Assembly (NCBI GenBank): GCA_026390435.1 | Contig: JAPLFY010000043.1 | Location: 1 to 59,012 of the forward strand | DNA: 59,012 bases | Direction of reading: 5' to 3' | From: Pseudomonadota bacterium | GTDB lineage: Bacteria > Bdellovibrionota_B > Oligoflexia > Oligoflexales > CAIYRB01 | Made by a program: the position numbers and the translations under genes | Notes under the pieces: generated by a model | The model's input: the letters and a program-made list of their open reading frames with translations, nothing else | The model's database searches: none | Told to the model about the DNA's origin: nothing | In this document: one piece after another, positions 1-59,012 of the stretch | Numbering within the stretch: position 1 is the stretch's first letter | Layout: each line of letters starts with the position of its first letter

Positions 1-2
1 AT

Positions 3-140
3 TGTCGCGGCGGCGAGCATTCCGCGAGCAACTTGCAAGTGAAGTGCAGACTTCATAATAACTTCGCTGCCGCGGCCGCATTCGGAAATGAGTGGTATAG
101 GCACAAGCTCGAGTCCGTAACGCACGGCCGAGATTCATAG
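3..140 (+). CDS. HNH endonuclease, C-terminal end only (cut by window edge)
   Basis: An open frame enters from the left edge and stops at TAG 138-140. Its residues include GGEHSASNLQVKC followed by RLHNNFAAAAAFGNEWY. This matches the end of the HNH nuclease core, where a GGxH...NLxxxCRxHN stretch holds the last catalytic or metal-binding His/Asn and is followed by an Ala-rich helix ending in FG. Such HNH proteins occur in many copies in some delta-type genomes, often in mobile contexts. The first catalytic His and the N-terminal part lie outside the window, so activity and start cannot be judged. The call rests on about 45 residues. Confidence 0.65.
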   Translation, partial: CRGGEHSASNLQVKCRLHNNFAAAAAFGNEWYRHKLESVTHGRDS

Positions 141-342
141 AGCCCTGCCGGAACAGCCAAGCAGCGCGGCAGTTTTTGAATACTAATAAATATTTCTTTA
201 AATGCAGTAAAAACAGTTTTTTACCAAGTGACGAGCGTTAAGTTCATGGCTTAAACTTTTTTGCAGAAGATCCCGACCCACGAGTTGAGTTGCCAAGATA
301 TATCTCTACAACCGACTGTCGGGCTTGTCGGGGATCGTCAAT

Positions 343-1686
343 TCAAGCAGACACAATCTTTGTTAGCTTGTTGTGAAAAAATGCCTTGTCCCACAAGGCG
401 ATGGACTCTTGCCTTTGAGGACTGAGAAAACGCCTCACATCGTTACGAGCGGCACTCCAGTCAATCGTATTGATCTTCTCGAGCAAAGCATACTTCAGCC
501 AACTACTATCCTTAGTTAGATCCTGATTCTTCCACGGACCGGATTGTTCAAGAGCCTGCCTGAGTAAGTTATAGTTTGGCTGGATCCCCTTAGTCATGAA
601 CCACGAGAAATCATACCAATCGCGCCCCTTAATGTATGGGCGGCAGAGAAGGGCGTGGCACTTTCCGGAAAGGAGCGACGGCAGATCGCCGCAAAGTGCC
701 AAAAAGTCGATGGGGAAATCGTGAAATTTTTTCTCCAAGACAGCACCCAGCGGCGGATTAGTATCAACTTCGATCTTTATTTTTATTTTCTTTTTAAGGT
801 TGTGCTGATGCTTCAGAATGATCACATTCTTGATTGAGTCATCTTTTAACATTCCCGCCTGAATGATTTTTTCGGATTTGTCGCCCGTACCGATTTCGAT
901 ATTAAAGCCAAAAGTGTTCATGACAGTGGCGGCAGAGGCCAGGTATTTACTCAGATCAAAGGATGAATTTGGCTGAAAGAGCGAAAAATCGAGATCCTCC
1001 GAAAATCTATCAAGCCCGTACAATATCCGTAGTGCAGTACCACCCTCAAACATAGCTTCAGCAAAAAAGTTGGCTTTATAAAGTGCATACAAAGCAATTT
1101 CTTGCGCAACCTCTTTGAGTGCATTTTCCTCGTCTTCGGCACTTGCTCTCTCGTATTTTTCCATTCGTTGCTGGACAATATTCTTCATTTCAACAACTCC
1201 TTTTTGAGTAGCTGACCCAGACTGGCGGTGGTCTTTTTTCGATAAGCACAAGTGATTACCATCGACTGTTTTTTCGTAACTGATGCCAAGCCCTAAAGAA
1301 AAGGCGGGAATATATTGATACGAGAAAACACCGATAGGAGTGGTGTAGGTGTTTGTCTTGCGCGCCTTATGGGCTGAGGTGACGGTATAGACCGCTTCCG
1401 GTATCAATCCATGATAGGAGAGGGCGCTCTCAAAGGAGATATAACTCGGTGAGTAAAGCTTATTGGCAATGGCAAACTTGGACAGCGATCGGCGTCGATG
1501 GTCCTCTGTCCACAGATAAAATCCTTTTTTGAGCGTGATGAGGTAACCGCCGTCTACCGCCCTTTTCAAAGCAAGGCGCAGCGCGTTCGAGCTCATGTTG
1601 CTGAAAAGTAAACGTAAATCAATGACATCAATGAAATCATTGGGGACTTGCTTTTTTAGCCTTGTGACAAACGCCGCCATCCGCAC
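343..1686 (-). CDS. AbiE-type toxin-antitoxin locus read as one fused frame (AbiEi antitoxin + AbiEii nucleotidyltransferase toxin)
   Basis: Residues 1-150 resemble an AbiEi-family antitoxin: an N-terminal winged-helix region followed by the hallmark SYISFESALSYHGLIPEAVY and TPIGVFSYQYIP. From residue 167 the frame becomes an AbiEii/AbiGii nucleotidyltransferase toxin with the GGTALR...RFSEDLDF core. These are normally two genes. Here the toxin has its own ATG at 1188 with a GGAG box 8 bases upstream, and in the +1 frame a TGA overlaps that ATG as ATGA, the usual arrangement of a coupled pair. The antitoxin part also lacks the conserved ASPEKAL-type segment and C-terminal helices. The single frame therefore looks like the result of an internal deletion plus frameshift in the antitoxin. 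The toxin alone would be 343-1188 (281 aa). It is known that AbiE pairs block phage and plasmid maintenance; whether this one works is unclear. Confidence 0.8.
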   Translation of the reverse strand: MRMAAFVTRLKKQVPNDFIDVIDLRLLFSNMSSNALRLALKRAVDGGYLITLKKGFYLWTEDHRRRSLSKFAIANKLYSPSYISFESALSYHGLIPEAVYTVTSAHKARKTNTYTTPIGVFSYQYIPAFSLGLGISYEKTVDGNHLCLSKKDHRQSGSATQKGVVEMKNIVQQRMEKYERASAEDEENALKEVAQEIALYALYKANFFAEAMFEGGTALRILYGLDRFSEDLDFSLFQPNSSFDLSKYLASAATVMNTFGFNIEIGTGDKSEKIIQAGMLKDDSIKNVIILKHQHNLKKKIKIKIEVDTNPPLGAVLEKKFHDFPIDFLALCGDLPSLLSGKCHALLCRPYIKGRDWYDFSWFMTKGIQPNYNLLRQALEQSGPWKNQDLTKDSSWLKYALLEKINTIDWSAARNDVRRFLSPQRQESIALWDKAFFHNKLTKIVSA

Positions 1687-1702
1687 CCTCCACTTGTTAC
1701 AT

Positions 1703-1745
1703 TTTGCACTAAATAATGTCTTTTTTCAACATTATATGGTGCAAA
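1703..1745 (-). promoter_or_regulatory. Inverted-repeat operator of the AbiE locus
   Basis: Two 17-bp arms (1703-1719 and 1729-1745) match at 15 of 17 positions when one is inverted, with a 9-base AT-rich spacer. The arms end 17 bases before the ATG at 1686, and a TATAAT lies inside the upstream arm on the minus strand. AbiEi antitoxins are known to bind inverted repeats in their own promoter and repress it, so this is a fitting autoregulation site. The binding role is inferred. Confidence 0.65.
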
Positions 1746-1886
1746 TACCCAAGGGGATGGAACGCTAACCAGCGCCAACTTGACGCCAATGCGTTTACAA
1801 AGATGAGATCAGCAACCTTCAGGTTACGGGTGGGAATCGTGTTTTTTTGAAATTGTTACTTTTGCGGCTAGTACAAACAAAACACG

Positions 1887-1916
1887 AAAAAAGGCAGGGC
1901 GATCTTTCGCCCTGCC
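1887..1916 (-). terminator. Rho-independent terminator of rpmG
   Basis: A perfect 10-bp GC-rich stem (1893-1902 with 1907-1916) closes a 4-base loop and is followed on the minus strand by six T residues. It lies about 25 bases after the rpmG stop. Confidence 0.9.
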
Positions 1917-1940
1917 ACTTCTTCGATCCGGACAGCGAAA

Positions 1941-2105
1941 TTACTTGATTTTCGCTTCTTTGAAGACAACGTGTTGCTTCACGATTGGATCGTATTTTTT
2001 GATTTCGAGCTTATCGCGACCCTTTTTGCGCTTGGTCGTGTAAAAATAGCCGGTGTCGGCAGTGGACACGAGACGGATCAGCTCGCGGTTCATTTTCTTT
2101 GCCAT
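1941..2105 (-). CDS. rpmG: 50S ribosomal protein L33 (zinc-independent form)
   Basis: Large-subunit ribosomal protein of 54 aa. The sequence [19 protein letters not shown] followed by [20 protein letters not shown] is the L33 fold, and the C-terminus is rich in Lys. The two CxxC pairs of zinc-binding L33 are absent, so this is the C-minus form. The start at 2105 is chosen because the family begins with MA(K)K and a GAGG box lies just upstream; longer frames to 2180 add unrelated residues. It stands alone rather than with secE-nusG, with its own promoter and a strong terminator. Confidence 0.95.
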
Positions 2106-2212
2106 AGTGAGACACTCCTCAAAGCCAACAGGACCCATTAATGATCGGGCCCCCGTTAATAGCAGGCCTTTCGGGTACAAGACAAGAAGTTTGCGGGCTG
2201 GCTGCGAGATAG

Positions 2213-2241
2213 ATTATAAATATATGAAATTATTGTGATAA
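2213..2241 (-). promoter_or_regulatory. Candidate sigma-70 promoter of rpmG
   Basis: On the minus strand there is a perfect TATAAT (2213-2218) and a TTATCA (2236-2241) separated by 17 bases. This leaves a leader of roughly 100 nt before the rpmG start. Confidence 0.6.
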
Positions 2242-2341
2242 TTCCGCTCTTGGTCTCCTGGTGGTGTTTGCCGAGAAAACTGGATGGATCAGACTACGCA
2301 CGGAAATTGACGCGTCCGATGCAGCGCGCTAAGTTAAGCAA

Positions 2342-3019
2342 ATGACGGACTTATACCTAAAACAAATCCTTGTCGGCCCCATGGCGAACTTCGCCTATCT
2401 CATTGGTTCAAAAAGCACGCGCGAGTGTCTGGTGGTCGATCCGGCCTGGGACATTGCCGCGATTGAAGCCGCCGCCGCTGCGGACGACATGAAGATTACC
2501 GGTGCGCTCGTCACTCACTATCACCCCGATCACTGCGGTGGTCACGTTTGGGGCCATGATATTCAGGGCATTGCCGAACTCCTCGCCTCAAAACACGTAC
2601 CGGTTTATGCTCAGGCTGACGAGATCGATGGCATCGTTAAAATGACCGGTGTCAGTCGTAGTGACATAAAATCCTGCCAAAGCGGTGATAAAGTTACGGT
2701 GGGTGGGGTTGATATCACCTTGATTCACACACCGGGGCATACTCCTGGCAGTCAGTGTTTTCTTTGCGAAGACAAGCTGATCTCTGGGGATACTCTATTC
2801 ATCGGTGGTTGTGGTCGCGTTGACCTTCCCGGTGGAAATGTCGAACAACTCTACGACAGCCTGACCAATAAACTGGCTAAATTACCGCCGCAGACCGTGC
2901 TTTATCCGGGGCATAATTACGACTCCGCTCCCCATGCCAGCATGGCTGTAGTCAAAGCTCAAAATCCCTATTTGCAAGCTTCATCCCTCGCCGCTTGGCG
3001 GCAATTACGTGGTGGCTGA
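2342..3019 (+). CDS. MBL-fold metallo-hydrolase (glyoxalase II-like)
   Basis: A 225-aa metallo-beta-lactamase-fold enzyme. The metal-binding motif THYHPDHCGG is at residues 58-67 (H59, H61, D63, H64). Further ligands are H133 in TPGHTPGS, D150 in SGDTLF and the His of PGHNY near residue 190. The layout matches the glyoxalase II/persulfide dioxygenase-like group of small thiolester or sulfur hydrolases; the C-terminal helical domain of classical glyoxalase II is short here, so the substrate is uncertain. No signal peptide is seen, so it is probably cytoplasmic. The next gene starts 4 bases after the stop, which suggests co-transcription, although their functions do not obviously link. The ribosome-binding site is weak. 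Confidence 0.85.
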   Translation: MTDLYLKQILVGPMANFAYLIGSKSTRECLVVDPAWDIAAIEAAAAADDMKITGALVTHYHPDHCGGHVWGHDIQGIAELLASKHVPVYAQADEIDGIVKMTGVSRSDIKSCQSGDKVTVGGVDITLIHTPGHTPGSQCFLCEDKLISGDTLFIGGCGRVDLPGGNVEQLYDSLTNKLAKLPPQTVLYPGHNYDSAPHASMAVVKAQNPYLQASSLAAWRQLRGG

Positions 3020-3022
3020 CGC

Positions 3023-4555
3023 ATGGCAGAATTTCGGCTGCTCTTAGTCTGCGGGCTGCTTATGGCCAGCTCGTGGTCGACTCCGCTTTGGGCGCTTAGC
3101 CTAACGGCGCTGCGGGCATCAGTGTTCAAGATTCAAGTGATGTCGGACGAGCCCAGCTTAATTGAACCGTGGAAACGGATGCTTTCGTCGCAAGGCTCTG
3201 GCACCGGCTTTTACATTGGCGATGGTCGGATCCTGACTAATGCCCACGTGGTGGCCAACGCGTCCTTCATTATGATCCAGCGTGATGGGGACAGCACTCC
3301 CATGCCGGCTGTGATCCGGCACATTGCGCATGACGCAGATTTAGCGCTACTGGAGCCCCTAGATGACGCTGGCAAAAAGGCACTCGCCGAATTGTCACCG
3401 CTTACTTTTGGCGCATTGCCGCGGCTGCGAACTCCTGTCTCCACCATCGGCTTTCCGCTGGGTGGTGAGCAACTTTCGGTCACCGATGGTGTCGTCTCGC
3501 GAGTGAGCTATCGGCGTTACGTGCATCACGGCAGCGCTCAGCATTTGCTGGTGCAGGTTGACTCGGCCATCAATCCGGGGAATAGCGGCGGGCCTGTGGT
3601 ACAGGGCAATCAGGTGGTGGGTGTTGCCTTTCAGAGTTATGCACAAGCCGAGAACACAGGTTATATCATTCCGACGCCGGTGATTTCGCGATTTTTGCGC
3701 GATATAGAAGACGGCCGTTACCAAGGCCATCCAGATGATGGGCTAACGGTGACTGATTGGGCCATACTAAACCCATCGACTGCTGCCTTTTACCGGTTAA
3801 AGCAAGGCGACGGTGGCGTTAAAATTACTCACGTCGATCTCTGGGCGCCAACGGCTGGGCTGCTGCAGTCTGGCGACATCATTCTCGCTATCGACGGACA
3901 ATCAGTCGGCGTTGATGGCAAAGTTAATTTTAGCGGTGAAAGAGTCGACTTTCGCGTTATTTTTGATCTCAAATTGATGGGCGATCAGTGCCGCTTCACA
4001 GTCCTGCGCGACGGCCTTAGGCGTGATGTAACTGTGGCGGTTTTGCCAGCACGTGACCATCACGTGACTGGTAATATCTATGCTCGTCACCCTCGCTATT
4101 TTGTTTACGGCGGTCTGGTGTTTACGGTGCTGTCGCGAAATTTGCTGCGCACGTGGGGGGATAAATGGTACCGGGACGCACCGCTGGCGCTGCGTTATCT
4201 CGACAGTTTCGCTTCTTACGATCCAGAATACGCCAACAATCAAGATATTATCGTTCTCGTAAAGCGACTGCCGGATGCCGTTAATGCCTATGCTACTGGT
4301 AACATGTTTCGCGTGGTCAAGATGGTAGATGGTAACAGGGTAGGGAGTATCTCTGATCTTATCTCTGCCTTGGAGGGGGGAGCCTCCGAATATGCAGTGA
4401 TCGGTTTTATGGGGAGCCAAGATCCTTTGGTGTTGTCCAGGCCTCAGGTGAAGGCCAGAAATAGCGTGATCAACCAGAAATACGGTGTCGCACCTGACCG
4501 GTGGTTGACTGCTGCTGATGAGCAGCCACTTGTGCCCGCAAGGGAACGCTCATGA
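3023..4555 (+). CDS. Deg/HtrA-type serine protease with PDZ domains, exported
   Basis: A 510-aa protein with a signal peptide (residues 1-25) and a trypsin-like domain. The catalytic triad can be read: H75 in LTNAHVVAN, D106 in DADLALL and S188 in NPGNSGGPVV. A PDZ-like region follows (about 255-345, with SGDIILAIDGQSV). A second C-terminal region containing YGGLVFTVLSRNLLRTWG recalls the distal PDZ of plant DEG-type proteases. It probably degrades or checks proteins in the periplasm. Its stop overlaps the start of a related gene by 4 bases (ATGA), so the two are likely translationally coupled. It is not the classical DegP, whose C-terminal half differs. Confidence 0.88.
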   Translation: MAEFRLLLVCGLLMASSWSTPLWALSLTALRASVFKIQVMSDEPSLIEPWKRMLSSQGSGTGFYIGDGRILTNAHVVANASFIMIQRDGDSTPMPAVIRHIAHDADLALLEPLDDAGKKALAELSPLTFGALPRLRTPVSTIGFPLGGEQLSVTDGVVSRVSYRRYVHHGSAQHLLVQVDSAINPGNSGGPVVQGNQVVGVAFQSYAQAENTGYIIPTPVISRFLRDIEDGRYQGHPDDGLTVTDWAILNPSTAAFYRLKQGDGGVKITHVDLWAPTAGLLQSGDIILAIDGQSVGVDGKVNFSGERVDFRVIFDLKLMGDQCRFTVLRDGLRRDVTVAVLPARDHHVTGNIYARHPRYFVYGGLVFTVLSRNLLRTWGDKWYRDAPLALRYLDSFASYDPEYANNQDIIVLVKRLPDAVNAYATGNMFRVVKMVDGNRVGSISDLISALEGGASEYAVIGFMGSQDPLVLSRPQVKARNSVINQKYGVAPDRWLTAADEQPLVPARERS

Positions 4556-6078
4556 AACTTTTGATCGCACTCTTGCTGTGCCTAAATACATGGATTGCGC
4601 CTGCTAGCGAGGCTGCGGTGCGAAGTAGACTAGAGGATCAAGTGGTCCGTCTACTCGTGACCAAACGCGAGGTAGACCATAGTGCACCCTGGCAGAACGA
4701 GGACGTCACCCAGCAGGCGTTTTTAGCAGTAGTCTTGCCGGCTGGGGAATTATTGACGACCGCCTACGCTGTCGCCAACGCTGCATTTCTGGAGATTCAG
4801 CGTTTTGGCTCGTCGCATCGTGAGGAGGCTGAATTAATTTTTGTCGATTATGAAGCTGATTTAGCCTTGGTGCGACCAGTATTGCCCAAGGTATTGCTCG
4901 GTATGAAGCCGCTTGCCTTGGGGGAAGACCTGCCCCTGGATGCCCACGTTGATATTTATAAAGTTCGCGACGCCTATCAGTTGAGCTACGTCCCGGGTAC
5001 TGTGCAAGAGGTTGGGGTAGTCATGGCTGCCACCAGTGCCTACACCATGATGTCTTATAATCTCAAAGTCCAGCAAACCGGTCTTGGTTGGGCTGAGCCT
5101 ATTTTGGCACATGGTAAACTGGTTGCTTTAACTACGGGGCAGGACCAGAATTTCCTTCGTGCCCTCCCCGTTAGCATGATCAAGCATTTTTTAAATGATC
5201 GTCACGACCAAAATTACCGTGGCTTTCCTGCACTTAGTGTCGAGTTAGCGCCTTTAACATCACCCGATCTAAGGCGGATGCTGCACGCAGGGGAGGGCGA
5301 GCAAGGTGTGCGAGTGGCAGAGGTATTTGCGGGCGGTGCTGCCAATCTTGTTGCTAGTAGTAGTGGTGCTAGTAGTAGTGGTGCTAGTACTGGTGATGGC
5401 AAGCTCCAGGTCGACGACGTTATTTTGGCCATAGATGATCAGCCCGTGAGTGATCAGGGATACGTCAGTCATCCGCTATGGGGAAAAGTTCCCCTACGCT
5501 TGCTGCTCAATCAGCATTTTGGCGGCGATGCCCTGCGTCTTAAGATCCTTCGGCAGGGGCGAGAATTAAGCCTCGTAGTGAATCTGGCCCGATTCGATTC
5601 TAATAAGTCACCTGTGTTTGCCTATCGCTACGATCAAGCAGAACCCCATCTAATTTTTGGTGGGTTCGTGTTTCAGGAATTGTCGCAGGATTACCTGCGC
5701 CAGTGGGGCAAAGACTGGCGCGATATCGCGCCCATTGACCTACTTTACTTATTTAATAGTCAAAATCGGCCTACAGCCGACGGTTCGCAGCGGATTGTCT
5801 TTATCAGCCGCGTCCTTGCTGATCCGATGAATCGTGGCTATTCCGACATTCGTCACAAGCGAGTCGCGACGGTCAACGGCAAAGAGGTGACCTCTATCGC
5901 CAGTCTGCGCGCACTGTTGAAATCTCCGGTCATCTCCGATGGCGTCCCTTATAGTCGAATTAAGTTGGGGCCTGAAGGGGATGAGGTGATCATGGACTAT
6001 CAGAACTTAAATGCTGCCCATAGCCGCATCGCGAAGACTTACGAAATCAAATCGCCAACATCATTTTTTACGCCTTAG
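4552..6078 (+). CDS. Catalytically dead Deg-type paralogue (pseudoprotease) with PDZ domain
   Basis: A 508-aa exported protein (signal peptide about 1-20) that lines up along its length with the protease just upstream. Where that has LTNAHVVANASF, this has LTTAYAVANAAF, so the catalytic His is Tyr72. The Asp is kept (D103 in EADLALV). Where that has NPGNSGGPVV, this has TGLGWAEPIL, so the nucleophilic Ser is lost. The PDZ region (DDVILAIDDQPV) and the C-terminal FGGFVFQELSQDYLRQWG region are retained. A likely role is a regulatory or scaffolding partner of the active protease; this is inferred from the coupling and the pattern of loss. An in-frame Ser/Gly/Ala repeat near residues 268-282 sits in the linker before the PDZ. 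Confidence 0.85.
   Translation: MKLLIALLLCLNTWIAPASEAAVRSRLEDQVVRLLVTKREVDHSAPWQNEDVTQQAFLAVVLPAGELLTTAYAVANAAFLEIQRFGSSHREEAELIFVDYEADLALVRPVLPKVLLGMKPLALGEDLPLDAHVDIYKVRDAYQLSYVPGTVQEVGVVMAATSAYTMMSYNLKVQQTGLGWAEPILAHGKLVALTTGQDQNFLRALPVSMIKHFLNDRHDQNYRGFPALSVELAPLTSPDLRRMLHAGEGEQGVRVAEVFAGGAANLVASSSGASSSGASTGDGKLQVDDVILAIDDQPVSDQGYVSHPLWGKVPLRLLLNQHFGGDALRLKILRQGRELSLVVNLARFDSNKSPVFAYRYDQAEPHLIFGGFVFQELSQDYLRQWGKDWRDIAPIDLLYLFNSQNRPTADGSQRIVFISRVLADPMNRGYSDIRHKRVATVNGKEVTSIASLRALLKSPVISDGVPYSRIKLGPEGDEVIMDYQNLNAAHSRIAKTYEIKSPTSFFTP
5353..5394 (+). repeat. 15-bp in-frame tandem repeat in the pseudoprotease gene
   Basis: The unit GCTAGTAGTAGTGGT occurs twice exactly (5353-5367, 5368-5382) and a third time in part. 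It encodes ASSSG. Because 15 is a multiple of three, copy changes would alter only linker length. Confidence 0.8.
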
Positions 6079-6086
6079 GAGCTAGA

Positions 6087-8588
6087 CTAAGCGCTAAGCT
6101 TCGAGCTGGTAGGAGCGTCTTGTAGTTCTTGCCAACGGCTCTGGAGAGCAGTCACTTGATGATGCTGTAAGCCAAGGCGCAAGGTAATGCTGCCGAGGCA
6201 ACTTTGAAACTGGCGCTCGATCGAGTCTGGTAGGTCAATTTTTGCTTTTAATTTTGTTTCTAAAAATAAATGCGCATCTAGTAAAAGGCATAGCAAATCG
6301 GTATCAACAGAGAGAGTGATGAACCAATCGTACAACTTTGCTAATCCAGCGTTGATCCCGGGTCGATCTTCAAAACTAGCGATAGAGCCCAAGCCTGCCA
6401 GGGCATCTACCGCTTTGCGCTGCGTGATAGGCAGTCGGTTAATGCGCGGATCTTCAGCAGATTGAATCAGGAATTTTAATATCTGTGCTCGTTGATCCGC
6501 GCTGAAACGTTGGTAATCAGCGGTGGAAAGTAGCAGCCAGGCTTCTTGAAATCGACTGCTTTCTGGATTTGACGCGACTGAGATCAATTTGTCCAGATAT
6601 CGTAAAGCTATTCTGTTTAGCTGTGAGTGGTGTAATATCTGGCTCGGGTAGCCGATAGCGCGCACGGCGTGGAGAAGCTTTTGCTGTGCATCAATGGCCG
6701 AAGGTTTCGATGAATCACTCAGTAATCCGCCTGGATTCAGGAGTTTTGAAAGGCGGTCGTGAGTGGCTAAAATGAGTTGAAGGGCAGTATCTTTTTCTTT
6801 AAACCCTCTCCAAGGGACACTGGTCACCTGCGCCAGAACTTGCATGATTTCGTTATATTTAGCTGATTTATTGAGTTGCAAAGATAGCATGCGATGGATG
6901 CGCGTACTCTCGGGATTAGAGTCGAAGTCTTTCAGTGATTTCCTGCCCTGTTCAAAGTCGAAATGACGCTGGAGCCTAGGAATCAGCTGCTCAAACTTGA
7001 TGACGAACATGAGTGTTTCGTCTGTATCTCTAGTGCCCGGAGCAGCGGGAATTGGACACGTTTCGATGATGGGAGCCATACCTGGAGCTTCCTGAAGCAG
7101 CCGATTGCGAGCGTCTGGTCCCAGCCAAACAACGTTGCCGATACCGCCAGTTTTTTCCATATAATCGAGCATAGCCAAACGAGTCTGATCCGACAGTGTG
7201 GCCAATTGTACATCATAGCGAATGCCATTCGGTGAATGAGTCATATGCTGATCGAGCCAGGCAAAATCAAAGTGAAAAAACCACTTAGTGCGGTTGATTA
7301 GTGCTGATACTAGCTCAGGCTTGAGCTGACGCGCTAAATCCGGGTCGATGATGGGAAGTAGTGATACTAAGCCTTTGAAGCGGCGCTCGACCAGTGGCCC
7401 ACCGTCTAGATATAGATAGGCAAACATTTTTAGCGTGTCTATACATGGTCTGATTGATTTCTCCGGGTCAATGGCACCAGCTACGCGATGCGAAGATGCT
7501 TGGTTATGTAGATTAAGTGGACCCAGGACATCGTTGACGCAGCGTTGGATCTCCTCGCTGCGAATTTGCAAGATAGAGGCGGGGAGTGCGGCATATAGTT
7601 TGCTCTCGGCATCATGATCGATCACATAATTGGTGGTTTTAAGTCCAACTATGGCTGCCCAGTGCTGCCTGTCGTCGGCGTGGCGACGGAGGAAGCGTCG
7701 TGCCGAAAACGTCGCAAGTTTAGCTGTCATTTGGCTTTGTTGCTGCTCGTACGTCAGCGAGGTGACGTTTGAGAAACTGGCGTAAAGACAACCAATCCAG
7801 CCAAGGGACACAGCTTCTAAGGCTGTATTTAGCATGGCATCGGCAGCGGGATTTAGTGCGACCTTTCCTAGTATCCGTAAACTCATATTCATGAGTAGAC
7901 CGCTGGCGCAAAGCTTTAATGTGCGCTGAGCAGCCAAGTTTTGCGCGCCAATAGGCATTCTGAGTATTAATAAATCCCACCAGTGTCTGGGATTTTTTAG
8001 CAGCATTTTTAGAGGACTTAGTCCAATTAGCAGCACAAGTGGTGCACCTAGTAAGGCGAAGTCACGGATGATGGCCAGGTTTTGAGTCAGAGTTTCCAGG
8101 GATAACCAGCTACGCCCAAGCAGGCCTATGACGCCGCCCATTGCTATGGTCGACGGGACTCCGATCCGAAGGGATAATTTCAAATGTTCGTCGATTTTTA
8201 AATAGGTCATTATGATCGTGGTGAGCCCGTAGCTAAACAACGAGTTCATGATGAGCATGATCCAGAAATGAGCGCTGCTATTTATTTGGCCCACATGTTG
8301 GGCAGAGGTCGAAGCAGCCATTACGGCCAGCGCTTGGGAGCAGACAATGCTTAGTAGTCGCGCTGGTATGGGATCAATAATAGCGGTGATGGCCCCAACG
8401 ATGGTACCACTCGTGAATAGTGAAATTAGTGTAATGCATACAGCCGTAATGATGTTGAATCCGGCGGCTCCCGGTCGGTTAAGAAACCCGGTAAATATGG
8501 CGATCTGCAGCCCAACGGCAACACTCACGCAAGCTGTCAGGCTGATTAGCTTGACGGCGCTTTTAGGGATGTTTTTAAAAATGGGCAT
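6087..8588 (-). CDS. Large unknown integral membrane protein
   Basis: I do not recognise this 833-aa protein. Roughly the first 300 residues contain about eight hydrophobic segments (for example IITAVCITLISLFTSGTIV, TIAMGGVIGLLG and ALLGAPLVLLIGLSPL). The remaining 500 or so residues are soluble, mostly helical, with no motif I can name. The shape is that of a membrane-anchored protein with a large cytoplasmic domain. It converges with the Deg pair, from whose stop it is separated by 8 bases, and lies downstream of a histidine kinase on the same strand with a 28-base gap, so it may share a transcript with the kinase. The ATG at 8588 is the first Met before the hydrophobic region. Confidence 0.75.
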   Translation of the reverse strand: MPIFKNIPKSAVKLISLTACVSVAVGLQIAIFTGFLNRPGAAGFNIITAVCITLISLFTSGTIVGAITAIIDPIPARLLSIVCSQALAVMAASTSAQHVGQINSSAHFWIMLIMNSLFSYGLTTIIMTYLKIDEHLKLSLRIGVPSTIAMGGVIGLLGRSWLSLETLTQNLAIIRDFALLGAPLVLLIGLSPLKMLLKNPRHWWDLLILRMPIGAQNLAAQRTLKLCASGLLMNMSLRILGKVALNPAADAMLNTALEAVSLGWIGCLYASFSNVTSLTYEQQQSQMTAKLATFSARRFLRRHADDRQHWAAIVGLKTTNYVIDHDAESKLYAALPASILQIRSEEIQRCVNDVLGPLNLHNQASSHRVAGAIDPEKSIRPCIDTLKMFAYLYLDGGPLVERRFKGLVSLLPIIDPDLARQLKPELVSALINRTKWFFHFDFAWLDQHMTHSPNGIRYDVQLATLSDQTRLAMLDYMEKTGGIGNVVWLGPDARNRLLQEAPGMAPIIETCPIPAAPGTRDTDETLMFVIKFEQLIPRLQRHFDFEQGRKSLKDFDSNPESTRIHRMLSLQLNKSAKYNEIMQVLAQVTSVPWRGFKEKDTALQLILATHDRLSKLLNPGGLLSDSSKPSAIDAQQKLLHAVRAIGYPSQILHHSQLNRIALRYLDKLISVASNPESSRFQEAWLLLSTADYQRFSADQRAQILKFLIQSAEDPRINRLPITQRKAVDALAGLGSIASFEDRPGINAGLAKLYDWFITLSVDTDLLCLLLDAHLFLETKLKAKIDLPDSIERQFQSCLGSITLRLGLQHHQVTALQSRWQELQDAPTSSKLSA

Positions 8589-8616
8589 TTACATGGCCTT
8601 TTAGGGCACTCGTAGG

Positions 8617-9789
8617 TCAGCTTTTTGCTTTTTTTACTGATTTCAGCGGGATTTCGATGGTGAAGCAGGTCCCCACGTTCACCGTACTGCTGACCCTCAT
8701 TCGACCATTTAAGTCCTTAATTATGCCGTAGCAGAGTGCCAGTCCCAGGCCCGTACCCTCGCCGGGATCTTTCGTGGTGAAGAAGGGATCAAAGATTCGG
8801 TCCATATACTCGGGCGGGATGCCTACGCCGGTGTCCTCGACCTCATAAACGCCAGTGACCTTGCCAGCAGAATCTTGTCGCGTCATCGAACGGATCGTTA
8901 GGGACCCACCATCGGGCATGGCCTGTGCGGCATTTTGGATGAGATTTAAGAAGACCTGGATGATCCGGTTGCGGTCGCCAACCAGATTGTGCTCCTTGCC
9001 ATCAAACTGCGTAGAAAGGCGTATTTTTCCGCCATTTTTAAAGCCAACGCTGCCAAAGCGAACGGCTGCTTGGATGGCTTCAATCGCGTTTATTTCAGTT
9101 TGGATGATCTTCTGGTCTACTGGGTTTTGGCGAGCAAAGTCGAGCAAGCCCTCGACGATTGCTTTGCAGCGTTGAGTTGCGGCCTCGATTTCAACGACAT
9201 CTTGGTAGTGCGGGCTTTGAGTGTCCATTTCTCTGAGCAGCATTTGCGAGAAGATCAGGATCCCGCCCAAGGGATTATTTATTTCATGAGCGACACCACC
9301 AGCGAGCAAACCGATCGAGGCGAGTTTGTCTTGTTGTGATAGTTGCGACTGCATTTTTTTCGCCACCGTACGGTCCCGGTATACGTGAACAACGCCTTCT
9401 GGTTTGCCCTCGGCGTCTAAAAGTGGCTGCGACGTGACTTCAAAGATCCGATCATTGCGGACTTGATCGAGTTCGAAAGTGCTGGGCTTGGTGGCCTTCA
9501 TAGTGCTTTTAAGGGTGCATCCCGGACAGGGGCTGTCACGACCGGCGAATACCTGAAAGCATTTACGGCCGATGATGTCTTTAACGTCAGAGTTACTTAA
9601 GCGTGCCATCGCTAAATTAGCTTTTTGAATGGCATAGTCGCCGCTAATGATGATTAACGGGTCGACGAGAGCGTCGATGGTTAACATCCATTGCCGCTTC
9701 AGATCCTCGACAAAACGGAGTAGCTCGCCTTCATTGCCCGATTGTTCGAGTTTGCGCGCGGTATTCCCACGGCGGCTTTTTTCAGCCAT
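8617..9789 (-). CDS. PAS-domain sensor histidine kinase
   Basis: A 390-aa kinase with no membrane segment, so probably cytoplasmic. A PAS domain covers about residues 33-145 and carries three cysteines, C77, C88 and C91, in a KCF...CPGC pattern that could bind metal or sense redox state. The dimerisation box is [13 protein letters not shown] with phospho-accepting H168. The ATPase domain shows the N box [11 protein letters not shown]1 [10 protein letters not shown] and G2 [10 protein letters not shown]. The ATG at 9789 is preferred over a TTG six codons earlier because GAGGGG lies 9 bases before it. No response regulator is adjacent, so it is an orphan kinase here. It belongs to the NtrB-like HisKA group. 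Confidence 0.92.
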
Positions 9790-9890
9790 ATAGACGAAAC
9801 CCCTCAAGCTTGAAGTCGGTTAAGACAGCAGTCCTGAGAGGTGTCTCGTCACATTAGCCACAAAAGTTAAGTTCCGACGGCCTAGGTGCC

Positions 9891-12515
9891 TTAGTGGGCG
9901 AAGGCTAACTCGGCAGTTCCAACTTCTGTTTCGGTGATTTTTCGCAATTTCTCAAATAGCTCATCGTGGACTGAAGCATCGCTGTCGGGTTGCTTCCAGA
10001 CCAAAGCGTGCATCAAAACCGTGTCCATATGCTCCACGGGGACGATGGTTACTTCTTTGAGGATTTGCTTCGGTAGTTCCAGGATGTCCTTTTCGTTTTC
10101 CTTCGGAATGATCACCTTTTTGATGCCGCCACGGTGGGCCGCGATGATCTTTTCTTTCAGGCCGCCAATCGGTAGCACCCGTCCACGCAGCGTGATCTCG
10201 CCGGTCATGGCGACATCTTTGCTTATCGGACGATTGGTCAGGGCACTCGTTAGGGCCGTGGCCATGGCAATTCCAGCCGATGGTCCGTCCTTCGGAATTG
10301 CGCCTTCAGGCACGTGGATGTGGATGTCGACTTTGGCATAGAAGTCTTCGTCCAGACCCAAAAAGCCCGAGCGAGAACGCACATAACTGAGAGCAGCCTG
10401 GGCTGACTCTTGCATGACTTCGCCGAGTTTACCGGTGCAGGTAAGCTTGCCCTTTCCGGGTAGAATCGACACCTCTGCGACTAGAAGGTCACCGCCAACT
10501 TCAGTCCAGGCAAGGCCAGTGCAGAGGCCTACCTCGTGATGTTGATTGGTGAGACCAATCCGGAAGCGGCGAGGTCCCAGATATTTCTGAACACTTTTCT
10601 CGGTCACTGTTTCTGCGATGTTTAAGTCTGGGAATGCAGGTTGCGCCGTTTGCACCGGAGTGCTTGCAGCACCGCTCTTGCGCTTTCTGACTGTAGTTGG
10701 GTCTAAAGTCTCAACTTCATTGTTATCCGCTGCATCCACTTCCTCGGGAGCCTCGGTAACTGCTGCCGCTGCCGCAGGAGCTTCTGGCTTTTCCGAAGAT
10801 TGAATTGGATTCATTTTCTCAAGATGCTTACGCGCTAGTTTGCGCAGGACTGAGCCGACTTCCCGCTCAAGACTACGGACGCCTGATTCACGAGTGTAGT
10901 AACGCACTAGCTCTTTCAGTGCACCCGGCGTGACAGTCACGTTACTAGTGCCCAATCCATTGGTTTTGAGCTGCTTAGGCACCAAATACTGCTTAGCGAT
11001 GGCGATCTTCTCTTCCTCGGTGTAGCCCACCAAGCGAATGATTTCCATCCGGTCCAGCAAGGGTCGTGAGATCGTGTGCAGGCTGTTCGCCGTCGCCATG
11101 AACATCACTTTGGACAGGTCAAAGTCGATATCCAAGTAGTGGTCGACGAAGGTGGAGTTCTGTTCTGGGTCAAGCACTTCAAGTAGGGCAGATGTCGGAT
11201 CGCCGCGGAAGTCCTGGCTCAGCTTGTCCACTTCGTCCAGGAGTATGACTGGATTGGCGCTACCGCATTTTTTCAGTGCATTAATGATCTTACCGGGCAT
11301 GGATCCAATATAAGTACGGCGATGACCACGAATCTCAGCCTCATCGCGCACGCCACCCAGCGAAATGCGAACAAACTTGCGACCCATGGCCTCGGCCACA
11401 CTTTTAGCGAGCGAGGTTTTACCGACGCCGGGAGGGCCAGCAAGGCAAAGGATCGGACCTTTCATCTCATTAACAAGCGCGCGCACCGATAGATATTCAA
11501 GGATGCGCTCTTTGACTTTCTCTAGACCGAAATGATCTTGATTAAGTACTTGATGAGCGAAGTTGATGTCTCGCTTGTCTACAGTGTACTCATTCCATGG
11601 TAGTGACAGCACAGTCTCAATGTAGTTGCGTACGACGGTTGCCTCAGCCGACATGGCTGACATGTGTTTCAGCTTGCGTAGTTCTTTATTGACCTTATCG
11701 CGAGCTTCTTCCGAAAGTTTCTTTTTCTTCGCGAGATTTTCGATCTCTATGATCTCAGCGCGGCCATCATCACGGTCGCCGAGTTCCTTCTGGATCGCTG
11801 CCATTTGCTCGTTAAGGTAGTATTCTTTCTGCGTCTTTTCCATTTGGCGCTTGACGCGGGCACGGATCTTTTTCTCGACCCTCATGATCTCGATTTCGGA
11901 CTGGATGAATCCGTATAGATCTTCTAGGCGCTGACGTGGATCGGTCTGTTCAAGCAGGCGCTGCTTGTCTTGCAATTTAAGATTCGTTAGATGAGCTACT
12001 AAAGTGTCGGCTAGCTTTGACTCGCTCTCAATCTGGGCGATCGAGAGGAGCATCTCTGGAGGAATCCGCTTATTTAGTCGGACGTAGTTGTCAAAGGCCA
12101 TTTTGACGGTGCGGATTAACGCCTCGTTTTCCACCCCAGTCGACTGTGGCTCGGGCAGTGGCTCGGCATCGACGAGGAAGTACTCTTCTGTCTGCACGTA
12201 CTCAACAATTTGAGCCCGACGCTGCCCCTCGACCAGTACCTTCACGGTGCCGTCCGGAAGTCTTAGCAGCTGGAGAATCGTCGATATGGTCCCGACGCGG
12301 TAGATGTCTTCCACCGTCGGATCGTTGGTCTTGGCCTTGATTTGCGCGGCGAGCAGGATTTCCTTGTTCGCGGCCATGGCCTGTTCGAGAGCTTGAATCG
12401 ATTTGTCGCGGCCCACGAACAGTGGAACTACCGTCGACGGGAACACCAAAATGTCCCGCAATGGTAGTAGGGGGATGCGCTGACGGTTAGATTTTGCCGC
12501 TGGTTCTGTCGTCAT
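9891..12515 (-). CDS. lon: ATP-dependent Lon protease
   Basis: An 874-aa Lon: N-terminal substrate-binding domain starting at [14 protein letters not shown], coiled-coil region, AAA+ module with Walker [10 protein letters not shown] near residue 360 and Walker B ILLDEVDK, and a C-terminal protease domain with the catalytic Ser in [10 protein letters not shown] (about 743) and Lys in [10 protein letters not shown] (about 786). It degrades misfolded and regulatory cytoplasmic proteins. The start at 12515 has AGGAGG seven bases upstream; a longer frame to 12581 does not fit the family. Unusual is an Ala/Pro/Glu-rich insertion of about 60 residues (roughly 567-632) between the ATPase and protease domains. 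It is the last gene of the clpP-clpX-lon series, but a 240-base gap before it suggests its own promoter. Confidence 0.96.
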
Positions 12516-12757
12516 ACGGATGCCTCCTGAGTGCTCGACCGCCGCCAAATAAAGCAGGCAAACCCATGAAGGTCGAGACAAATTTTACAAGGGACGGCTA
12601 ACACCATCTTAGCGCAGTTCGGTCGGGTAATCCTAGAACCTTTAATAAAAAAACAGACAAAAACAGCAAAAGGAAAAACCCAACTAGATGAGAGAGTGGT
12701 CCACGGGTAGGACTTCCGCCTGGCCCGTGGATCCGCTCTTGACTTTAAGCGAAGCAC

Positions 12758-14044
12758 TTAGCTTTGGCCGGTGCCAAACTCGCGCTCTTTTTTCTCTTCT
12801 TTGATCACTGTCTCTGATTCTGAACGGTATACCAGGATCGGATCGGCGTCAGCAACGATCACTTCTTCCGTGATGACGACTTCCTTCAGATTTAGCTGTG
12901 ACGGCATCTCGTACATGATTTCCAGCATGGCCGTTTCTAGAATCGAACGTAGGCCCCGGGCACCAGTTTTGCGTTTCAGAGCTTCTTTCACTACGGCGCG
13001 CAGAGCCCCATCGGTGAATTTCAGTTCCACCGACTCGAAGGCGAAGAGCTTCTTAAACTGCTTGACGATAGCATTTTTTGGCTCGGTGAGGATCTTGATC
13101 AGCGCCGCTTCGTCCAGCTGTGATAGCGAACAGACGATCGGCAGGCGACCGATGAATTCTGGAATCATCCCGAACTTCATCAAGTCATTGGTCTGGACCT
13201 TCGCCAGTAAGTGGCTAACGTCTTTTTGTACCTTCGAGCGGATATCCGCGCCAAATCCCATCGAAGCAACTTCAATACGCGAGGCAATGATGTCTTCTAG
13301 ACCAGCAAAAGCGCCGCCGCAGATAAACAGTACGTTAGTCGTGTCGACCTGCAAGAATTCTTGCTGTGGATGCTTGCGACCACCACGGGGCGGAACGTTA
13401 GCAATCGTGCCTTCGATGATTTTTAGCAGTGCTTGCTGTACACCTTCGCCCGAAACGTCGCGGGTGATAGATGGGTTTTCGCCTTTGCGCGCGATCTTAT
13501 CAATCTCGTCGACATAGGCGATGCCACGCTGCGCCAGCTCGACATCGTAATCGGCGTTTTGCAGCAAATTGAGAATGATGTTTTCCACGTCTTCGCCCAC
13601 ATAACCAGCTTCCGTCAGGTTAGTTGCGTCAGAAATCGTGAATGGCACGTTGAGAATCCGCGCTAGCGTTTGGGCTAGTAGCGTCTTGCCGGAGCCGGTA
13701 GGGCCGATGAGGAGGATGTTGGACTTCGATAGTTCAACGTCTTCGTTTTTGGCCTTGTTGTCGATGCGCTTATAGTGGTTGTGCACCGCTACAGAGAGGA
13801 TTTTTTTCGCGGCATCCTGGCCGATGATGTAGTCGTCGAGGACCTTTTTGATATCCTTCGGATTGGGTATCTTACCCGTTGGACTCAGCAGTTCCTCTTT
13901 TTCAACTTCTTCAGCGATGATGTCGTTGCATAGCTGTATGCACTCGTCACAGATGTAGACGTTGGGGCCGGCGATCAATTTCTTGACTTCCCGCTGCCCT
14001 TTGCCACAAAAGCTACAGTGCAGTCCTGAGTCTTTGCCTGCCAT
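12758..14044 (-). CDS. clpX: ATP-dependent Clp protease ATP-binding subunit ClpX
   Basis: The AAA+ unfoldase that feeds ssrA-tagged and other substrates to ClpP. It is 428 aa, of normal length. The N-terminal zinc domain has CSFCGKGQ...CDECIQLC (four cysteines, about residues 10-39). Walker A is [15 protein letters not shown], Walker B is [10 protein letters not shown], and the pore loop GYVGEDVE is present. A GGAG box precedes the ATG. It follows clpP by 95 bases on the same strand. Confidence 0.97.
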
Positions 14045-14139
14045 GTGTCAGCTCTCCTTCCCTAACGAGTCCCACTGCTAGTTGGGAACACCACCCTGGT
14101 CTTCCCGTCCCCTCTGCCGACCCCGGTCCTAACTCGCAC

Positions 14140-14742
14140 TTATTCCGCCTTTTTGGTTTTTTTTCCAGATGGCGCAATTTCATCAACGATACCATATTCC
14201 TTGGCCTGTTCCGCCGACAAGAAAAAGTCGCGGTCGATGTCACTAGCAACTACTTTTGTGGACTTGCCAGTGTGAAAGGCCAACAGTTCGATCATCCGTT
14301 CTTTAGTCTTAATAATTTCCTGCGCCTGGATCTCAATATCGGTCGCCTGACCAGTAGCGCCACCGAGTGGTTGGTGAATCATCACCCGCGCATTCGGCAA
14401 AGAGTAACGTTTGCCTTTGGTGCCGGCTGCCAGCAACCATGCGCCCATCGATGCACATTGGCCGACGCAATAAGTACGGACGTCGGGGCGAATCACTTGC
14501 ATAGTGTCATAGATTGCCATGCCTGCCGTCACCGACCCACCGGGGGAGTTGATATAGAAATGAATGTCCTTGTCGGGATCCTGGCTCTCCAAGAATAACA
14601 TCTGGGCGACGATCACATTCGCCACCTCGTCATACACCTGTGTACCTAAGAAAATGATGCGATCCTTGAGCAGGCGCGAATAAATATCGTAGGAACGCTC
14701 GCCGCGGTTGGTCTGATCAACGACAATGGGTACCAATGGCAT
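14140..14742 (-). CDS. clpP: ATP-dependent Clp protease proteolytic subunit ClpP
   Basis: A 200-aa serine peptidase that forms the tetradecameric barrel of ClpXP. The triad is S98 in [10 protein letters not shown]123 in MIHQPLGG and D172 in DRDFF. The residue before the usual ASMGA core is Cys rather than the commoner Ala, a mild change. The N-terminus [20 protein letters not shown] is standard, with a short processed region. It lies between tig and clpX, the common order. Confidence 0.97.
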
Positions 14743-14958
14743 AAAAATCTTCCCTCTATCAACAGGTTAACCTGAGCCGCCGGATCCTCTACGCAGTCCA
14801 CGCCGGTGGCAGATTCCACCTCGAATCGCGAACCCTTAGGAATTCTTACTCTATTCTGGTACTTCAGCCAACAACGTATCACCAAACCCAAGAGGGTGCA
14901 GCCGCAGCTTGCGATTGCTACCTCTAGGGTTGGGATCGACTGAAATCGGAAAGACTTT

Positions 14959-14979
14959 AGCGGGGCGCGTTGCCCCGCT
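14959..14979 (-). terminator. GC-rich hairpin after tig
   Basis: An 8-bp stem (14959-14966 with 14972-14979) lies just after the trigger factor stop. On the minus strand it is followed only by TAAAGTCTTT, not a clear T run, so it may be an attenuator or a processing hairpin between tig and clpP rather than a full terminator. Confidence 0.4.
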
Positions 14980-14990
14980 CTTAGATTGGC

Positions 14991-16277
14991 TTAGGAAAGG
15001 CTGGCGGGAACACGGGTAACGTTGGCGTTTTCGATGAGGAAATCCATCGCTTTTTCGAAAAGTACGCTCTCTTTCAAACGTGGCTCGAGAGTCTTTTTAA
15101 AGTTCGCTTTTTGTTTTGCGTCGGAGACACCGGCGTTAGCCAAGACCTGATCAAGGCGGTCAGCTAGCTCTGCCTCTGTGGCTTCGATATTCTCTTTTTG
15201 GGCGACATGCCAGAGCACCAACGTGTTCTGGGTGCGGCGCTTGGCGGAGGGGAGCAGGTTTTGGCGGAGCTCTTGGTTGCGCAGCGCCACCTTGCGGGTT
15301 TCCTCAGGATTGCCGCGGAGCTCTTCCTCGATCATGCTATCGATCACTTGATCGACCATTGCTGGTGGCACTTCGAAGGGATTGGCATCCAGAATTTGGC
15401 CGAGCAGGGCCGTCTCAAGGCTCTGGCGATTCATGTTCTTGGCTTGTGCTTCCATCTGCTTGCGGACCTCGTCGGTCAGCGCGGTAGCGCTGTCGAAGTT
15501 GAGGTCCTTGGCGAACTCATCGTCCAGCGCTGGGACGTCGAGCAGCTTCAGATCATTGAGCGTCATGGTGAAGCTCAGCTCTTGACCAGCCAGTGCTTTG
15601 TCGCTGTATGAGTCGGGCAGTTTCACGGTCGCCGTCTTCACTTCCCCAACGGCCATGCCAAAGATCGGCTCCTCGAGGCCAGCGAACAGTTCGCCTTCGC
15701 CCAGGGCAACGGTCATGTTGTCCACATTAAGTGCCGCTACTTCGGCACCGTGGTGGGTTGCTGTGTGCGACAGCGCAGCCAGCATGCCTTTGGCAGCGGT
15801 CTGACCTGGCTCGATCGGCTTAGTGCGAGCGCTGCGGCGGCGCAGCGTGCTGAGCTCGCGGTTCAGCTGCTCGTCGTTGACGGTGTATTCGTCGGCGCTG
15901 ACGGCGACGCCTTTGTAATTTTCGATTTTCAGTTCTGGCAGGACATCTACCACGGCGGTGAAAACGAAGGTTTCGTTTTCCGTCGGGACAGCTTTGGCGT
16001 CGACCACTGGCGATGCCACTGGGCGGAACGGTTGTTCGCCAAGAGCTGCAAAGAGGTGCTGATTGATCAGCGATTCGTGCACTTCACCAGCAACGCTGTT
16101 GCCGTAAAGCCGACGGACGACGGTCAGGGGCGCTTTGCCCGGGCGGAAGCCCTGAATGCGAGCGCGCTGCTGTAGTTTACGGTAAGCGCCTTCGTAGGCT
16201 TTGTTCACTTCTTCAGGGGATACCTCAATGCTGAGGCGGTATTGGACGGCATTGAGCTGCTCTACTGTGGACTTCAT
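14991..16277 (-). CDS. tig: Trigger factor (ribosome-associated chaperone, peptidyl-prolyl isomerase)
   Basis: A 428-aa trigger factor. The N-terminal ribosome-binding domain contains the signature GFRPGKAPLTVVRRLYG (about residues 45-61). A central FKBP-like isomerase domain is followed by the long helical C-terminal arm. It binds nascent chains at the ribosomal exit. The start at 16277 (MKSTVEQLNAVQYRL) is where family homology begins and has GGAGAG upstream; an extension of 32 codons is not supported. It heads the tig-clpP-clpX-lon cluster. Confidence 0.95.
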   Translation of the reverse strand: MKSTVEQLNAVQYRLSIEVSPEEVNKAYEGAYRKLQQRARIQGFRPGKAPLTVVRRLYGNSVAGEVHESLINQHLFAALGEQPFRPVASPVVDAKAVPTENETFVFTAVVDVLPELKIENYKGVAVSADEYTVNDEQLNRELSTLRRRSARTKPIEPGQTAAKGMLAALSHTATHHGAEVAALNVDNMTVALGEGELFAGLEEPIFGMAVGEVKTATVKLPDSYSDKALAGQELSFTMTLNDLKLLDVPALDDEFAKDLNFDSATALTDEVRKQMEAQAKNMNRQSLETALLGQILDANPFEVPPAMVDQVIDSMIEEELRGNPEETRKVALRNQELRQNLLPSAKRRTQNTLVLWHVAQKENIEATEAELADRLDQVLANAGVSDAKQKANFKKTLEPRLKESVLFEKAMDFLIENANVTRVPASLS

Positions 16278-16417
16278 GGGCCGCAGTCTCTCCTGTAAAA
16301 ACCGAGTGTTATCTCGTGGTTGCTGCCGCAAAAGCGGACGGCAAACGCTAGCAAAATAGGCGGATACTGTCAAAAGCTAATTAAATGATGCCCATCTGTG
16401 GCCGGCGGTCGTTGGCA

Positions 16418-17395
16418 CTAGTGCGACTCGGGACTGACTGCAGAGTAACTGTTTTGCATCATATTGACATGGTCATGAATGCCCGGGATGTATGGATTTT
16501 GCTGCTCTATGGTCCGCATGCTCGCCAGGGCTTCGTCCTGCCGGCCGATGGCCCAGAGGGTCCATGCGGTATTTATCTGGATATTGGTACATAAGGTCCC
16601 ATCGCCACACTGCTCTTCGGCTCTCTGATAATAAACCAGAGCATCCTCGTGACGGCCCGAAGAGCGGGCTAAATTGCCGAGCTCTTCCAGGATAGCTTGG
16701 CTTTTTGGAGAACCAGTCGCGGCATCTGCTTCAGTCTGCAGATACCCTACGGCGGCCTTATAGTCTCCTTTGCTTATGAGATCTTGTGCTTTCTGCTTTT
16801 CAAACACGGCCGCAAGATCGAGCTGCTCTTTGAGGTTTTTCCGCACTTCTTCATACTCTGGCAGTTTATTGGTCTGCTGGTAGAGATTCATTAGGTTGGT
16901 GAGGGCCACCAAATTTTGCGGATTGAGTTCGATAATCCTCTCTAAAAATGGAATCGCGGCCTCGAAATCCCGAGTGCCGATCTGTTTGACCGCCGACATG
17001 CCGAAAAGGGCTGTATTGTTATTCGGATCGCTGGCGAGAATTTTCAGGAAGGCGTCTTCGGCCCTGGCGTAATCTTTAGCTGTCAGCGCGCTGAATCCAA
17101 GCTGCGTTAGCTGCGCCGTCTCATCGGTGGGTGGGTGAGGTGCGGTCTGGGGACTGGATTTTATGTTTTCAGCCACAGGAGATACCTGTTGAGCTGATTT
17201 TGACTGTGTCTGTTGCAGAGGCTGACTAGCGCTAGATTGTTGCGATTGCATCTCACTGACTAGATCTTGTTCGTGGTCAGTGTCAGTGAAGGGAGCTAAG
17301 TAAGATAAGAGAGCGCACAGCGTAACAACGACCAACACACCGCAGATCACTGCGGGTGAGGAAACATTACGATGTCGACGCTGATCGTTGTGCAC
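16418..17395 (-). CDS. Membrane-anchored TPR-repeat protein
   Basis: A 325-aa protein with a short cytoplasmic N-terminus, one membrane helix (residues about 17-36, ICGVLVVVTLCALLSYL), a Gln/Ser-rich linker and then about five tetratricopeptide repeats (for example AIPFLERIIELNPQNLVALTNL). TPR arrays are protein-binding scaffolds; the periplasmic orientation is inferred. Translation starts at GTG 17395, with no clear ribosome-binding site. It lies upstream of tig on the same strand with a 140-base gap. No specific partner can be named. Confidence 0.8.
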   Translation of the reverse strand: MHNDQRRHRNVSSPAVICGVLVVVTLCALLSYLAPFTDTDHEQDLVSEMQSQQSSASQPLQQTQSKSAQQVSPVAENIKSSPQTAPHPPTDETAQLTQLGFSALTAKDYARAEDAFLKILASDPNNNTALFGMSAVKQIGTRDFEAAIPFLERIIELNPQNLVALTNLMNLYQQTNKLPEYEEVRKNLKEQLDLAAVFEKQKAQDLISKGDYKAAVGYLQTEADAATGSPKSQAILEELGNLARSSGRHEDALVYYQRAEEQCGDGTLCTNIQINTAWTLWAIGRQDEALASMRTIEQQNPYIPGIHDHVNMMQNSYSAVSPESH

Positions 17396-17586
17396 GATTT
17401 TTTATTCGCTAAATTAATCGAATGGGCCGTCGGCTTCTACCACAGGGACCTGCTCAACGCAAATGCGTGCGCATGCTGACCTAACAAGTAGTCACTGGCC
17501 CGGATATAGTTCTTTAAGTCAAAGATTTGGTATGATTCCGGATATACAGATGTCTTTACCAATAACGCCGGCTTAGGAGCTTCACT

Positions 17587-17703
17587 ATGCGCAAACTACG
17601 TACGCAGGTCATCTTCTTGACGCTGTCTTTAGCGGGTGTACTGCTGGCTAGGCACTATGTTGGTAGATTAGCGGCTCAGATTTCGGCATTTGCTGGCGGG
17701 TAG
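17587..17703 (+). CDS. Small hydrophobic peptide (38 aa), hypothetical
   Basis: ATG 17587 follows TAGGAG by 7 bases, a good ribosome-binding site. The peptide MRKLRTQVIFLTLSLAGVLL and its remaining 18 residues form one possible membrane helix with positively charged N-terminal residues. The TAG at 17701 directly abuts an inverted-repeat element. It may be a short membrane peptide or a leader for the downstream membrane protein gene. There is no recognisable family. Confidence 0.4.
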   Translation: MRKLRTQVIFLTLSLAGVLLARHYVGRLAAQISAFAGG

Positions 17704-17761
17704 TGGGGTCAGTCCCTTTCCCCAAACCCGCGATTTTACATGGAGCTAGGGAATGACCCCA
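17704..17761 (+). repeat. 58-bp inverted-repeat (REP-like) element overlapping the next start codon
   Basis: The left arm TGGGGTCAGTCCCT (17704-17717) pairs with the right arm at 17748-17761 at 13 of 14 positions. The GGGGTC core is shared with the two larger elements near 52.3 and 53.1 kb. Such GGGGTC-ended palindromes are known in repeats mobilised by REP-associated Y1 transposases. The right arm contains the ATG of the next gene. Confidence 0.6.
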
Positions 17762-18406
17762 ATGAAACCTATCTACACCTGGTTCTCTCTCGCTGTTGGT
17801 GTCTCGCTCGTCTGCTCCATCATCCAAGTGATGTTTTCTTTTGCCGCTACAATCCCGAACTATTCCTATTTCAACTATTGGCAGTACTTCACCACCCAAT
17901 CAAACACGATCTGCGCCTTGTTTATCCTGTATCGGTGGTCGCCATTTTTTCGGCTTCGCCCCATGAGCTCTGCATCCTATGAGTCGTTGCGTGGTGCGTT
18001 AGTTCTGTTTATGTCGCAGACCACTTTCGTCTATTGGGCGGTGCTGCACGGCATCTTTGTAATCCCTGATAAGCTTACTTTTGCCACCGTGGCTTATTTA
18101 CATAGTGGTGCCTTCATCTACTTCTTGATTGATTATGCGATGCAGCCACCAACGACTAGAATCAGTATTAAAAGTACGATTTCGTGGATCAGCTACCCGC
18201 TGCTTTACGCCATTTATACGTTTACTATGGCGCAGTTTCGCTCGTGGTTCCCGTACCCATTCATGGACCCAAAGAAGGCCGGCTCTGTGGGCATGGTAGT
18301 CGTGAATCAACTGGTCCTACTAAGCATCATGCTAGGCGTGGCTCTGGCGGTACGGTGGCTGCATAATCGCTGGTATCAGCAGCGTTTGCGCCTGGCGTTA
18401 AATTAA
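17753..18406 (+). CDS. Pr6Pr-like integral membrane protein
   Basis: A 217-aa protein with about six hydrophobic segments. The features YFTTQSNTI early on, HSGAFIYFLIDYAM in the middle and YPLLYAIYTFTMAQFRSW late match the Pr6Pr family of six-helix membrane proteins, whose function is unknown. The ATG at 17753 has GGAG 7 bases upstream; an ATG three codons later is also possible. The start lies inside an inverted repeat that could fold with the ribosome-binding region and limit translation. The last 9 bases overlap the 3' end of the convergent cNMP-binding gene. Confidence 0.65.
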   Translation: MTPMKPIYTWFSLAVGVSLVCSIIQVMFSFAATIPNYSYFNYWQYFTTQSNTICALFILYRWSPFFRLRPMSSASYESLRGALVLFMSQTTFVYWAVLHGIFVIPDKLTFATVAYLHSGAFIYFLIDYAMQPPTTRISIKSTISWISYPLLYAIYTFTMAQFRSWFPYPFMDPKKAGSVGMVVVNQLVLLSIMLGVALAVRWLHNRWYQQRLRLALN

Positions 18407-19423
18407 CTTGGCTTTATAAAGATCTGCCAACACCTGACAATGTTGGATAAAGACTGGCATGTCGGCTTTGCGTTCTTTAATGCCCATGCCATTAGAGGTC
18501 TTGACCACTTTGACGACCTCGCCGGAGTTGGCCAGAGTCTCTAACTCTTTTTCCCAATTGCTCGTGTCGATGTTGTTTTTCTTTGCTTCTTTTATCAACT
18601 CATCCAGGCCGACCGAAACTGACTCATAAGGTGCAGAGGCGACTAGTCTTTGTGCCACACGGAGCATGCTGATGACGTCGTAGGTCAGGTAGGGGTGGTT
18701 TGGATTATGTTTGCAGAATTCCGTGATGAAGTTTGCGACGCCGGTTAGCGAAGTGCGATTTGCCAATGCGATCACAGGTTTCTTGTAATTGTCTTGACGC
18801 TGTTGCACTAGCTCAGCGCTGACTAAGATTTCTAACAGTTTGTTGAATTTTGATATGTCTTCGCCAAACACTTGGTCCATGACTTGTTCTATCGAGGCTA
18901 CCCGTAAAATCCAGTCTTTGCCGACTTTTTCCCCATCTTTGTGGAGCAGTAGGACGATAATATGAAGCTGCCTGATTGCTGTCGCATAGGGATTATCGTT
19001 GGAGGCTGCTCTAAGAGTTGCTGATGTGCCGCCGCGTTCTAGCTGAGTCAGCCGCTCGTTGGTCGCTCTTAGCCGAGATGATAATGCGGACATGAGGCCC
19101 ACAAACCATTTTGGTATCTGTTTCATCAGCTTGGTGAAGTCGTCTTGCGAGATGCGGGTGACTTCAGCTTCGGTTTTAGCCTTTACGGAAGCAGATCGGG
19201 GCTGCTGATCAAATAGAGACATCTCGCCAATCATGCCGCCGGCACCGATCTTGGCAAGGACGACCTCTTTACCTTCTTTTTCTAGGTAAACACAAACCTC
19301 ACCACGCCGGACGATGTACATACCGTCCGATTGGTCGCCAAACTTAAAGAGCACTTGGCCGGGTTTGATGATTTGATTGGTACCTGACAACGCCGATTCT
19401 CCGAGACTAAGCGGCAATAGCAC
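18398..19423 (-). CDS. Cyclic nucleotide-binding domain protein
   Basis: A 341-aa protein. Residues about 18-110 form a cNMP-binding beta-roll: GQVLFKFGDQSDGMYIVRRG, then GEMSLFDQQPRSASVKA, which matches the phosphate-binding cassette with its Arg. The rest (about 140-341) is helical and not a Crp-type helix-turn-helix that I can recognise, so a transcription factor role is uncertain. Translation appears to start at GTG 19423 with a weak TAGG upstream. It follows the E2 gene by 77 bases with a hairpin between them, so partial readthrough is possible. Confidence 0.82.
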   Translation of the reverse strand: MLLPLSLGESALSGTNQIIKPGQVLFKFGDQSDGMYIVRRGEVCVYLEKEGKEVVLAKIGAGGMIGEMSLFDQQPRSASVKAKTEAEVTRISQDDFTKLMKQIPKWFVGLMSALSSRLRATNERLTQLERGGTSATLRAASNDNPYATAIRQLHIIVLLLHKDGEKVGKDWILRVASIEQVMDQVFGEDISKFNKLLEILVSAELVQQRQDNYKKPVIALANRTSLTGVANFITEFCKHNPNHPYLTYDVISMLRVAQRLVASAPYESVSVGLDELIKEAKKNNIDTSNWEKELETLANSGEVVKVVKTSNGMGIKERKADMPVFIQHCQVLADLYKAKLI

Positions 19424-19442
19424 TGCGCCTAGTTATAGGGAT

Positions 19443-19480
19443 CGGACGACACAGCTCCGAGCTAAAGTCGGAGCCGTCCG
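19443..19480 (-). other. Intergenic hairpin between E2 and cNMP-protein genes
   Basis: Nested arms GCTCCGA (19454-19460) with TCGGAGC (19468-19474), and outer CGGAC (19443-19447) with GTCCG (19476-19480). There is no T run on the minus strand, so it is likely an RNA-stability or processing element rather than a strong terminator. Confidence 0.45.
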
Positions 19481-19500
19481 GGCTAACTTGAGTCCTTGGT

Positions 19501-20820
19501 CTAGAGACCCGAATCGTCGAAGTTTTCTAGCACTTCTTTAAGGTATGCCAAGTAGCGGGCGCCGCCCTCACCATCGACCACGCGGTGGTCAAAGGTAAGG
19601 CCGATTTGCACCAATGGCCGGACCCCGATCAGATCACTGATGACCACAGGGCGTTTAATAATAGCCCCGATGCTCAAAATGGCGACTTGCGGCTGGTTGA
19701 TAATCGGTGACGAGACCAGGCTGCCAAACATGCCCGGATTAGTGATAGAGAATGTTCCACCCTGTACTTCGTCAGGGAGAAGCTTTTTACTGCGGGCGCG
19801 TGTAGCGAGGTCGTTAATGCGACGGGCTATACCGAGGACGTTCAAGGTGCCCGCATCACGGATGACGGGAACGATAAGCCCCTGTTCGATGGCCACGGCG
19901 ACACCGATGTTGATCTGGTCTTTCCACAGGATGTCATCGCCATCGACTGAGACGTTGACGATCGGGAAGCGCTTAATAGCCTGTACCGCTGCATGAACAA
20001 AGAACGGGGTGTAAGTTAAGCCGAAACCTTCGCGCGCCTTGAATGCAGCCTGTGCTCTCGCGCGGACTTGCGTGACTTGGTGCATATCGATTTCGAAAAT
20101 GGTCGTGACGTGCGGTGAAGTGCGCACCGAACGGACCATGTGCTCAGCTATTAAAGTGCGCATCTTCGACATGCGCTCGCGCCGGACAAGCACGCCTTCT
20201 AAGGTCTCGCGGTCACCGTCGCGTTTCGTGACCAAACCACTAACGGCAGTGGATGAGACTCCCGCTCTCGCGGTGGCGGCCACTGGCGAGGCCAATGCCG
20301 CTTCGACATCTCTCTTGGTGATACGGCCGTGCAGTCCCGTGCCGAGGACTTGCGTTAAGTCGATGCTCTCGGCCCGCGCCATTTTGCGCACTAGGGGCGA
20401 CGATCTTGGCTTTTCCCCACTAGTAACCAGGGGAGCTGCAGCAGACGGAGCGACGGCGGCAGTCGCCGCCTTTGGTGCCGCGGCGGCCTGAGGCGTAGGA
20501 GCTGCAGCTTTCGTAGGAACGGCCGCAGCCACTGGCTTGGGCATGCTAGGCGCAGTCGAACCTGCAGCAGCGCCGCTGCTGCGAATCACTGCGATCACCT
20601 TATTAACCGCTACCGTATCGCCATCGCGCACGAACACTTCGGTTAAAACGCCGCTAGCTGGAGCCGGAATTTCCGTGTCTACTTTATCTGTGGAAACCTC
20701 TAACAGCGGCTCTTCCTGGCGCACCTGCTCGCCTGGTTGCTTAAGCCACTTAACCAGGGTTGCTTCGGTAATTCCCTCGCCCATAAGGGGCATGAGTACT
20801 TCCGTCGTGTCGTTTTGCAT
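19501..20820 (-). CDS. 2-oxo acid dehydrogenase E2 (dihydrolipoyllysine acyltransferase)
   Basis: A 439-aa E2 core subunit. The N-terminal lipoyl domain (about 1-80) has the lipoylation lysine in VSTDKVDTEIPAP. A long Ala/Pro linker precedes the peripheral subunit-binding domain (SSPLVRKMARAESIDLTQV). The C-terminal catalytic domain ends with DHRVVDGEGGARYLAYL, holding the active-site His and Asp. It transfers an acyl group to CoA in the pyruvate, 2-oxoglutarate or branched-chain complex. The opening MGEGITEATLVKWLKQPGE recalls SucB or branched-chain types, but the substrate cannot be fixed. E3 lies directly upstream; E1 is absent from the window. Confidence 0.92.
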   Translation of the reverse strand: MQNDTTEVLMPLMGEGITEATLVKWLKQPGEQVRQEEPLLEVSTDKVDTEIPAPASGVLTEVFVRDGDTVAVNKVIAVIRSSGAAAGSTAPSMPKPVAAAVPTKAAAPTPQAAAAPKAATAAVAPSAAAPLVTSGEKPRSSPLVRKMARAESIDLTQVLGTGLHGRITKRDVEAALASPVAATARAGVSSTAVSGLVTKRDGDRETLEGVLVRRERMSKMRTLIAEHMVRSVRTSPHVTTIFEIDMHQVTQVRARAQAAFKAREGFGLTYTPFFVHAAVQAIKRFPIVNVSVDGDDILWKDQINIGVAVAIEQGLIVPVIRDAGTLNVLGIARRINDLATRARSKKLLPDEVQGGTFSITNPGMFGSLVSSPIINQPQVAILSIGAIIKRPVVISDLIGVRPLVQIGLTFDHRVVDGEGGARYLAYLKEVLENFDDSGL

Positions 20821-20882
20821 GGCACGCCAGCCTCTCGCCCGCAGGGGCGTTTAGGGTTAATCGCTCTCTTACAGCTCAGCGA

Positions 20883-22277
20883 TTATAGATGAATTGCCCC
20901 GCCCATAGCCACATGTGCCGCTTCCATAATCGTCTCAGAGATCGTTGGGTGCGGGTGAATGGTATGAGCAATCTCGTCTACAGTCGTCTCAAGAATTTTA
21001 CCCAGTGCGAACTCAGCGATCATCTCGGTGGCTTTGGCACCGATAATGTGGACGCCCAGCAACTCGCGGTATTTGGGCTCGTAGATGATTTTTACAAAGC
21101 CTTCGGTGGCATCGTCAATCTTTGCGCGAGCCATCGGCGCAAAGGGGAATTGCGCTACTTTGTACTCAACCTTCGCCTCTTTTAAAGCCTGCTCGGTGCG
21201 ACCGATGCTGGCAATTTCAGGCGCGGTGTAAATGGCGTTGGGGTTAGCTGAGTAATCGATCACTGGTGGCTTGTGGCCAGCGATGACTTCCACTGCGTGC
21301 ATGCCCTCTGCCGAGGCCGTGTGCGCCAATGCTGGCGTCGGGATGACGTCGCCGATGGCGTAAACCCAGTCAGCACTGGTTTTGTAGTGGCTGTCGACAT
21401 TGATGAAGCCACGATCCGTCTTAATGCCAGCAGTCTCAAGGCCGATATCTTCGGTCACCGGAGAGCGGCCGATGGAAACCAAGACGACTTCAAAAGACCG
21501 TGGTTTTTGACCTTCAGTGGTGACCAAGGCGTGATCGCCTTTGTCTTCGACGGCAGTAAGTTTGGTGCCAGTCTCAACCGTGATGTTTTGCTTCTTTAAC
21601 TGACGAACTAGCTCTTTAACACTGTCGGCGTCTTCGCTCGGGAGGATTTGCGGTGCCATCTCAATGATGGTTACTTGACTGCCAAAACGGCCGTAAAGTG
21701 AGGCAAACTCAGTACCGACGACACCGCCACCGATGACGCAAAGTGATTTTGGCACGCGGTTGAACGACAAAATTTCGTCGGAGTTAACGACGGTGCGACC
21801 GTTGGTCGGAGCGAAGGGTAGGGTGCGGATGCGCGAGCCAGTTGCTACGAGGGCGAAGCGTGTCGTCAACTTTGTTACTTTGCCATCCGCAGCCGTAACG
21901 CTGACCTGGCCTTTGCCGGCGAGGCGGCCATGGCCTTCGTGGACGTCGATTTTGTTCTTCTTCATCAAGAAACGCAGGCCTTTGCGCTGCGCGTCCACAA
22001 TGCCTTGCTTACGCTGCATCACGCGTTCCCAGTCGTAGGTCACGGTGCCAACGTTAAAGCCCAGATCCGTTGCGTGTTGCAGTTTCTTATAGGTCTTGGC
22101 TGCTTCAAGGAGGGCCTTGGTGGGGATACAGCCCCAGTTTAGGCAGGTGCCGCCAAGGTGTGCTTCTTTTTCGATTAAAGCAGTCTTCAGGCCAAGTTGC
22201 GCGGCGCGAATAGCGGCGACTTCACCGCCGGGACCAGAGCCGATAATGATGACGTCATACTGTGCCGCGTTTGCCAT
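20883..22277 (-). CDS. lpdA: Dihydrolipoyl dehydrogenase (E3)
   Basis: A 464-aa FAD/NAD disulfide oxidoreductase that reoxidises dihydrolipoyl-E2. The N-terminal FAD motif is GSGPGGEVAAIRAAQLG. The redox-active disulfide is GGTCLNWGCIPTKALL (about residues 41-56). The NAD-binding motif is IGGGVVGTEFASLYGRFG, and the catalytic His/Glu pair lies in HPHPTISE near the end. The length is normal. It is followed 62 bases later by the E2 gene on the same strand, so it forms an E3-E2 operon. Confidence 0.96.
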   Translation of the reverse strand: MANAAQYDVIIIGSGPGGEVAAIRAAQLGLKTALIEKEAHLGGTCLNWGCIPTKALLEAAKTYKKLQHATDLGFNVGTVTYDWERVMQRKQGIVDAQRKGLRFLMKKNKIDVHEGHGRLAGKGQVSVTAADGKVTKLTTRFALVATGSRIRTLPFAPTNGRTVVNSDEILSFNRVPKSLCVIGGGVVGTEFASLYGRFGSQVTIIEMAPQILPSEDADSVKELVRQLKKQNITVETGTKLTAVEDKGDHALVTTEGQKPRSFEVVLVSIGRSPVTEDIGLETAGIKTDRGFINVDSHYKTSADWVYAIGDVIPTPALAHTASAEGMHAVEVIAGHKPPVIDYSANPNAIYTAPEIASIGRTEQALKEAKVEYKVAQFPFAPMARAKIDDATEGFVKIIYEPKYRELLGVHIIGAKATEMIAEFALGKILETTVDEIAHTIHPHPTISETIMEAAHVAMGGAIHL

Positions 22278-22405
22278 GTGTCCACTCCTGGCGAGATAAT
22301 ACTGATCCTATGCGTTTAGCGACGGCTCCTTCCAAAGGCAAGGGTTTTGTGGCATGACAATGATCAGGTCCCTATTCCCATAAGAAATTCGGAGTCCCCG
22401 AAATC

Positions 22406-23350
22406 ATGGCGACTTTCGTGCAAGCCGCACCGCTGTTTCAGCAGCTTGGGGAGGCATCTTCATTGGCGGCGGCCTTGATTTGGTCGGTGTCGATTACGCT
22501 ATATACCAAATTTGGCGCCGGCATTAGCGGCATCCGCCTGAATATCTTTAAAGGCACCGTGGCAGGGACTTTGTTGCTTCTGACTGTGGCGGTCCTGAAA
22601 ATTCCTATGCCCTCAGTCGTGGGGAAGCTACCGATTCTGGCACTCTCGGGTGTGGTTGGGATTGCCGTGGGCGATTCCTTATTTTTCACTTCCCTCAGTC
22701 GTATCGGGGCCGGGATGACCTCGGCCGTCCAGTGTTTGGCTCCGTTGATATCGGCTCTAATCGCTGCGGCAGTGCTGGGTGAGTCCATGAATACGGCAGA
22801 AACTGTCGGCATGGTGATCACGGTCGCGGCTGTGACGGGGGTGGTGTTTTTCAATCAGCGCGGGGATGCCCCGCTAGCCTTACTTCCTCGGGACAAATTG
22901 CTCAATGGCATCGGCTACGCTTTGGCTGCGGCTGTCTGCCAAGGGGTGGCTGTAGTGCTAGCGCGGCAAGCCATGCAGGAGGTGCATGTACTCTACGCAA
23001 CCTTGGCTCGGCTGCTGCCGGCAACGGTCGTGTTACTGGTCCTGCAGTGGCGTTTGTCGAAGCCCGGCATTGGGGGTGATCAGAAGATCTGGACACCTCG
23101 CAAGCGCGGCAGCGTGCTTACGTTAGCGGCTTTCATGGGCACATATCTTGGGCTGATGCTCCTGTCGCTGAGCACCAAATACACCAAGGCCGGCGTTGGT
23201 GCGGCCCTCTCGTCGACTTACCCGATATGGGTGATCCCAGTGGCCCATGTGATGATCGGCGAGCGCAGTAATTGGCGCTCCGTCGTGTTCACGGTGTTTG
23301 CTGTATTGGGTATCGTGGTGATGGTGATGGGGGGCGCGTCCGAAGGGTAG
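22406..23350 (+). CDS. DMT-superfamily (EamA-type) transporter
   Basis: A 314-aa membrane protein with about ten hydrophobic helices in two EamA-like repeats (roughly residues 15-150 and 165-310). The conserved end of each half can be seen: LAPLISALIAAAVLGESM and STYPIWVIPVAHVMIGE. Members export amino acids, nucleobases or other small metabolites; the substrate is unknown. The ATG follows GGAG by about 10 bases. It is divergent from lpdA and convergent with the UbiB-like gene. Confidence 0.85.
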   Translation: MATFVQAAPLFQQLGEASSLAAALIWSVSITLYTKFGAGISGIRLNIFKGTVAGTLLLLTVAVLKIPMPSVVGKLPILALSGVVGIAVGDSLFFTSLSRIGAGMTSAVQCLAPLISALIAAAVLGESMNTAETVGMVITVAAVTGVVFFNQRGDAPLALLPRDKLLNGIGYALAAAVCQGVAVVLARQAMQEVHVLYATLARLLPATVVLLVLQWRLSKPGIGGDQKIWTPRKRGSVLTLAAFMGTYLGLMLLSLSTKYTKAGVGAALSSTYPIWVIPVAHVMIGERSNWRSVVFTVFAVLGIVVMVMGGASEG

Positions 23351-23377
23351 CGCTTGGGCTTTGGAATTCTAGTGTTT

Positions 23378-24949
23378 TCAATGGCTTAAATGTGAATATT
23401 GACCCCAAAGGTAACCGAGCGCAGCAGCCATCGCGACTAGCGAGATCATCGCTAGGACCTCGTACCATGTGAGGCCTGACGGCCTAAAACCCTCTCGCTC
23501 CATAAATTCTCTGAGGTCATGGGACCTCACGAAGTTTCTCTTGAGTCGCACCAGACCCTGACTGATCTCGGATGCAGTATCGAATGCTTCTAGAATTTCT
23601 GGCGTGATGTCGTTGAGGGATTCCTCGAGTCTTTTCTTATCCGCACGCTCTTTAAGTATGTTTAGTAGGTGGGTCTTGAATTCGTCAAACGGCGCGAATT
23701 CCGGACAAAGGCGCAGACACACACCCTCTAGCATCACCATGCAGCGGCTGAAGACCACAAAATCTATTTGATCGAGGAAGACTCGGTTACGCCTCATGAT
23801 GTGAAACGTGCCGAGTATATTCTGCGCCACAGACATGTCGCTGACGGACTTGGCGTCGTTGGTTCGCGCAAAGTAAATCAGTTCACGCTTAAGTTTGTCG
23901 AGATCTGGAACATGATTTAAGTAGTGGGACTTGACGAAAACGTCGGCCCACTCTTGATACCTGCCGGTAAACCTAAGATGGAATTCCTGGACCACTCGCC
24001 AGCGCTTTTCTTTCGACAGTCGCACGTGCATACCGAAATCAATCAGAGCAATGCGGTGGTTTTTCAGCAGGAATAAATTAGCGGGATGCATATCCAGGTG
24101 AACGAGACCGGTTGCAAAAATTTGCCTTACCAAACATCGGGTCAAGGTAATCGATAATACGTAAGGATCGTGACCTGCCTCGAGTAAGTCGTCAGCAGTT
24201 TTAAATTTATCGAGCCTCTCGCCGTAGATTCTTTCTGAAACGAACACCTTTTTGGTGCAAAACTCATGATAAACTTTTGGCACATAAATACTTGGCTCAG
24301 GTGCGAGGCCACTCTTTAAGTCCTCGGCAAATAAAGCCTCTTCCAGAAAATCGAGCTCTCGATTCAGTTGTTCGGAAAAGTCCCGCACTAAGTCAGTGTA
24401 AACGGCTCTCCGTCCAATATTCAGAAAACGGTCCACCCACTTTGCTAGTGAGACGAGGATACTCAAGTCGTCCGTGATGTTTTTGAGTGCGGTGGGTCTT
24501 TGCACTTTGATAGCCACCTGCTCACCCGTGTGGAGCTCAGCAAAATGCACCTGCGCAATGCTGGCTGCTGCTACCGGGACGTCCTCAAATTTGGCGAAGA
24601 AGCTTTCGATCTTCCCGCCAAGCTCCGCCTCAATGAGAGCTATCGCCTCCGCTGTAGGAAAGGACGGCACATCGCCGTGAAGCTTGCCAAGCTCCGTGCA
24701 GAAGTCATCGGGAAACATATCGCGACGGAGCGCCAGGAACTGGCCGAATTTGATGTAAGTTGGTCCGAGGCGCTCACACGCACGACGGAGCTTTCGTGCC
24801 ACAATAAGCGCACGAGACTCGGCAGCACTTCCTTCGACTGCGGTTGCTTCGACACTCACGGGGCTAAGATTGAGGTTCTTGAAGTCAGAGGTGCTAAGTC
24901 CTTCGTGTGAGAAAACGGAAGCAACGTTTTTCAGCCTTCTGAGACTCAT
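23378..24949 (-). CDS. ABC1/UbiB-family atypical kinase
   Basis: A 523-aa protein with the UbiB signature: the KxGQ motif in YIKFGQFLALRRDMFP (about residues 67-82), the Ala-rich loop PVAAASIAQVH, the VAIKVQRP lysine, the catalytic LVHLDMHPANLFLL and the metal-binding ALIDFGMH. One membrane helix lies at the C-terminus (MISLVAMAAALGYLWG), as in UbiB. The family acts as an ATPase/kinase-like factor in quinone or lipid metabolism. The start at 24949 (MSLRRLKN) is chosen because homology begins there; an in-frame TTG at 25045 adds 32 unrelated residues. A ubiE/menG gene lies 12 kb away, not adjacent. Confidence 0.88.
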   Translation of the reverse strand: MSLRRLKNVASVFSHEGLSTSDFKNLNLSPVSVEATAVEGSAAESRALIVARKLRRACERLGPTYIKFGQFLALRRDMFPDDFCTELGKLHGDVPSFPTAEAIALIEAELGGKIESFFAKFEDVPVAAASIAQVHFAELHTGEQVAIKVQRPTALKNITDDLSILVSLAKWVDRFLNIGRRAVYTDLVRDFSEQLNRELDFLEEALFAEDLKSGLAPEPSIYVPKVYHEFCTKKVFVSERIYGERLDKFKTADDLLEAGHDPYVLSITLTRCLVRQIFATGLVHLDMHPANLFLLKNHRIALIDFGMHVRLSKEKRWRVVQEFHLRFTGRYQEWADVFVKSHYLNHVPDLDKLKRELIYFARTNDAKSVSDMSVAQNILGTFHIMRRNRVFLDQIDFVVFSRCMVMLEGVCLRLCPEFAPFDEFKTHLLNILKERADKKRLEESLNDITPEILEAFDTASEISQGLVRLKRNFVRSHDLREFMEREGFRPSGLTWYEVLAMISLVAMAAALGYLWGQYSHLSH

Positions 24950-25168
24950 GAATTTACTGTCCTTGTAGGCGAACGATACTGAAACGAGACCTAAGCCTCG
25001 CTGCCTCCCTACTTCGGAACATCCAGTGAAATCTTGATATTGCAAAATGCGGTGGTGCTAGCCTTTAGCCCCTGCCCCGATAGCTATGCTGACGATTTTG
25101 CTGATTTTTGTTACTATTAAGGAGTGAGCTGAAATTGCCGATAAGGTGGATAACAGCGGAGGTTCGCT

Positions 25169-25414
25169 ATGGGCAAAGTCATTAAGTTCCCAGAGCAAAA
25201 TCGGCGGGATGCTGAGGTGCAGAAGCTGCTGAAGATCGCGGACGAAATTGATGCCGTGATCATCAATCACCTGCGCAGCGGTGACGTCCAACCTCGCGAA
25301 ATAGCTGGCCTACTGGCCCATCGACTAGGCACTTTGATGCGTCATGTGGAGCAAAAGGACCTGCTGTGGGACGTTTGCGAGAAAGTGGCAAAATCCCAAG
25401 CCGCCATCGAATAA
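25169..25414 (+). CDS. Small hypothetical protein (81 aa)
   Basis: I do not recognise the family. A GGAGG box lies 6 bases before the ATG, which supports translation. The protein begins MGKVIKFPEQNRRDAEVQKL and is predicted to be helical, acidic and basic mixed, with no membrane segment or cysteine pair. Similar short proteins with an early KVIKFP are seen in many bacteria without assigned function. It is followed 20 bases later by the convergent engB gene. Confidence 0.6.
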   Translation: MGKVIKFPEQNRRDAEVQKLLKIADEIDAVIINHLRSGDVQPREIAGLLAHRLGTLMRHVEQKDLLWDVCEKVAKSQAAIE

Positions 25415-25434
25415 AAGTCCAGATGCGCCGACGT

Positions 25435-26022
25435 TTATTTCAGGCCGAGCTTCTCTTGAAGTGTGGCGATACCGATTTGCTTGAGCGTAGAAGTCAGCGT
25501 GACTTCTGGGACGACTAGTCCGCACTCTTCCATATGTTCTTTAAATTTAGCTACCTGCATCTTGCCGGCAGCGGCGGACATTTTGTCTGACTTGGTGAGT
25601 ACCAGGGTCACAATGGCATGGCCGGCGACTAGATTTTTGAGCAGTGCGATATCTTCCTCTCCCGGCGGGTCGGCGCGGCGGATATCTATCAGGAATAATA
25701 CTTCCTTTAAAGTTGGTCTCTTAAGGTAGGCGGTGACCAGCGTCTGCCAGTGCCGTCTGGCTTCGCGCCCGCTAGCACTGAAGCCAAAGCCTGGTAAGTC
25801 AGCCAGGATGAGGCGGCCGTCAGCCTTATCGATGGCAAAGAAGTTGACCATCTGTGTACGGCCCGGTGTGTTACTGGCGCGGGCGAGATTTCGCCTTTGC
25901 GTAAGGGCATTTAGCAGGCTGGACTTACCGCAATTAGAGCGGCCAACCATGGCAATTTCGGGCGCGCCCAGTTCAGGAAGCTGGTGCGCCTGCTGGGCGC
26001 TGGTGATATACGAGGACTGCAT
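25435..26022 (-). CDS. engB: Ribosome biogenesis GTP-binding protein YihA/YsxC (EngB)
   Basis: A 195-aa TRAFAC GTPase needed for large-subunit assembly. G1 is GRSNCGKSSLL (residues 27-37), G3 is DLPGFGFS, G4 is TKSD, and the G5-like TSTL follows. The N-terminal segment SSYITSAQQAHQLPELGAPE is typical. It is divergent from mutL, with 84 bases between the starts. Confidence 0.95.
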   Translation of the reverse strand: MQSSYITSAQQAHQLPELGAPEIAMVGRSNCGKSSLLNALTQRRNLARASNTPGRTQMVNFFAIDKADGRLILADLPGFGFSASGREARRHWQTLVTAYLKRPTLKEVLFLIDIRRADPPGEEDIALLKNLVAGHAIVTLVLTKSDKMSAAAGKMQVAKFKEHMEECGLVVPEVTLTSTLKQIGIATLQEKLGLK

Positions 26023-26106
26023 AGACTAGGACCCATACAAATAAGTTTAATATTCACGATTGATATAGCTGCATGGACGGTGCGGCAGTGAGTCCGGAGC
26101 GGCCCC

Positions 26107-28185
26107 ATGGGAAACATACATCTACTCGAAGATAGCGTTATAAACAAGATCGCGGCTGGAGAAGTCGTCGAACGACCATCCAGCGTCGTCAAAGAGCTGG
26201 TAGAAAATGCACTTGATGCCGGCTCCACTCAGCTCGAAGTCAGCCTCGAAATGGGCGGCCTCCGCAGTATCGTGATCACCGACAACGGCGGCGGCATGTC
26301 CGCCGACGACGCGGCCATGGCGTTGCAGCGCCATGCTACCAGTAAACTGCGCGATGCCGACCAGCTCTTTAGTATCAGCTCTATGGGCTTTCGCGGCGAG
26401 GCACTTGCCTCCATAGCTGCGATCAGTCAGCTAAGCCTGGCGACCAAGGAGGCTACGGCTGATGTTGGGACGAAAATTACTGTGGCTGGCGGTGACCCAT
26501 CGGTGACTCTGCCTTGGCAGGGTCCTACCGGTACGACTGTGGCCGTGGAAAATATCTTCTTCAATGTCCCTGTCCGGGCAAAATTCCTGAAGTCACCTGG
26601 CACTGAATTTAGTCACTGTCTGGAACTCATCCAGGCCTTCGCCCTCTGCCGCCCGTCGGTAGGCTTCGTCCTCAAGCATAATGGCCGCGAGCAACTGCGG
26701 CTACCGGCGCTGTCTCTCACAGAAGCGCCTTGGTTCGGTGAAGACGTCTTGCGCGAGCGTAGCCGCGCTGTCATCGGTAAAGACGTTGCGCAGCTAGTGT
26801 ATGTGCGGACATCTGGCCGATACGGTGACCTTGAGGCTCTCGTGTCGCCACCTGGTGTCGAGAAAGGCACTGGCAAGTCCATGTTTAGCTTCGTCAACGG
26901 CCGTCTGGTGCGTGATAAAGTTTTGCGCTACGGCATTCTGCGCGGTTACCATAGCCACTTACTCAAAGGTAAATTCCCTGTCGTCGTCATGCACCTGCGC
27001 ACCGATCCAGCATTAGTGGACGTCAACGTTCATCCAGCGAAGACTGAAGTACGCTTTCAATACCCAGAAGAAGTGCAAAATCTGATTGCCCTTGGCATTC
27101 GCGAGAAACTGCGTAGTGGCTCTTGGGTTGGCCTGGAGCCGGAAACATCGGCGAAAGCAACGGATCAAGCGGCAGCAAATTCTTTAGGAAGCGCGGCCCC
27201 GCCATGGGCATCGCCCCTGCCAGAGCCGTCAGCTGCTCGTCATGAGGCGTCTGCTTATGCGTCGCCGATGCGTGCTCAGTCAGCTCCATTTAGGTCACAG
27301 TCCAGCGCACCGCGAATGACGCTGAGCACTCGCTCCAGTGGTTACGGTGCGGAGAGTATGACCGGAGGTGAGGCTCACTCATCTAAACCAAAAAATGATT
27401 GGTCTTCGACTCCCGTTATGGATAAAGCTGGCATCGACGCACTTTTGGCTCATTCTAGTGGCGAGAGTTCTGTGCCTGTGTCCGGCGGATCACGGTTCGC
27501 TCATGGCGCTGACGATATCAGTGCTGCGGGTATGCCTGCTGTGGCCTGGGGGGACATGCAGTACATGGGGACTTTTGCCCGCTGTTACATGATGTTTACA
27601 GACCAGACACGCTTTCTAGTGGTTGATCAGCACGCCTTTCATGAGCGCATTATTTACGAACGTTTGCAGCGCGATCGCTCCCTGCTACAGCAGAGTCAGC
27701 GTCTACTCGTGCCGGAAGCTTTAGACTTGGCGCCCGCCAGCGTGGCTGTATTGCAAGAGCGGCAAGCCGATCTTAAACTGCGTGGCTTCGATTTTGCCAT
27801 CGAAGGCGCTACGACCGTTTTGGTGAATGCGGTCCCATCTCTGCTTGCCGGACGTGACTTAAACGGCCTCTTCGAAGATCTGGGCGAAGGATTGGGTGTG
27901 GGTGATGCAGGCGCTGGTCCTGGCGCTGATCCTGGCTTTGATCCTCGAATCGAAGCTACCGGCATCAAGGAACCCACAGACAGCAATGGTGAGATGCTGC
28001 GCCTACTTTTGGCAAACGTCGCCTGTCACGCAGCGGTGCGTGCTGGCGAGGAGTTGCCACTAAACGAAGTGAAGCAGCTAGTCGCAGAGGCAGCAACCGT
28101 CGATTTCTACCATAACTGTCCGCATGGACGCCGCGTCTTGCGTTGGTGGTCTAAGGCTCAGGTTGAGCAATGGTTCGACCGGTGA
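26107..28185 (+). CDS. mutL: DNA mismatch repair protein MutL
   Basis: A 692-aa MutL. The N-terminal GHKL ATPase has IAAGEVVERPSSVVKELVEN, DNGGGM, RHATSKL and FRGEAL; DVNVHPAKTEVRF is in the second part. A Ser/Ala-rich linker (about 345-475) joins the C-terminal dimerisation domain. That domain holds DQHAFHERIIYE from residue 507, matching the DQHA(X)2E(X)4E endonuclease motif, together with ACHAAVRAGEEL and CPHGRR. It is therefore probably the nicking type found in bacteria without MutH. GGAG precedes the ATG. The miaA gene follows, as in many bacteria. Confidence 0.96.
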   Translation: MGNIHLLEDSVINKIAAGEVVERPSSVVKELVENALDAGSTQLEVSLEMGGLRSIVITDNGGGMSADDAAMALQRHATSKLRDADQLFSISSMGFRGEALASIAAISQLSLATKEATADVGTKITVAGGDPSVTLPWQGPTGTTVAVENIFFNVPVRAKFLKSPGTEFSHCLELIQAFALCRPSVGFVLKHNGREQLRLPALSLTEAPWFGEDVLRERSRAVIGKDVAQLVYVRTSGRYGDLEALVSPPGVEKGTGKSMFSFVNGRLVRDKVLRYGILRGYHSHLLKGKFPVVVMHLRTDPALVDVNVHPAKTEVRFQYPEEVQNLIALGIREKLRSGSWVGLEPETSAKATDQAAANSLGSAAPPWASPLPEPSAARHEASAYASPMRAQSAPFRSQSSAPRMTLSTRSSGYGAESMTGGEAHSSKPKNDWSSTPVMDKAGIDALLAHSSGESSVPVSGGSRFAHGADDISAAGMPAVAWGDMQYMGTFARCYMMFTDQTRFLVVDQHAFHERIIYERLQRDRSLLQQSQRLLVPEALDLAPASVAVLQERQADLKLRGFDFAIEGATTVLVNAVPSLLAGRDLNGLFEDLGEGLGVGDAGAGPGADPGFDPRIEATGIKEPTDSNGEMLRLLLANVACHAAVRAGEELPLNEVKQLVAEAATVDFYHNCPHGRRVLRWWSKAQVEQWFDR

Positions 28186-28240
28186 GTAGATTGATAATTT
28201 AATCGGTGATTAGAGCTGTGAGAGGAAAAAGCGGTCAGTG

Positions 28241-29158
28241 ATGCCTTCAGCGAAAGAGCGTTACCTCGTGGTAGCCGGACCGACTGGCTCTGGTAAATCA
28301 GGCTTAGCTCTGGCGCTGGCCGAAGCTTTCCACGGTGACATCATAAACTGTGACTCGGTGCAGGTTTATCGCGGCTTTAACATCGGCGCAGCAAAGGCTA
28401 CGACCGCAGACATAGCTCGTGTGCCACATCACCTACTTGACCGAGTAGCCGCGCATGAAGATTTTGATGCAGCGATGTTTGCCAAAGAGGCTAAAGATAA
28501 GAAGGCTGAGATCTTGGCGCGGGGGCGCTTGCCAGTCGTCGTCGGTGGCACCGGACTTTACCTGCGGGCTTTGCTAGGGCAGGGGTGGCATGCGGGTTTA
28601 CCACAAGATGCAGCTTTGCGGATAGAACTGGCAAAGCTCAGCCTCGCCCAACTTTACGCGCAACTCAAAGCCCTAGATCCGAAGCGCGCCGCTGAGTTGC
28701 ACCCAAATGATCGTGTGCGCCTCCAGAGGTCACTGGAGTTAGTGACTCTACTCGGCAAACCTTTGCACGAGGCGGGCCTTACCGCTGACAGTCCCGCTGA
28801 TCCAGCGGCTTTTGTTATCGTGTTGGAACCACCACGCGAGGTGTTGCACGCGCGTATTGCAGCACGAACGAACATGATGCTCAATAGTGGGCTGGTTGAT
28901 GAGGTGCGGGAGTTACTTGCCGCAGGGGTAAGCCCCGACTGTAAGCCCATGCAAAGTATAGGCTACAAGCAGGTTTGCGAGTATCTTGCGGGTAAACTGA
29001 AAGACGTTGATTTACCGGGTGCCATCATCGCTGCCACGCGGCAGTACGCAAAGCGGCAATGCACATGGTTTCGCCGCACTCGGACAGATTTGCGCTTGGA
29101 CGGCAGCGAGTCTCTGGACTCGCTATTGAGCGCAGTGCGTGGTGTGCTTCAAAATTGA
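28241..29158 (+). CDS. miaA: tRNA dimethylallyltransferase
   Basis: A 305-aa enzyme that adds a dimethylallyl group to A37 of tRNAs reading UNN codons. It has the P-loop GPTGSGKSGLALALA, the DSVQVYRG substrate motif, GGTGLYLRALL and SIGYKQVCEYL. The C-terminal RQYAKRQCTWFRR matches the family's RQYAKRQ.TWFR stretch. A GTG one codon before the ATG is an alternative start; the GAGG box lies 11-14 bases upstream. It follows mutL by 55 bases and is probably co-transcribed. Confidence 0.95.
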   Translation: MPSAKERYLVVAGPTGSGKSGLALALAEAFHGDIINCDSVQVYRGFNIGAAKATTADIARVPHHLLDRVAAHEDFDAAMFAKEAKDKKAEILARGRLPVVVGGTGLYLRALLGQGWHAGLPQDAALRIELAKLSLAQLYAQLKALDPKRAAELHPNDRVRLQRSLELVTLLGKPLHEAGLTADSPADPAAFVIVLEPPREVLHARIAARTNMMLNSGLVDEVRELLAAGVSPDCKPMQSIGYKQVCEYLAGKLKDVDLPGAIIAATRQYAKRQCTWFRRTRTDLRLDGSESLDSLLSAVRGVLQN

Positions 29159-29210
29159 TTTGGTGTCATTTTCATTGGCTTAATCACGTCTATCAAGCCT
29201 CTGTAAATTA

Positions 29211-29265
29211 TTGAGAATTCCTCGTTTTTTTGCATTCTCATAGATATTTTTTGAGTTCAGCTCAA
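29211..29265 (+). promoter_or_regulatory. Candidate operators upstream of the efflux operon
   Basis: Two dyads lie in the 186-base gap before the TolC-like gene: TGAGAAT (29212-29218) with ATTCTCA (29234-29240), and TTGAG (29251-29255) with CTCAA (29261-29265). The region is AT-rich. Emr-type pumps are usually controlled by a repressor such as a MarR protein, but no such gene is adjacent. Confidence 0.35.
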
Positions 29266-29344
29266 GGCAATATCTGCCGAGGATCCTTCTGCCAAAGCGT
29301 TGTGACTTGAGTTGCATCGTTGATTTGAGAAGGCGGGGGCTCTT

Positions 29345-30697
29345 ATGCAGAAGTATCTCCATTTAAGTAACAGCACCAGAGTCGGAATTCTGATGGGCGC
29401 TTTGACCATCGCCCCAAACGCTAATGCCGCTGCATTAAGCCTACAAGATGCCGTGCGCTCGGCCACAACTAACTCTCCTGAGATACAGGCAGCTGAGGCA
29501 GCACGAACGACATCCGAGTGGCGGAAGACGGAAGCTTTTGCAGGCTATCTGCCGCAGTTGGGTCTGACGGGCAATTATTTACTCACCAAAAAATACGTCG
29601 AGATGACCTTCACCCCGCCAGGCTCGCCGCGACCGAGTACGATTCCGCAGATACTGCCGACAACCAACTGGGTGGCTTCGGCGCAGGTGCCAATTTTTGA
29701 TGGTAATGCCACCAAATCTCGCGTTGCTGCTGCATCCAACATGCTGGATAGTGCGACGCAGACGGTCGCTTGGCAAAAATTCAAACTCTCTAGAGATGTT
29801 ACCCTCCAGTATTATAAAGCGATTGCAGCTCAGGCATTGCGCGAAGTAGCCAAACAAAATGAACTAACTCTGATCGATCATTTAAAAGACGTACAGCTTT
29901 CGCGCAAGGTTGGACTTGCTACTCATTACGACGTGCTAAGGGTAGAAGTGCAAGCAAGTGATGCAAAAGCTGAGGTTTTGAATACGGAAGACAATATGGC
30001 AATGGCCCGCATTCGCCTCGGCGAACTTATGGGCTTGGACTTAGGCCAGACAGACCTGTCTCAAATCGAGCCTAGCGGCGCTTTGCCTCTTTTGGATGCA
30101 GACTCGATTAAAGCGCAAAAAAGTCCAAACCAGCAAGATCGAGCTGACCTCCTTGCTATGCAAAAGCGCGTTGATGGCTTGATCGCTACGTCCGAGGCAG
30201 CACGCAAGCACTACTACCCCAAATTTTCGCTGTTTGGTCAATATCAGTACTACAACAACCAATCTGATAGCTTTACCAAGACAGCCGATTTTCGGGCAGC
30301 ATCGATGACTGGTATTTCGATGAATTGGACTCTTTTTGACGGGTTTTCCTCTACTGCCCGGGAGCATACTACGGCGAGCGAGCGAGTCGAGAACGAGGCT
30401 AATTTAACCATGAAGCGCCACCGCGCGAAAGCGGACGCAGAATTTTGGCGCCGCAAATTTCAATACTTCACCAGCATACTCGCCGCTCGTCGCAGTGACG
30501 TGACGAAGTCGGAGGAGAGTTTGCGTCTGGCCAAAGTCGGACAAAAAGAGGGGGCGCGCACGACGACCGATCTGCTCGATGCCGAAGCCGAGCTGTTTCG
30601 TGCCAAGGCTAACGCCATCAATGCACAGATTGGCTCTATCGAAGCGCTGCTGAATCTAGAGCTGGCCACAGGTCAGACCTTTCACGATTTTCACTAA
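29345..30697 (+). CDS. TolC-family outer membrane efflux protein
   Basis: A 450-aa outer membrane channel with a likely signal peptide (residues about 1-30, ending near ANA-AAL). It has two related halves rich in long amphipathic helices, starting with LSLQDAVRSATTNSPEIQAAEA, the usual TolC/OEP entry. The C-terminal half contains TTTDLLDAEAELFRAKANAI, also typical. It forms the exit duct of a tripartite pump with the next two genes, which follow on the same strand after short gaps. The length is normal for the family. Confidence 0.92.
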   Translation: MQKYLHLSNSTRVGILMGALTIAPNANAAALSLQDAVRSATTNSPEIQAAEAARTTSEWRKTEAFAGYLPQLGLTGNYLLTKKYVEMTFTPPGSPRPSTIPQILPTTNWVASAQVPIFDGNATKSRVAAASNMLDSATQTVAWQKFKLSRDVTLQYYKAIAAQALREVAKQNELTLIDHLKDVQLSRKVGLATHYDVLRVEVQASDAKAEVLNTEDNMAMARIRLGELMGLDLGQTDLSQIEPSGALPLLDADSIKAQKSPNQQDRADLLAMQKRVDGLIATSEAARKHYYPKFSLFGQYQYYNNQSDSFTKTADFRAASMTGISMNWTLFDGFSSTAREHTTASERVENEANLTMKRHRAKADAEFWRRKFQYFTSILAARRSDVTKSEESLRLAKVGQKEGARTTTDLLDAEAELFRAKANAINAQIGSIEALLNLELATGQTFHDFH

Positions 30698-30750
30698 GAG
30701 AAAATACCAATTCACGGATCGATTTAAGTTTTTAACGAAGGAATTCGGGC

Positions 30751-31599
30751 ATGGCGAAAAAAAAGATTGTCCTACCAATACTGCTGACAGGGACCTTAGG
30801 CCTGATCGGCTATTTCAGTTATCAGGGTTATCTCTACGTCCACTCTGACAACGCGCAGGTCGATGCTCGCACTCTGATGCTGTCGGCTAAGGTGGGTGGC
30901 TACGTCACCGACGTAAAAGCTGACTTCGGCGATTTGGTCAAAGCCGGCGATATCGTCGCGAAACTGGATGATCGCGATTTTAAGAGTAACCTGGACCGGG
31001 CCACAGCAGATCGTGATTCTATTAATGTGCGGTTGCAAGACGCACAAAAAAGTTATCGCCGTATGGCTGCTCTAGCTGAGAAAGGTGCATCGACTCAGGC
31101 CCAGTTAGATGCTGCTTCGGCGCAGCTTAATGAGCTCAAAGCGCGGCAAGCCGCCTCTAATTCACAAGTCTCTCTTGCCGAATTAAATCTAGCCTATGCC
31201 GAGATTCGAGCACCTTTTGATGGAATTATCGCGAGAAGAGCAGTGCAACCAGGCCAACTGGTGGCTCCAGGCTCACCGCTGTTTGGGTTTGTGGAAGCGC
31301 GCGAGCGTTGGGTCACGGCGAATTTGAAAGAGACTGAGCTCGAAGGCCTCAAGATTGGGTCAGCCGTCGAGATCAAAGTAGACGGAGTACCAGGACGCGT
31401 ATTTACCGGCACAATCGCTCAATTTAGTCCGGTGACAGGGGCGACCTTTGCTCTGATTCCGCCTGATAACGCTACGGGTAACTTCACGAAAGTCGTGCAG
31501 CGAGTTCCGGTTAAAATTGCGCTGAGTTCGTTAAGCCCAGATGATGAAAGATTGCTGCGCGTGGGCATGAGCGCCGAAGTCAAGATTCATCGCCGCTAG
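30751..31599 (+). CDS. HlyD/EmrA-type membrane fusion protein
   Basis: A 282-aa periplasmic adaptor with one N-terminal membrane helix (about residues 6-26). The HlyD signature YVHSDNAQVDARTLMLSA is followed by the lipoyl half-motifs GYVTDVKADFGDLVKAGDIV and IRAPFDGIIARRAVQPGQLV on either side of a short coiled coil. The coiled coil is shorter than in E. coli EmrA (about 390 aa). It links the inner membrane transporter to the TolC-like channel. Confidence 0.92.
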   Translation: MAKKKIVLPILLTGTLGLIGYFSYQGYLYVHSDNAQVDARTLMLSAKVGGYVTDVKADFGDLVKAGDIVAKLDDRDFKSNLDRATADRDSINVRLQDAQKSYRRMAALAEKGASTQAQLDAASAQLNELKARQAASNSQVSLAELNLAYAEIRAPFDGIIARRAVQPGQLVAPGSPLFGFVEARERWVTANLKETELEGLKIGSAVEIKVDGVPGRVFTGTIAQFSPVTGATFALIPPDNATGNFTKVVQRVPVKIALSSLSPDDERLLRVGMSAEVKIHRR

Positions 31600-31622
31600 G
31601 CGAAGCACGGAGTAATTTGTCG

Positions 31623-33197
31623 ATGCAACGCCCCAATGGCATGATCATCTTTGTCGCCGTGTTGGCCTCGTTACTCGAGATCATCGACACGTCGATTGTG
31701 AACGTCGCCTTGCCTACGATGATGGGCAGTCTAGGTGCGACGCTGGAAGACATTAGTATGGTGATCACCGGCTACGCGATCGCCAATGCGATTGTGTTGC
31801 CACTGTCCGCATGGCTTGGGGAACGTATCGGGCGGCGAAAATATTATTTAAGCTGTATTTTTGCCTTCATCGTCGCGTCAGTGGCCTGCGGCATTGCACC
31901 AAATTTGCTTAGCCTAACGCTATTTCGGATCGTCCAGGGATTCGTCGGCGGCGCCCTTTTGCCCACGTCCCAGGCTCTGATCTACGAGCAATTTCCGAAA
32001 GAGAAGGCGGGGATGGCTGGCGCCATCTTTGGCATGAGCGTCATGATCGGCCCAACGCTAGGACCCGTGCTTGGGGGCTATCTCACGGATCAGTATGGTT
32101 GGCGCTCGATTTTTAACATCAATTTGCCATTAGGACTGCTGGCGCTATTTGTGGGCATGAATGTCATCAAAGACAGGGTCAAGACTCCTGAGGAGCTGGC
32201 GCGCGCTGAGAAAGCTGGACCGAGTTCGTTTGACGCATTTGGTTTAGGCCTTTTGATCGCAGGTATTGGCTGCCTTCAGTATGTGCTTGAGCGCGGCGAG
32301 CCAGAAGACTGGTTTGCCTCCAACGGCATTCGTTTAGGGACATTGGTTGCAGCTGTTTCCCTACCGCTCTTCGTTTGGTGGGAACTCCGCGTCAAGAATC
32401 CCGTGATCAACGTCCGTCTCTTTCTCAATCCTTTGGTTGCGTGCGGCGTTTCGCTCATGGGCTGCCTTGGCTTTTTTCTCTACGGACTGGTGTTCATCTT
32501 GCCCATATTTGTCGGTCGGATGTTCCACTACACAGCAACGCAAACAGGGATGCTGTTTATCCCGGGCTCACTGCTTACTGCATTCATGATGCCGTTTATT
32601 GGGCGAGCGATGCAGGCACGGGTTAGTCCAAAAATTCTGATTTTTATCGGTGTCACGGCGATTGAGCTTTGTCTTCTGATGGTTTCACTCTTTAGTCCGC
32701 AGACCGATCGCGGGGACATTCTGCAGATGCTTTACTTCCGCGGCTTTGCCATGGCCTTTTTGTTTGTGCCGATTAATTCGAGCATCCTCAGTCAGTTTAC
32801 TGGGGCGACCGTAGGGCAAGTCGCAGGACTGCTCAATTTATGCCGGCAAATCGGCGGTAGTATTGGAATTGCTCTTATCGCGACTTTGCTCGCGACTAAT
32901 TCTAAACAGGCATATCTGGATCTTTCATCCAAAGTGTCTGTGCTGTCTCCAGAAACAGTTTCGGTGCTGAACCAATCAGCGGCTGGTGCTGCAGGGAAAT
33001 TTGGCAATTCTTTAGGCTTTGCCTCGGGGACTGATGTGGCCATTCGCTCGATCGCGTACCGGCTGCAGACTCAGGCGTTCATGCTTAGCTTTCTGCAGAT
33101 GGTGTGGGTCATCATGGCTGTCTTCGCCATCGCTTATGTCCCGCTTTACTTTTTGAATCTCAAAAAGAAGGCAACTGCGATGATGGACGCGCACTGA
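31623..33197 (+). CDS. EmrB/QacA-type MFS drug transporter (DHA2, 14 helices)
   Basis: A 524-aa proton-driven exporter with about 14 hydrophobic helices. Motif D1-like LLEIIDTSIVNVALPTMMGS and motif A-like GERIGRRKYYL are present, and motif C appears as SVMIGPTLGPVLGGYL. With the TolC-like and HlyD-like genes it should form an EmrAB-TolC-type pump that expels hydrophobic toxic compounds. The ATG at 31623 has CGGAG 10 bases upstream; an in-frame TTG two codons earlier is the alternative. Confidence 0.93.
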   Translation: MQRPNGMIIFVAVLASLLEIIDTSIVNVALPTMMGSLGATLEDISMVITGYAIANAIVLPLSAWLGERIGRRKYYLSCIFAFIVASVACGIAPNLLSLTLFRIVQGFVGGALLPTSQALIYEQFPKEKAGMAGAIFGMSVMIGPTLGPVLGGYLTDQYGWRSIFNINLPLGLLALFVGMNVIKDRVKTPEELARAEKAGPSSFDAFGLGLLIAGIGCLQYVLERGEPEDWFASNGIRLGTLVAAVSLPLFVWWELRVKNPVINVRLFLNPLVACGVSLMGCLGFFLYGLVFILPIFVGRMFHYTATQTGMLFIPGSLLTAFMMPFIGRAMQARVSPKILIFIGVTAIELCLLMVSLFSPQTDRGDILQMLYFRGFAMAFLFVPINSSILSQFTGATVGQVAGLLNLCRQIGGSIGIALIATLLATNSKQAYLDLSSKVSVLSPETVSVLNQSAAGAAGKFGNSLGFASGTDVAIRSIAYRLQTQAFMLSFLQMVWVIMAVFAIAYVPLYFLNLKKKATAMMDAH

Positions 33198-33207
33198 GAC
33201 TGCGGCA

Positions 33208-33855
33208 CTACTTTTTATACCTAAACCGAATAGTGTGCGGATTTTTCACTTCTTGACATCGTGAAGCACGGCAAGGGCCGCGCAGACGACCTCTTCCGCG
33301 CAGCTCTGGCACGCTCTCCGCCTCGAACGAACCGGAGAAGTAGTGTGTTTTGAAGCCCAGCCATTCGAGCTCGTTATAGTTGTCGACCATGCCGACGCGC
33401 TTAAAAAAATGTTGATGTCTACGATCAGTTCGATTCGATCTTCGCGTGCTGATGCGCTCATTTGCTTGCGATATGACGGTTCCAGAAGCTAGCGGGCTCC
33501 AAGCCCAGGTTAAGTAGTCATTGCGATTATCTCGCATTTCAAGGGTGCGGCAGGGTGCAGTGGGGCATCGCCGATCGCGCCGCCACACACAGCGCAGTTT
33601 GTAGCTATCATTGCTAATCATGTTGATCGCTGCAAACCTCGGCAGTGGGATCCTTTTCCCGACGTTGCCACTTATAATCATGCCATTAGTCGGCGCAGCG
33701 TTGATCCCTGCATAGGATCCTGCTGAGATACCGCCGTTTACATCGAGTTTGGATGCCGGAGACGTAGTCCCAATACCAACGTTCCCGACGCTATTGCACC
33801 GGTAGATATTCCTACCCAGATTGGCTGTCAGACAGGCGGCGATGGCATCGACTAC
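33208..33855 (-). pseudogene. Remnant of a tail-fibre-like (GTTSP-repeat) surface protein
   Basis: Reading the minus strand from 33855 gives an open stretch with IYRCNSVGNVGIGTTSP, then ASKLDVNGGISAGSYAGINA and IISGNVG. VGIGTTSPxxKLDVxG is a hallmark of large phage-tail-fibre-like proteins that often end in a chaperone or coiled-coil domain. After the second SGNVG the expected IGTTSP repeat is missing and the following residues no longer resemble the family, so there is probably a deletion or frameshift near 33655. Two overlapping frames cover the rest down to 33208 without recognisable content. No start is visible: the stretch begins directly after the stop of the VapC gene. I treat it as a degraded fragment. 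Confidence 0.6.
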
Positions 33856-34299
33856 CTAGAGTCGCCATACTTTAACAAAACCAGCTTCGGCATAGGCAAG
33901 GATCGCTGCATCCCTTGTTACCAGGAAGGCACCAAGGCTACGAGCGGTAGCAACGATAAGGCGATCGGCAGGGTCGTTGTGGAAGTTGCCGGGTAGGCAG
34001 ACGCTGTCGACCGCGATTTCGGCTGTGATCGGTGCATCGTGAATCCGGGAGCGTTGCTTACTAAGATGGATCCATTCAAGCGTCGGCGACGAGAGGGCGA
34101 GCTTGCCCTTAGCGGCTTTCATGGCGATTTCCCACATCGAAATCGGCGCCAGAAAGAGCCTGCCGTCGCGACCGGCTGCTTCAACCTCGGGTCGGCACGG
34201 GGCATTGGCGAAGTAGTCGTGGCCGTAGGCAAGCCAAAGCCATGCACAGGTGTCGAGAAGCACAGCGGGGCCTGCGCCTGGCGCTTTGTCAGTCGTCAC
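33856..34299 (-). CDS. VapC-type PIN-domain ribonuclease toxin
   Basis: A 147-aa toxin with PIN acidic residues: D16 in LLDTCAWLWL, Glu in SMWEIAMKAAKGKL, Asp in DPADRLIVATARS and the final Asp in LVTRDAAIL. This is the type that often pairs with Phd/YefM antitoxins. It overlaps its antitoxin gene by 11 bases, so translation is coupled. Its TAG abuts a tail-fibre-like remnant. Confidence 0.9.
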   Translation of the reverse strand: MTTDKAPGAGPAVLLDTCAWLWLAYGHDYFANAPCRPEVEAAGRDGRLFLAPISMWEIAMKAAKGKLALSSPTLEWIHLSKQRSRIHDAPITAEIAVDSVCLPGNFHNDPADRLIVATARSLGAFLVTRDAAILAYAEAGFVKVWRL

Positions 34300-34555
34300 G
34301 GTCAGCTTCCCACGGTGCGTTTACCGGCGCGGTGATGTCGTCTTCAAGGAAAGTGATAGTCCCGGCCATAGAGCCAAAAATTGGCACATCCGCCAGCACA
34401 TCTTCGACAATCGGGAGAAGCCGCGCAACGGGCCGGCCGTGCTTGGTGATGACGAGTTCACCGCCGTAGGCAGACATCTCGTCCATGAGTGCTAGGCACT
34501 GATTCTTGAATTGCCCTGCGGGGACGACTCGTGGTGCTGACAATTTTACTGTCAT
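34289..34555 (-). CDS. Phd/YefM-family antitoxin
   Basis: An 88-aa antitoxin. The region FKNQCLALMDEMSAYGGELVI followed by TKHGRPVARLLPI is the N-terminal DNA-binding fold of the Phd/YefM family (ITKHGRPVA). The C-terminal 35 residues, rich in acidic and hydrophobic positions, should wrap the PIN toxin encoded next. The start at 34555 (MTVKLSAPRVV) is chosen because the upstream 20 codons of the longer frame do not fit. It probably represses its own promoter. Confidence 0.85.
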   Translation of the reverse strand: MTVKLSAPRVVPAGQFKNQCLALMDEMSAYGGELVITKHGRPVARLLPIVEDVLADVPIFGSMAGTITFLEDDITAPVNAPWEADRDD

Positions 34556-34696
34556 AAACTGGCTCCGATCAATTGAAGCCATAGCTCTGGCTATGGACAT
34601 AATACCTATCGGCAAATCGCCTGTCGAGCTTTAGATTTTTGTTACGTCCCTAAGATATTGGTGACCAATTTCGCATCTCCCTGTTTAAGTAGTTGA

Positions 34697-35062
34697 TTAC
34701 TCAACTAAATTTGAGGCGCAAAATGGCAAGTCGGAGAATTTGCTGCACAGGGCGGCTTTAAGGCGCGCGGATTCGGCCTTGAGCTGCGCGATGGCCGCGT
34801 CCTTGGCCTGGCTGTCTGCCTTCAGGCTGGCGGTTGCGGCCTCGGATTTGCCAGCGAGTGCCTTCAGACGGTCAATCTCCGCCTTCAGCGCCGCAACGTC
34901 CTGACTAGTCGCCTGCTCGTGCGCGTAAAGCTCCTGCACCGACTTAACGATTGGTGAAATCAGGGCAGTTTGCGTCACGCCAAGGGTTTTTTCAATCGTC
35001 TGCTTGTCGCCATTAGCTAAGGTCATGGTGGTCCCGACGTTGCCATTTCCACATCCCGACAT
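34697..35062 (-). CDS. C-terminal fragment of a tail-fibre-like protein (coiled coil)
   Basis: A 121-aa open frame. NGNVGTTMTLANGDKQ echoes the GTTSP-type repeat; ALISPIVKSVQELYAHEQ and the following heptad coiled coil (EIDRLKAL...AQLKAESARLKAAL) match the C-terminal end of tail-fibre-domain surface proteins, which often finish with a short segment holding two cysteines (here ALCSKFSDLPFC). The N-terminal body of several hundred residues is missing and there is no clear ribosome-binding site before the ATG, so it is probably a relic. It lies on the opposite strand to the second VapBC pair, 77 bases from its start. Confidence 0.55.
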   Translation of the reverse strand: MSGCGNGNVGTTMTLANGDKQTIEKTLGVTQTALISPIVKSVQELYAHEQATSQDVAALKAEIDRLKALAGKSEAATASLKADSQAKDAAIAQLKAESARLKAALCSKFSDLPFCASNLVE

Positions 35063-35139
35063 AGTCGGGTGGTTGGTTAAACGATGTTGACATCGATAAG
35101 CGCACCGTTTAACTTGAATCGAGTGTTCAGGAGGTCTAT

Positions 35140-35352
35140 ATGTCAGTCAAAGTATCTCCCAAGTTTCAGGTGGTGATCCCAGAGGCTGTCCGGGTCGCCA
35201 TCGGAATTACCCCAGGTTCACGCATGGAAGTCATTGCTAAGGGGAAGGTCGCTTACCTTGTTCCCGTTCCCGATGGTGCGGAATTACAAGCGGCGCTAGC
35301 CGGTAAGCTTGACCTAATCAAAGTCCGAGATAAAAAGGACCGAAAGCTATGA
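35140..35352 (+). CDS. AbrB/SpoVT-type (VapB) antitoxin
   Basis: A 70-aa swapped-hairpin antitoxin: VSPKFQVVIPEAVRVAIGI followed by PGSRMEVIAKGKVAYLVPV is the AbrB/MazE fold. The C-terminal tail would bind the toxin. AGGAGG lies 6 bases before the ATG. Its stop overlaps the next start as ATGA, giving coupled translation. Confidence 0.9.
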   Translation: MSVKVSPKFQVVIPEAVRVAIGITPGSRMEVIAKGKVAYLVPVPDGAELQAALAGKLDLIKVRDKKDRKL

Positions 35353-35729
35353 AGAATCGTGTTCTTCTAGATTCGTCCGTTTGGATTGAGTGGCTGACGC
35401 GCGGTAAACGCCTGACTAGCTGCCAGCGCTACATGGATAAGAGCCATATCGTCGGGGTTCCAGCGCTCGTGATTTTTGAAGTCTGCCGCAAGGTGACAAC
35501 GAGAGTGTCTGACGATGAGTCCCTCCGAGTAGCAGCTTGGCTCAGGACTTTTGGGATTTTGAATCTCAGCGATGAGATCGCTCTCCATGCCGTCGATCTA
35601 TCGATAGCCTATAAATTGGGCATGGCAGACAGTCTGGTTCTGGCGCACGCAATCCGGGAAGGCGCGCAGCTCGTGACCTTGGACAATGACTTCGCTACAA
35701 TCAAAGATGCAGTCGTTATTCGAGCTTGA
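35349..35729 (+). CDS. VapC-type PIN-domain ribonuclease toxin (second pair)
   Basis: A 126-aa PIN toxin. The acidic site comprises D8 in LLDSSVWIEW, Glu in VIFEVCRKV, Asp in LGMADSLVLAHA and Asp in VTLDNDFATI. It belongs to the VapC group that pairs with AbrB-type antitoxins, unlike the Phd-paired toxin 1.4 kb away on the other strand. Confidence 0.92.
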   Translation: MKNRVLLDSSVWIEWLTRGKRLTSCQRYMDKSHIVGVPALVIFEVCRKVTTRVSDDESLRVAAWLRTFGILNLSDEIALHAVDLSIAYKLGMADSLVLAHAIREGAQLVTLDNDFATIKDAVVIRA

Positions 35730-36055
35730 TACCTAAAACGGCAAATCCAAAACAGTCAGGGAGAAGAGATCGGGGCCGCCAGTAGGCAACCTGTTGGCGA
35801 CAATGCCAGCTGGGTGCGATCCTGCGGGAATGCCGATCACATCTCCTTCGCCTTCATGGCGTCGGCTAATTACTTGGTGGACAGCTTGACCTTAACTGAC
35901 GCTGGGGTCGGGGGGCTGGACATTTGTCGCAATTTTAGGCAATACTTAATAAATATTGTCGAATTTTCCGACAAATCTAGAGTGAGGGTGCTATTAGCCT
36001 GAATTTACAGCCATTTTTTGACTTCCATAGGCGGCAAACTCGATCTCTTACGACG
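35730..36055. other. Gene-free gap between VapC and the AAA_14 ATPase
   Basis: The first half (35730-35920) holds only short frames that I cannot support. The second half is AT-rich and carries the TTGTCG repeats listed separately, plus an open extension of the ATPase frame back to 35981. Confidence 0.5.
35924..35974 (+). promoter_or_regulatory. TTGTCG repeat and palindrome, candidate operator of the AAA_14 gene
   Basis: TTGTCG-CAATTTT (35924-35936) recurs as TTGTCG-AATTTT (35956-35967), 32 bases further on, and the second copy completes a dyad with CGACAA (35969-35974). The first TTGTCG is 17 bases from a TAATAA and could be a -35 element. The symmetry suggests a dimeric regulator; its identity is unknown. 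Confidence 0.5.
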
Positions 36056-37279
36056 TTGCATCGTCGTTACCTTCACAGCGCTATCGAACTGGAGCAGCGG
36101 GCCTTGCTACTTTATGGCTTCCGCGGGACCGGGAAAACGACGCTGCTACTTCAGTTGGCGCAGTCTCAATTCCGTGACATCGACGAGTGGCTGTACCTCA
36201 CCGCCGATTTCTACCTTTTGGCAGCACGCCCGGTCTATGAATTGGTCGAGGAATTCACCAAGCAGCAGCCAGGGAAGCTCATCGTCATTGATGAGGTGCA
36301 AAAGCTACCAGACTGGCAACGCACGGTTAAAAATTTAATCGATGGGTTTCCTGATTTGAAATTTTGGTTCTCAGGATCTTCGTCCATTTACTTAACTGAA
36401 AATACACCAGCGAAAGGGTCTACAGGAGCTGCTGCTCGAAGATTTGATGCTGACCTAAACCGGCGTTTATCGCGCTATGAGCTTTGCCCGATGAGCTTTC
36501 GCGAGTTTCTGAATTTTCGCCATAACCTAGATTTGCCAGCTTACCAATTAAGCGAACTCCTGACTTCCCACACACAGATAGCGGATCGTCTGGTCGTCGG
36601 CATGAAGCCGCTCAACACTACTATTTTAAGGGAATTCCGCGCCTATTTGCAGCACGGTTGTTACCCCTTTTATTTCGAGTCGAGAAATGAAGACGTTTAC
36701 CATTCACGCTTGCAAGCTCTAGTCGAAGATGTAATCGAGCAGGACATAGGACAGCTTTTAGGTCTTAAAATACCTGAGTTGCAAAGTCTTAAGAAATTAT
36801 ACTCGAGCATCGCATCGTCGCCTCCATTTGAACCAAACATCGCTAAACTGTCTGATGTTTGTCAGGTCCACCGCGAAAAAATTTATCAGTATCTGCACTA
36901 CCTCGAGATGGCTGGACTGACTCGCAATATCTACCGAGACATAACGAAGGCCATGCACATTACCAGCAAGGCGGATAAAATCTGCCTTGCAAATACTAAC
37001 TTGCAAGTGGCACACAGCGATCCGCGAGTCGTGTCGGACCGCCAGACTGGATCGACGCGTGAAGTGTTTTTTGTGTCAAATTTTTCAGCGCGCACTCTGG
37101 TCTGCCACCCGCGCCGAGCCGACTTCATGGTCGGGGATTTGAGCTTCGAAATTGGCGGAGCCGCCAAATCCCGTCACCAAGTGTGGAGCGAGACCCACCC
37201 ATACCTGGTAGTCGATGATACTGAGGTTTCCTACGAGACTGGAAAGATACCGCTTTATTTATTCGGATTCTTATACTGA
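36056..37279 (+). CDS. AAA_14-type ATPase with C-terminal DUF4143-like domain
   Basis: A protein of at least 407 aa. Walker A is GFRGTGKTTLL (residues 21-31) and Walker B is KLIVIDEVQKLPDWQ (about 73-87), the pairing typical of AAA_14. A winged-helix-like segment (KIYQYLHYLEMAGL) follows. The C-terminal part contains ADFMVGDLSFEIGGAAKS and ends in PLYLFGFLY; D, E and K there resemble a PD-(D/E)XK arrangement. Function in this family is unproved; members are scattered and often lie near mobile or defence genes. The start is unsure: the frame is open from 35981, but only a TTG (36056) and a CTG (35999, after a GAGG) are available, and family alignment favours about 20 more residues than the TTG gives. 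Confidence 0.75.
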   Translation: MHRRYLHSAIELEQRALLLYGFRGTGKTTLLLQLAQSQFRDIDEWLYLTADFYLLAARPVYELVEEFTKQQPGKLIVIDEVQKLPDWQRTVKNLIDGFPDLKFWFSGSSSIYLTENTPAKGSTGAAARRFDADLNRRLSRYELCPMSFREFLNFRHNLDLPAYQLSELLTSHTQIADRLVVGMKPLNTTILREFRAYLQHGCYPFYFESRNEDVYHSRLQALVEDVIEQDIGQLLGLKIPELQSLKKLYSSIASSPPFEPNIAKLSDVCQVHREKIYQYLHYLEMAGLTRNIYRDITKAMHITSKADKICLANTNLQVAHSDPRVVSDRQTGSTREVFFVSNFSARTLVCHPRRADFMVGDLSFEIGGAAKSRHQVWSETHPYLVVDDTEVSYETGKIPLYLFGFLY

Positions 37280-37317
37280 ACGATCGGCTAGGCCATTTGC
37301 GGGACTGCTCGGCGCAT

Positions 37318-38028
37318 TCACCGCTTCACAGCCCGCACTAATCGGCAGGCGCCAAATAAATAGGACTCGCCGCCTTCGACAGTGAAGCCGGTGTCATAAA
37401 GGGCCTGTCGTAGTTCATCCGGTGAGTAGAATGAACCGACGCTTTGCGGCAGATATTTGTACGCTTCTCGGTCGCTAAATATGCCGCCGATAAAGGGCAG
37501 AATCGTGTGGAAATAAAATTGAAATAGCGCCGCCATCAAGCCGCGTTTTGGAATGAAGAATTCGAGAATCAAAAGGACGCCACCTGGTACCAAGACGCGG
37601 TGGAATTCGCGCAGTGCCTGATCGCGCTGCACCACGTTTCTCAGTCCGAAGGAAATGCTGACGCTGTCAAACTTAGAGTCCGGCAGATCTAGAGACTCTG
37701 CGCTCATGAGCTGGAGTTGCACAGGTTGCTTCAGCCCGCTCGCAGCGACTTTGCTCTTAGCGAGGGCGAGCATCTCTCCAGAAATATCCGTACCGACCAA
37801 CTCGCCGTACTCAGGATGAACGCCAGCCACTGTGAGCAGTACGTCGCCTGTGCCGGTGGCGCAGTCGAGGTAGCGACCATTTGGCCGAAACGGGATCATC
37901 GCTGCAAGCCGTTTGCGCCAGCGCTGATCTTGGCGCGCGCTCAGGAGGCGATTTAAAAAGTCATATTTAGGTGCCACGCGGTCAAACATGGCAGCGATTT
38001 TAGCTTCGCTCTCGGGGCGTTGGATCAT
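37318..38028 (-). CDS. ubiE: Demethylmenaquinone/ubiquinone C-methyltransferase
   Basis: A 236-aa SAM-dependent methyltransferase. It begins with AAMFDRVAPKYDFLNRLLS, then SAM motif I YLDCATGTGDVLL, GTDISGEMLALAK, and the family signature SISFGLRNVVQRDQALREFHRVL followed by PGGVLLILEF. The end contains SVGSFYSPDELRQ and FLFGACRL-like YLFGACRLVRAVKR. It methylates the quinone ring in the last or penultimate step of menaquinone or ubiquinone synthesis; which quinone is made cannot be told here (menG is the alternative name). The ATG at 38028 is used; a TTG precedes it. Confidence 0.93.
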   Translation of the reverse strand: MIQRPESEAKIAAMFDRVAPKYDFLNRLLSARQDQRWRKRLAAMIPFRPNGRYLDCATGTGDVLLTVAGVHPEYGELVGTDISGEMLALAKSKVAASGLKQPVQLQLMSAESLDLPDSKFDSVSISFGLRNVVQRDQALREFHRVLVPGGVLLILEFFIPKRGLMAALFQFYFHTILPFIGGIFSDREAYKYLPQSVGSFYSPDELRQALYDTGFTVEGGESYLFGACRLVRAVKR

Positions 38029-38074
38029 CAAGACGGGCCCTCACTAGGGTAAAACCCAAGTTTTAGCCGGGGGG

Positions 38075-38124
38075 AGCGGTGCCGGCAAGGCAAAAGCTGC
38101 GCTCTTGTCTAATTCGGCACCGCT
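38075..38124. other. Long-spaced inverted repeat
   Basis: AGCGGTGCCG (38075-38084) and its exact complement CGGCACCGCT (38115-38124) are 30 bases apart in the gap after the outer membrane protein gene. It could form a hairpin in minus-strand RNA, but no T run follows. Confidence 0.45.
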
Positions 38125-38145
38125 GCAGAGAATTATACGGGAATT

Positions 38146-38793
38146 TTAGAAGCCGACTTCGAGGCCGAGAAACACAGCCTGGGAGTTGAGTGTGTAGGAC
38201 TTCGTGTCGGTAGTGACCGTTTGGCCAGCGATCGAGTATTCGGACGGCTTCCAGGTCTCTTTGCCGTAGTTGGCTTCGAAGAGCACTTTGACCAGCGGAA
38301 GTACCGAGTATTTTGCACCGATGCTGAGTTGGGTGCCGCTCAACTTGGCTTCGCGCACCAGTGGGACGTCGCTAACTAGTAGAGTGTTAACTTTTCCTTT
38401 GACGGCCCAGACGCCGTAAACTGGGATATTCAGGCGGACGTAAGGGGTGATGATCGGCACGAGGGGAATCCAAGCCATAACGTCAAGGCCGGCTTCAGCT
38501 ACGGTTGCCTGATCGATGGACGAGGCACCGAAGGCGTTTTTGACCTGACCCTCGTTAAGGGTGCCCATGGCGACGCGAGCGCCGAACGATATTGGGATTA
38601 GTGGGATCGGGTCCAAGTGCGCTGCTACAGCGATTTCCTGCGAGCTAATTTTAGATGCTGGGTCGGTGCCCAAAGTGTACCAGCGTCGGCCAACTAGGGC
38701 TTCGGCATCGATCAGAGCGAATGCTGAGCTGGCGCTTAGCGTCGCTGCGAGCAGGGCGGGGACGGCAAGAATACGAGTGATTCTAGACAACAT
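38146..38793 (-). CDS. Outer membrane beta-barrel protein
   Basis: A 215-aa protein with a signal peptide (about 1-27, ending SASSAFA). The mature part has alternating hydrophobic strands (SFGARVAMG, TPYVRLNIPVYG, QLSIGAKYSV, KVLFEANYG) and ends in AVFLGLEVGF, with the C-terminal Phe typical of barrels folded by the BAM complex. The ATG at 38793 has GGAGG 6 bases upstream; a TTG two codons earlier is not needed. I cannot assign a transport or structural role. Confidence 0.75.
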   Translation of the reverse strand: MLSRITRILAVPALLAATLSASSAFALIDAEALVGRRWYTLGTDPASKISSQEIAVAAHLDPIPLIPISFGARVAMGTLNEGQVKNAFGASSIDQATVAEAGLDVMAWIPLVPIITPYVRLNIPVYGVWAVKGKVNTLLVSDVPLVREAKLSGTQLSIGAKYSVLPLVKVLFEANYGKETWKPSEYSIAGQTVTTDTKSYTLNSQAVFLGLEVGF

Positions 38794-38862
38794 ACGCAAC
38801 CTCCGGGTACATGGAACGATGACGAAACCTGTCTCAAACTCTAAGCGACTCTGATTCCTTAG

Positions 38863-39450
38863 TCATCCCTTAATGATGGAGGCGATGCCGGACTGCACAG
38901 AGATGACCGTGGTCGCGGCCTTGGCTAGCCGCTGGTTGCACAGTCCGACCTGTTGGCGAAAGAGGCGCTCGGCACTGCGCGACGGCGCGGGACCGCCCCC
39001 AACCTCGGCCGATACCACGACAAAGCGCACGTGCGGGTGTCTCTCTATGTGTGAGAGCAGGTCGCTGACCTGGCGTTCTAAGTACTTTGCTCGTCCCTGT
39101 TCACTACCCTCGATCTCTGGGTCGCTACTCAGCAGCAGAGCAGCTAGCCATTGGCTGACAGAATCGATCAAAACTTGCTGGCAGCGCTCGGTCGCGGCAG
39201 CGACAGTTGTAACCAGATCGGTACCGGCATAGACGGAATCCCAACCACCCGGCCGCAAAGTCTGCAAATCCTCTAAGCGGCGCCTAAAAGCCGGTTCGTC
39301 CGTGGGTGCGCTGCCGACGACCACTGCGGGTTGATCGGGAGCCAAGGCCTGGATCGCTAGCTCTGATTTGCCGGCATGGGCCGGCCCCACGATGAACATG
39401 GGGGCAGGGCATTGAGTCCAGAGCGGACGACTAGGAGCTTGCATGGTCAT
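38863..39450 (-). CDS. cobU: Adenosylcobinamide kinase/guanylyltransferase-like protein
   Basis: A 195-aa P-loop protein: FIVGPAHAGKSELAIQAL near the start, RPGGWDSVYAGTDL in the middle, LIDSVSQWLAALL as the DCxTxW-like segment, and VVSAEVGGGPAPSRSAERLFRQ matching the family's SNEVGxGxVPxxxxxRxFRD stretch. CobU phosphorylates adenosylcobinamide and attaches GMP during cobalamin assembly or salvage. The usual DC of the DCxT motif is DS here and the P-loop is less standard, so activity may differ. No other cobalamin gene lies in the window. Confidence 0.72.
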   Translation of the reverse strand: MTMQAPSRPLWTQCPAPMFIVGPAHAGKSELAIQALAPDQPAVVVGSAPTDEPAFRRRLEDLQTLRPGGWDSVYAGTDLVTTVAAATERCQQVLIDSVSQWLAALLLSSDPEIEGSEQGRAKYLERQVSDLLSHIERHPHVRFVVVSAEVGGGPAPSRSAERLFRQQVGLCNQRLAKAATTVISVQSGIASIIKG

Positions 39451-39547
39451 GGGGGTCTCCCGTAAATTTTCTGGGACATGCGGCGGCCGTTTTGAGACAA
39501 TCGCGGTCTCGCCATTTTAATCAGCTAGTCATAAGGATAGCGCAAGC

Positions 39548-40783
39548 ATGGGTTTTATCGAAACGCTGAGGGAGCGCGGATTAGTTGCGCAGATCACCCA
39601 TGAAGACGAGCTTAAGGCGCATTTAGCTGAGAGCCCACGTGCCGCCTATATTGGCTTCGATCCAACAGCGGCTAGTTTGCATGTCGGTAGTTTGCTGCAG
39701 ATCATGACGCTTCGGCGCTGGCAGCAAGCTGGTGGACGCGTCATTGTGGTGGTTGGGGGCGGTACCGTAATGGTCGGTGATCCGACGGGCAAAACCGACC
39801 TGCGGCAGATGCTGACCCCTGAGATGATCGCGCACAATATGATTGGGATTCAAAAACAGCTGAGCCATTTCATCGATTTTTCCTCGGCCAGCAAAGCCAT
39901 CATGGTCAACAACTACGACTGGCTTGGACCGCTGAACTATTTGAATTTCCTTCGCGAGATTGGCCCGCACTTCAGTGTTAATCGGATGCTCACGGCAGAA
40001 TGCTTTAAGCAGCGTTTGGAAAAGGGGCTCTCCTTCCTGGAGTTCAACTACATGCTGCTGCAAAGCTACGACTTTTTACATCTATACCGGGCTGAGCAGT
40101 GCACGCTACAGATGGGTGGCGACGATCAGTGGAGCAACATACTCGCGGGTATGGAGCTCGTGCGTCGCATTGGTGGCGGTAAGGCCTTCTGTCTGACCAC
40201 ACCGCTTTTGACCACCAGCGATGGTCGTAAGATGGGCAAGACCGAAAAAGGTGCGGTATGGCTCGATCCGACTTTGACCAGCCCTTACGATTATTTTCAG
40301 TACTGGCGCAATGTCGAGGACGCCGTGGTCGAGAACTGTCTCTCCTACTTCACGGAACTGCCGATGGCAGAGGTTAAGCGACTCGCGTCGTTACCAGGTG
40401 CCGAGATCAACGAAGCCAAGACGGTGCTTGCCTACGAAGCAACAAAATTGCTCCACGGTCAGGTAGCGGCGGATCAGTCGCTCGAAGCTGCACAAAAATT
40501 GTTTACTGGCGGCGGTGCTGTCAGCGGCGGTGAGCCGGAGCTTCTCGTCTCAGCCAGCGACTTTGGTGACGGGCTAGGAGTTGTGGATCTACTTGTGGTC
40601 GCGAAAGTAGTGGCTTCAAAGAGCGAGGCACGGCGCTTGATCGAGCAGGGCGGCCTAGCTATCAATGGGGAAAAAGTGGATGATATCCAAGTCCGGATTG
40701 ACCGCAGTGCTTTTCACGGCGACGCTGGTTGCTTGGTGAAAAAGGGTAAAAAGCACTATTTTCGCTTGCGAATCGCTGGTTAG
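39548..40783 (+). CDS. tyrS: Tyrosyl-tRNA synthetase
   Basis: A 411-aa class I synthetase. The HIGH-type motif appears as FDPTAASLHVGSL (about residues 38-50), the tyrosine-binding region as QMGGDDQWSN, and the KMSKS-type loop as GRKMGKTEKGAVWLDP. A C-terminal S4 RNA-binding domain (about 345-411) contains SKSEARRLIEQGGLAINGEK. It has the length of the TyrS group found in Gram-negatives. An AAGGA box precedes the ATG. Confidence 0.96.
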   Translation: MGFIETLRERGLVAQITHEDELKAHLAESPRAAYIGFDPTAASLHVGSLLQIMTLRRWQQAGGRVIVVVGGGTVMVGDPTGKTDLRQMLTPEMIAHNMIGIQKQLSHFIDFSSASKAIMVNNYDWLGPLNYLNFLREIGPHFSVNRMLTAECFKQRLEKGLSFLEFNYMLLQSYDFLHLYRAEQCTLQMGGDDQWSNILAGMELVRRIGGGKAFCLTTPLLTTSDGRKMGKTEKGAVWLDPTLTSPYDYFQYWRNVEDAVVENCLSYFTELPMAEVKRLASLPGAEINEAKTVLAYEATKLLHGQVAADQSLEAAQKLFTGGGAVSGGEPELLVSASDFGDGLGVVDLLVVAKVVASKSEARRLIEQGGLAINGEKVDDIQVRIDRSAFHGDAGCLVKKGKKHYFRLRIAG

Positions 40784-40854
40784 TCTAAAGTTTCTAGCGC
40801 CAAGTGCCGATAGACTAAACGGACGGCATTAGACAAGTTGTTGGGAGTAAGGCT

Positions 40855-41385
40855 ATGAAAAAAATCCTTATGAATCAATGTCTTGCGGTCGCAGCCTGGC
40901 TCGCGGCCGGCTCGGCGCTAGCGGCTCATGTCGAGGCTAAGAAAGATGGCGTTGAGGTGTTTGCCGACGCCACGAACAAAAGTGCCGTTGTGACCACGCT
41001 TAAAGCGGGCGAGACCGTTGCCGCCGGTGAGCGTAAAGGTATGTTTTGGAGTGTGACGACTACAGCTGGTAAAGCCGGCTTTGTCTCTGTGCTTGTGGTC
41101 AAGCACAAGCCTGATGCTGACGGCGGTTTGGTTAAAGCGATTAACTACGCAAGCAAAGAGGGGCGCGCCGAAGGTGACGGCACCGATGCCCGGACCCGGT
41201 CTGCAGTCATGGGCGTGCGCGGCCTCTCAGACGACGATAACGTCGCCAATGCTGCCAACATTCGTCCTAATCTGCGCGCTGTTTACCGGATGGAAGATAA
41301 ACCGGTCACTGAGAAGAAGATGGAACAGCTGGGCCAACAGATATTTAAAGAGATTGCGAGCAAGGCCGCGCCTAGCGAGGAGTAG
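40855..41385 (+). CDS. Exported SH3-domain protein
   Basis: A 176-aa protein with a clear signal peptide (MKKILMNQCLAVAAWLAAGS, cleavage near ALA-AHV). Residues about 25-80 form a bacterial SH3-like domain (GVEVFADATNKSAVVTTLKA, then MFWSVTTTAGKAGFVSVLVV). The rest is charged. Such domains bind peptidoglycan or proteins in the envelope. It lies 97 bases before an M48 metalloprotease gene on the same strand, so the two may act together; that link is inferred. Confidence 0.75.
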   Translation: MKKILMNQCLAVAAWLAAGSALAAHVEAKKDGVEVFADATNKSAVVTTLKAGETVAAGERKGMFWSVTTTAGKAGFVSVLVVKHKPDADGGLVKAINYASKEGRAEGDGTDARTRSAVMGVRGLSDDDNVANAANIRPNLRAVYRMEDKPVTEKKMEQLGQQIFKEIASKAAPSEE

Positions 41386-41421
41386 CCTTTTAATCATCAG
41401 GACTCTGGTTGCTCATTGGCA

Positions 41422-41449
41422 GGGGTTCCTCTAGTCTAGAGGGAACCCC
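41422..41449 (+). other. Hairpin between the SH3 and M48 genes
   Basis: GGGGTTC (41422-41428) pairs with GAACCCC (41443-41449) and the inner CTCTA with TAGAG, leaving one bulged base. No T run follows, so it is not a standard terminator; it may tune expression of the second gene. Confidence 0.45.
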
Positions 41450-41482
41450 ATTGGTAGCTGAATGAGTGACGAGGAGCCTGAC

Positions 41483-42457
41483 ATGTGGTTTGGTCCCCCC
41501 AGGAGTTGCCATGCTTGGCAAGCGGCTGCTGGCTTAAGTTTGAGTTTGCTGCTCGGTGGATCTCTTGCGTGCACGAACAAGGCGCCGCAGCCGGATCCAC
41601 TGGAGCAGAAGTTAACTCCTGAGCAAAAAGCAGCATTTGAAGATTATAAAGTTGAGATGGAAGTCGGCCGTAATATGGCTGGTCGGTTGCTCGGCTATTA
41701 TGGGTCCATCGATGACGCTAAGCTGCTCGGATATCTGAACCAAGTCGGCAGCTATGTTGCAAGTTACGGCGACTATCCCGATCGCCGCTATATGTTCGCC
41801 ATTTTGAAGCACGAATCGGTAAATGCCTTTGCCTGTCCGGGCGGCTACATTCTGGTCACGATGGGTGCGCTTAGGCACGCCAATAATGAAGCTGAGCTGG
41901 CAGCCGTGCTTGGTCATGAAGTAGCTCATGTGGGCAAGCGCCACATGTATGACGCGCTGAAGAAAATGAAGCAAAAAGACATTGAAGAGGCTGCGCTTAA
42001 AAAGCGCCAGGCCACAGAGAGTGATCCCATTCTGCAACTGCGGCAACGGCCCGAGCCGCTTGACTCGTCAGCTGCTGGCGCTAGGCTCGCCACTTACCTG
42101 ACTGGTAAAGCTGGAGCAGGGCTTTCCATCATGGCTGCAGCTGCAGTGGGCATGAATATGTTGACGGAGAAGGGCCTCGACAAAGAGCTCGAATATGAAG
42201 CCGACCACGAAGGTGTCAAATACGCGATTAGGGCTGGCTATGAACCTCGGGCGATGATCTCCTTTCTTAAACGCCTAGAAGAAAACAACGCCAAAAAAGT
42301 GAAGAATCTAGAAAAGACGCATCCGCCGATCAAAGAACGGCGCGAGCAGATCGGCAAATTGCTGCTGACGCTAAAGGCGGAAGACATCATCGGTGCATCG
42401 GGAGATGAGCGGTTTAAAAAAGTTAAGCTGAAATTTCCGAAGCCTGAGGCAACCTGA
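41483..42457 (+). CDS. M48-family metalloprotease lipoprotein (BepA/LoiP-like)
   Basis: A 324-aa lipoprotein with signal peptide and lipobox LGGSLAC. The zinc site is HEVAHVGKRH (HExxH), with the third ligand in EYEADHEGVKYAIRAGY; both are standard for M48 peptidases. It ends with KTHPPIKERREQI, the family's THPPxxxR motif. Relatives degrade misassembled outer membrane proteins. GAGGAG lies 6 bases before the ATG at 41483, so this start is preferred to the ATG at 41462. Confidence 0.92.
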   Translation: MWFGPPRSCHAWQAAAGLSLSLLLGGSLACTNKAPQPDPLEQKLTPEQKAAFEDYKVEMEVGRNMAGRLLGYYGSIDDAKLLGYLNQVGSYVASYGDYPDRRYMFAILKHESVNAFACPGGYILVTMGALRHANNEAELAAVLGHEVAHVGKRHMYDALKKMKQKDIEEAALKKRQATESDPILQLRQRPEPLDSSAAGARLATYLTGKAGAGLSIMAAAAVGMNMLTEKGLDKELEYEADHEGVKYAIRAGYEPRAMISFLKRLEENNAKKVKNLEKTHPPIKERREQIGKLLLTLKAEDIIGASGDERFKKVKLKFPKPEAT

Positions 42458-42480
42458 GGTTTAGTAAGTCAGCGTTGAGT

Positions 42481-42506
42481 TAAGTAGCGTCCTTATAAGT
42501 AGCGTC
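42481..42506 (+). repeat. Direct 11-bp repeat before the FadL-like gene
   Basis: TAAGTAGCGTC occurs at 42481-42491 and again at 42496-42506, 38 bases before the next ATG. The 15-base period and position suggest a regulator site, or may be chance duplication. Confidence 0.5.
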
Positions 42507-42543
42507 ACTGACGTGGCAGTTTTTCAGTTAAAGGGGTCGGGAG

Positions 42544-43980
42544 ATGCGAGATCGCTTTTTGCTTCGTGGCTTCGCTGCCGGAATGAGTCTGGCTTTTATC
42601 ACTGTTCCAGCTTTGGCCGATCAGTTCCATTACAGCAATGTTTTGGTCGGTACGCGCGCTGTCGGTATGGGCGGTGCCTTCGGCGGTATTGCGGATGATG
42701 CGTCTGGCATCTACTACAATCCTGGTGGTTTGGCGTTTGCGTTGTCCAATGACCTTCAAGGGTCTGCTAACGCCTTTTACGGCAAAAATACCGTTTATAA
42801 GAAGGCGCTTGGTAATACCGATTTTACCGAGCAAAGTTCTGGATCGCTGACGCCATTCTTTGGCGGCCTGCAAAAGCTCGATCGTTATGTGGACGGACTC
42901 GTGGCAGCCTTTGGCGTCTATTATACCGATGGTGATCTGAAGGATCAGGATACGCCCATAGATAGCTTTCAAGTCGGCACCACGACTATCGATCGCTATC
43001 ACCGAACGTCAAATGCGAGAGCGGCTACTTATTTTGCCGGCGCGGGTGTGGGCTACCGTGTGCTCAACAACCTTGGCATCGGTTTTGGTCTTTCTTATTT
43101 CAACGCCGACGAATTGCTTCAGGAGTTTCAGTACGCAAAGCAGGAGGTGATGCTGCCGCTGACGGACGGGACGTCGGTGGAAGGATGGCGAATCCTAGCT
43201 AGTAATCTTCGGCAACATCTCGCAGTTTACGGAGTGCAGCCAACCCTCGGGATTCAGGTCGCCTTGCCAGCCGGCTTCACGGCCGGTTTAACGGTCAAAA
43301 AAACCATCGTTGCGACGCAAAGTCTAGAAACTCAGGGAGACACTGTCGTTACCAAGGCTACGGACGCGCAAAACAAAGGGGCAGTAACTAGTGGTTCGTC
43401 TTCGACCATTTCTAATCCAGTCCAAACCACCGTTTCCAAGCAGGATTCCAAGTCGACGAAGCCAGTAGGTGACTTGCCGCTTGAAGCGCGCCTGGGCATG
43501 GCCTGGTTTGCTAGTTCGACCATGGTCTGGTCGCTGGACATCAGCTACTACGACGCTGTCACCAATGCTGACGTTTCCACCGATCCGAACAAGTTGCGGG
43601 CGGCCTATGCGAAAGAAGCCGTGACTAACTATGCCACAGGGATGGAATGGTACATGACGCCGTCCCTGCCGCTTCGCGTTGGCCTCTTCACTAATAACGA
43701 TGCCCGCCCTAAGGTTAAGAGTGGTACTTCGAACGTCGCTGCCGGCCAAACTTGCACCCAAAGCCTCGACTACTATAAAAAGTACTGTGGGCAGCCCGAT
43801 CATATTGACTACTACGGTGGAAGTCTGTTTATTGCATGGGTGCAGCCGAACAGCCAAATCTCAGCCGGTATAACCGTGCAGACGGGGACTGGTAAGGCTC
43901 AGAAGCTCGGGGATGACTTGGTTCAAAGCGTTTCTTCCCGGCAGTATTCGTTCGCTTTTTCGGCGACGCATAACATGTAA
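42544..43980 (+). CDS. FadL/OmpP1-like outer membrane protein
   Basis: A 478-aa protein with signal peptide (about 1-26, VPALA-DQ). The N-terminal AVGMGGAFGGIADDASGIYYNPGGLAF is the hatch/plug signature shared by the FadL/OmpP1 and PorV-type barrels (adGxxxxYYNPAGLA). A barrel with many amphipathic strands follows, with a Thr/Ser/Lys-rich loop (about 258-305). Members carry hydrophobic compounds across the outer membrane; the ligand is unknown. It precedes greA by 41 bases. Confidence 0.75.
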   Translation: MRDRFLLRGFAAGMSLAFITVPALADQFHYSNVLVGTRAVGMGGAFGGIADDASGIYYNPGGLAFALSNDLQGSANAFYGKNTVYKKALGNTDFTEQSSGSLTPFFGGLQKLDRYVDGLVAAFGVYYTDGDLKDQDTPIDSFQVGTTTIDRYHRTSNARAATYFAGAGVGYRVLNNLGIGFGLSYFNADELLQEFQYAKQEVMLPLTDGTSVEGWRILASNLRQHLAVYGVQPTLGIQVALPAGFTAGLTVKKTIVATQSLETQGDTVVTKATDAQNKGAVTSGSSSTISNPVQTTVSKQDSKSTKPVGDLPLEARLGMAWFASSTMVWSLDISYYDAVTNADVSTDPNKLRAAYAKEAVTNYATGMEWYMTPSLPLRVGLFTNNDARPKVKSGTSNVAAGQTCTQSLDYYKKYCGQPDHIDYYGGSLFIAWVQPNSQISAGITVQTGTGKAQKLGDDLVQSVSSRQYSFAFSATHNM

Positions 43981-44021
43981 GTTACTAATTATCCTGCGAT
44001 TAGGCAGCGGAGATCAGACAG

Positions 44022-44504
44022 ATGGCTACAGAAACCGTGCCGTTCACGCGCGAAGGTTTTGCAAAACTGAAGTTAGAGCTCGAGCAACTCAAATCAGTTG
44101 AACGGCCTAAAATCATTCGCGAGATCGCTGACGCTCGGGCGCACGGCGATTTGTCTGAAAATGCCGAGTACCATGCTGCTAAGGAAAAGCAGGGGTTCAT
44201 CGAAGGTCGCATTGCTGATCTAGACGATAAGCTTTCTCGTGGCCAAGTAGTTGAGCCTAGTGAGACCGAGAATGAGGCTAGAGTTCGCTTTGGTACCTTT
44301 GTCACCGTCAGCGATGAAGAGACCGGTGAGGCCAAAACCTACCGTATTGTCGGGGAGCTAGAGGCCGATCTCGAGCGCGGGATGATCTCCCTGAGCTCGC
44401 CAATTGCCAGAGCACTTCTCGGTAAACGCGCGGGTGAACTGGTCGAAGTGCGAGTGCCAAAAGGCATCGTCGAGTACACGATCGACGAGGTCCGGGCTCG
44501 CTAA
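44022..44504 (+). CDS. greA: Transcription elongation factor GreA
   Basis: A 160-aa factor that enters the secondary channel of RNA polymerase and stimulates cleavage of backtracked transcripts. The N-terminal coiled coil contains DARAHGDLSENAEYHAAKEK, with the acidic D/E tip residues, and the C-terminal FKBP-like domain contains ISLSSPIARALLGKRAGE. GGAG precedes the ATG. Confidence 0.96.
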   Translation: MATETVPFTREGFAKLKLELEQLKSVERPKIIREIADARAHGDLSENAEYHAAKEKQGFIEGRIADLDDKLSRGQVVEPSETENEARVRFGTFVTVSDEETGEAKTYRIVGELEADLERGMISLSSPIARALLGKRAGELVEVRVPKGIVEYTIDEVRAR

Positions 44505-44627
44505 GTGGCTGGATAGCATCGCGCCCGCTCGATTTTAATGTAATGTAATCAGATGCTTAGATTTTTTGGGCAGGGGCGGCTGGGCGCTGCAGCTAAAGGA
44601 GTCGCGCGACCTGCCGATCTCTAGGGC

Positions 44628-44951
44628 ATGAGTAGCAATAGCGCCAATCCAAAAGCTAAGATCAAGATAGAAGACGTGTACTTCTATTTTGACGGTGTCG
44701 AGCGTGACCGCCTCGACGCATCTGGGATGTCGCGTCGCTCAGGCGAGGTCCTAGCCTTGCGGGAGCGGCTGCTGAAGTTGCCTGAGGCTGAATTTGACGT
44801 CGTCATCCGGACTCTGCGCCAGGTGATCAGCGAATCGTCCGAAGATGCATCGGCTAAACCGCAAGGCCAACAGCGGGCTCGTGTGCTTTACGACAACATC
44901 CGTACCGTCAGTGGTGCCAGTGCCGCCAGTACGAAGGTTTCCCCAGCCTGA
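44628..44951 (+). CDS. Hypothetical protein (107 aa)
   Basis: I do not recognise it. The middle ([20 protein letters not shown], then a helical segment through [12 protein letters not shown]) looks folded, and both ends are low-complexity Ser/Ala. There is no signal peptide or membrane segment. The ribosome-binding site is weak (an AAAGGAG lies about 25 bases upstream). It sits between greA and cysS on the same strand, 46 bases before cysS. Confidence 0.5.
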
Positions 44952-44997
44952 TAAATTTGGTAAAACACCATCTTTCGTCAGACTGCGAGGAGCAAGC

Positions 44998-46440
44998 GTG
45001 TCGACCGCCAAGCCTGAACCTATACTACTGTTTAACACCCTGACCCGTTCGGTCGAACCATTTGTCCCCAAGGTGCCTGGCAGGGTCGGGCTTTATAGCT
45101 GTGGCCCGACGGTTTATTCGTACGCGCATATCGGCAATATGCGGAGTTATATCTTTGCTGATGTGCTGCGCCGTACCTTGGAGTTTTTCGGCTACCAAGT
45201 GAACCACGTCATGAACATCACCGACGTCGGCCACCTGACTGACGATGCCGATGCCGGCGAGGACAAGTTAGAGCTCGGGTCTAAGCGCGAGGGTATCGAT
45301 GCTTGGGCGGTGGCTCGCAAATATACCGATGCATTTTTCGCTCATGCCGCTCTCCTTGGCATTAAACTCCCGACAGTCGTCTGCAAAGCCACGGATTACA
45401 TCCCCGAGCAGATTGCCATGGTGAAGGCCCTGGAAGACAAGGGATTCACCTACCTGACGGAAGACGGTGTTTACTTCGATACCAGCAAATTTCCAACGTA
45501 CGCAGCTCTCGGGCGCCTAGACATTGAAGGCCTGCAGTCTGGTCACCGCGTCGATACTCGCCATAAGAAGAGCAAGACTGATTTTGCCTTGTGGAAGTTC
45601 TCCAAGCCGGAGGAGCATCGCTGCATGGAGTGGGACTCGCCGTGGGGTAGGGGCTTTCCTGGCTGGCACATCGAGTGCAGTGCCATGTCGATGAAGTTTC
45701 TTGGCGAGCAGTTTGACATCCACACTGGTGGGGTTGATCACATTCCAATCCATCATTCGAATGAGATCGCTCAGAGTGAAGCAGCTACGGGCAAGAGTCC
45801 CTTTGTGCGCTGGTGGATGCACGGTGAATTTCTGGTCATAGATGAATCCAGTAAGATGAGCAAGTCGAGCGGTCATGTGCTGACGGCTCAGGCTCTTGCC
45901 GATGCCGGTTATTATCCGTTAGCGTTTCGCCTGCTGGCCCTGCAGTGCCACTATCGCAAACAACTCAAGTTTAGTTATGAGAGCCTCGCCGGAGCTCAAC
46001 GCGGTTACGAACGTTTGTCGCATCTGACGCAGCGTGCCGTGAGTGAGGCTGGCGGGCGGGGGCAACGTGCGACCGTGCTTGGTGCTGCAGCGCAGGGCCA
46101 TCTGCGGGCATTTCAGGGGGCATTGGCGCAAGACCTGGGGACTCCGCAAGCTGTGGCTGAGTTGTATAGTCTTTTAGAAGATCCAGCAGTCACACCTGCT
46201 GAGCGCATCGCCCTTGTCGACACTATGGATCAAGTGCTGGGGCTGGATTTGTTCACGCCGATTCCGATGCCAGACGTTAATGCTATCCCTGCCGAGTTGA
46301 CCGACCTTCTCGCCGAGCGCAACAAGGCTCGGGCGGAAAAAGACTGGGCACGCGCCGATCAGCTGCGGCGTGAAATCGACGAACGCGGGTTTGAGATTTG
46401 TGATTCACCGCAGGGCACAACGCTCAAAAAGCGCCTGTGA
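44998..46440 (+). CDS. cysS: Cysteinyl-tRNA synthetase
   Basis: A 480-aa class I synthetase. [20 protein letters not shown] holds the HIGH motif and a zinc-binding Cys; [18 protein letters not shown] and the [10 protein letters not shown] segment hold the other zinc ligands; [11 protein letters not shown] is the KMSKS loop. The C-terminal helical domain contains the [17 protein letters not shown] stretch. Translation begins at GTG 44998, with GAGGAG 7 bases before; a longer frame back to 44845 overlaps the previous gene and adds no homology. Confidence 0.95.
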
Positions 46441-46460
46441 CTTTTGCTGCACACGGTGTT

Positions 46461-46501
46461 CCCGGTTTATAATCCAAGTATAAACGGGGATATAAACGGG
46501 G
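46461..46501 (+). promoter_or_regulatory. Three TATAAACGGGG-type boxes before the RDD gene
   Basis: CCCGGTTTATA (46461-46471) is an inverted copy (10 of 11) of TATAAACGGGG at 46479-46489, which recurs exactly at 46491-46501. All lie within 50 bases of the ATG. The arrangement suggests binding of a dimeric regulator at inverted and direct sites, with the last copy also supplying the GGGGG ribosome-binding sequence. Confidence 0.5.
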
Positions 46502-46508
46502 GACACCG

Positions 46509-47138
46509 ATGGAACAATTGCCTAATTGGGCCCATGCGCAAGACATGCGGGCCTTGCTAGAAAACGTCGAAAATCAGGAATTCAAAGCCCTTTCCGTAGG
46601 TTTAGGGCTAGGCTCGGTGCAGCGCCCAAGTCGCAAAGGTAGTAACGCTACCGCGGCCCGGAGTCGTGCCGATACTTTAACGACCGCTCCGCTGAAGTCC
46701 GCCCCTTCAAAGGCGCTGCCTACGAAGGCGCTCCCGCACAAGACGTTCCCTACGAAGGCGGCTCAGATGATGGCCCCACGCGTCAGCAGCATGCAGCGGC
46801 AGGCCTTAGGCACGACGGCGAAAACACCCGAAGACAATACCAACCTAACTCGACGACTACTGGCGTGGGCCTTAGATTTTCTTCTGGTCGTGGCGACTTT
46901 GACTCTGGCGGTTGCCGCTATGACGGCGTTCAGTGCCTCTCGCGGTGTCAGTGCGGCCTGGGTCGAGCAGAGGCCGGTACAGTGGCTGGTGCAGACGAGT
47001 CCACTCGCTACGCTAAGTTTAGTTTATGGAGTATTTCTTGTTTATGGCCTGCTTTTCAAGCTGCTTGTAGGTCGAACCTGCGGCGAAACTTTGCTCGGTG
47101 TGAGTCATAATCGGATGAAAAATGCGACACGGGTCTGA
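46509..47138 (+). CDS. RDD-family membrane protein
   Basis: A 209-aa protein. The first 110 residues are soluble and basic, with short repeats of the form KALPTKALPHKTFPTKAA. Two membrane helices follow (about 120-142 and 163-185). RRLLAWALDFLL and LVGRTCGETLLGV match the RDD family's Arg-Asp-Asp opening (here RR..D) and closing GxTxGxxLLG motifs. RDD proteins are small membrane proteins, some linked to ion or compatible-solute exchange. GGGGGA lies just before the ATG. The function here is unknown. Confidence 0.7.
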   Translation: MEQLPNWAHAQDMRALLENVENQEFKALSVGLGLGSVQRPSRKGSNATAARSRADTLTTAPLKSAPSKALPTKALPHKTFPTKAAQMMAPRVSSMQRQALGTTAKTPEDNTNLTRRLLAWALDFLLVVATLTLAVAAMTAFSASRGVSAAWVEQRPVQWLVQTSPLATLSLVYGVFLVYGLLFKLLVGRTCGETLLGVSHNRMKNATRV

Positions 47139-47177
47139 CAAATGTTAACGACTCAAAAATGAAAAAATGCCGTAACC

Positions 47178-47207
47178 TTGACACAGGTAAAGTCAGATAG
47201 GTATAGT
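47178..47207 (+). promoter_or_regulatory. Sigma-70-type promoter of the IrrE-like gene
   Basis: A perfect TTGACA (47178-47183), an 18-base spacer and TATAGT (47202-47207) lie about 75 bases before the ATG at 47282. Confidence 0.7.
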
Positions 47208-47281
47208 TTTTAGTAAGCCAATGCATCGATAATTTATTTTTTTTGGACCCGCGTCAGAGCCGTGACGTTTGAGGAGGGGCG

Positions 47282-48172
47282 ATGAAGCGCTCGGGAGCCG
47301 TCAAGTTTCCAAATTCCGTGCAGTTGTTCAAGTTCTGCCACAAAGTGCTCATGAGCCAGCGTGGGGAGAAAGTGCACGATCAGGATGTAGGTTCAATCCT
47401 GAGCTTCAATCCTTCGGATTGCAGTCACTGGAAGCGTGGCGAGAAAAACGTCCGCTCCGTGTTCTCCTTGGCAAAGCTGTCGGAAACGCTGCAGGTCGAG
47501 GCCATGCTGGTCCACGATGTTGCCAGTGGCGCCGTCGGCCTTGACGAAGCATTTTACGAGTGGCAGGAGTCTAACAACTTCCGCAACGTAATTGCTAAGG
47601 CCAACGAGTGCGACGCTGCGACAGTTGCAGCTACACGCAAACGGGTTGAGTCGTTCGTTGCTGAGTTGCATGCACAGGCAGAATTTGTCACGCCGCCACT
47701 CTACATCCCCGAAGTGATGCGCTTCTTTGCCTTCATCACGACGCAACCTGCTGACATGATGGACCGCCTTAGCCGCATCCTCCGCGTCAAGCCAGGTCAG
47801 TATCAGATTCAGTATCGCAAAGGCGATCTGAAGCCACCGACCCGCATGGGCATCACCAAAGACCTCGCTCGTATCCTTTTCCAAGGTGAGCGCGGCCGCT
47901 TCCCAGAGCTTGGTGACACTGATGCACGTCTGCTCGACTATGAAGAGACGATCTTTACCGCATCGCTACTAGTGCCAAAAGCTGCGCTCCTAGCTGAGAT
48001 GGCCAAGTTAGATAACCGCAAAAATGTGGTGTCCGAGCTGGCAACTCTCTTCTGGGTACCGAAGTCGCTGATTGGTTTCCAACTGGCGGACATCCTGCGC
48101 AGTGGCGAACGTCCTCGCGTGGTGACCAGTGCGGTTGAGCAGACTGCGGCAGCTGAGAGTGTCTCGGCCTAA
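47282..48172 (+). CDS. HTH/IrrE-like regulator lacking the metalloprotease motif
   Basis: A 296-aa protein with strong expression signals: GAGGAGGGG before the ATG and a near-consensus promoter. Residues 1-75 look like an XRE-type helix-turn-helix region. The C-terminal part, ETIFTASLLVPKAALLAEMA through ELATLFWVPKSLIGFQLADIL, resembles the end of ImmA/IrrE peptidases (ANxFAAxLLMP... LAxxFxVSxxAxxxRL). The HExxH expected shortly before it is absent; the equivalent stretch reads TKDLARILFQGERGRF. If the relationship holds, it is a non-catalytic sensor or regulator. The similarity is weak and a different family remains possible. Confidence 0.5.
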   Translation: MKRSGAVKFPNSVQLFKFCHKVLMSQRGEKVHDQDVGSILSFNPSDCSHWKRGEKNVRSVFSLAKLSETLQVEAMLVHDVASGAVGLDEAFYEWQESNNFRNVIAKANECDAATVAATRKRVESFVAELHAQAEFVTPPLYIPEVMRFFAFITTQPADMMDRLSRILRVKPGQYQIQYRKGDLKPPTRMGITKDLARILFQGERGRFPELGDTDARLLDYEETIFTASLLVPKAALLAEMAKLDNRKNVVSELATLFWVPKSLIGFQLADILRSGERPRVVTSAVEQTAAAESVSA

Positions 48173-48192
48173 GTGGTTAGCTAAAATTTAGC

Positions 48193-48221
48193 CGAAAAAA
48201 AAGGGACCGAATGGTCCCTTT
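48193..48221 (-). terminator. Rho-independent terminator of the 80-aa gene
   Basis: A 9-bp stem (48200-48208 with 48213-48221) closes a GAAT loop and is followed on the minus strand by a run of T residues through 48195. It lies 18 bases after the minus-strand stop. Confidence 0.85.
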
Positions 48222-48238
48222 CGGCGTGTTGGGGCACT

Positions 48239-48481
48239 TTAGCTGTAGATCACTTTAAGGCGGGGAGCGGTCCTGCGGGAGCTGGCTTTTTGCGCCTTTT
48301 GCACCGCTATTTTCTGTCCAAGCTCGGGTGCACCGAGCTCCATGAGGCGCATGATCACTGCACTATGAGACACGTCGTGGCCGCTGATCTCGGCCAATGC
48401 ATTAGCCGTGGTGGTGAGCCACTCGTGCTGAGCTGCGGTGAGTTTTAGGGTAATAGCGTAGGCATCAGTCAAAGAACTCAT
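48239..48481 (-). CDS. Small hypothetical protein (80 aa)
   Basis: AAGGAG lies 8 bases before the ATG and a good terminator follows, so this is a real, independently transcribed gene. The sequence has a beta-like start (YAITLKLTAAQHEWL) followed by two helices (VSHSAVIMRLMELG), which recalls the ribbon-helix-helix shape, and a basic tail (SSRRTAPRLKV). A small DNA-binding role is possible but unproved. Confidence 0.65.
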   Translation of the reverse strand: MSSLTDAYAITLKLTAAQHEWLTTTANALAEISGHDVSHSAVIMRLMELGAPELGQKIAVQKAQKASSRRTAPRLKVIYS

Positions 48482-48735
48482 GGTGTGGCTCCTTGCGATA
48501 GTATGTGTCGAGTCGAGAACCCCACTCTATACCATTTTCATAACATTTCAATAGTATTTTAATAATTATATAAAAATGTTTTTAAAGTATTGATATTATT
48601 GTTTATTTTTAAGATCGCGCTGAGGCGCGTCATTTATGTCCCGCGAGCCTTTCGGCGTGCCTACCCACGCCCACGGCTTGTCGTTGGCTCGTCGCAATGC
48701 CATAGTAAGAACGCCAACATGAAGGAGATTTGATC

Positions 48736-49173
48736 ATGAAAAGTTCCATAGTTGCTGCAACTCTCGGTGGCGTTTTATCCCTTGCCGGATGTGTTACGGA
48801 AGGGCGTGATTTTCATTCTGATGTCGCCTGGATCAAAGCCAATAAGACCAGCATGCAGGACGTACAATTGCTGCTGCGCGACCCCTACTCAGTCGGTAAC
48901 TCAGGCGGTCGCCCCACCTGGACCTACGGTTATTACAAATACAAATTGATCGGGGCGAGTCACCAAAAAGAGCTGAAGTTTTATTGGAATCCAGATGGCA
49001 CCGTTAGTACTTATGGCTTTACCTCGAATTTCCCGGATGACACGGGCCGGAACCGGGCGACCACACCGGTGAGCGGTGCTGCGACAGCTCCGGCTGCCGT
49101 TAGTCCTGTGACCAGCAGTTCAGGGAATGCTCCGGCATCTCCTCGTAATGCGCCCATGCCTGTAGATTATTAA
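48736..49173 (+). CDS. BamE/SmpA-like small lipoprotein
   Basis: A 145-aa lipoprotein with lipobox SLAGC. The mature part has the two-helix, three-strand pattern of the BamE fold: SDVAWIKANKTSMQDVQLLL, RPTWTYGYYKYKL and KELKFYWNPDGTVSTYGF. The last 40 residues are Ala/Pro/Ser-rich. BamE proteins join the outer membrane assembly complex, but many look-alikes have other roles. AAGGAG lies 8 bases before the ATG at 48736. A strongly AT-rich region precedes it (48540-48610). Confidence 0.7.
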   Translation: MKSSIVAATLGGVLSLAGCVTEGRDFHSDVAWIKANKTSMQDVQLLLRDPYSVGNSGGRPTWTYGYYKYKLIGASHQKELKFYWNPDGTVSTYGFTSNFPDDTGRNRATTPVSGAATAPAAVSPVTSSSGNAPASPRNAPMPVDY

Positions 49174-49239
49174 TTAGACTATTAATAGCGGAGTGAGTGT
49201 TGCGGTAAGTGGCACATGCGGTGTGGAGGAGTTTTGCTC

Positions 49240-50547
49240 ATGAGTGTGAAGCCAACTCTACTAGCGACGGTGCCGCCACCGTTACCCCCTGAAAAGCCTT
49301 TGCTCCCTGACGAGCGCGGTTATTTTGGCGAGTTTGGTGGTGCTTATGTACCAGAGATACTTCGGCCAAATTTGCAGGAATTAACCGCTGCATTTGCCGA
49401 AGCGCGCAAAGATGCAAACTTTTGGGCTGAATACTGGCGAGAGCTGACGACCTTTAGTGGTAGGCCGACGCCAGTGACGCCCTTGCCCAATCTAAGTCGC
49501 CATTTAGGCGGCGCCCAAATCTTTCTCAAGCGTGAAGACTTAGGGCAAACCGGCGCTCATAAAGTGAATAACGTCATTGGCCAGGGGCTGCTTGCTCGCC
49601 GCATCGGTAAGACGCGGATCATCGCTGAGACTGGCGCAGGTCAGCACGGAGTGGCGACGGCAACCATGGCTGCTCGCTTCGGCTTTGAAGCAGTGATTTA
49701 TATGGGTGCGGAAGATGTCGAGCGCCAGCGTCCCAACGTGTTCTGGATGGAGCAGATGGGCGCCAAGGTGGTTGCGGTTGAGGCCGGCGCGCGCACCTTA
49801 AAAGATGCGATAAACGAAGCGTTGCGAGATTGGTCAGCGAATTTTGCTACGACACACTACTTGCTGGGCACCGCATGCGGGCCACATCCATTTCCAGCTT
49901 TAGTAACCTGGTTGCAAAGTGTGGCTGGTACTGAGGCACGCGCCCAGATGCTTGCGTTGACAGGCCGCTTGCCTGACCGAGTTTATGCTTGTATTGGCGG
50001 TGGCTCAAATTCGCTTGGGATCTTTCAAGGCTTTCTCGGTGACGCGGGCGTGACTCTGATCGGTGCTGAAGCCGGTGGCACAGGCAGTGGCATCGGCGAG
50101 CATGCCTCGCGTATCGCTGGCGGCCAGGGTACTCGGGGAATTGCGCAAGGCTACGAGACTATTTTTTTACAAACGCCAGAAGGGCAGATGGTCGATACCC
50201 ACTCGGTAGCGGCAGGCTTAGATTATGTGGGCGTCTCACCGCTGATTGCTCATCTTGCCAGCCAGGGGCAGGTACAGATGGTATCTGCACTGGATAGCGA
50301 AGTTGTAGAGGCAGTGAAGTTGCTGATGCGATTTGAGGGCATAATTCCCGCGCTTGAATCAGCGCATGGACTGGCCGCTGCATTTCGTGACGCGCCAAAG
50401 CTTAGTCCTAAAGATATTTTGTTGATAAACCTGTCTGGTCGCGGTGACAAGGATATTTTCACCGTGGCGTCGGCACTGGGTGATACATCTTGGGCGCAGT
50501 TTTTACGCCACAAAGCTGACAGTATGCTTGGAGTGTCGGATGATTAA
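49240..50547 (+). CDS. trpB: Tryptophan synthase beta subunit
   Basis: A 435-aa PLP enzyme that condenses indole and serine. ERGYFGEFGGAYVPEIL is the N-terminal signature, the PLP lysine is in GQTGAHKVNNVIGQ, GGGSNSLGIFQGF binds the phosphate, and LSGRGDKDIF closes the protein. GGAGGAG precedes the ATG at 49240; an earlier ATG at 49216 is not needed. It overlaps trpA by 8 bases. Confidence 0.96.
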   Translation: MSVKPTLLATVPPPLPPEKPLLPDERGYFGEFGGAYVPEILRPNLQELTAAFAEARKDANFWAEYWRELTTFSGRPTPVTPLPNLSRHLGGAQIFLKREDLGQTGAHKVNNVIGQGLLARRIGKTRIIAETGAGQHGVATATMAARFGFEAVIYMGAEDVERQRPNVFWMEQMGAKVVAVEAGARTLKDAINEALRDWSANFATTHYLLGTACGPHPFPALVTWLQSVAGTEARAQMLALTGRLPDRVYACIGGGSNSLGIFQGFLGDAGVTLIGAEAGGTGSGIGEHASRIAGGQGTRGIAQGYETIFLQTPEGQMVDTHSVAAGLDYVGVSPLIAHLASQGQVQMVSALDSEVVEAVKLLMRFEGIIPALESAHGLAAAFRDAPKLSPKDILLINLSGRGDKDIFTVASALGDTSWAQFLRHKADSMLGVSDD

Positions 50548-51331
50548 CCGTGACTGGAATTTGCGCCTAAGTCCCAGCCATATTGGTCTGATGGGACACG
50601 TCATAGCTGACTACCCATCGCCCGATGCTGTGCGAGCCATGATCAAAACTATGGTCGTGGCCGGTGCCAAGGTGATTGAAATCCAAATTCCCTTTTCCGA
50701 GCCCATGGCTGATGGGCCACTATTTCTCGCAGCTAATCACCGTGCCATAGCGCAAGGTGTGGACTACAAGGCTGCGTTGCAGCTGATGGGGGAGGTGAGC
50801 CGCGCTTACCCACAAGTACGGTTTTTATTTATGTCCTATCTCAATGTGATCTTTAAGCGTGGTTACGAAAGTTTCGTTAAAGAAAGCGTGTCGCATGGTG
50901 CTAGTGGCGTCATCGTCCCAGATTTGCCAGTAGAATATGCAACTACGATGGAAACATCGGGGGCCAGTCAGGGGTTTGCCAACGTGCGAGTCATCGCCCC
51001 TAACACGGATGACCAGCGACTCGATGAACTGACTTCAGGTGCAGCGGGCCTGATCTATGCTGTGGCGCGTGCCGGTGTTACCGGCGCTAAAAGTGATTTT
51101 AGTTCCGTCAAAGACTTTGTCGGGCGTTTGCGCCACCGTACCTCCGTGCCTATTGCTGTTGGTTTTGGCGTGCGCAGTGCCGCCGACATCCACAAACTCC
51201 GAGGTATTGCCGACCTAGCCGTAATTGGATCAGCATCCTTGCAGCGCTATGAAGAGGCGGGAATAGAAGGCGTCCAAGCATTGTGGCAGGAGCTAGCCGC
51301 GGCAGCAAACGGGGTCAGGCACCCTCGGTAA
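50540..51331 (+). CDS. trpA: Tryptophan synthase alpha subunit
   Basis: A 263-aa TIM barrel that releases indole from indole-glycerol phosphate. The catalytic Glu lies in VIEIQIPFSEPMADGP and the Asp in VIVPDLPVEY; AVGFGVRSAADIHKL is the phosphate-binding region. The PFSEP form (usually PFSDP) marks a less common branch. The ATG at 50540 lies within the last codons of trpB, so translation is coupled. No other trp genes are nearby. Confidence 0.94.
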   Translation: MINRDWNLRLSPSHIGLMGHVIADYPSPDAVRAMIKTMVVAGAKVIEIQIPFSEPMADGPLFLAANHRAIAQGVDYKAALQLMGEVSRAYPQVRFLFMSYLNVIFKRGYESFVKESVSHGASGVIVPDLPVEYATTMETSGASQGFANVRVIAPNTDDQRLDELTSGAAGLIYAVARAGVTGAKSDFSSVKDFVGRLRHRTSVPIAVGFGVRSAADIHKLRGIADLAVIGSASLQRYEEAGIEGVQALWQELAAAANGVRHPR

Positions 51332-51493
51332 GTTACCGAGATCACTGAAGAAGATCGGTTGAGGAAACTGTTCATTTAGTTTCTGGGATGGGCTGGGTTA
51401 ATGTGTTTTTTTACGAGAATCCATTGAATTTTTTTGTTTAAATTTCGGACTAAAGATTTGTGACTCCGTAACATTGACTCACATGGATGTGGC

Positions 51494-52072
51494 TTGAATC
51501 ACGAGATCGACCAGTTCATAAGCAAAGCCCCAAAGTGGCGTGAAGAGATTGCAGCACTTCGCACCATTGTGCTGACCACGAAGCTGGAGGAGTGTCTGAA
51601 GTGGCGCATGCCGTGCTACTGCCGACAAGAAGGCAATGTCGCTATCATTCAGCCATTCAAATCTTGTTTAGCCCTGATGTTCTTCAAGGGAACGTTGCTC
51701 AAGGATCCCAAAAAGATCCTAGTCGACATCGGCCCCAACTCTAAGGCAGCGCGTCGGTTGGAATTCCACTCCGTCGCCGAAATCAAAAAGTTGACGCCCG
51801 CTATCAAAGCCTACCTAAAAGAGGCGATAACGATCGAAGACTCCAGGCAGACTGTGGAGTTCAAGAAGAAGCCCGAGGCTGAGCCTATTGAGCTGAAGAC
51901 CGCGTTCCGCAAGAATCCTCGCCTGGAGAAGGCGTTTAGGGCGCTCACACCCGGACGTCAGAGAGCCTATATTTTACACATCGCCAGCGCCAAGCAGGCG
52001 GCGACGCGCGAGACAAGAATCGACAAGATCACCCCGCGCATTCTGGCTGGCAAGGGTCTAACTGATCGGTAG
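51494..52072 (+). CDS. YdeI/DUF1801-family protein
   Basis: A 192-aa protein with the YdeI pattern: EEIAALRTIVLTTKLEECLK followed by WRMPCYC, then IQPFKSCLALMFFKGTLLKD, and a C-terminal domain with LEKAFRALTPGRQRAYILHI and AKQAATRETRIDK. The family has no settled function. Translation appears to begin at TTG 51494 with a weak ribosome-binding site; the preceding 160 bases are AT-rich and hold no other gene. Confidence 0.8.
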   Translation: MNHEIDQFISKAPKWREEIAALRTIVLTTKLEECLKWRMPCYCRQEGNVAIIQPFKSCLALMFFKGTLLKDPKKILVDIGPNSKAARRLEFHSVAEIKKLTPAIKAYLKEAITIEDSRQTVEFKKKPEAEPIELKTAFRKNPRLEKAFRALTPGRQRAYILHIASAKQAATRETRIDKITPRILAGKGLTDR

Positions 52073-52246
52073 TTCGCATGACTGCCCGCTTATTTGCAAA
52101 ATAGGCGGTGCAAGCATGTCTAATCCGCTGCCGCGCGGCAGCGAGTTCGGCCAATGCTGACGCGTGCTTATGCTCCATGAATGACATAAGTCGATGTCAC
52201 TCTGGTGCTTAAGTTGCTGGCTTTACATGGTTTTGTGCCCTATTTA

Positions 52247-52358
52247 CTTCTTGGGGTCGGGCACTTATGGCAACTCATTGACACCATTAGAACGCCACAA
52301 AACATGACTACAAAAGATCCAGGACTTTCGTTAGCTTAGCGCCAGTGCCCGACCCCCT
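52247..52358 (+). mobile_element. 112-bp inverted-repeat element, copy 1 (MITE/REP-like)
   Basis: It begins CTTCTTGGGGTCGGGCACTT and ends with AGTGCCCGACCCCCT. The terminal 13 bases GGGGTCGGGCACT are perfectly inverted at the other end. A second copy at 53056-53167 in the same orientation has the same length and about nine differences. It encodes nothing and no flanking duplication is obvious. GGGGTC-type ends are known from repeats tied to REP-associated transposases. Confidence 0.75.
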
Positions 52359-52363
52359 AGCTC

Positions 52364-52726
52364 TCATTTGAAAGTGTGGTCTTCAACCTTTGGCCAAAGC
52401 AGGACCTGACCCGGTTGCGGGACCAACGGCGTCCTTCTTAGGGCTTCCTCAAAAGCCGCCAGGTAGACCGCTTTCTTTGCCTGGGCAAGCTGTACAATGA
52501 CGATGGCAAATTTCGGCAGGTCCTTCAGCACATGGGCTGCGTCGAGGTGCATCCTGACATCGCGTGTGATGATGCCGTCATAACCAGCGATCGTCGCTGC
52601 TTTAGCTAATCGGCCATTGCTCAGCTCTGACCAGCCTTCCAACGTGGCTGGCGTAGATTGGAACCCGGCCGCTATCAACAGTCGGGACACACCAGGAGGA
52701 AGATTATGGTCTATGAGCAGTCGCAG
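52364..52726 (-). CDS. DUF5615 PIN-like toxin; start codon unclear
   Basis: The frame reads LRLLIDHNLPPGVSRLLIAA and later GRLAKAATIAGYDGIITRD, the DUF5615/PIN-like pattern with the conserved early Asp (LIDHN) and later TRD. These toxins follow DUF433 antitoxins, as here. The only standard in-frame start is GTG 52690, which would remove the LIDHN segment. Upstream the frame is open to 52753 but offers no ATG, GTG or TTG; the first candidate is CTG 52726. Either a CTG start, frameshifting from the overlapping DUF433 gene, or a mutated start must be assumed. The stop lies 6 bases from repeat copy 1. Confidence 0.7.
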   Translation of the reverse strand: MRLLIDHNLPPGVSRLLIAAGFQSTPATLEGWSELSNGRLAKAATIAGYDGIITRDVRMHLDAAHVLKDLPKFAIVIVQLAQAKKAVYLAAFEEALRRTPLVPQPGQVLLWPKVEDHTFK

Positions 52727-52988
52727 GCATGGCTCCCAAAAGATCGGCGGCGGCTAGCAGGGCCTCATGTAGGACTTCATCTGTGAAGCTGGACTCGTAG
52801 AAGTCATTGATGTCATCGAGCGAGAGCCCGGCCGCCACGCTCTCTAGGAGATGGCTCACCCCAATCCGGGTACCACGGATGGTCAATTGGCCACCCAGTA
52901 AGTCGGGGTGCTGGACGATGTGGCGAAACCCTTTATAAGCCGGGGCAGAGCTTGCAGTGATTTCGGTTGGCTGACTGACTTGGCTCAT
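52704..52988 (-). CDS. DUF433-family antitoxin
   Basis: A 94-aa protein with the DUF433 core: HIVQHPDLLGGQLTIRGTRI followed by GVSHLLESVAAGLSLDDIND, a winged-helix-like DNA-binding fold. It is the usual partner of DUF5615 toxins. The start at 52988 (MSQVSQ) has GGAGAG 6 bases upstream. Its last 8 codons overlap the 5' part of the toxin frame. Confidence 0.88.
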   Translation of the reverse strand: MSQVSQPTEITASSAPAYKGFRHIVQHPDLLGGQLTIRGTRIGVSHLLESVAAGLSLDDINDFYESSFTDEVLHEALLAAADLLGAMPATAHRP

Positions 52989-53055
52989 GGGCTCTCTCCC
53001 TCGTGTGGAGGGTATCATTCCCGGCTACCTATCTCAACCCTGGCGAAGCCGAGGG

Positions 53056-53167
53056 CTTCTTGGGGTCGGGCACTTATGGCAACTCATTGACACCATTAGA
53101 ACACCACAAAACATGGCTATAAAAGATCTCGCGCTTTCAGTAGCTTAGCGCCAGTGCCCGACCCCCT
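53056..53167 (+). mobile_element. 112-bp inverted-repeat element, copy 2 (MITE/REP-like)
   Basis: It is a direct-orientation copy of the element at 52247-52358, with the same perfect 13-bp terminal inverted repeats; differences cluster in the right half. The two copies enclose the DUF433/DUF5615 pair and almost nothing else. Confidence 0.75.
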
Positions 53168-53268
53168 GCTCCCCGGAGTCTCGAGGTGCTGGCGGCGGAG
53201 AACGACCATCGGGAGGCCAAATCCGCGAGCCTAAAGGTTTGATGGATATCACGGCCGTGATCTGTTGA

Positions 53269-54006
53269 TTACTGCGCAACAAATGCTTCAGACACTTTTA
53301 TGCTGTCAAAATGATCTGCGGTAAAAATTTCGCCAGTAATAGCATTGGCTACTAATTCATCCACTTGCTTGATCACATCCTGTTGTGTTCGATGATCCGA
53401 AAAATCCCCACTATCCGCACTATCCGGTAAGGTCACAGGCAATTGAATAGCGCGCATCGAGGTGTCACCTTTAACGATGGCCTCATAAATTGCATGCCCA
53501 AAGATCAGGTGCTGCGAACTCTGCAGTCGCGGACCCGTTACCGTGATAATGCCGCCTTCATCAAACATAGTGAGGCGGTCTTGTTCGCGGGTGCGCACGA
53601 TACCCGGTAAACGTGCGGCTATTTGGCGAGCATTGCAGGCACCTTTGGCACGAGGGAAGGTCGCCCACATTAATGCATTGAAAAAGTCATGCCAGTTGCG
53701 GCTGCGCGTTGAGACTTCTCCGAGTGTGTATATCCTTTGCTCATAGTCGCCAGTTGCTTTGTGCCGCCTGCGTGCAGGACCGCGTGGTTTTGGTTTAGCG
53801 GCAACGAAGTTAAGGGGCAGACCTGAAGCCGTCTTTAGGTCTAGTGCGCTAGCCATCGCGTTGAGTGCCGCATGGTCGGGAAAATCGCTATTTGCGATAA
53901 AGCGTTCGGATTTATCTAGGAGGAGCTGAAAAGCCTCATGGCTAGCGCCAAAGTCTGGCAGCCATCCTAGTTTAGTTGCACTGATTTTCGGGGATTGTTC
54001 AATCAC
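53269..54006 (-). CDS. DUF3025-family protein
   Basis: A 245-aa protein carrying the DUF3025 signature: YEQRIYTLGEVSTRSRNWHD followed by FFNALMWATFPRAKGACNAR, then REQDRLTMFDEGGIITV. The WHDxFNALxWxxFPRAK block is nearly invariant in the family and probably forms an active or binding site, but no function is known. Translation starts at GTG 54006. About 290 AT-rich bases separate it from the divergent VWA lipoprotein gene and hold only promoter-like sequence. Confidence 0.85.
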   Translation of the reverse strand: MIEQSPKISATKLGWLPDFGASHEAFQLLLDKSERFIANSDFPDHAALNAMASALDLKTASGLPLNFVAAKPKPRGPARRRHKATGDYEQRIYTLGEVSTRSRNWHDFFNALMWATFPRAKGACNARQIAARLPGIVRTREQDRLTMFDEGGIITVTGPRLQSSQHLIFGHAIYEAIVKGDTSMRAIQLPVTLPDSADSGDFSDHRTQQDVIKQVDELVANAITGEIFTADHFDSIKVSEAFVAQ

Positions 54007-54297
54007 TGGGTGGCCAAATGTACCTTAGGGTCCCGTTGCGACTTAAGATTTCAGTCGATGTATCTAACGAACGGGCTTTTAAAAGCAATAAGTTTTCAAA
54101 AACTCGGTGGGTGATGGCGCCTTCTATCTCAATGAATACATTCGATTTTTTTAATAGTTTTTAATATATTCATAGAATTCTTTGACTTTTTATTAAAGTT
54201 GTTATAAAACTATTAATAAGGGCGTTCGCCCAAATCGTTGATACAGACCTGATATTCCCCAAGCCTCTCCCCAAGCTGCTCTGAACGGAACACCCTA

Positions 54298-55323
54298 ATG
54301 ACCCCTCGCTACCTAACGTCCTCGATCCTGTTATCGAGCCTCATGATGGCCTGCTCATCGGCGAAATTTGCCGGTAACAGCGGAGCCAACGACGGCAAGC
54401 AACCGGAGTCCGTCCAACCCCAGGCGGTGAGTGCTGACCCTAGTTTAGTGTCCGTGCCTACAATGGCGCCCGGGGCACTGTTGCCAACGTGTACAGACGG
54501 CGTGAAGATTACAGGTGCCAGGATTGGATTTGTGATCGACAACTCTGGCTCGAACAGCAGCACCGATTGTCCGACTCGATCGGCAACAGGAACGACAAAC
54601 TTTCTCGATCAGCTCCGCTATGCTTGCGGTGGCCCAACAGCACGAGAATCTGCGGTACTTGATGCCTACGATCTACTAGCGCAGGTCGCAGCTAAGGCAC
54701 CCGGCGATCCAATGGCAGAGTCGCAAATGGCGATTGCGTCGTTCCCGACCGCCGGGAATCAGTCGACTGGTTGGCAAAAGCAGATCGGGTGGCGCCCCAT
54801 GTTAGCCGCAGCCCGCGGCGAGATCGCGAATTCCCTGCTGTTTACTCGCTCGCCAGGTGGTCTGACGCCTTATTCTGCAGCGGTGACAGCGGCGTCTACC
54901 TTGTTTGTTAATGTTCCTAAAGACGACCGCCAAAACGTCGTTATCTTGATTTCTGACGGTCAAGCGACCGACGGTAATCCTGCTGATGTAGAGGCAAAAG
55001 CGGCAGCACTTAAAGCTAGTGGTGTGAAGGTCTACGTCATCATTTATGGCGGGACTTTAGCAGAAAACGCCTCATCTCAAGTCGAATTGATGCAACGCCT
55101 GCAGACCTCCAACAAAGCATCGTCTCAGGGTAACTGGTACTCCTCTAACTACGCCAGCTTTGATGACTACATAAAAAAGCTGGTTGGCGTTAACGGTCAA
55201 GGTGGTCTCGCTGCCAACGTCGCTGGTGACGGTCATCTGATTGAAATCAAAAGCGCAAATAGTCTTTCTGAAACGGTGCGCAGTCTAGTGTCTACTCAAG
55301 CTCTCAAGTGCTCAGCAAGGTAA
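54298..55323 (+). CDS. VWA-domain lipoprotein
   Basis: A 341-aa lipoprotein with lipobox LMMAC. From about residue 73 it has a von Willebrand A domain: the MIDAS DxSxS appears as DNSGSNSS, the distal Asp as LISDGQATDG, and a conserved Thr lies in GGLTPYSAAV. Two cysteines near residues 97 and 111 may form a disulfide. VWA domains bind partners through a metal; this one faces the periplasm or cell surface. It has its own strong terminator, so it is a single-gene unit. Confidence 0.88.
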   Translation: MTPRYLTSSILLSSLMMACSSAKFAGNSGANDGKQPESVQPQAVSADPSLVSVPTMAPGALLPTCTDGVKITGARIGFVIDNSGSNSSTDCPTRSATGTTNFLDQLRYACGGPTARESAVLDAYDLLAQVAAKAPGDPMAESQMAIASFPTAGNQSTGWQKQIGWRPMLAAARGEIANSLLFTRSPGGLTPYSAAVTAASTLFVNVPKDDRQNVVILISDGQATDGNPADVEAKAAALKASGVKVYVIIYGGTLAENASSQVELMQRLQTSNKASSQGNWYSSNYASFDDYIKKLVGVNGQGGLAANVAGDGHLIEIKSANSLSETVRSLVSTQALKCSAR

Positions 55324-55358
55324 TCTCAAGCCTTGCTTACATCGTCCCTTCGTCCCTG

Positions 55359-55394
55359 GGCGGGGCAGGCTTCGCCTGCCCCGTCGCTTTTTTA
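55359..55394 (+). terminator. Rho-independent terminator of the VWA gene
   Basis: A 9-bp GC-rich stem (55361-55369 with 55375-55383) is followed closely by TCGC and a run of T residues, 36 bases after the stop. Confidence 0.92.
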
Positions 55395-55504
55395 CGAATA
55401 TTTTACGAAACTTCACCAGACCTACTTGGTTGACAAAAGCCCTGTAACTCCTCAGTCTTCTAGATAAGGCGATTCAAACGCCGGTTCTTTCTGGGGAGTG
55501 GCTT

Positions 55505-56881
55505 ATGATGCAGCATGCCGAAATCAAGCAACTTTTGTCGCGTCAGCGGGTGTTTTTTCAAAGTGGCAAGACGCGAAGCATTGATTTTCGCTTAGCTCAA
55601 TTAAAGAAGCTGCGTCAGGCCATCGAAAGTCTTGAGGGAGAGATCACCGCAGCACTACGGCGTGATCTCGGTAAATCCGACTTTGAGGCCTACACTAGTG
55701 AAGTCGGTATTGTTTACGAAGAGCTCAGTCTTGTAGCCGTGAATCTCCCGACATGGTCGCGGCCGCAACACGTCTCGACGCCTCTAGCTTATCAACCCTC
55801 GTTTAGTACGGTATATCCCCAGCCACGCGGTGTCGTTCTGATCATGGCTCCGTGGAATTACCCATTCCAGCTCATATTTGCGCCGCTCATCGGAGCGATC
55901 GCAGCCGGTAATTGCATCGTGCTTAAGCCCTCGGAGTTAGCTCCGGCGACTACGGCCGTGATGTCTAAGTTGATAGAACGCACGTTTTCTCCTGAATACT
56001 GCGCCTTAATTGAAGGTGGTGTCAGCGAGACCACGGCACTTCTCGAAGAGCAATTTGATCACATCTTCTTTACCGGCAGTATTCCAGTAGGGAAGGTCGT
56101 CATGCGCGCTGCCGCTGAGCACCTGACATCGGTGACTCTGGAGCTCGGCGGTAAGAGTCCGTGCATAGTCGACGCCGATACCAATTTAAAAGTGACAGCG
56201 CGACGCATTGCCTGGGGTAAATTCTTCAACTGTGGCCAGACCTGCGTAGCTCCTGACTACTTATTGGTGCCGCGTCAGATCAAGCGTGAATTGTTGGCGC
56301 TGATTAAACAAAGCGTGCAGGAATTTTATGGCGCAAACCCGCAGGAAAGTCCTGATTACGGTCACATCATAAATGAACGGCATTTTGACCGACTTTTAGC
56401 ACTCATCTCTGGCGAGGTCGTACTCGGCGGCAGTCACGACCGCAGCAAGCTTTACATAGCTCCGACTGTCATCGATCAGGTCAAAATGGAAGACAAGGTC
56501 ATGGAAGATGAAATCTTTGGCCCGATCTTGCCGGTGCTTGAATACGACACTCTTGATGATGCCTTTGCCATGGTTCGTCAACGCCCCAATCCGCTGGCAT
56601 GCTATGTGTTCAGTAACCGCCGTGCGACCGAGGAGCGGGTGATTAACGAGCTCAGCTTTGGCGGTGGATGCGTGAATAATGCCCTGATACACGTAGGTAA
56701 TGCGCATTTACCATTTGGCGGAATCGGCGCAAGCGGCATGGGGAATTATCACGGTCAGCATAGCTTTCTGACTTTTTCTCATCAGAAAGCCATCACGAAA
56801 ACGCCGTTTATGCTCGACTTACCCCTGAAGTATCCGCCTTACAAAAACAAGGTCAAGCTAGCGCGCAAGATTATCGGATAA
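55505..56881 (+). CDS. Aldehyde dehydrogenase (class 3-like)
   Basis: A 458-aa NAD(P)-dependent enzyme of the ALDH3/coniferyl-aldehyde type, short at the N-terminus. MAPWNYPFQLIFAPLIGAIA and VLKPSELAPAT bind the cofactor, the catalytic Glu is in TLELGGKSPCIVD, and the nucleophilic Cys is in FFNCGQTCVAPDY. FGGIGASGMGNYHG closes the active site. The C-terminal LKYPPYKNK resembles fatty aldehyde dehydrogenases. GGGGAG precedes the ATG pair at 55505. Confidence 0.93.
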   Translation: MMQHAEIKQLLSRQRVFFQSGKTRSIDFRLAQLKKLRQAIESLEGEITAALRRDLGKSDFEAYTSEVGIVYEELSLVAVNLPTWSRPQHVSTPLAYQPSFSTVYPQPRGVVLIMAPWNYPFQLIFAPLIGAIAAGNCIVLKPSELAPATTAVMSKLIERTFSPEYCALIEGGVSETTALLEEQFDHIFFTGSIPVGKVVMRAAAEHLTSVTLELGGKSPCIVDADTNLKVTARRIAWGKFFNCGQTCVAPDYLLVPRQIKRELLALIKQSVQEFYGANPQESPDYGHIINERHFDRLLALISGEVVLGGSHDRSKLYIAPTVIDQVKMEDKVMEDEIFGPILPVLEYDTLDDAFAMVRQRPNPLACYVFSNRRATEERVINELSFGGGCVNNALIHVGNAHLPFGGIGASGMGNYHGQHSFLTFSHQKAITKTPFMLDLPLKYPPYKNKVKLARKIIG

Positions 56882-56897
56882 GGGTGAAGTGAGCAGG

Positions 56898-57521
56898 CTA
56901 AAGTTCCGGGTCTAGTGGCACTGCGGCCCGGCCGCGCATCTTCATAAACTGGGCGGCAAAGGTGGTAAAGAAGGTGAGCAGGGCGGTCTCTGCCTCGGCG
57001 CTCTCTAGGCAGCCTATCGCTTGAGCGATCGCCTCAAACGTGGACATGCGGTCGGCGAAAATGTTGCGCCGTGGTCTGTTCACATTCAGGGTGGGGCCAG
57101 GCAGGGCAACTGGTATTGCAGCCTTTAGAAGAGGCAGTCGCCTCATCATGCTCTTGGTCTGGCCCCAATTGCCATCCGGCACCAGTAAGGTGCAGGGCTT
57201 GGGTAGTCCAGCGACAAATTCCGGTGTTAAGATCTTTGCCCCGCAGCCTGGAAACAGCGCCAGCAGGGACCCGGGAGCGGCTAATAAGTCCTCACCGGTG
57301 ACTGGCTGGTGCTGTAGACCTTGTAGCCGAATGCCAGCATTAGCTAAGGTCAGCTGGACTAGGTGACCGGTATTGCTCCCCCGCGGCCATTCACCCATGT
57401 GCATGATCACTTCGATACGGGTCGCCAAATCTAGCTTGGGTGCGACCTGACATACGCACAGGGAGCGCGATAAGCGGCACGACGGACAGCGGTGTATTGA
57501 TAGGTTAACGGGCGGTAACAA
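56898..57521 (-). CDS. DTW-domain protein (tRNA aminocarboxypropyltransferase-like)
   Basis: A 207-aa protein. Cysteines in CPSCRLSRSLCVC (about residues 13-25) match the N-terminal zinc-like cluster of the DTW family, and LLVPDGNWGQTKSMMRRLP corresponds to its DTW motif, with Asn where Thr is usual. Family members TapT/Tsr3 transfer an aminocarboxypropyl group to RNA; in bacteria this gives acp3U in tRNA. Translation seems to start at TTG 57521 with AGGA upstream. It converges with the aldehyde dehydrogenase gene, 16 bases apart. Confidence 0.85.
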   Translation of the reverse strand: MLPPVNLSIHRCPSCRLSRSLCVCQVAPKLDLATRIEVIMHMGEWPRGSNTGHLVQLTLANAGIRLQGLQHQPVTGEDLLAAPGSLLALFPGCGAKILTPEFVAGLPKPCTLLVPDGNWGQTKSMMRRLPLLKAAIPVALPGPTLNVNRPRRNIFADRMSTFEAIAQAIGCLESAEAETALLTFFTTFAAQFMKMRGRAAVPLDPEL

Positions 57522-57612
57522 GGTGACATTTCCTGCATCAGAAATAAGTTCGCGGACAGCGCGCCTAGTTTGAGCGTGCTACCCGCGGACAGCCGAGACT
57601 AATTACCAGGAA

Positions 57613-58554
57613 TTAGATGCAATTGACCACGTTTACTTGGTTGTTAGTGAAAATCTGCACGCCACCACCGAAGGTGACATTGCTCTGAGCACAAGCAGTG
57701 ACATTGACTTGTTGCAGTACCGAAACACCAGAGATGCAATATAGGGCTAGAGGGTTCAGCAAGGCTAATTCTACGGCACCTAAGACGTTCACCATGTTAA
57801 TGATCACCAGTGTCGGGCCTTTTGATGCATCTGCAATCACGTTGCCACTGAGCACGTTTACGCTATTGACCATCCGCACGCCAATTTGAAATGGGCCACC
57901 AACGGGCACGCCGACACCGGCAAAGGCTCCAAGGCAAGATCCGACGACACCTTTGTCGTAAAAACCACCACCGAAGCCACCAGGACCACCGAAGCCGCCC
58001 GGTCCACCGATGCCGCCTGGGCCACCGATGCCGCCTGGGCCACCGATGCCGCCTGGGCCGCCGATGCCACCGTAGCCGCCAGCACCACCGATGCCACCGA
58101 AGCCGCCAGCACCACCGATACCGCCGAAGCCGCCAGCACCACCGATGCCACCGTAGCCACCTGGTCCACCAACACCGCCTGGGCCGCCGACACCGCCGAC
58201 ACTGCCTGGACCGCCGACGCCGCCAGCGTTAATGCCACCGACGCTAGCCGGATCACCGCCGCCGATAGCGCCCTGTGGCCACTGAATATTACCGTTGCCG
58301 TCATTACAATATGCATTTATGCCGCATTCCAGCGCCTTTCCGTCGGCACCAAGAGCAGGGCCTGTGCCAGCGGGAGCCCCTGGGCCTGCAGCGGGAGTAC
58401 CTGGTGCAGCGCCGTCGACAGGAGCAGCGCCGTCCACTAATGCGGCTGGATTACGGTTGCTGCTTTTTGAGGTTATTTGCGCGCATCCCATAAGTATGGA
58501 AAGCACTGAGGTAGATGTTAAAAGTAAACTGGTGTGCTTTGAGATGTAAGACAT
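57613..58554 (-). CDS. Glycine-rich repeat lipoprotein
   Basis: A 313-aa lipoprotein with lipobox ILMGC. After an Ala/Pro/Gly linker and a segment with two cysteines (CGINAYCNDGNG), residues about 108-200 consist of GGxGG units (GGIGGAGGFGGIGGPGG and variants). The last 110 residues are hydrophobic beta-rich and Asn/Val-rich, with VNVLSGNV, VNVTACAQSNVTF and QVNVVNC. The C-terminal part looks like a parallel beta-helix or adhesive domain. A surface or matrix role is plausible; no family is recognised. Confidence 0.8.
   Translation of the reverse strand: MSYISKHTSLLLTSTSVLSILMGCAQITSKSSNRNPAALVDGAAPVDGAAPGTPAAGPGAPAGTGPALGADGKALECGINAYCNDGNGNIQWPQGAIGGGDPASVGGINAGGVGGPGSVGGVGGPGGVGGPGGYGGIGGAGGFGGIGGAGGFGGIGGAGGYGGIGGPGGIGGPGGIGGPGGIGGPGGFGGPGGFGGGFYDKGVVGSCLGAFAGVGVPVGGPFQIGVRMVNSVNVLSGNVIADASKGPTLVIINMVNVLGAVELALLNPLALYCISGVSVLQQVNVTACAQSNVTFGGGVQIFTNNQVNVVNCI
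57961..58230 (-). repeat. Gly-rich coding tandem repeats
   Basis: Units of 9, 18 and 27-36 bases built on GGxGG codons repeat imperfectly across this stretch. On the plus strand the same bases give long open frames that are artefacts of the repeat. Confidence 0.85.
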
Positions 58555-58860
58555 TACTAAAACTCCATCGTCCGTTAGAAATTCAGCATCAACGTTTTTC
58601 AGCTACAGCTACGAGAGCAGCATCACTTTCACACGTCCGAGCTGGTTTCAGCCCGGTAACAGCCATTCTGCAAATGCCACGCCAATCTTGGGGGGCGTCA
58701 TTAACGTGTTGAATTTGTTGCAAATCGACTCTTGTTTTACGGCCTGCTAAAGCCCGGTTTTTGTCGAATAAAACTAGAGACCGTCAAAAAAGAAGACAAA
58801 TAGTCACCAACTGCAGGGTCCACTTGGTGCCTGTTACGGGCTTGGTTTAGTATAGAGATC
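58555..58860. other. Gene-free gap before the last lipoprotein gene
   Basis: It separates two divergent lipoprotein genes. I see no RNA gene or clear terminator. Weak promoter-like TTGGTG and TAGTAT lie near 58824-58854, pointing towards the plus-strand gene. Confidence 0.5.
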
Positions 58861-58899
58861 ATGACCTCTATAGATTTACGTAAGTTCGCGAGGGTGAAT

Positions 58900-59012
58900 A
58901 TGCCGGTGATACTGAGCCAGCCTGCACGAAGCTTGTGCCTAATCACAGTGGCTTTAGTTTTCGGATGCAAAGAAATTCCGGACAGTGTTAACCAGCGTGA
59001 CGTCGAGATTGC
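58900..59012 (+). CDS. Lipoprotein, N-terminal part only (cut by window edge)
   Basis: The frame reads MPVILSQPARSLCLITVALV, then FGCKEIPDSVNQRDVEI, and runs off the window. The hydrophobic stretch followed by VFGC is a lipobox with Cys at residue 23. GAGGG lies 6 bases before ATG 58900; an in-frame ATG at 58861 lacks such a site. Too little is present to name a family. Confidence 0.6.
   Translation, partial: MPVILSQPARSLCLITVALVFGCKEIPDSVNQRDVEI

Follow-up and report, generated by a model that had tools for sequence, protein, structure and literature searches.

A Deg2/Deg9-type protease and its catalytically dead paralogue, encoded by overlapping genes and retained together across a bacterial order

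Deg/HtrA proteases are normally regulated homo-oligomers. In magnetotactic bacteria, the active HtrA protease MamE is activated non-catalytically by MamO, an HtrA-type pseudoprotease, and physical contact between the two proteins was not detected (PMC4794232). In the plant protein Deg7, a functional and an inactive Deg half belong to a single polypeptide, and the inactive half is used for trimerisation (PMC3473262). In plant Deg2, the second PDZ domain (PDZ2) is unable to bind substrate; it provides the surface on which the LA loop docks, and links facing trimers to give a resting hexamer (PMC4877387). An earlier sequence-only reading of the DNA studied here knew of no bacterial Deg system described with two such chains; MamE/MamO is in fact described (PMC4794232), and plant Deg7 is a further precedent (PMC3473262).

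We analysed a stretch of 59,012 nucleotides (the window, to whose numbering the positions below refer) in which two adjacent genes of the forward strand, A and B, encode Deg homologues. Gene A (3023..4555) encodes a secreted Deg protease of 510 residues comprising a signal peptide, a Trypsin_2 domain, PDZ1 and PDZ_3. The triad H75, D106 and S188 noted previously was confirmed, each residue lying in a full consensus motif (LTNAH, HDADLALL and NPGNSGGP, respectively); the codons of the catalytic His75 and Ser188 are at 3245..3247 and 3584..3586. The closest solved structures are those of Deg2 (4fln) and Deg9 (5il9), with E-values of ~1e-65. The PDZ_3 domain (PF17815) matches with 78.5 bits, above the Pfam cut-off, and PDZ1, which at 26.9 bits falls just under its cut-off of 27, aligns through with 4fln. 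A thereby has the features of the Deg2/Deg9 type, namely a trypsin-like domain with His, Asp and Ser and a C-terminal pair of PDZ domains of which the second is a PDZ_3. It is predicted to be a periplasmic quality-control protease and would form a trimer-based oligomer. Against the MamE equivalog model A reached 67 of 800 bits, far under the cut-off, and no NCBIfam model was matched at its cut-off by A or by B. The source genome contains 17 Trypsin_2 matches including A, and its only PDZ_3 proteins are A and B.

Gene B (4552..6078, forward strand) encodes a secreted Deg pseudoprotease of 508 residues, with its own signal peptide, separate from that of A, followed by a protease-like domain, PDZ1 and PDZ_3. 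At the catalytic columns, Y72 (codon 4765..4767) replaces His, D103 is retained and W180 (codon 5089..5091) replaces Ser in the segment QQTGLGWAEP, LGWAEP standing where GNSGGP is expected. The sequence-only reading was thus accurate in describing a Tyr at the His position, the absence of the GNSGGP serine and the preservation of the PDZ and C-terminal regions. The Trypsin_2 match of B (17.2 bits) is below the Pfam cut-off of 27.6, and its PDZ_3 match is strong at 98 bits. B lacks the catalytic triad and keeps the architecture of protease-like domain, PDZ1 and PDZ_3; judged by its sequence, it is a Deg homologue by descent and not a protease. Among solved structures, plant Deg2 and Deg9 again ranked first, as full-length homologues. 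They were also the best matches, over all three domains, when B was modelled with AlphaFold2 (a shallow, moderately confident model, pLDDT 72), with a TM-score of 0.66 over 483 columns. The domain search found no extra domain in B, such as a TauE domain C-terminal to PDZ_3. Within PDZ1 of B, a 15-base tandem repeat TGCTAGTAGTAGTGG at 5352-5395 encodes a Ser/Gly/Ala linker; its length differs in the closest relative (locus L049) and it is missing from L050 and L051.

Trp is the most frequent residue at the Ser column among B proteins, and the motifs LGW[AS]EP or GYGWFEP recur in place of GNSGGP in several families. Such recurrence could fit a repurposed fold whose former active site binds a new ligand (metal, peptide or cofactor), for which MamO is a bacterial precedent (PMC4794232). 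The substitute motif is however not universal, Trp being found in about half of B proteins and Lys, Asn or others elsewhere, and we regard this explanation as improbable.

The stop and start codons of A and B overlap as ATGA at 4552..4555, and the two products share 26% identity end to end (E 1e-34). The coordinates, overlap and paralogy reported earlier were therefore right, and this whole-length homology rules out a chance pairing of unrelated proteases. The earlier wording, that translation fuses the chains, was inaccurate: two distinct proteins are made from overlapping genes. A possible ribosome-binding site for B, AAGGGA, lies inside A at approximately 4540..4545 on the forward strand. 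The Shine-Dalgarno-like AGGG in the 3' end of A is weak in the window, and most relatives have stronger purine-rich sites. From the 4-base overlap and this weak AGGG we infer that translation of A and B may be coupled.

Upstream, a gene for an MBL-fold hydrolase (2342..3019, forward strand) ends 3 bases before A and probably forms one operon with it in the source genus and in some related genera. It was rejected as a conserved operon partner because it adjoins A in only 9 loci from three families and is not conserved elsewhere. At a locus of the same family (L060, 6460-8160), the first ~59 residues of the hydrolase are joined in frame to A and the remainder is gone, which reflects either a fusion caused by deletion or a faulty assembly. 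On the other side, the reverse strand (6087-8588) encodes a putative membrane protein of 833 residues that matches no Pfam family, its gene ending 9 bases after B. Across the order, 15 loci have this membrane-protein gene near the A/B pair, with genes for a histidine kinase, lon and clpX following it. This convergent block was likewise discarded as an operon partner, being a shared neighbourhood on the other strand; with lon and clpX, it is a conserved proteolysis neighbourhood. Elsewhere in the window, a reverse-strand ORF of 447 residues (343-1686) combines an AbiEi-like antitoxin N-terminus (NF047376, below cut-off) with an AbiEii nucleotidyltransferase (PF08843) and may be a type IV toxin-antitoxin fusion. 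Another reverse-strand gene (57613-58554) encodes a protein that is very rich in glycine, seems to be secreted and has GGxGG-type repeats in mid-chain.

The search for adjacent pairs in other genomes that the sequence-only reading had proposed was carried out on 58 genomes of the source phylum. PDZ_3 matches were found in 26 of them, each with one A and one B, and no genome had A without B or B without A. Twenty-three pairs are contiguous, 19 of these with the 4-base overlap, and the remaining 3 are cut by contig ends. The triad is intact in all 25 readable A proteins (His in 25/25, GNS in 25/25). Conversely, none of 25 B proteins has a His at the catalytic column and none of 26 has the GNSGGP serine, so that the survey of the phylum yielded pairs in relatives and no B homologue with an intact triad. 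The B of locus L063 does align a Ser at the Ser column, within LASSAP and accompanied by Ala at the His and Asn at the Asp columns, which leaves it without a triad. When a B profile was searched against 18 genomes that belong to the same class and lack PDZ_3 matches, only short, weak trypsin or PDZ matches of at most 40 bits were returned, and hence no solitary B is present among them; in two positive controls, A scored about 220 bits and B 590 to 650 bits. Mapped on an rpoB tree, the pair occurs throughout the order, and at least 6 changes between presence and absence are forced; each absence is joint, and some absences may be assembly gaps. Because A and B are kept or lost together across the whole order, B very likely has a function.

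Selection was estimated within the genus. The dN/dS of B is 0.07-0.12, similar to that of A, and falls to 0.04-0.06 in its protease-like domain: B is under purifying selection like A. The loss of His and Ser and the long B branches in some genera could suggest a tandem duplicate decaying without function, and we consider this very unlikely. Its frame is open in all families, purifying selection on it is as strong as on A, its signature residues are conserved and it is present wherever A is. A recent pseudogene is likewise contradicted by a dN/dS of about 0.1 and by retention throughout the order. The earlier view of the pair as a system and not a case of recent decay is upheld, B being stable, selected and inseparable from A (joint in 26/26).

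The distribution of conservation differs between the two proteins. Between genera, the protease domain leads in A (55%), whereas in B the protease-like domain (23%) is slightly less conserved than the PDZ domains (27-28%), as if constraint in B had shifted from the former to the latter. The positions invariant or almost so in B are PW (residues 46-47), W310-G311, E376 and W389, and those enriched in B are H307, W310, G311 and E376. The evolutionary rates of A and B remain correlated once rpoB distance is taken into account (partial r 0.50, permutation p 0.005, 22 genomes). In subsets the correlation was 0.62 and 0.69, compared with 0.33-0.44 for either of them with two neighbouring genes. Given the small sample and a signal that is not specific, this is no more than suggestive.

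In a maximum-likelihood tree of 82 proteins, A and B form separate clades (100/100) and group together (98/92) with respect to plant Deg2 and the Deg proteins of two further phyla, which fits a duplication within the source lineage; owing to the long B branches, relationships inside B are unsure. The PDZ_3 domain carries a GY motif, mostly N-x-G-Y, which in B of the window is N-R-G-Y (residues 427-430, 5830..5841, forward strand). This motif is kept in 25/26 B and 0/26 A; it is also found in 21/21 proteins of a second phylum and in plant Deg2 and Deg9. It is not universal, since in Campylobacterota, where a lone active copy occurs in 14/298 genomes, the Tyr is mostly Asp or Asn. We relied on the GY motif alone because PDZ_3 bit scores fail to separate A from B (B higher in 15/25). 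Loss of the PDZ1 'GER' glutamate was dropped as a marker of dead copies, as some solitary active copies lose it too. A and B have degenerated in complementary ways: GY is lost in A and kept in B, and catalysis is lost in B and kept in A.

The second phylum is that of a Goldiibacteriota genome. Five of its genomes (loci L123, L124, L125, L126 and L128) contain active/dead Deg pairs, the two PDZ_3-bearing genes being neighbours that overlap by 4 bases. The first gene is intact and the second lacks the Ser (Tyr, Gln, Gln, Asp and His in its place); these dead copies keep Asp, and 3/5 keep His. The N-termini of the B copies of L123 and L128 resemble lipoboxes, which suggests that these copies are lipoproteins. 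In the tree, the second-phylum B proteins nest with the A and solitary copies of their own phylum (100/99), and forcing all B into one clade costs 20 log-likelihood units (AU p 0.0755). A single origin of B for both phyla is disfavoured on these grounds, though not rejected, and active/dead pairs likely, though not provably, originated independently in the two phyla. The retained Asp in some relatives and the His in most second-phylum copies raise the question of a protease with another catalytic arrangement. This is very unlikely, as no candidate nucleophile is conserved at the former site across B and the oxyanion loop GNSGG is gone.

On balance, B probably assembles with A as a partner without catalytic activity and controls it; their contact, its stoichiometry and the sign of regulation (activation or restraint) we can only infer. 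In an ancestor of the order, a solitary periplasmic protease of Deg2/Deg9 type would have been duplicated in tandem, and the work divided between the copies. A would have retained catalysis, while B lost the catalytic His and Ser and retained PDZ1-PDZ_3 with its GY. The overlapping operon would ensure that both are made in step, after which both would be exported and assembled into a mixed Deg oligomer with B as the non-cutting subunit. The PDZ domains of B may bind to A in the way that PDZ2 of plant Deg2 engages the LA loop and the facing trimer, thereby fixing whether A rests or is active, or supplying it with substrate. If PDZ_3 of B plays such a PDZ2-like role towards A, the result would be a mixed cage of catalytic A and regulatory B. 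A classical mixed trimer built through the protease domains is doubtful, because the protease-like core of B is poorly conserved between genera.

Other observations would suit a separate periplasmic PDZ chaperone or substrate receptor, acting in the same pathway as A (for instance by holding or sorting misfolded envelope proteins) and forming no stable complex with it. Conservation of B centres on PDZ1/PDZ_3 and on H307, W310, G311 and E376 and not on the protease core, and the two proteins have separate signal peptides. Nevertheless, A and B are strictly kept or lost together, their genes overlap and the loss of the PDZ_3 motif is complementary, all of which points to a closer dependence, and we hold this chaperone role to be possible though unlikely. 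By analogy, it may also count against co-assembly that a dead partner can regulate by an indirect route, contact between MamO and MamE having gone undetected (PMC4794232). Should B regulate A as a co-assembling partner, the pair would offer a clean bacterial model for the passage from homo-oligomer to hetero-oligomer by complementary degeneration, and for PDZ_3 function; the probable second origin would be a natural replicate of the active/dead Deg pair. A bolder reading, which we hold less likely than not, is of a periplasmic Deg machine not described before, in which one of two subunits would provide catalysis and the other PDZ_3 docking or regulation, and which would be encoded by overlapping genes, ancestral to the order and evolved again in another phylum.

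A literature search whose coverage left out most subscription journals returned no description of a bacterial active/dead operon of Deg2/Deg9 type. MamE/MamO of Magnetospirillum resembles A/B in combining a bacterial active HtrA with an HtrA-type pseudoprotease, MamO being needed for MamE proteolysis. It differs in that activation depends on a TauE transporter domain carried by MamO, whose origin lies in a distantly related trypsin-like protease and not in MamE (PMC4794232), whereas A and B are tandem duplicates of one Deg2/Deg9 architecture. Plant Deg7, organised as PD-PDZ-PDZ-PDia-PDZ-PDZ, shows the same active-then-dead order as A then B (PMC3473262), but is one eukaryotic polypeptide, while A/B are two ORFs with a stop/start overlap that match Deg2/Deg9 best among solved structures. 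Plant Deg2 and Deg9 (4fln, 5il9), the nearest solved relatives of A and B over all domains, are catalytically active homo-oligomers with no dead partner gene. Plant Deg5/Deg8 is a two-chain Deg hetero-complex with 1:1 stoichiometry (PMC4877387), in which both chains have the catalytic triad, Deg5 having no PDZ domain and Deg8 one. The principle of active/dead partnering is thus known from MamE/MamO and Deg7, and what is new is its operonic Deg2/Deg9-type form and its deep conservation.
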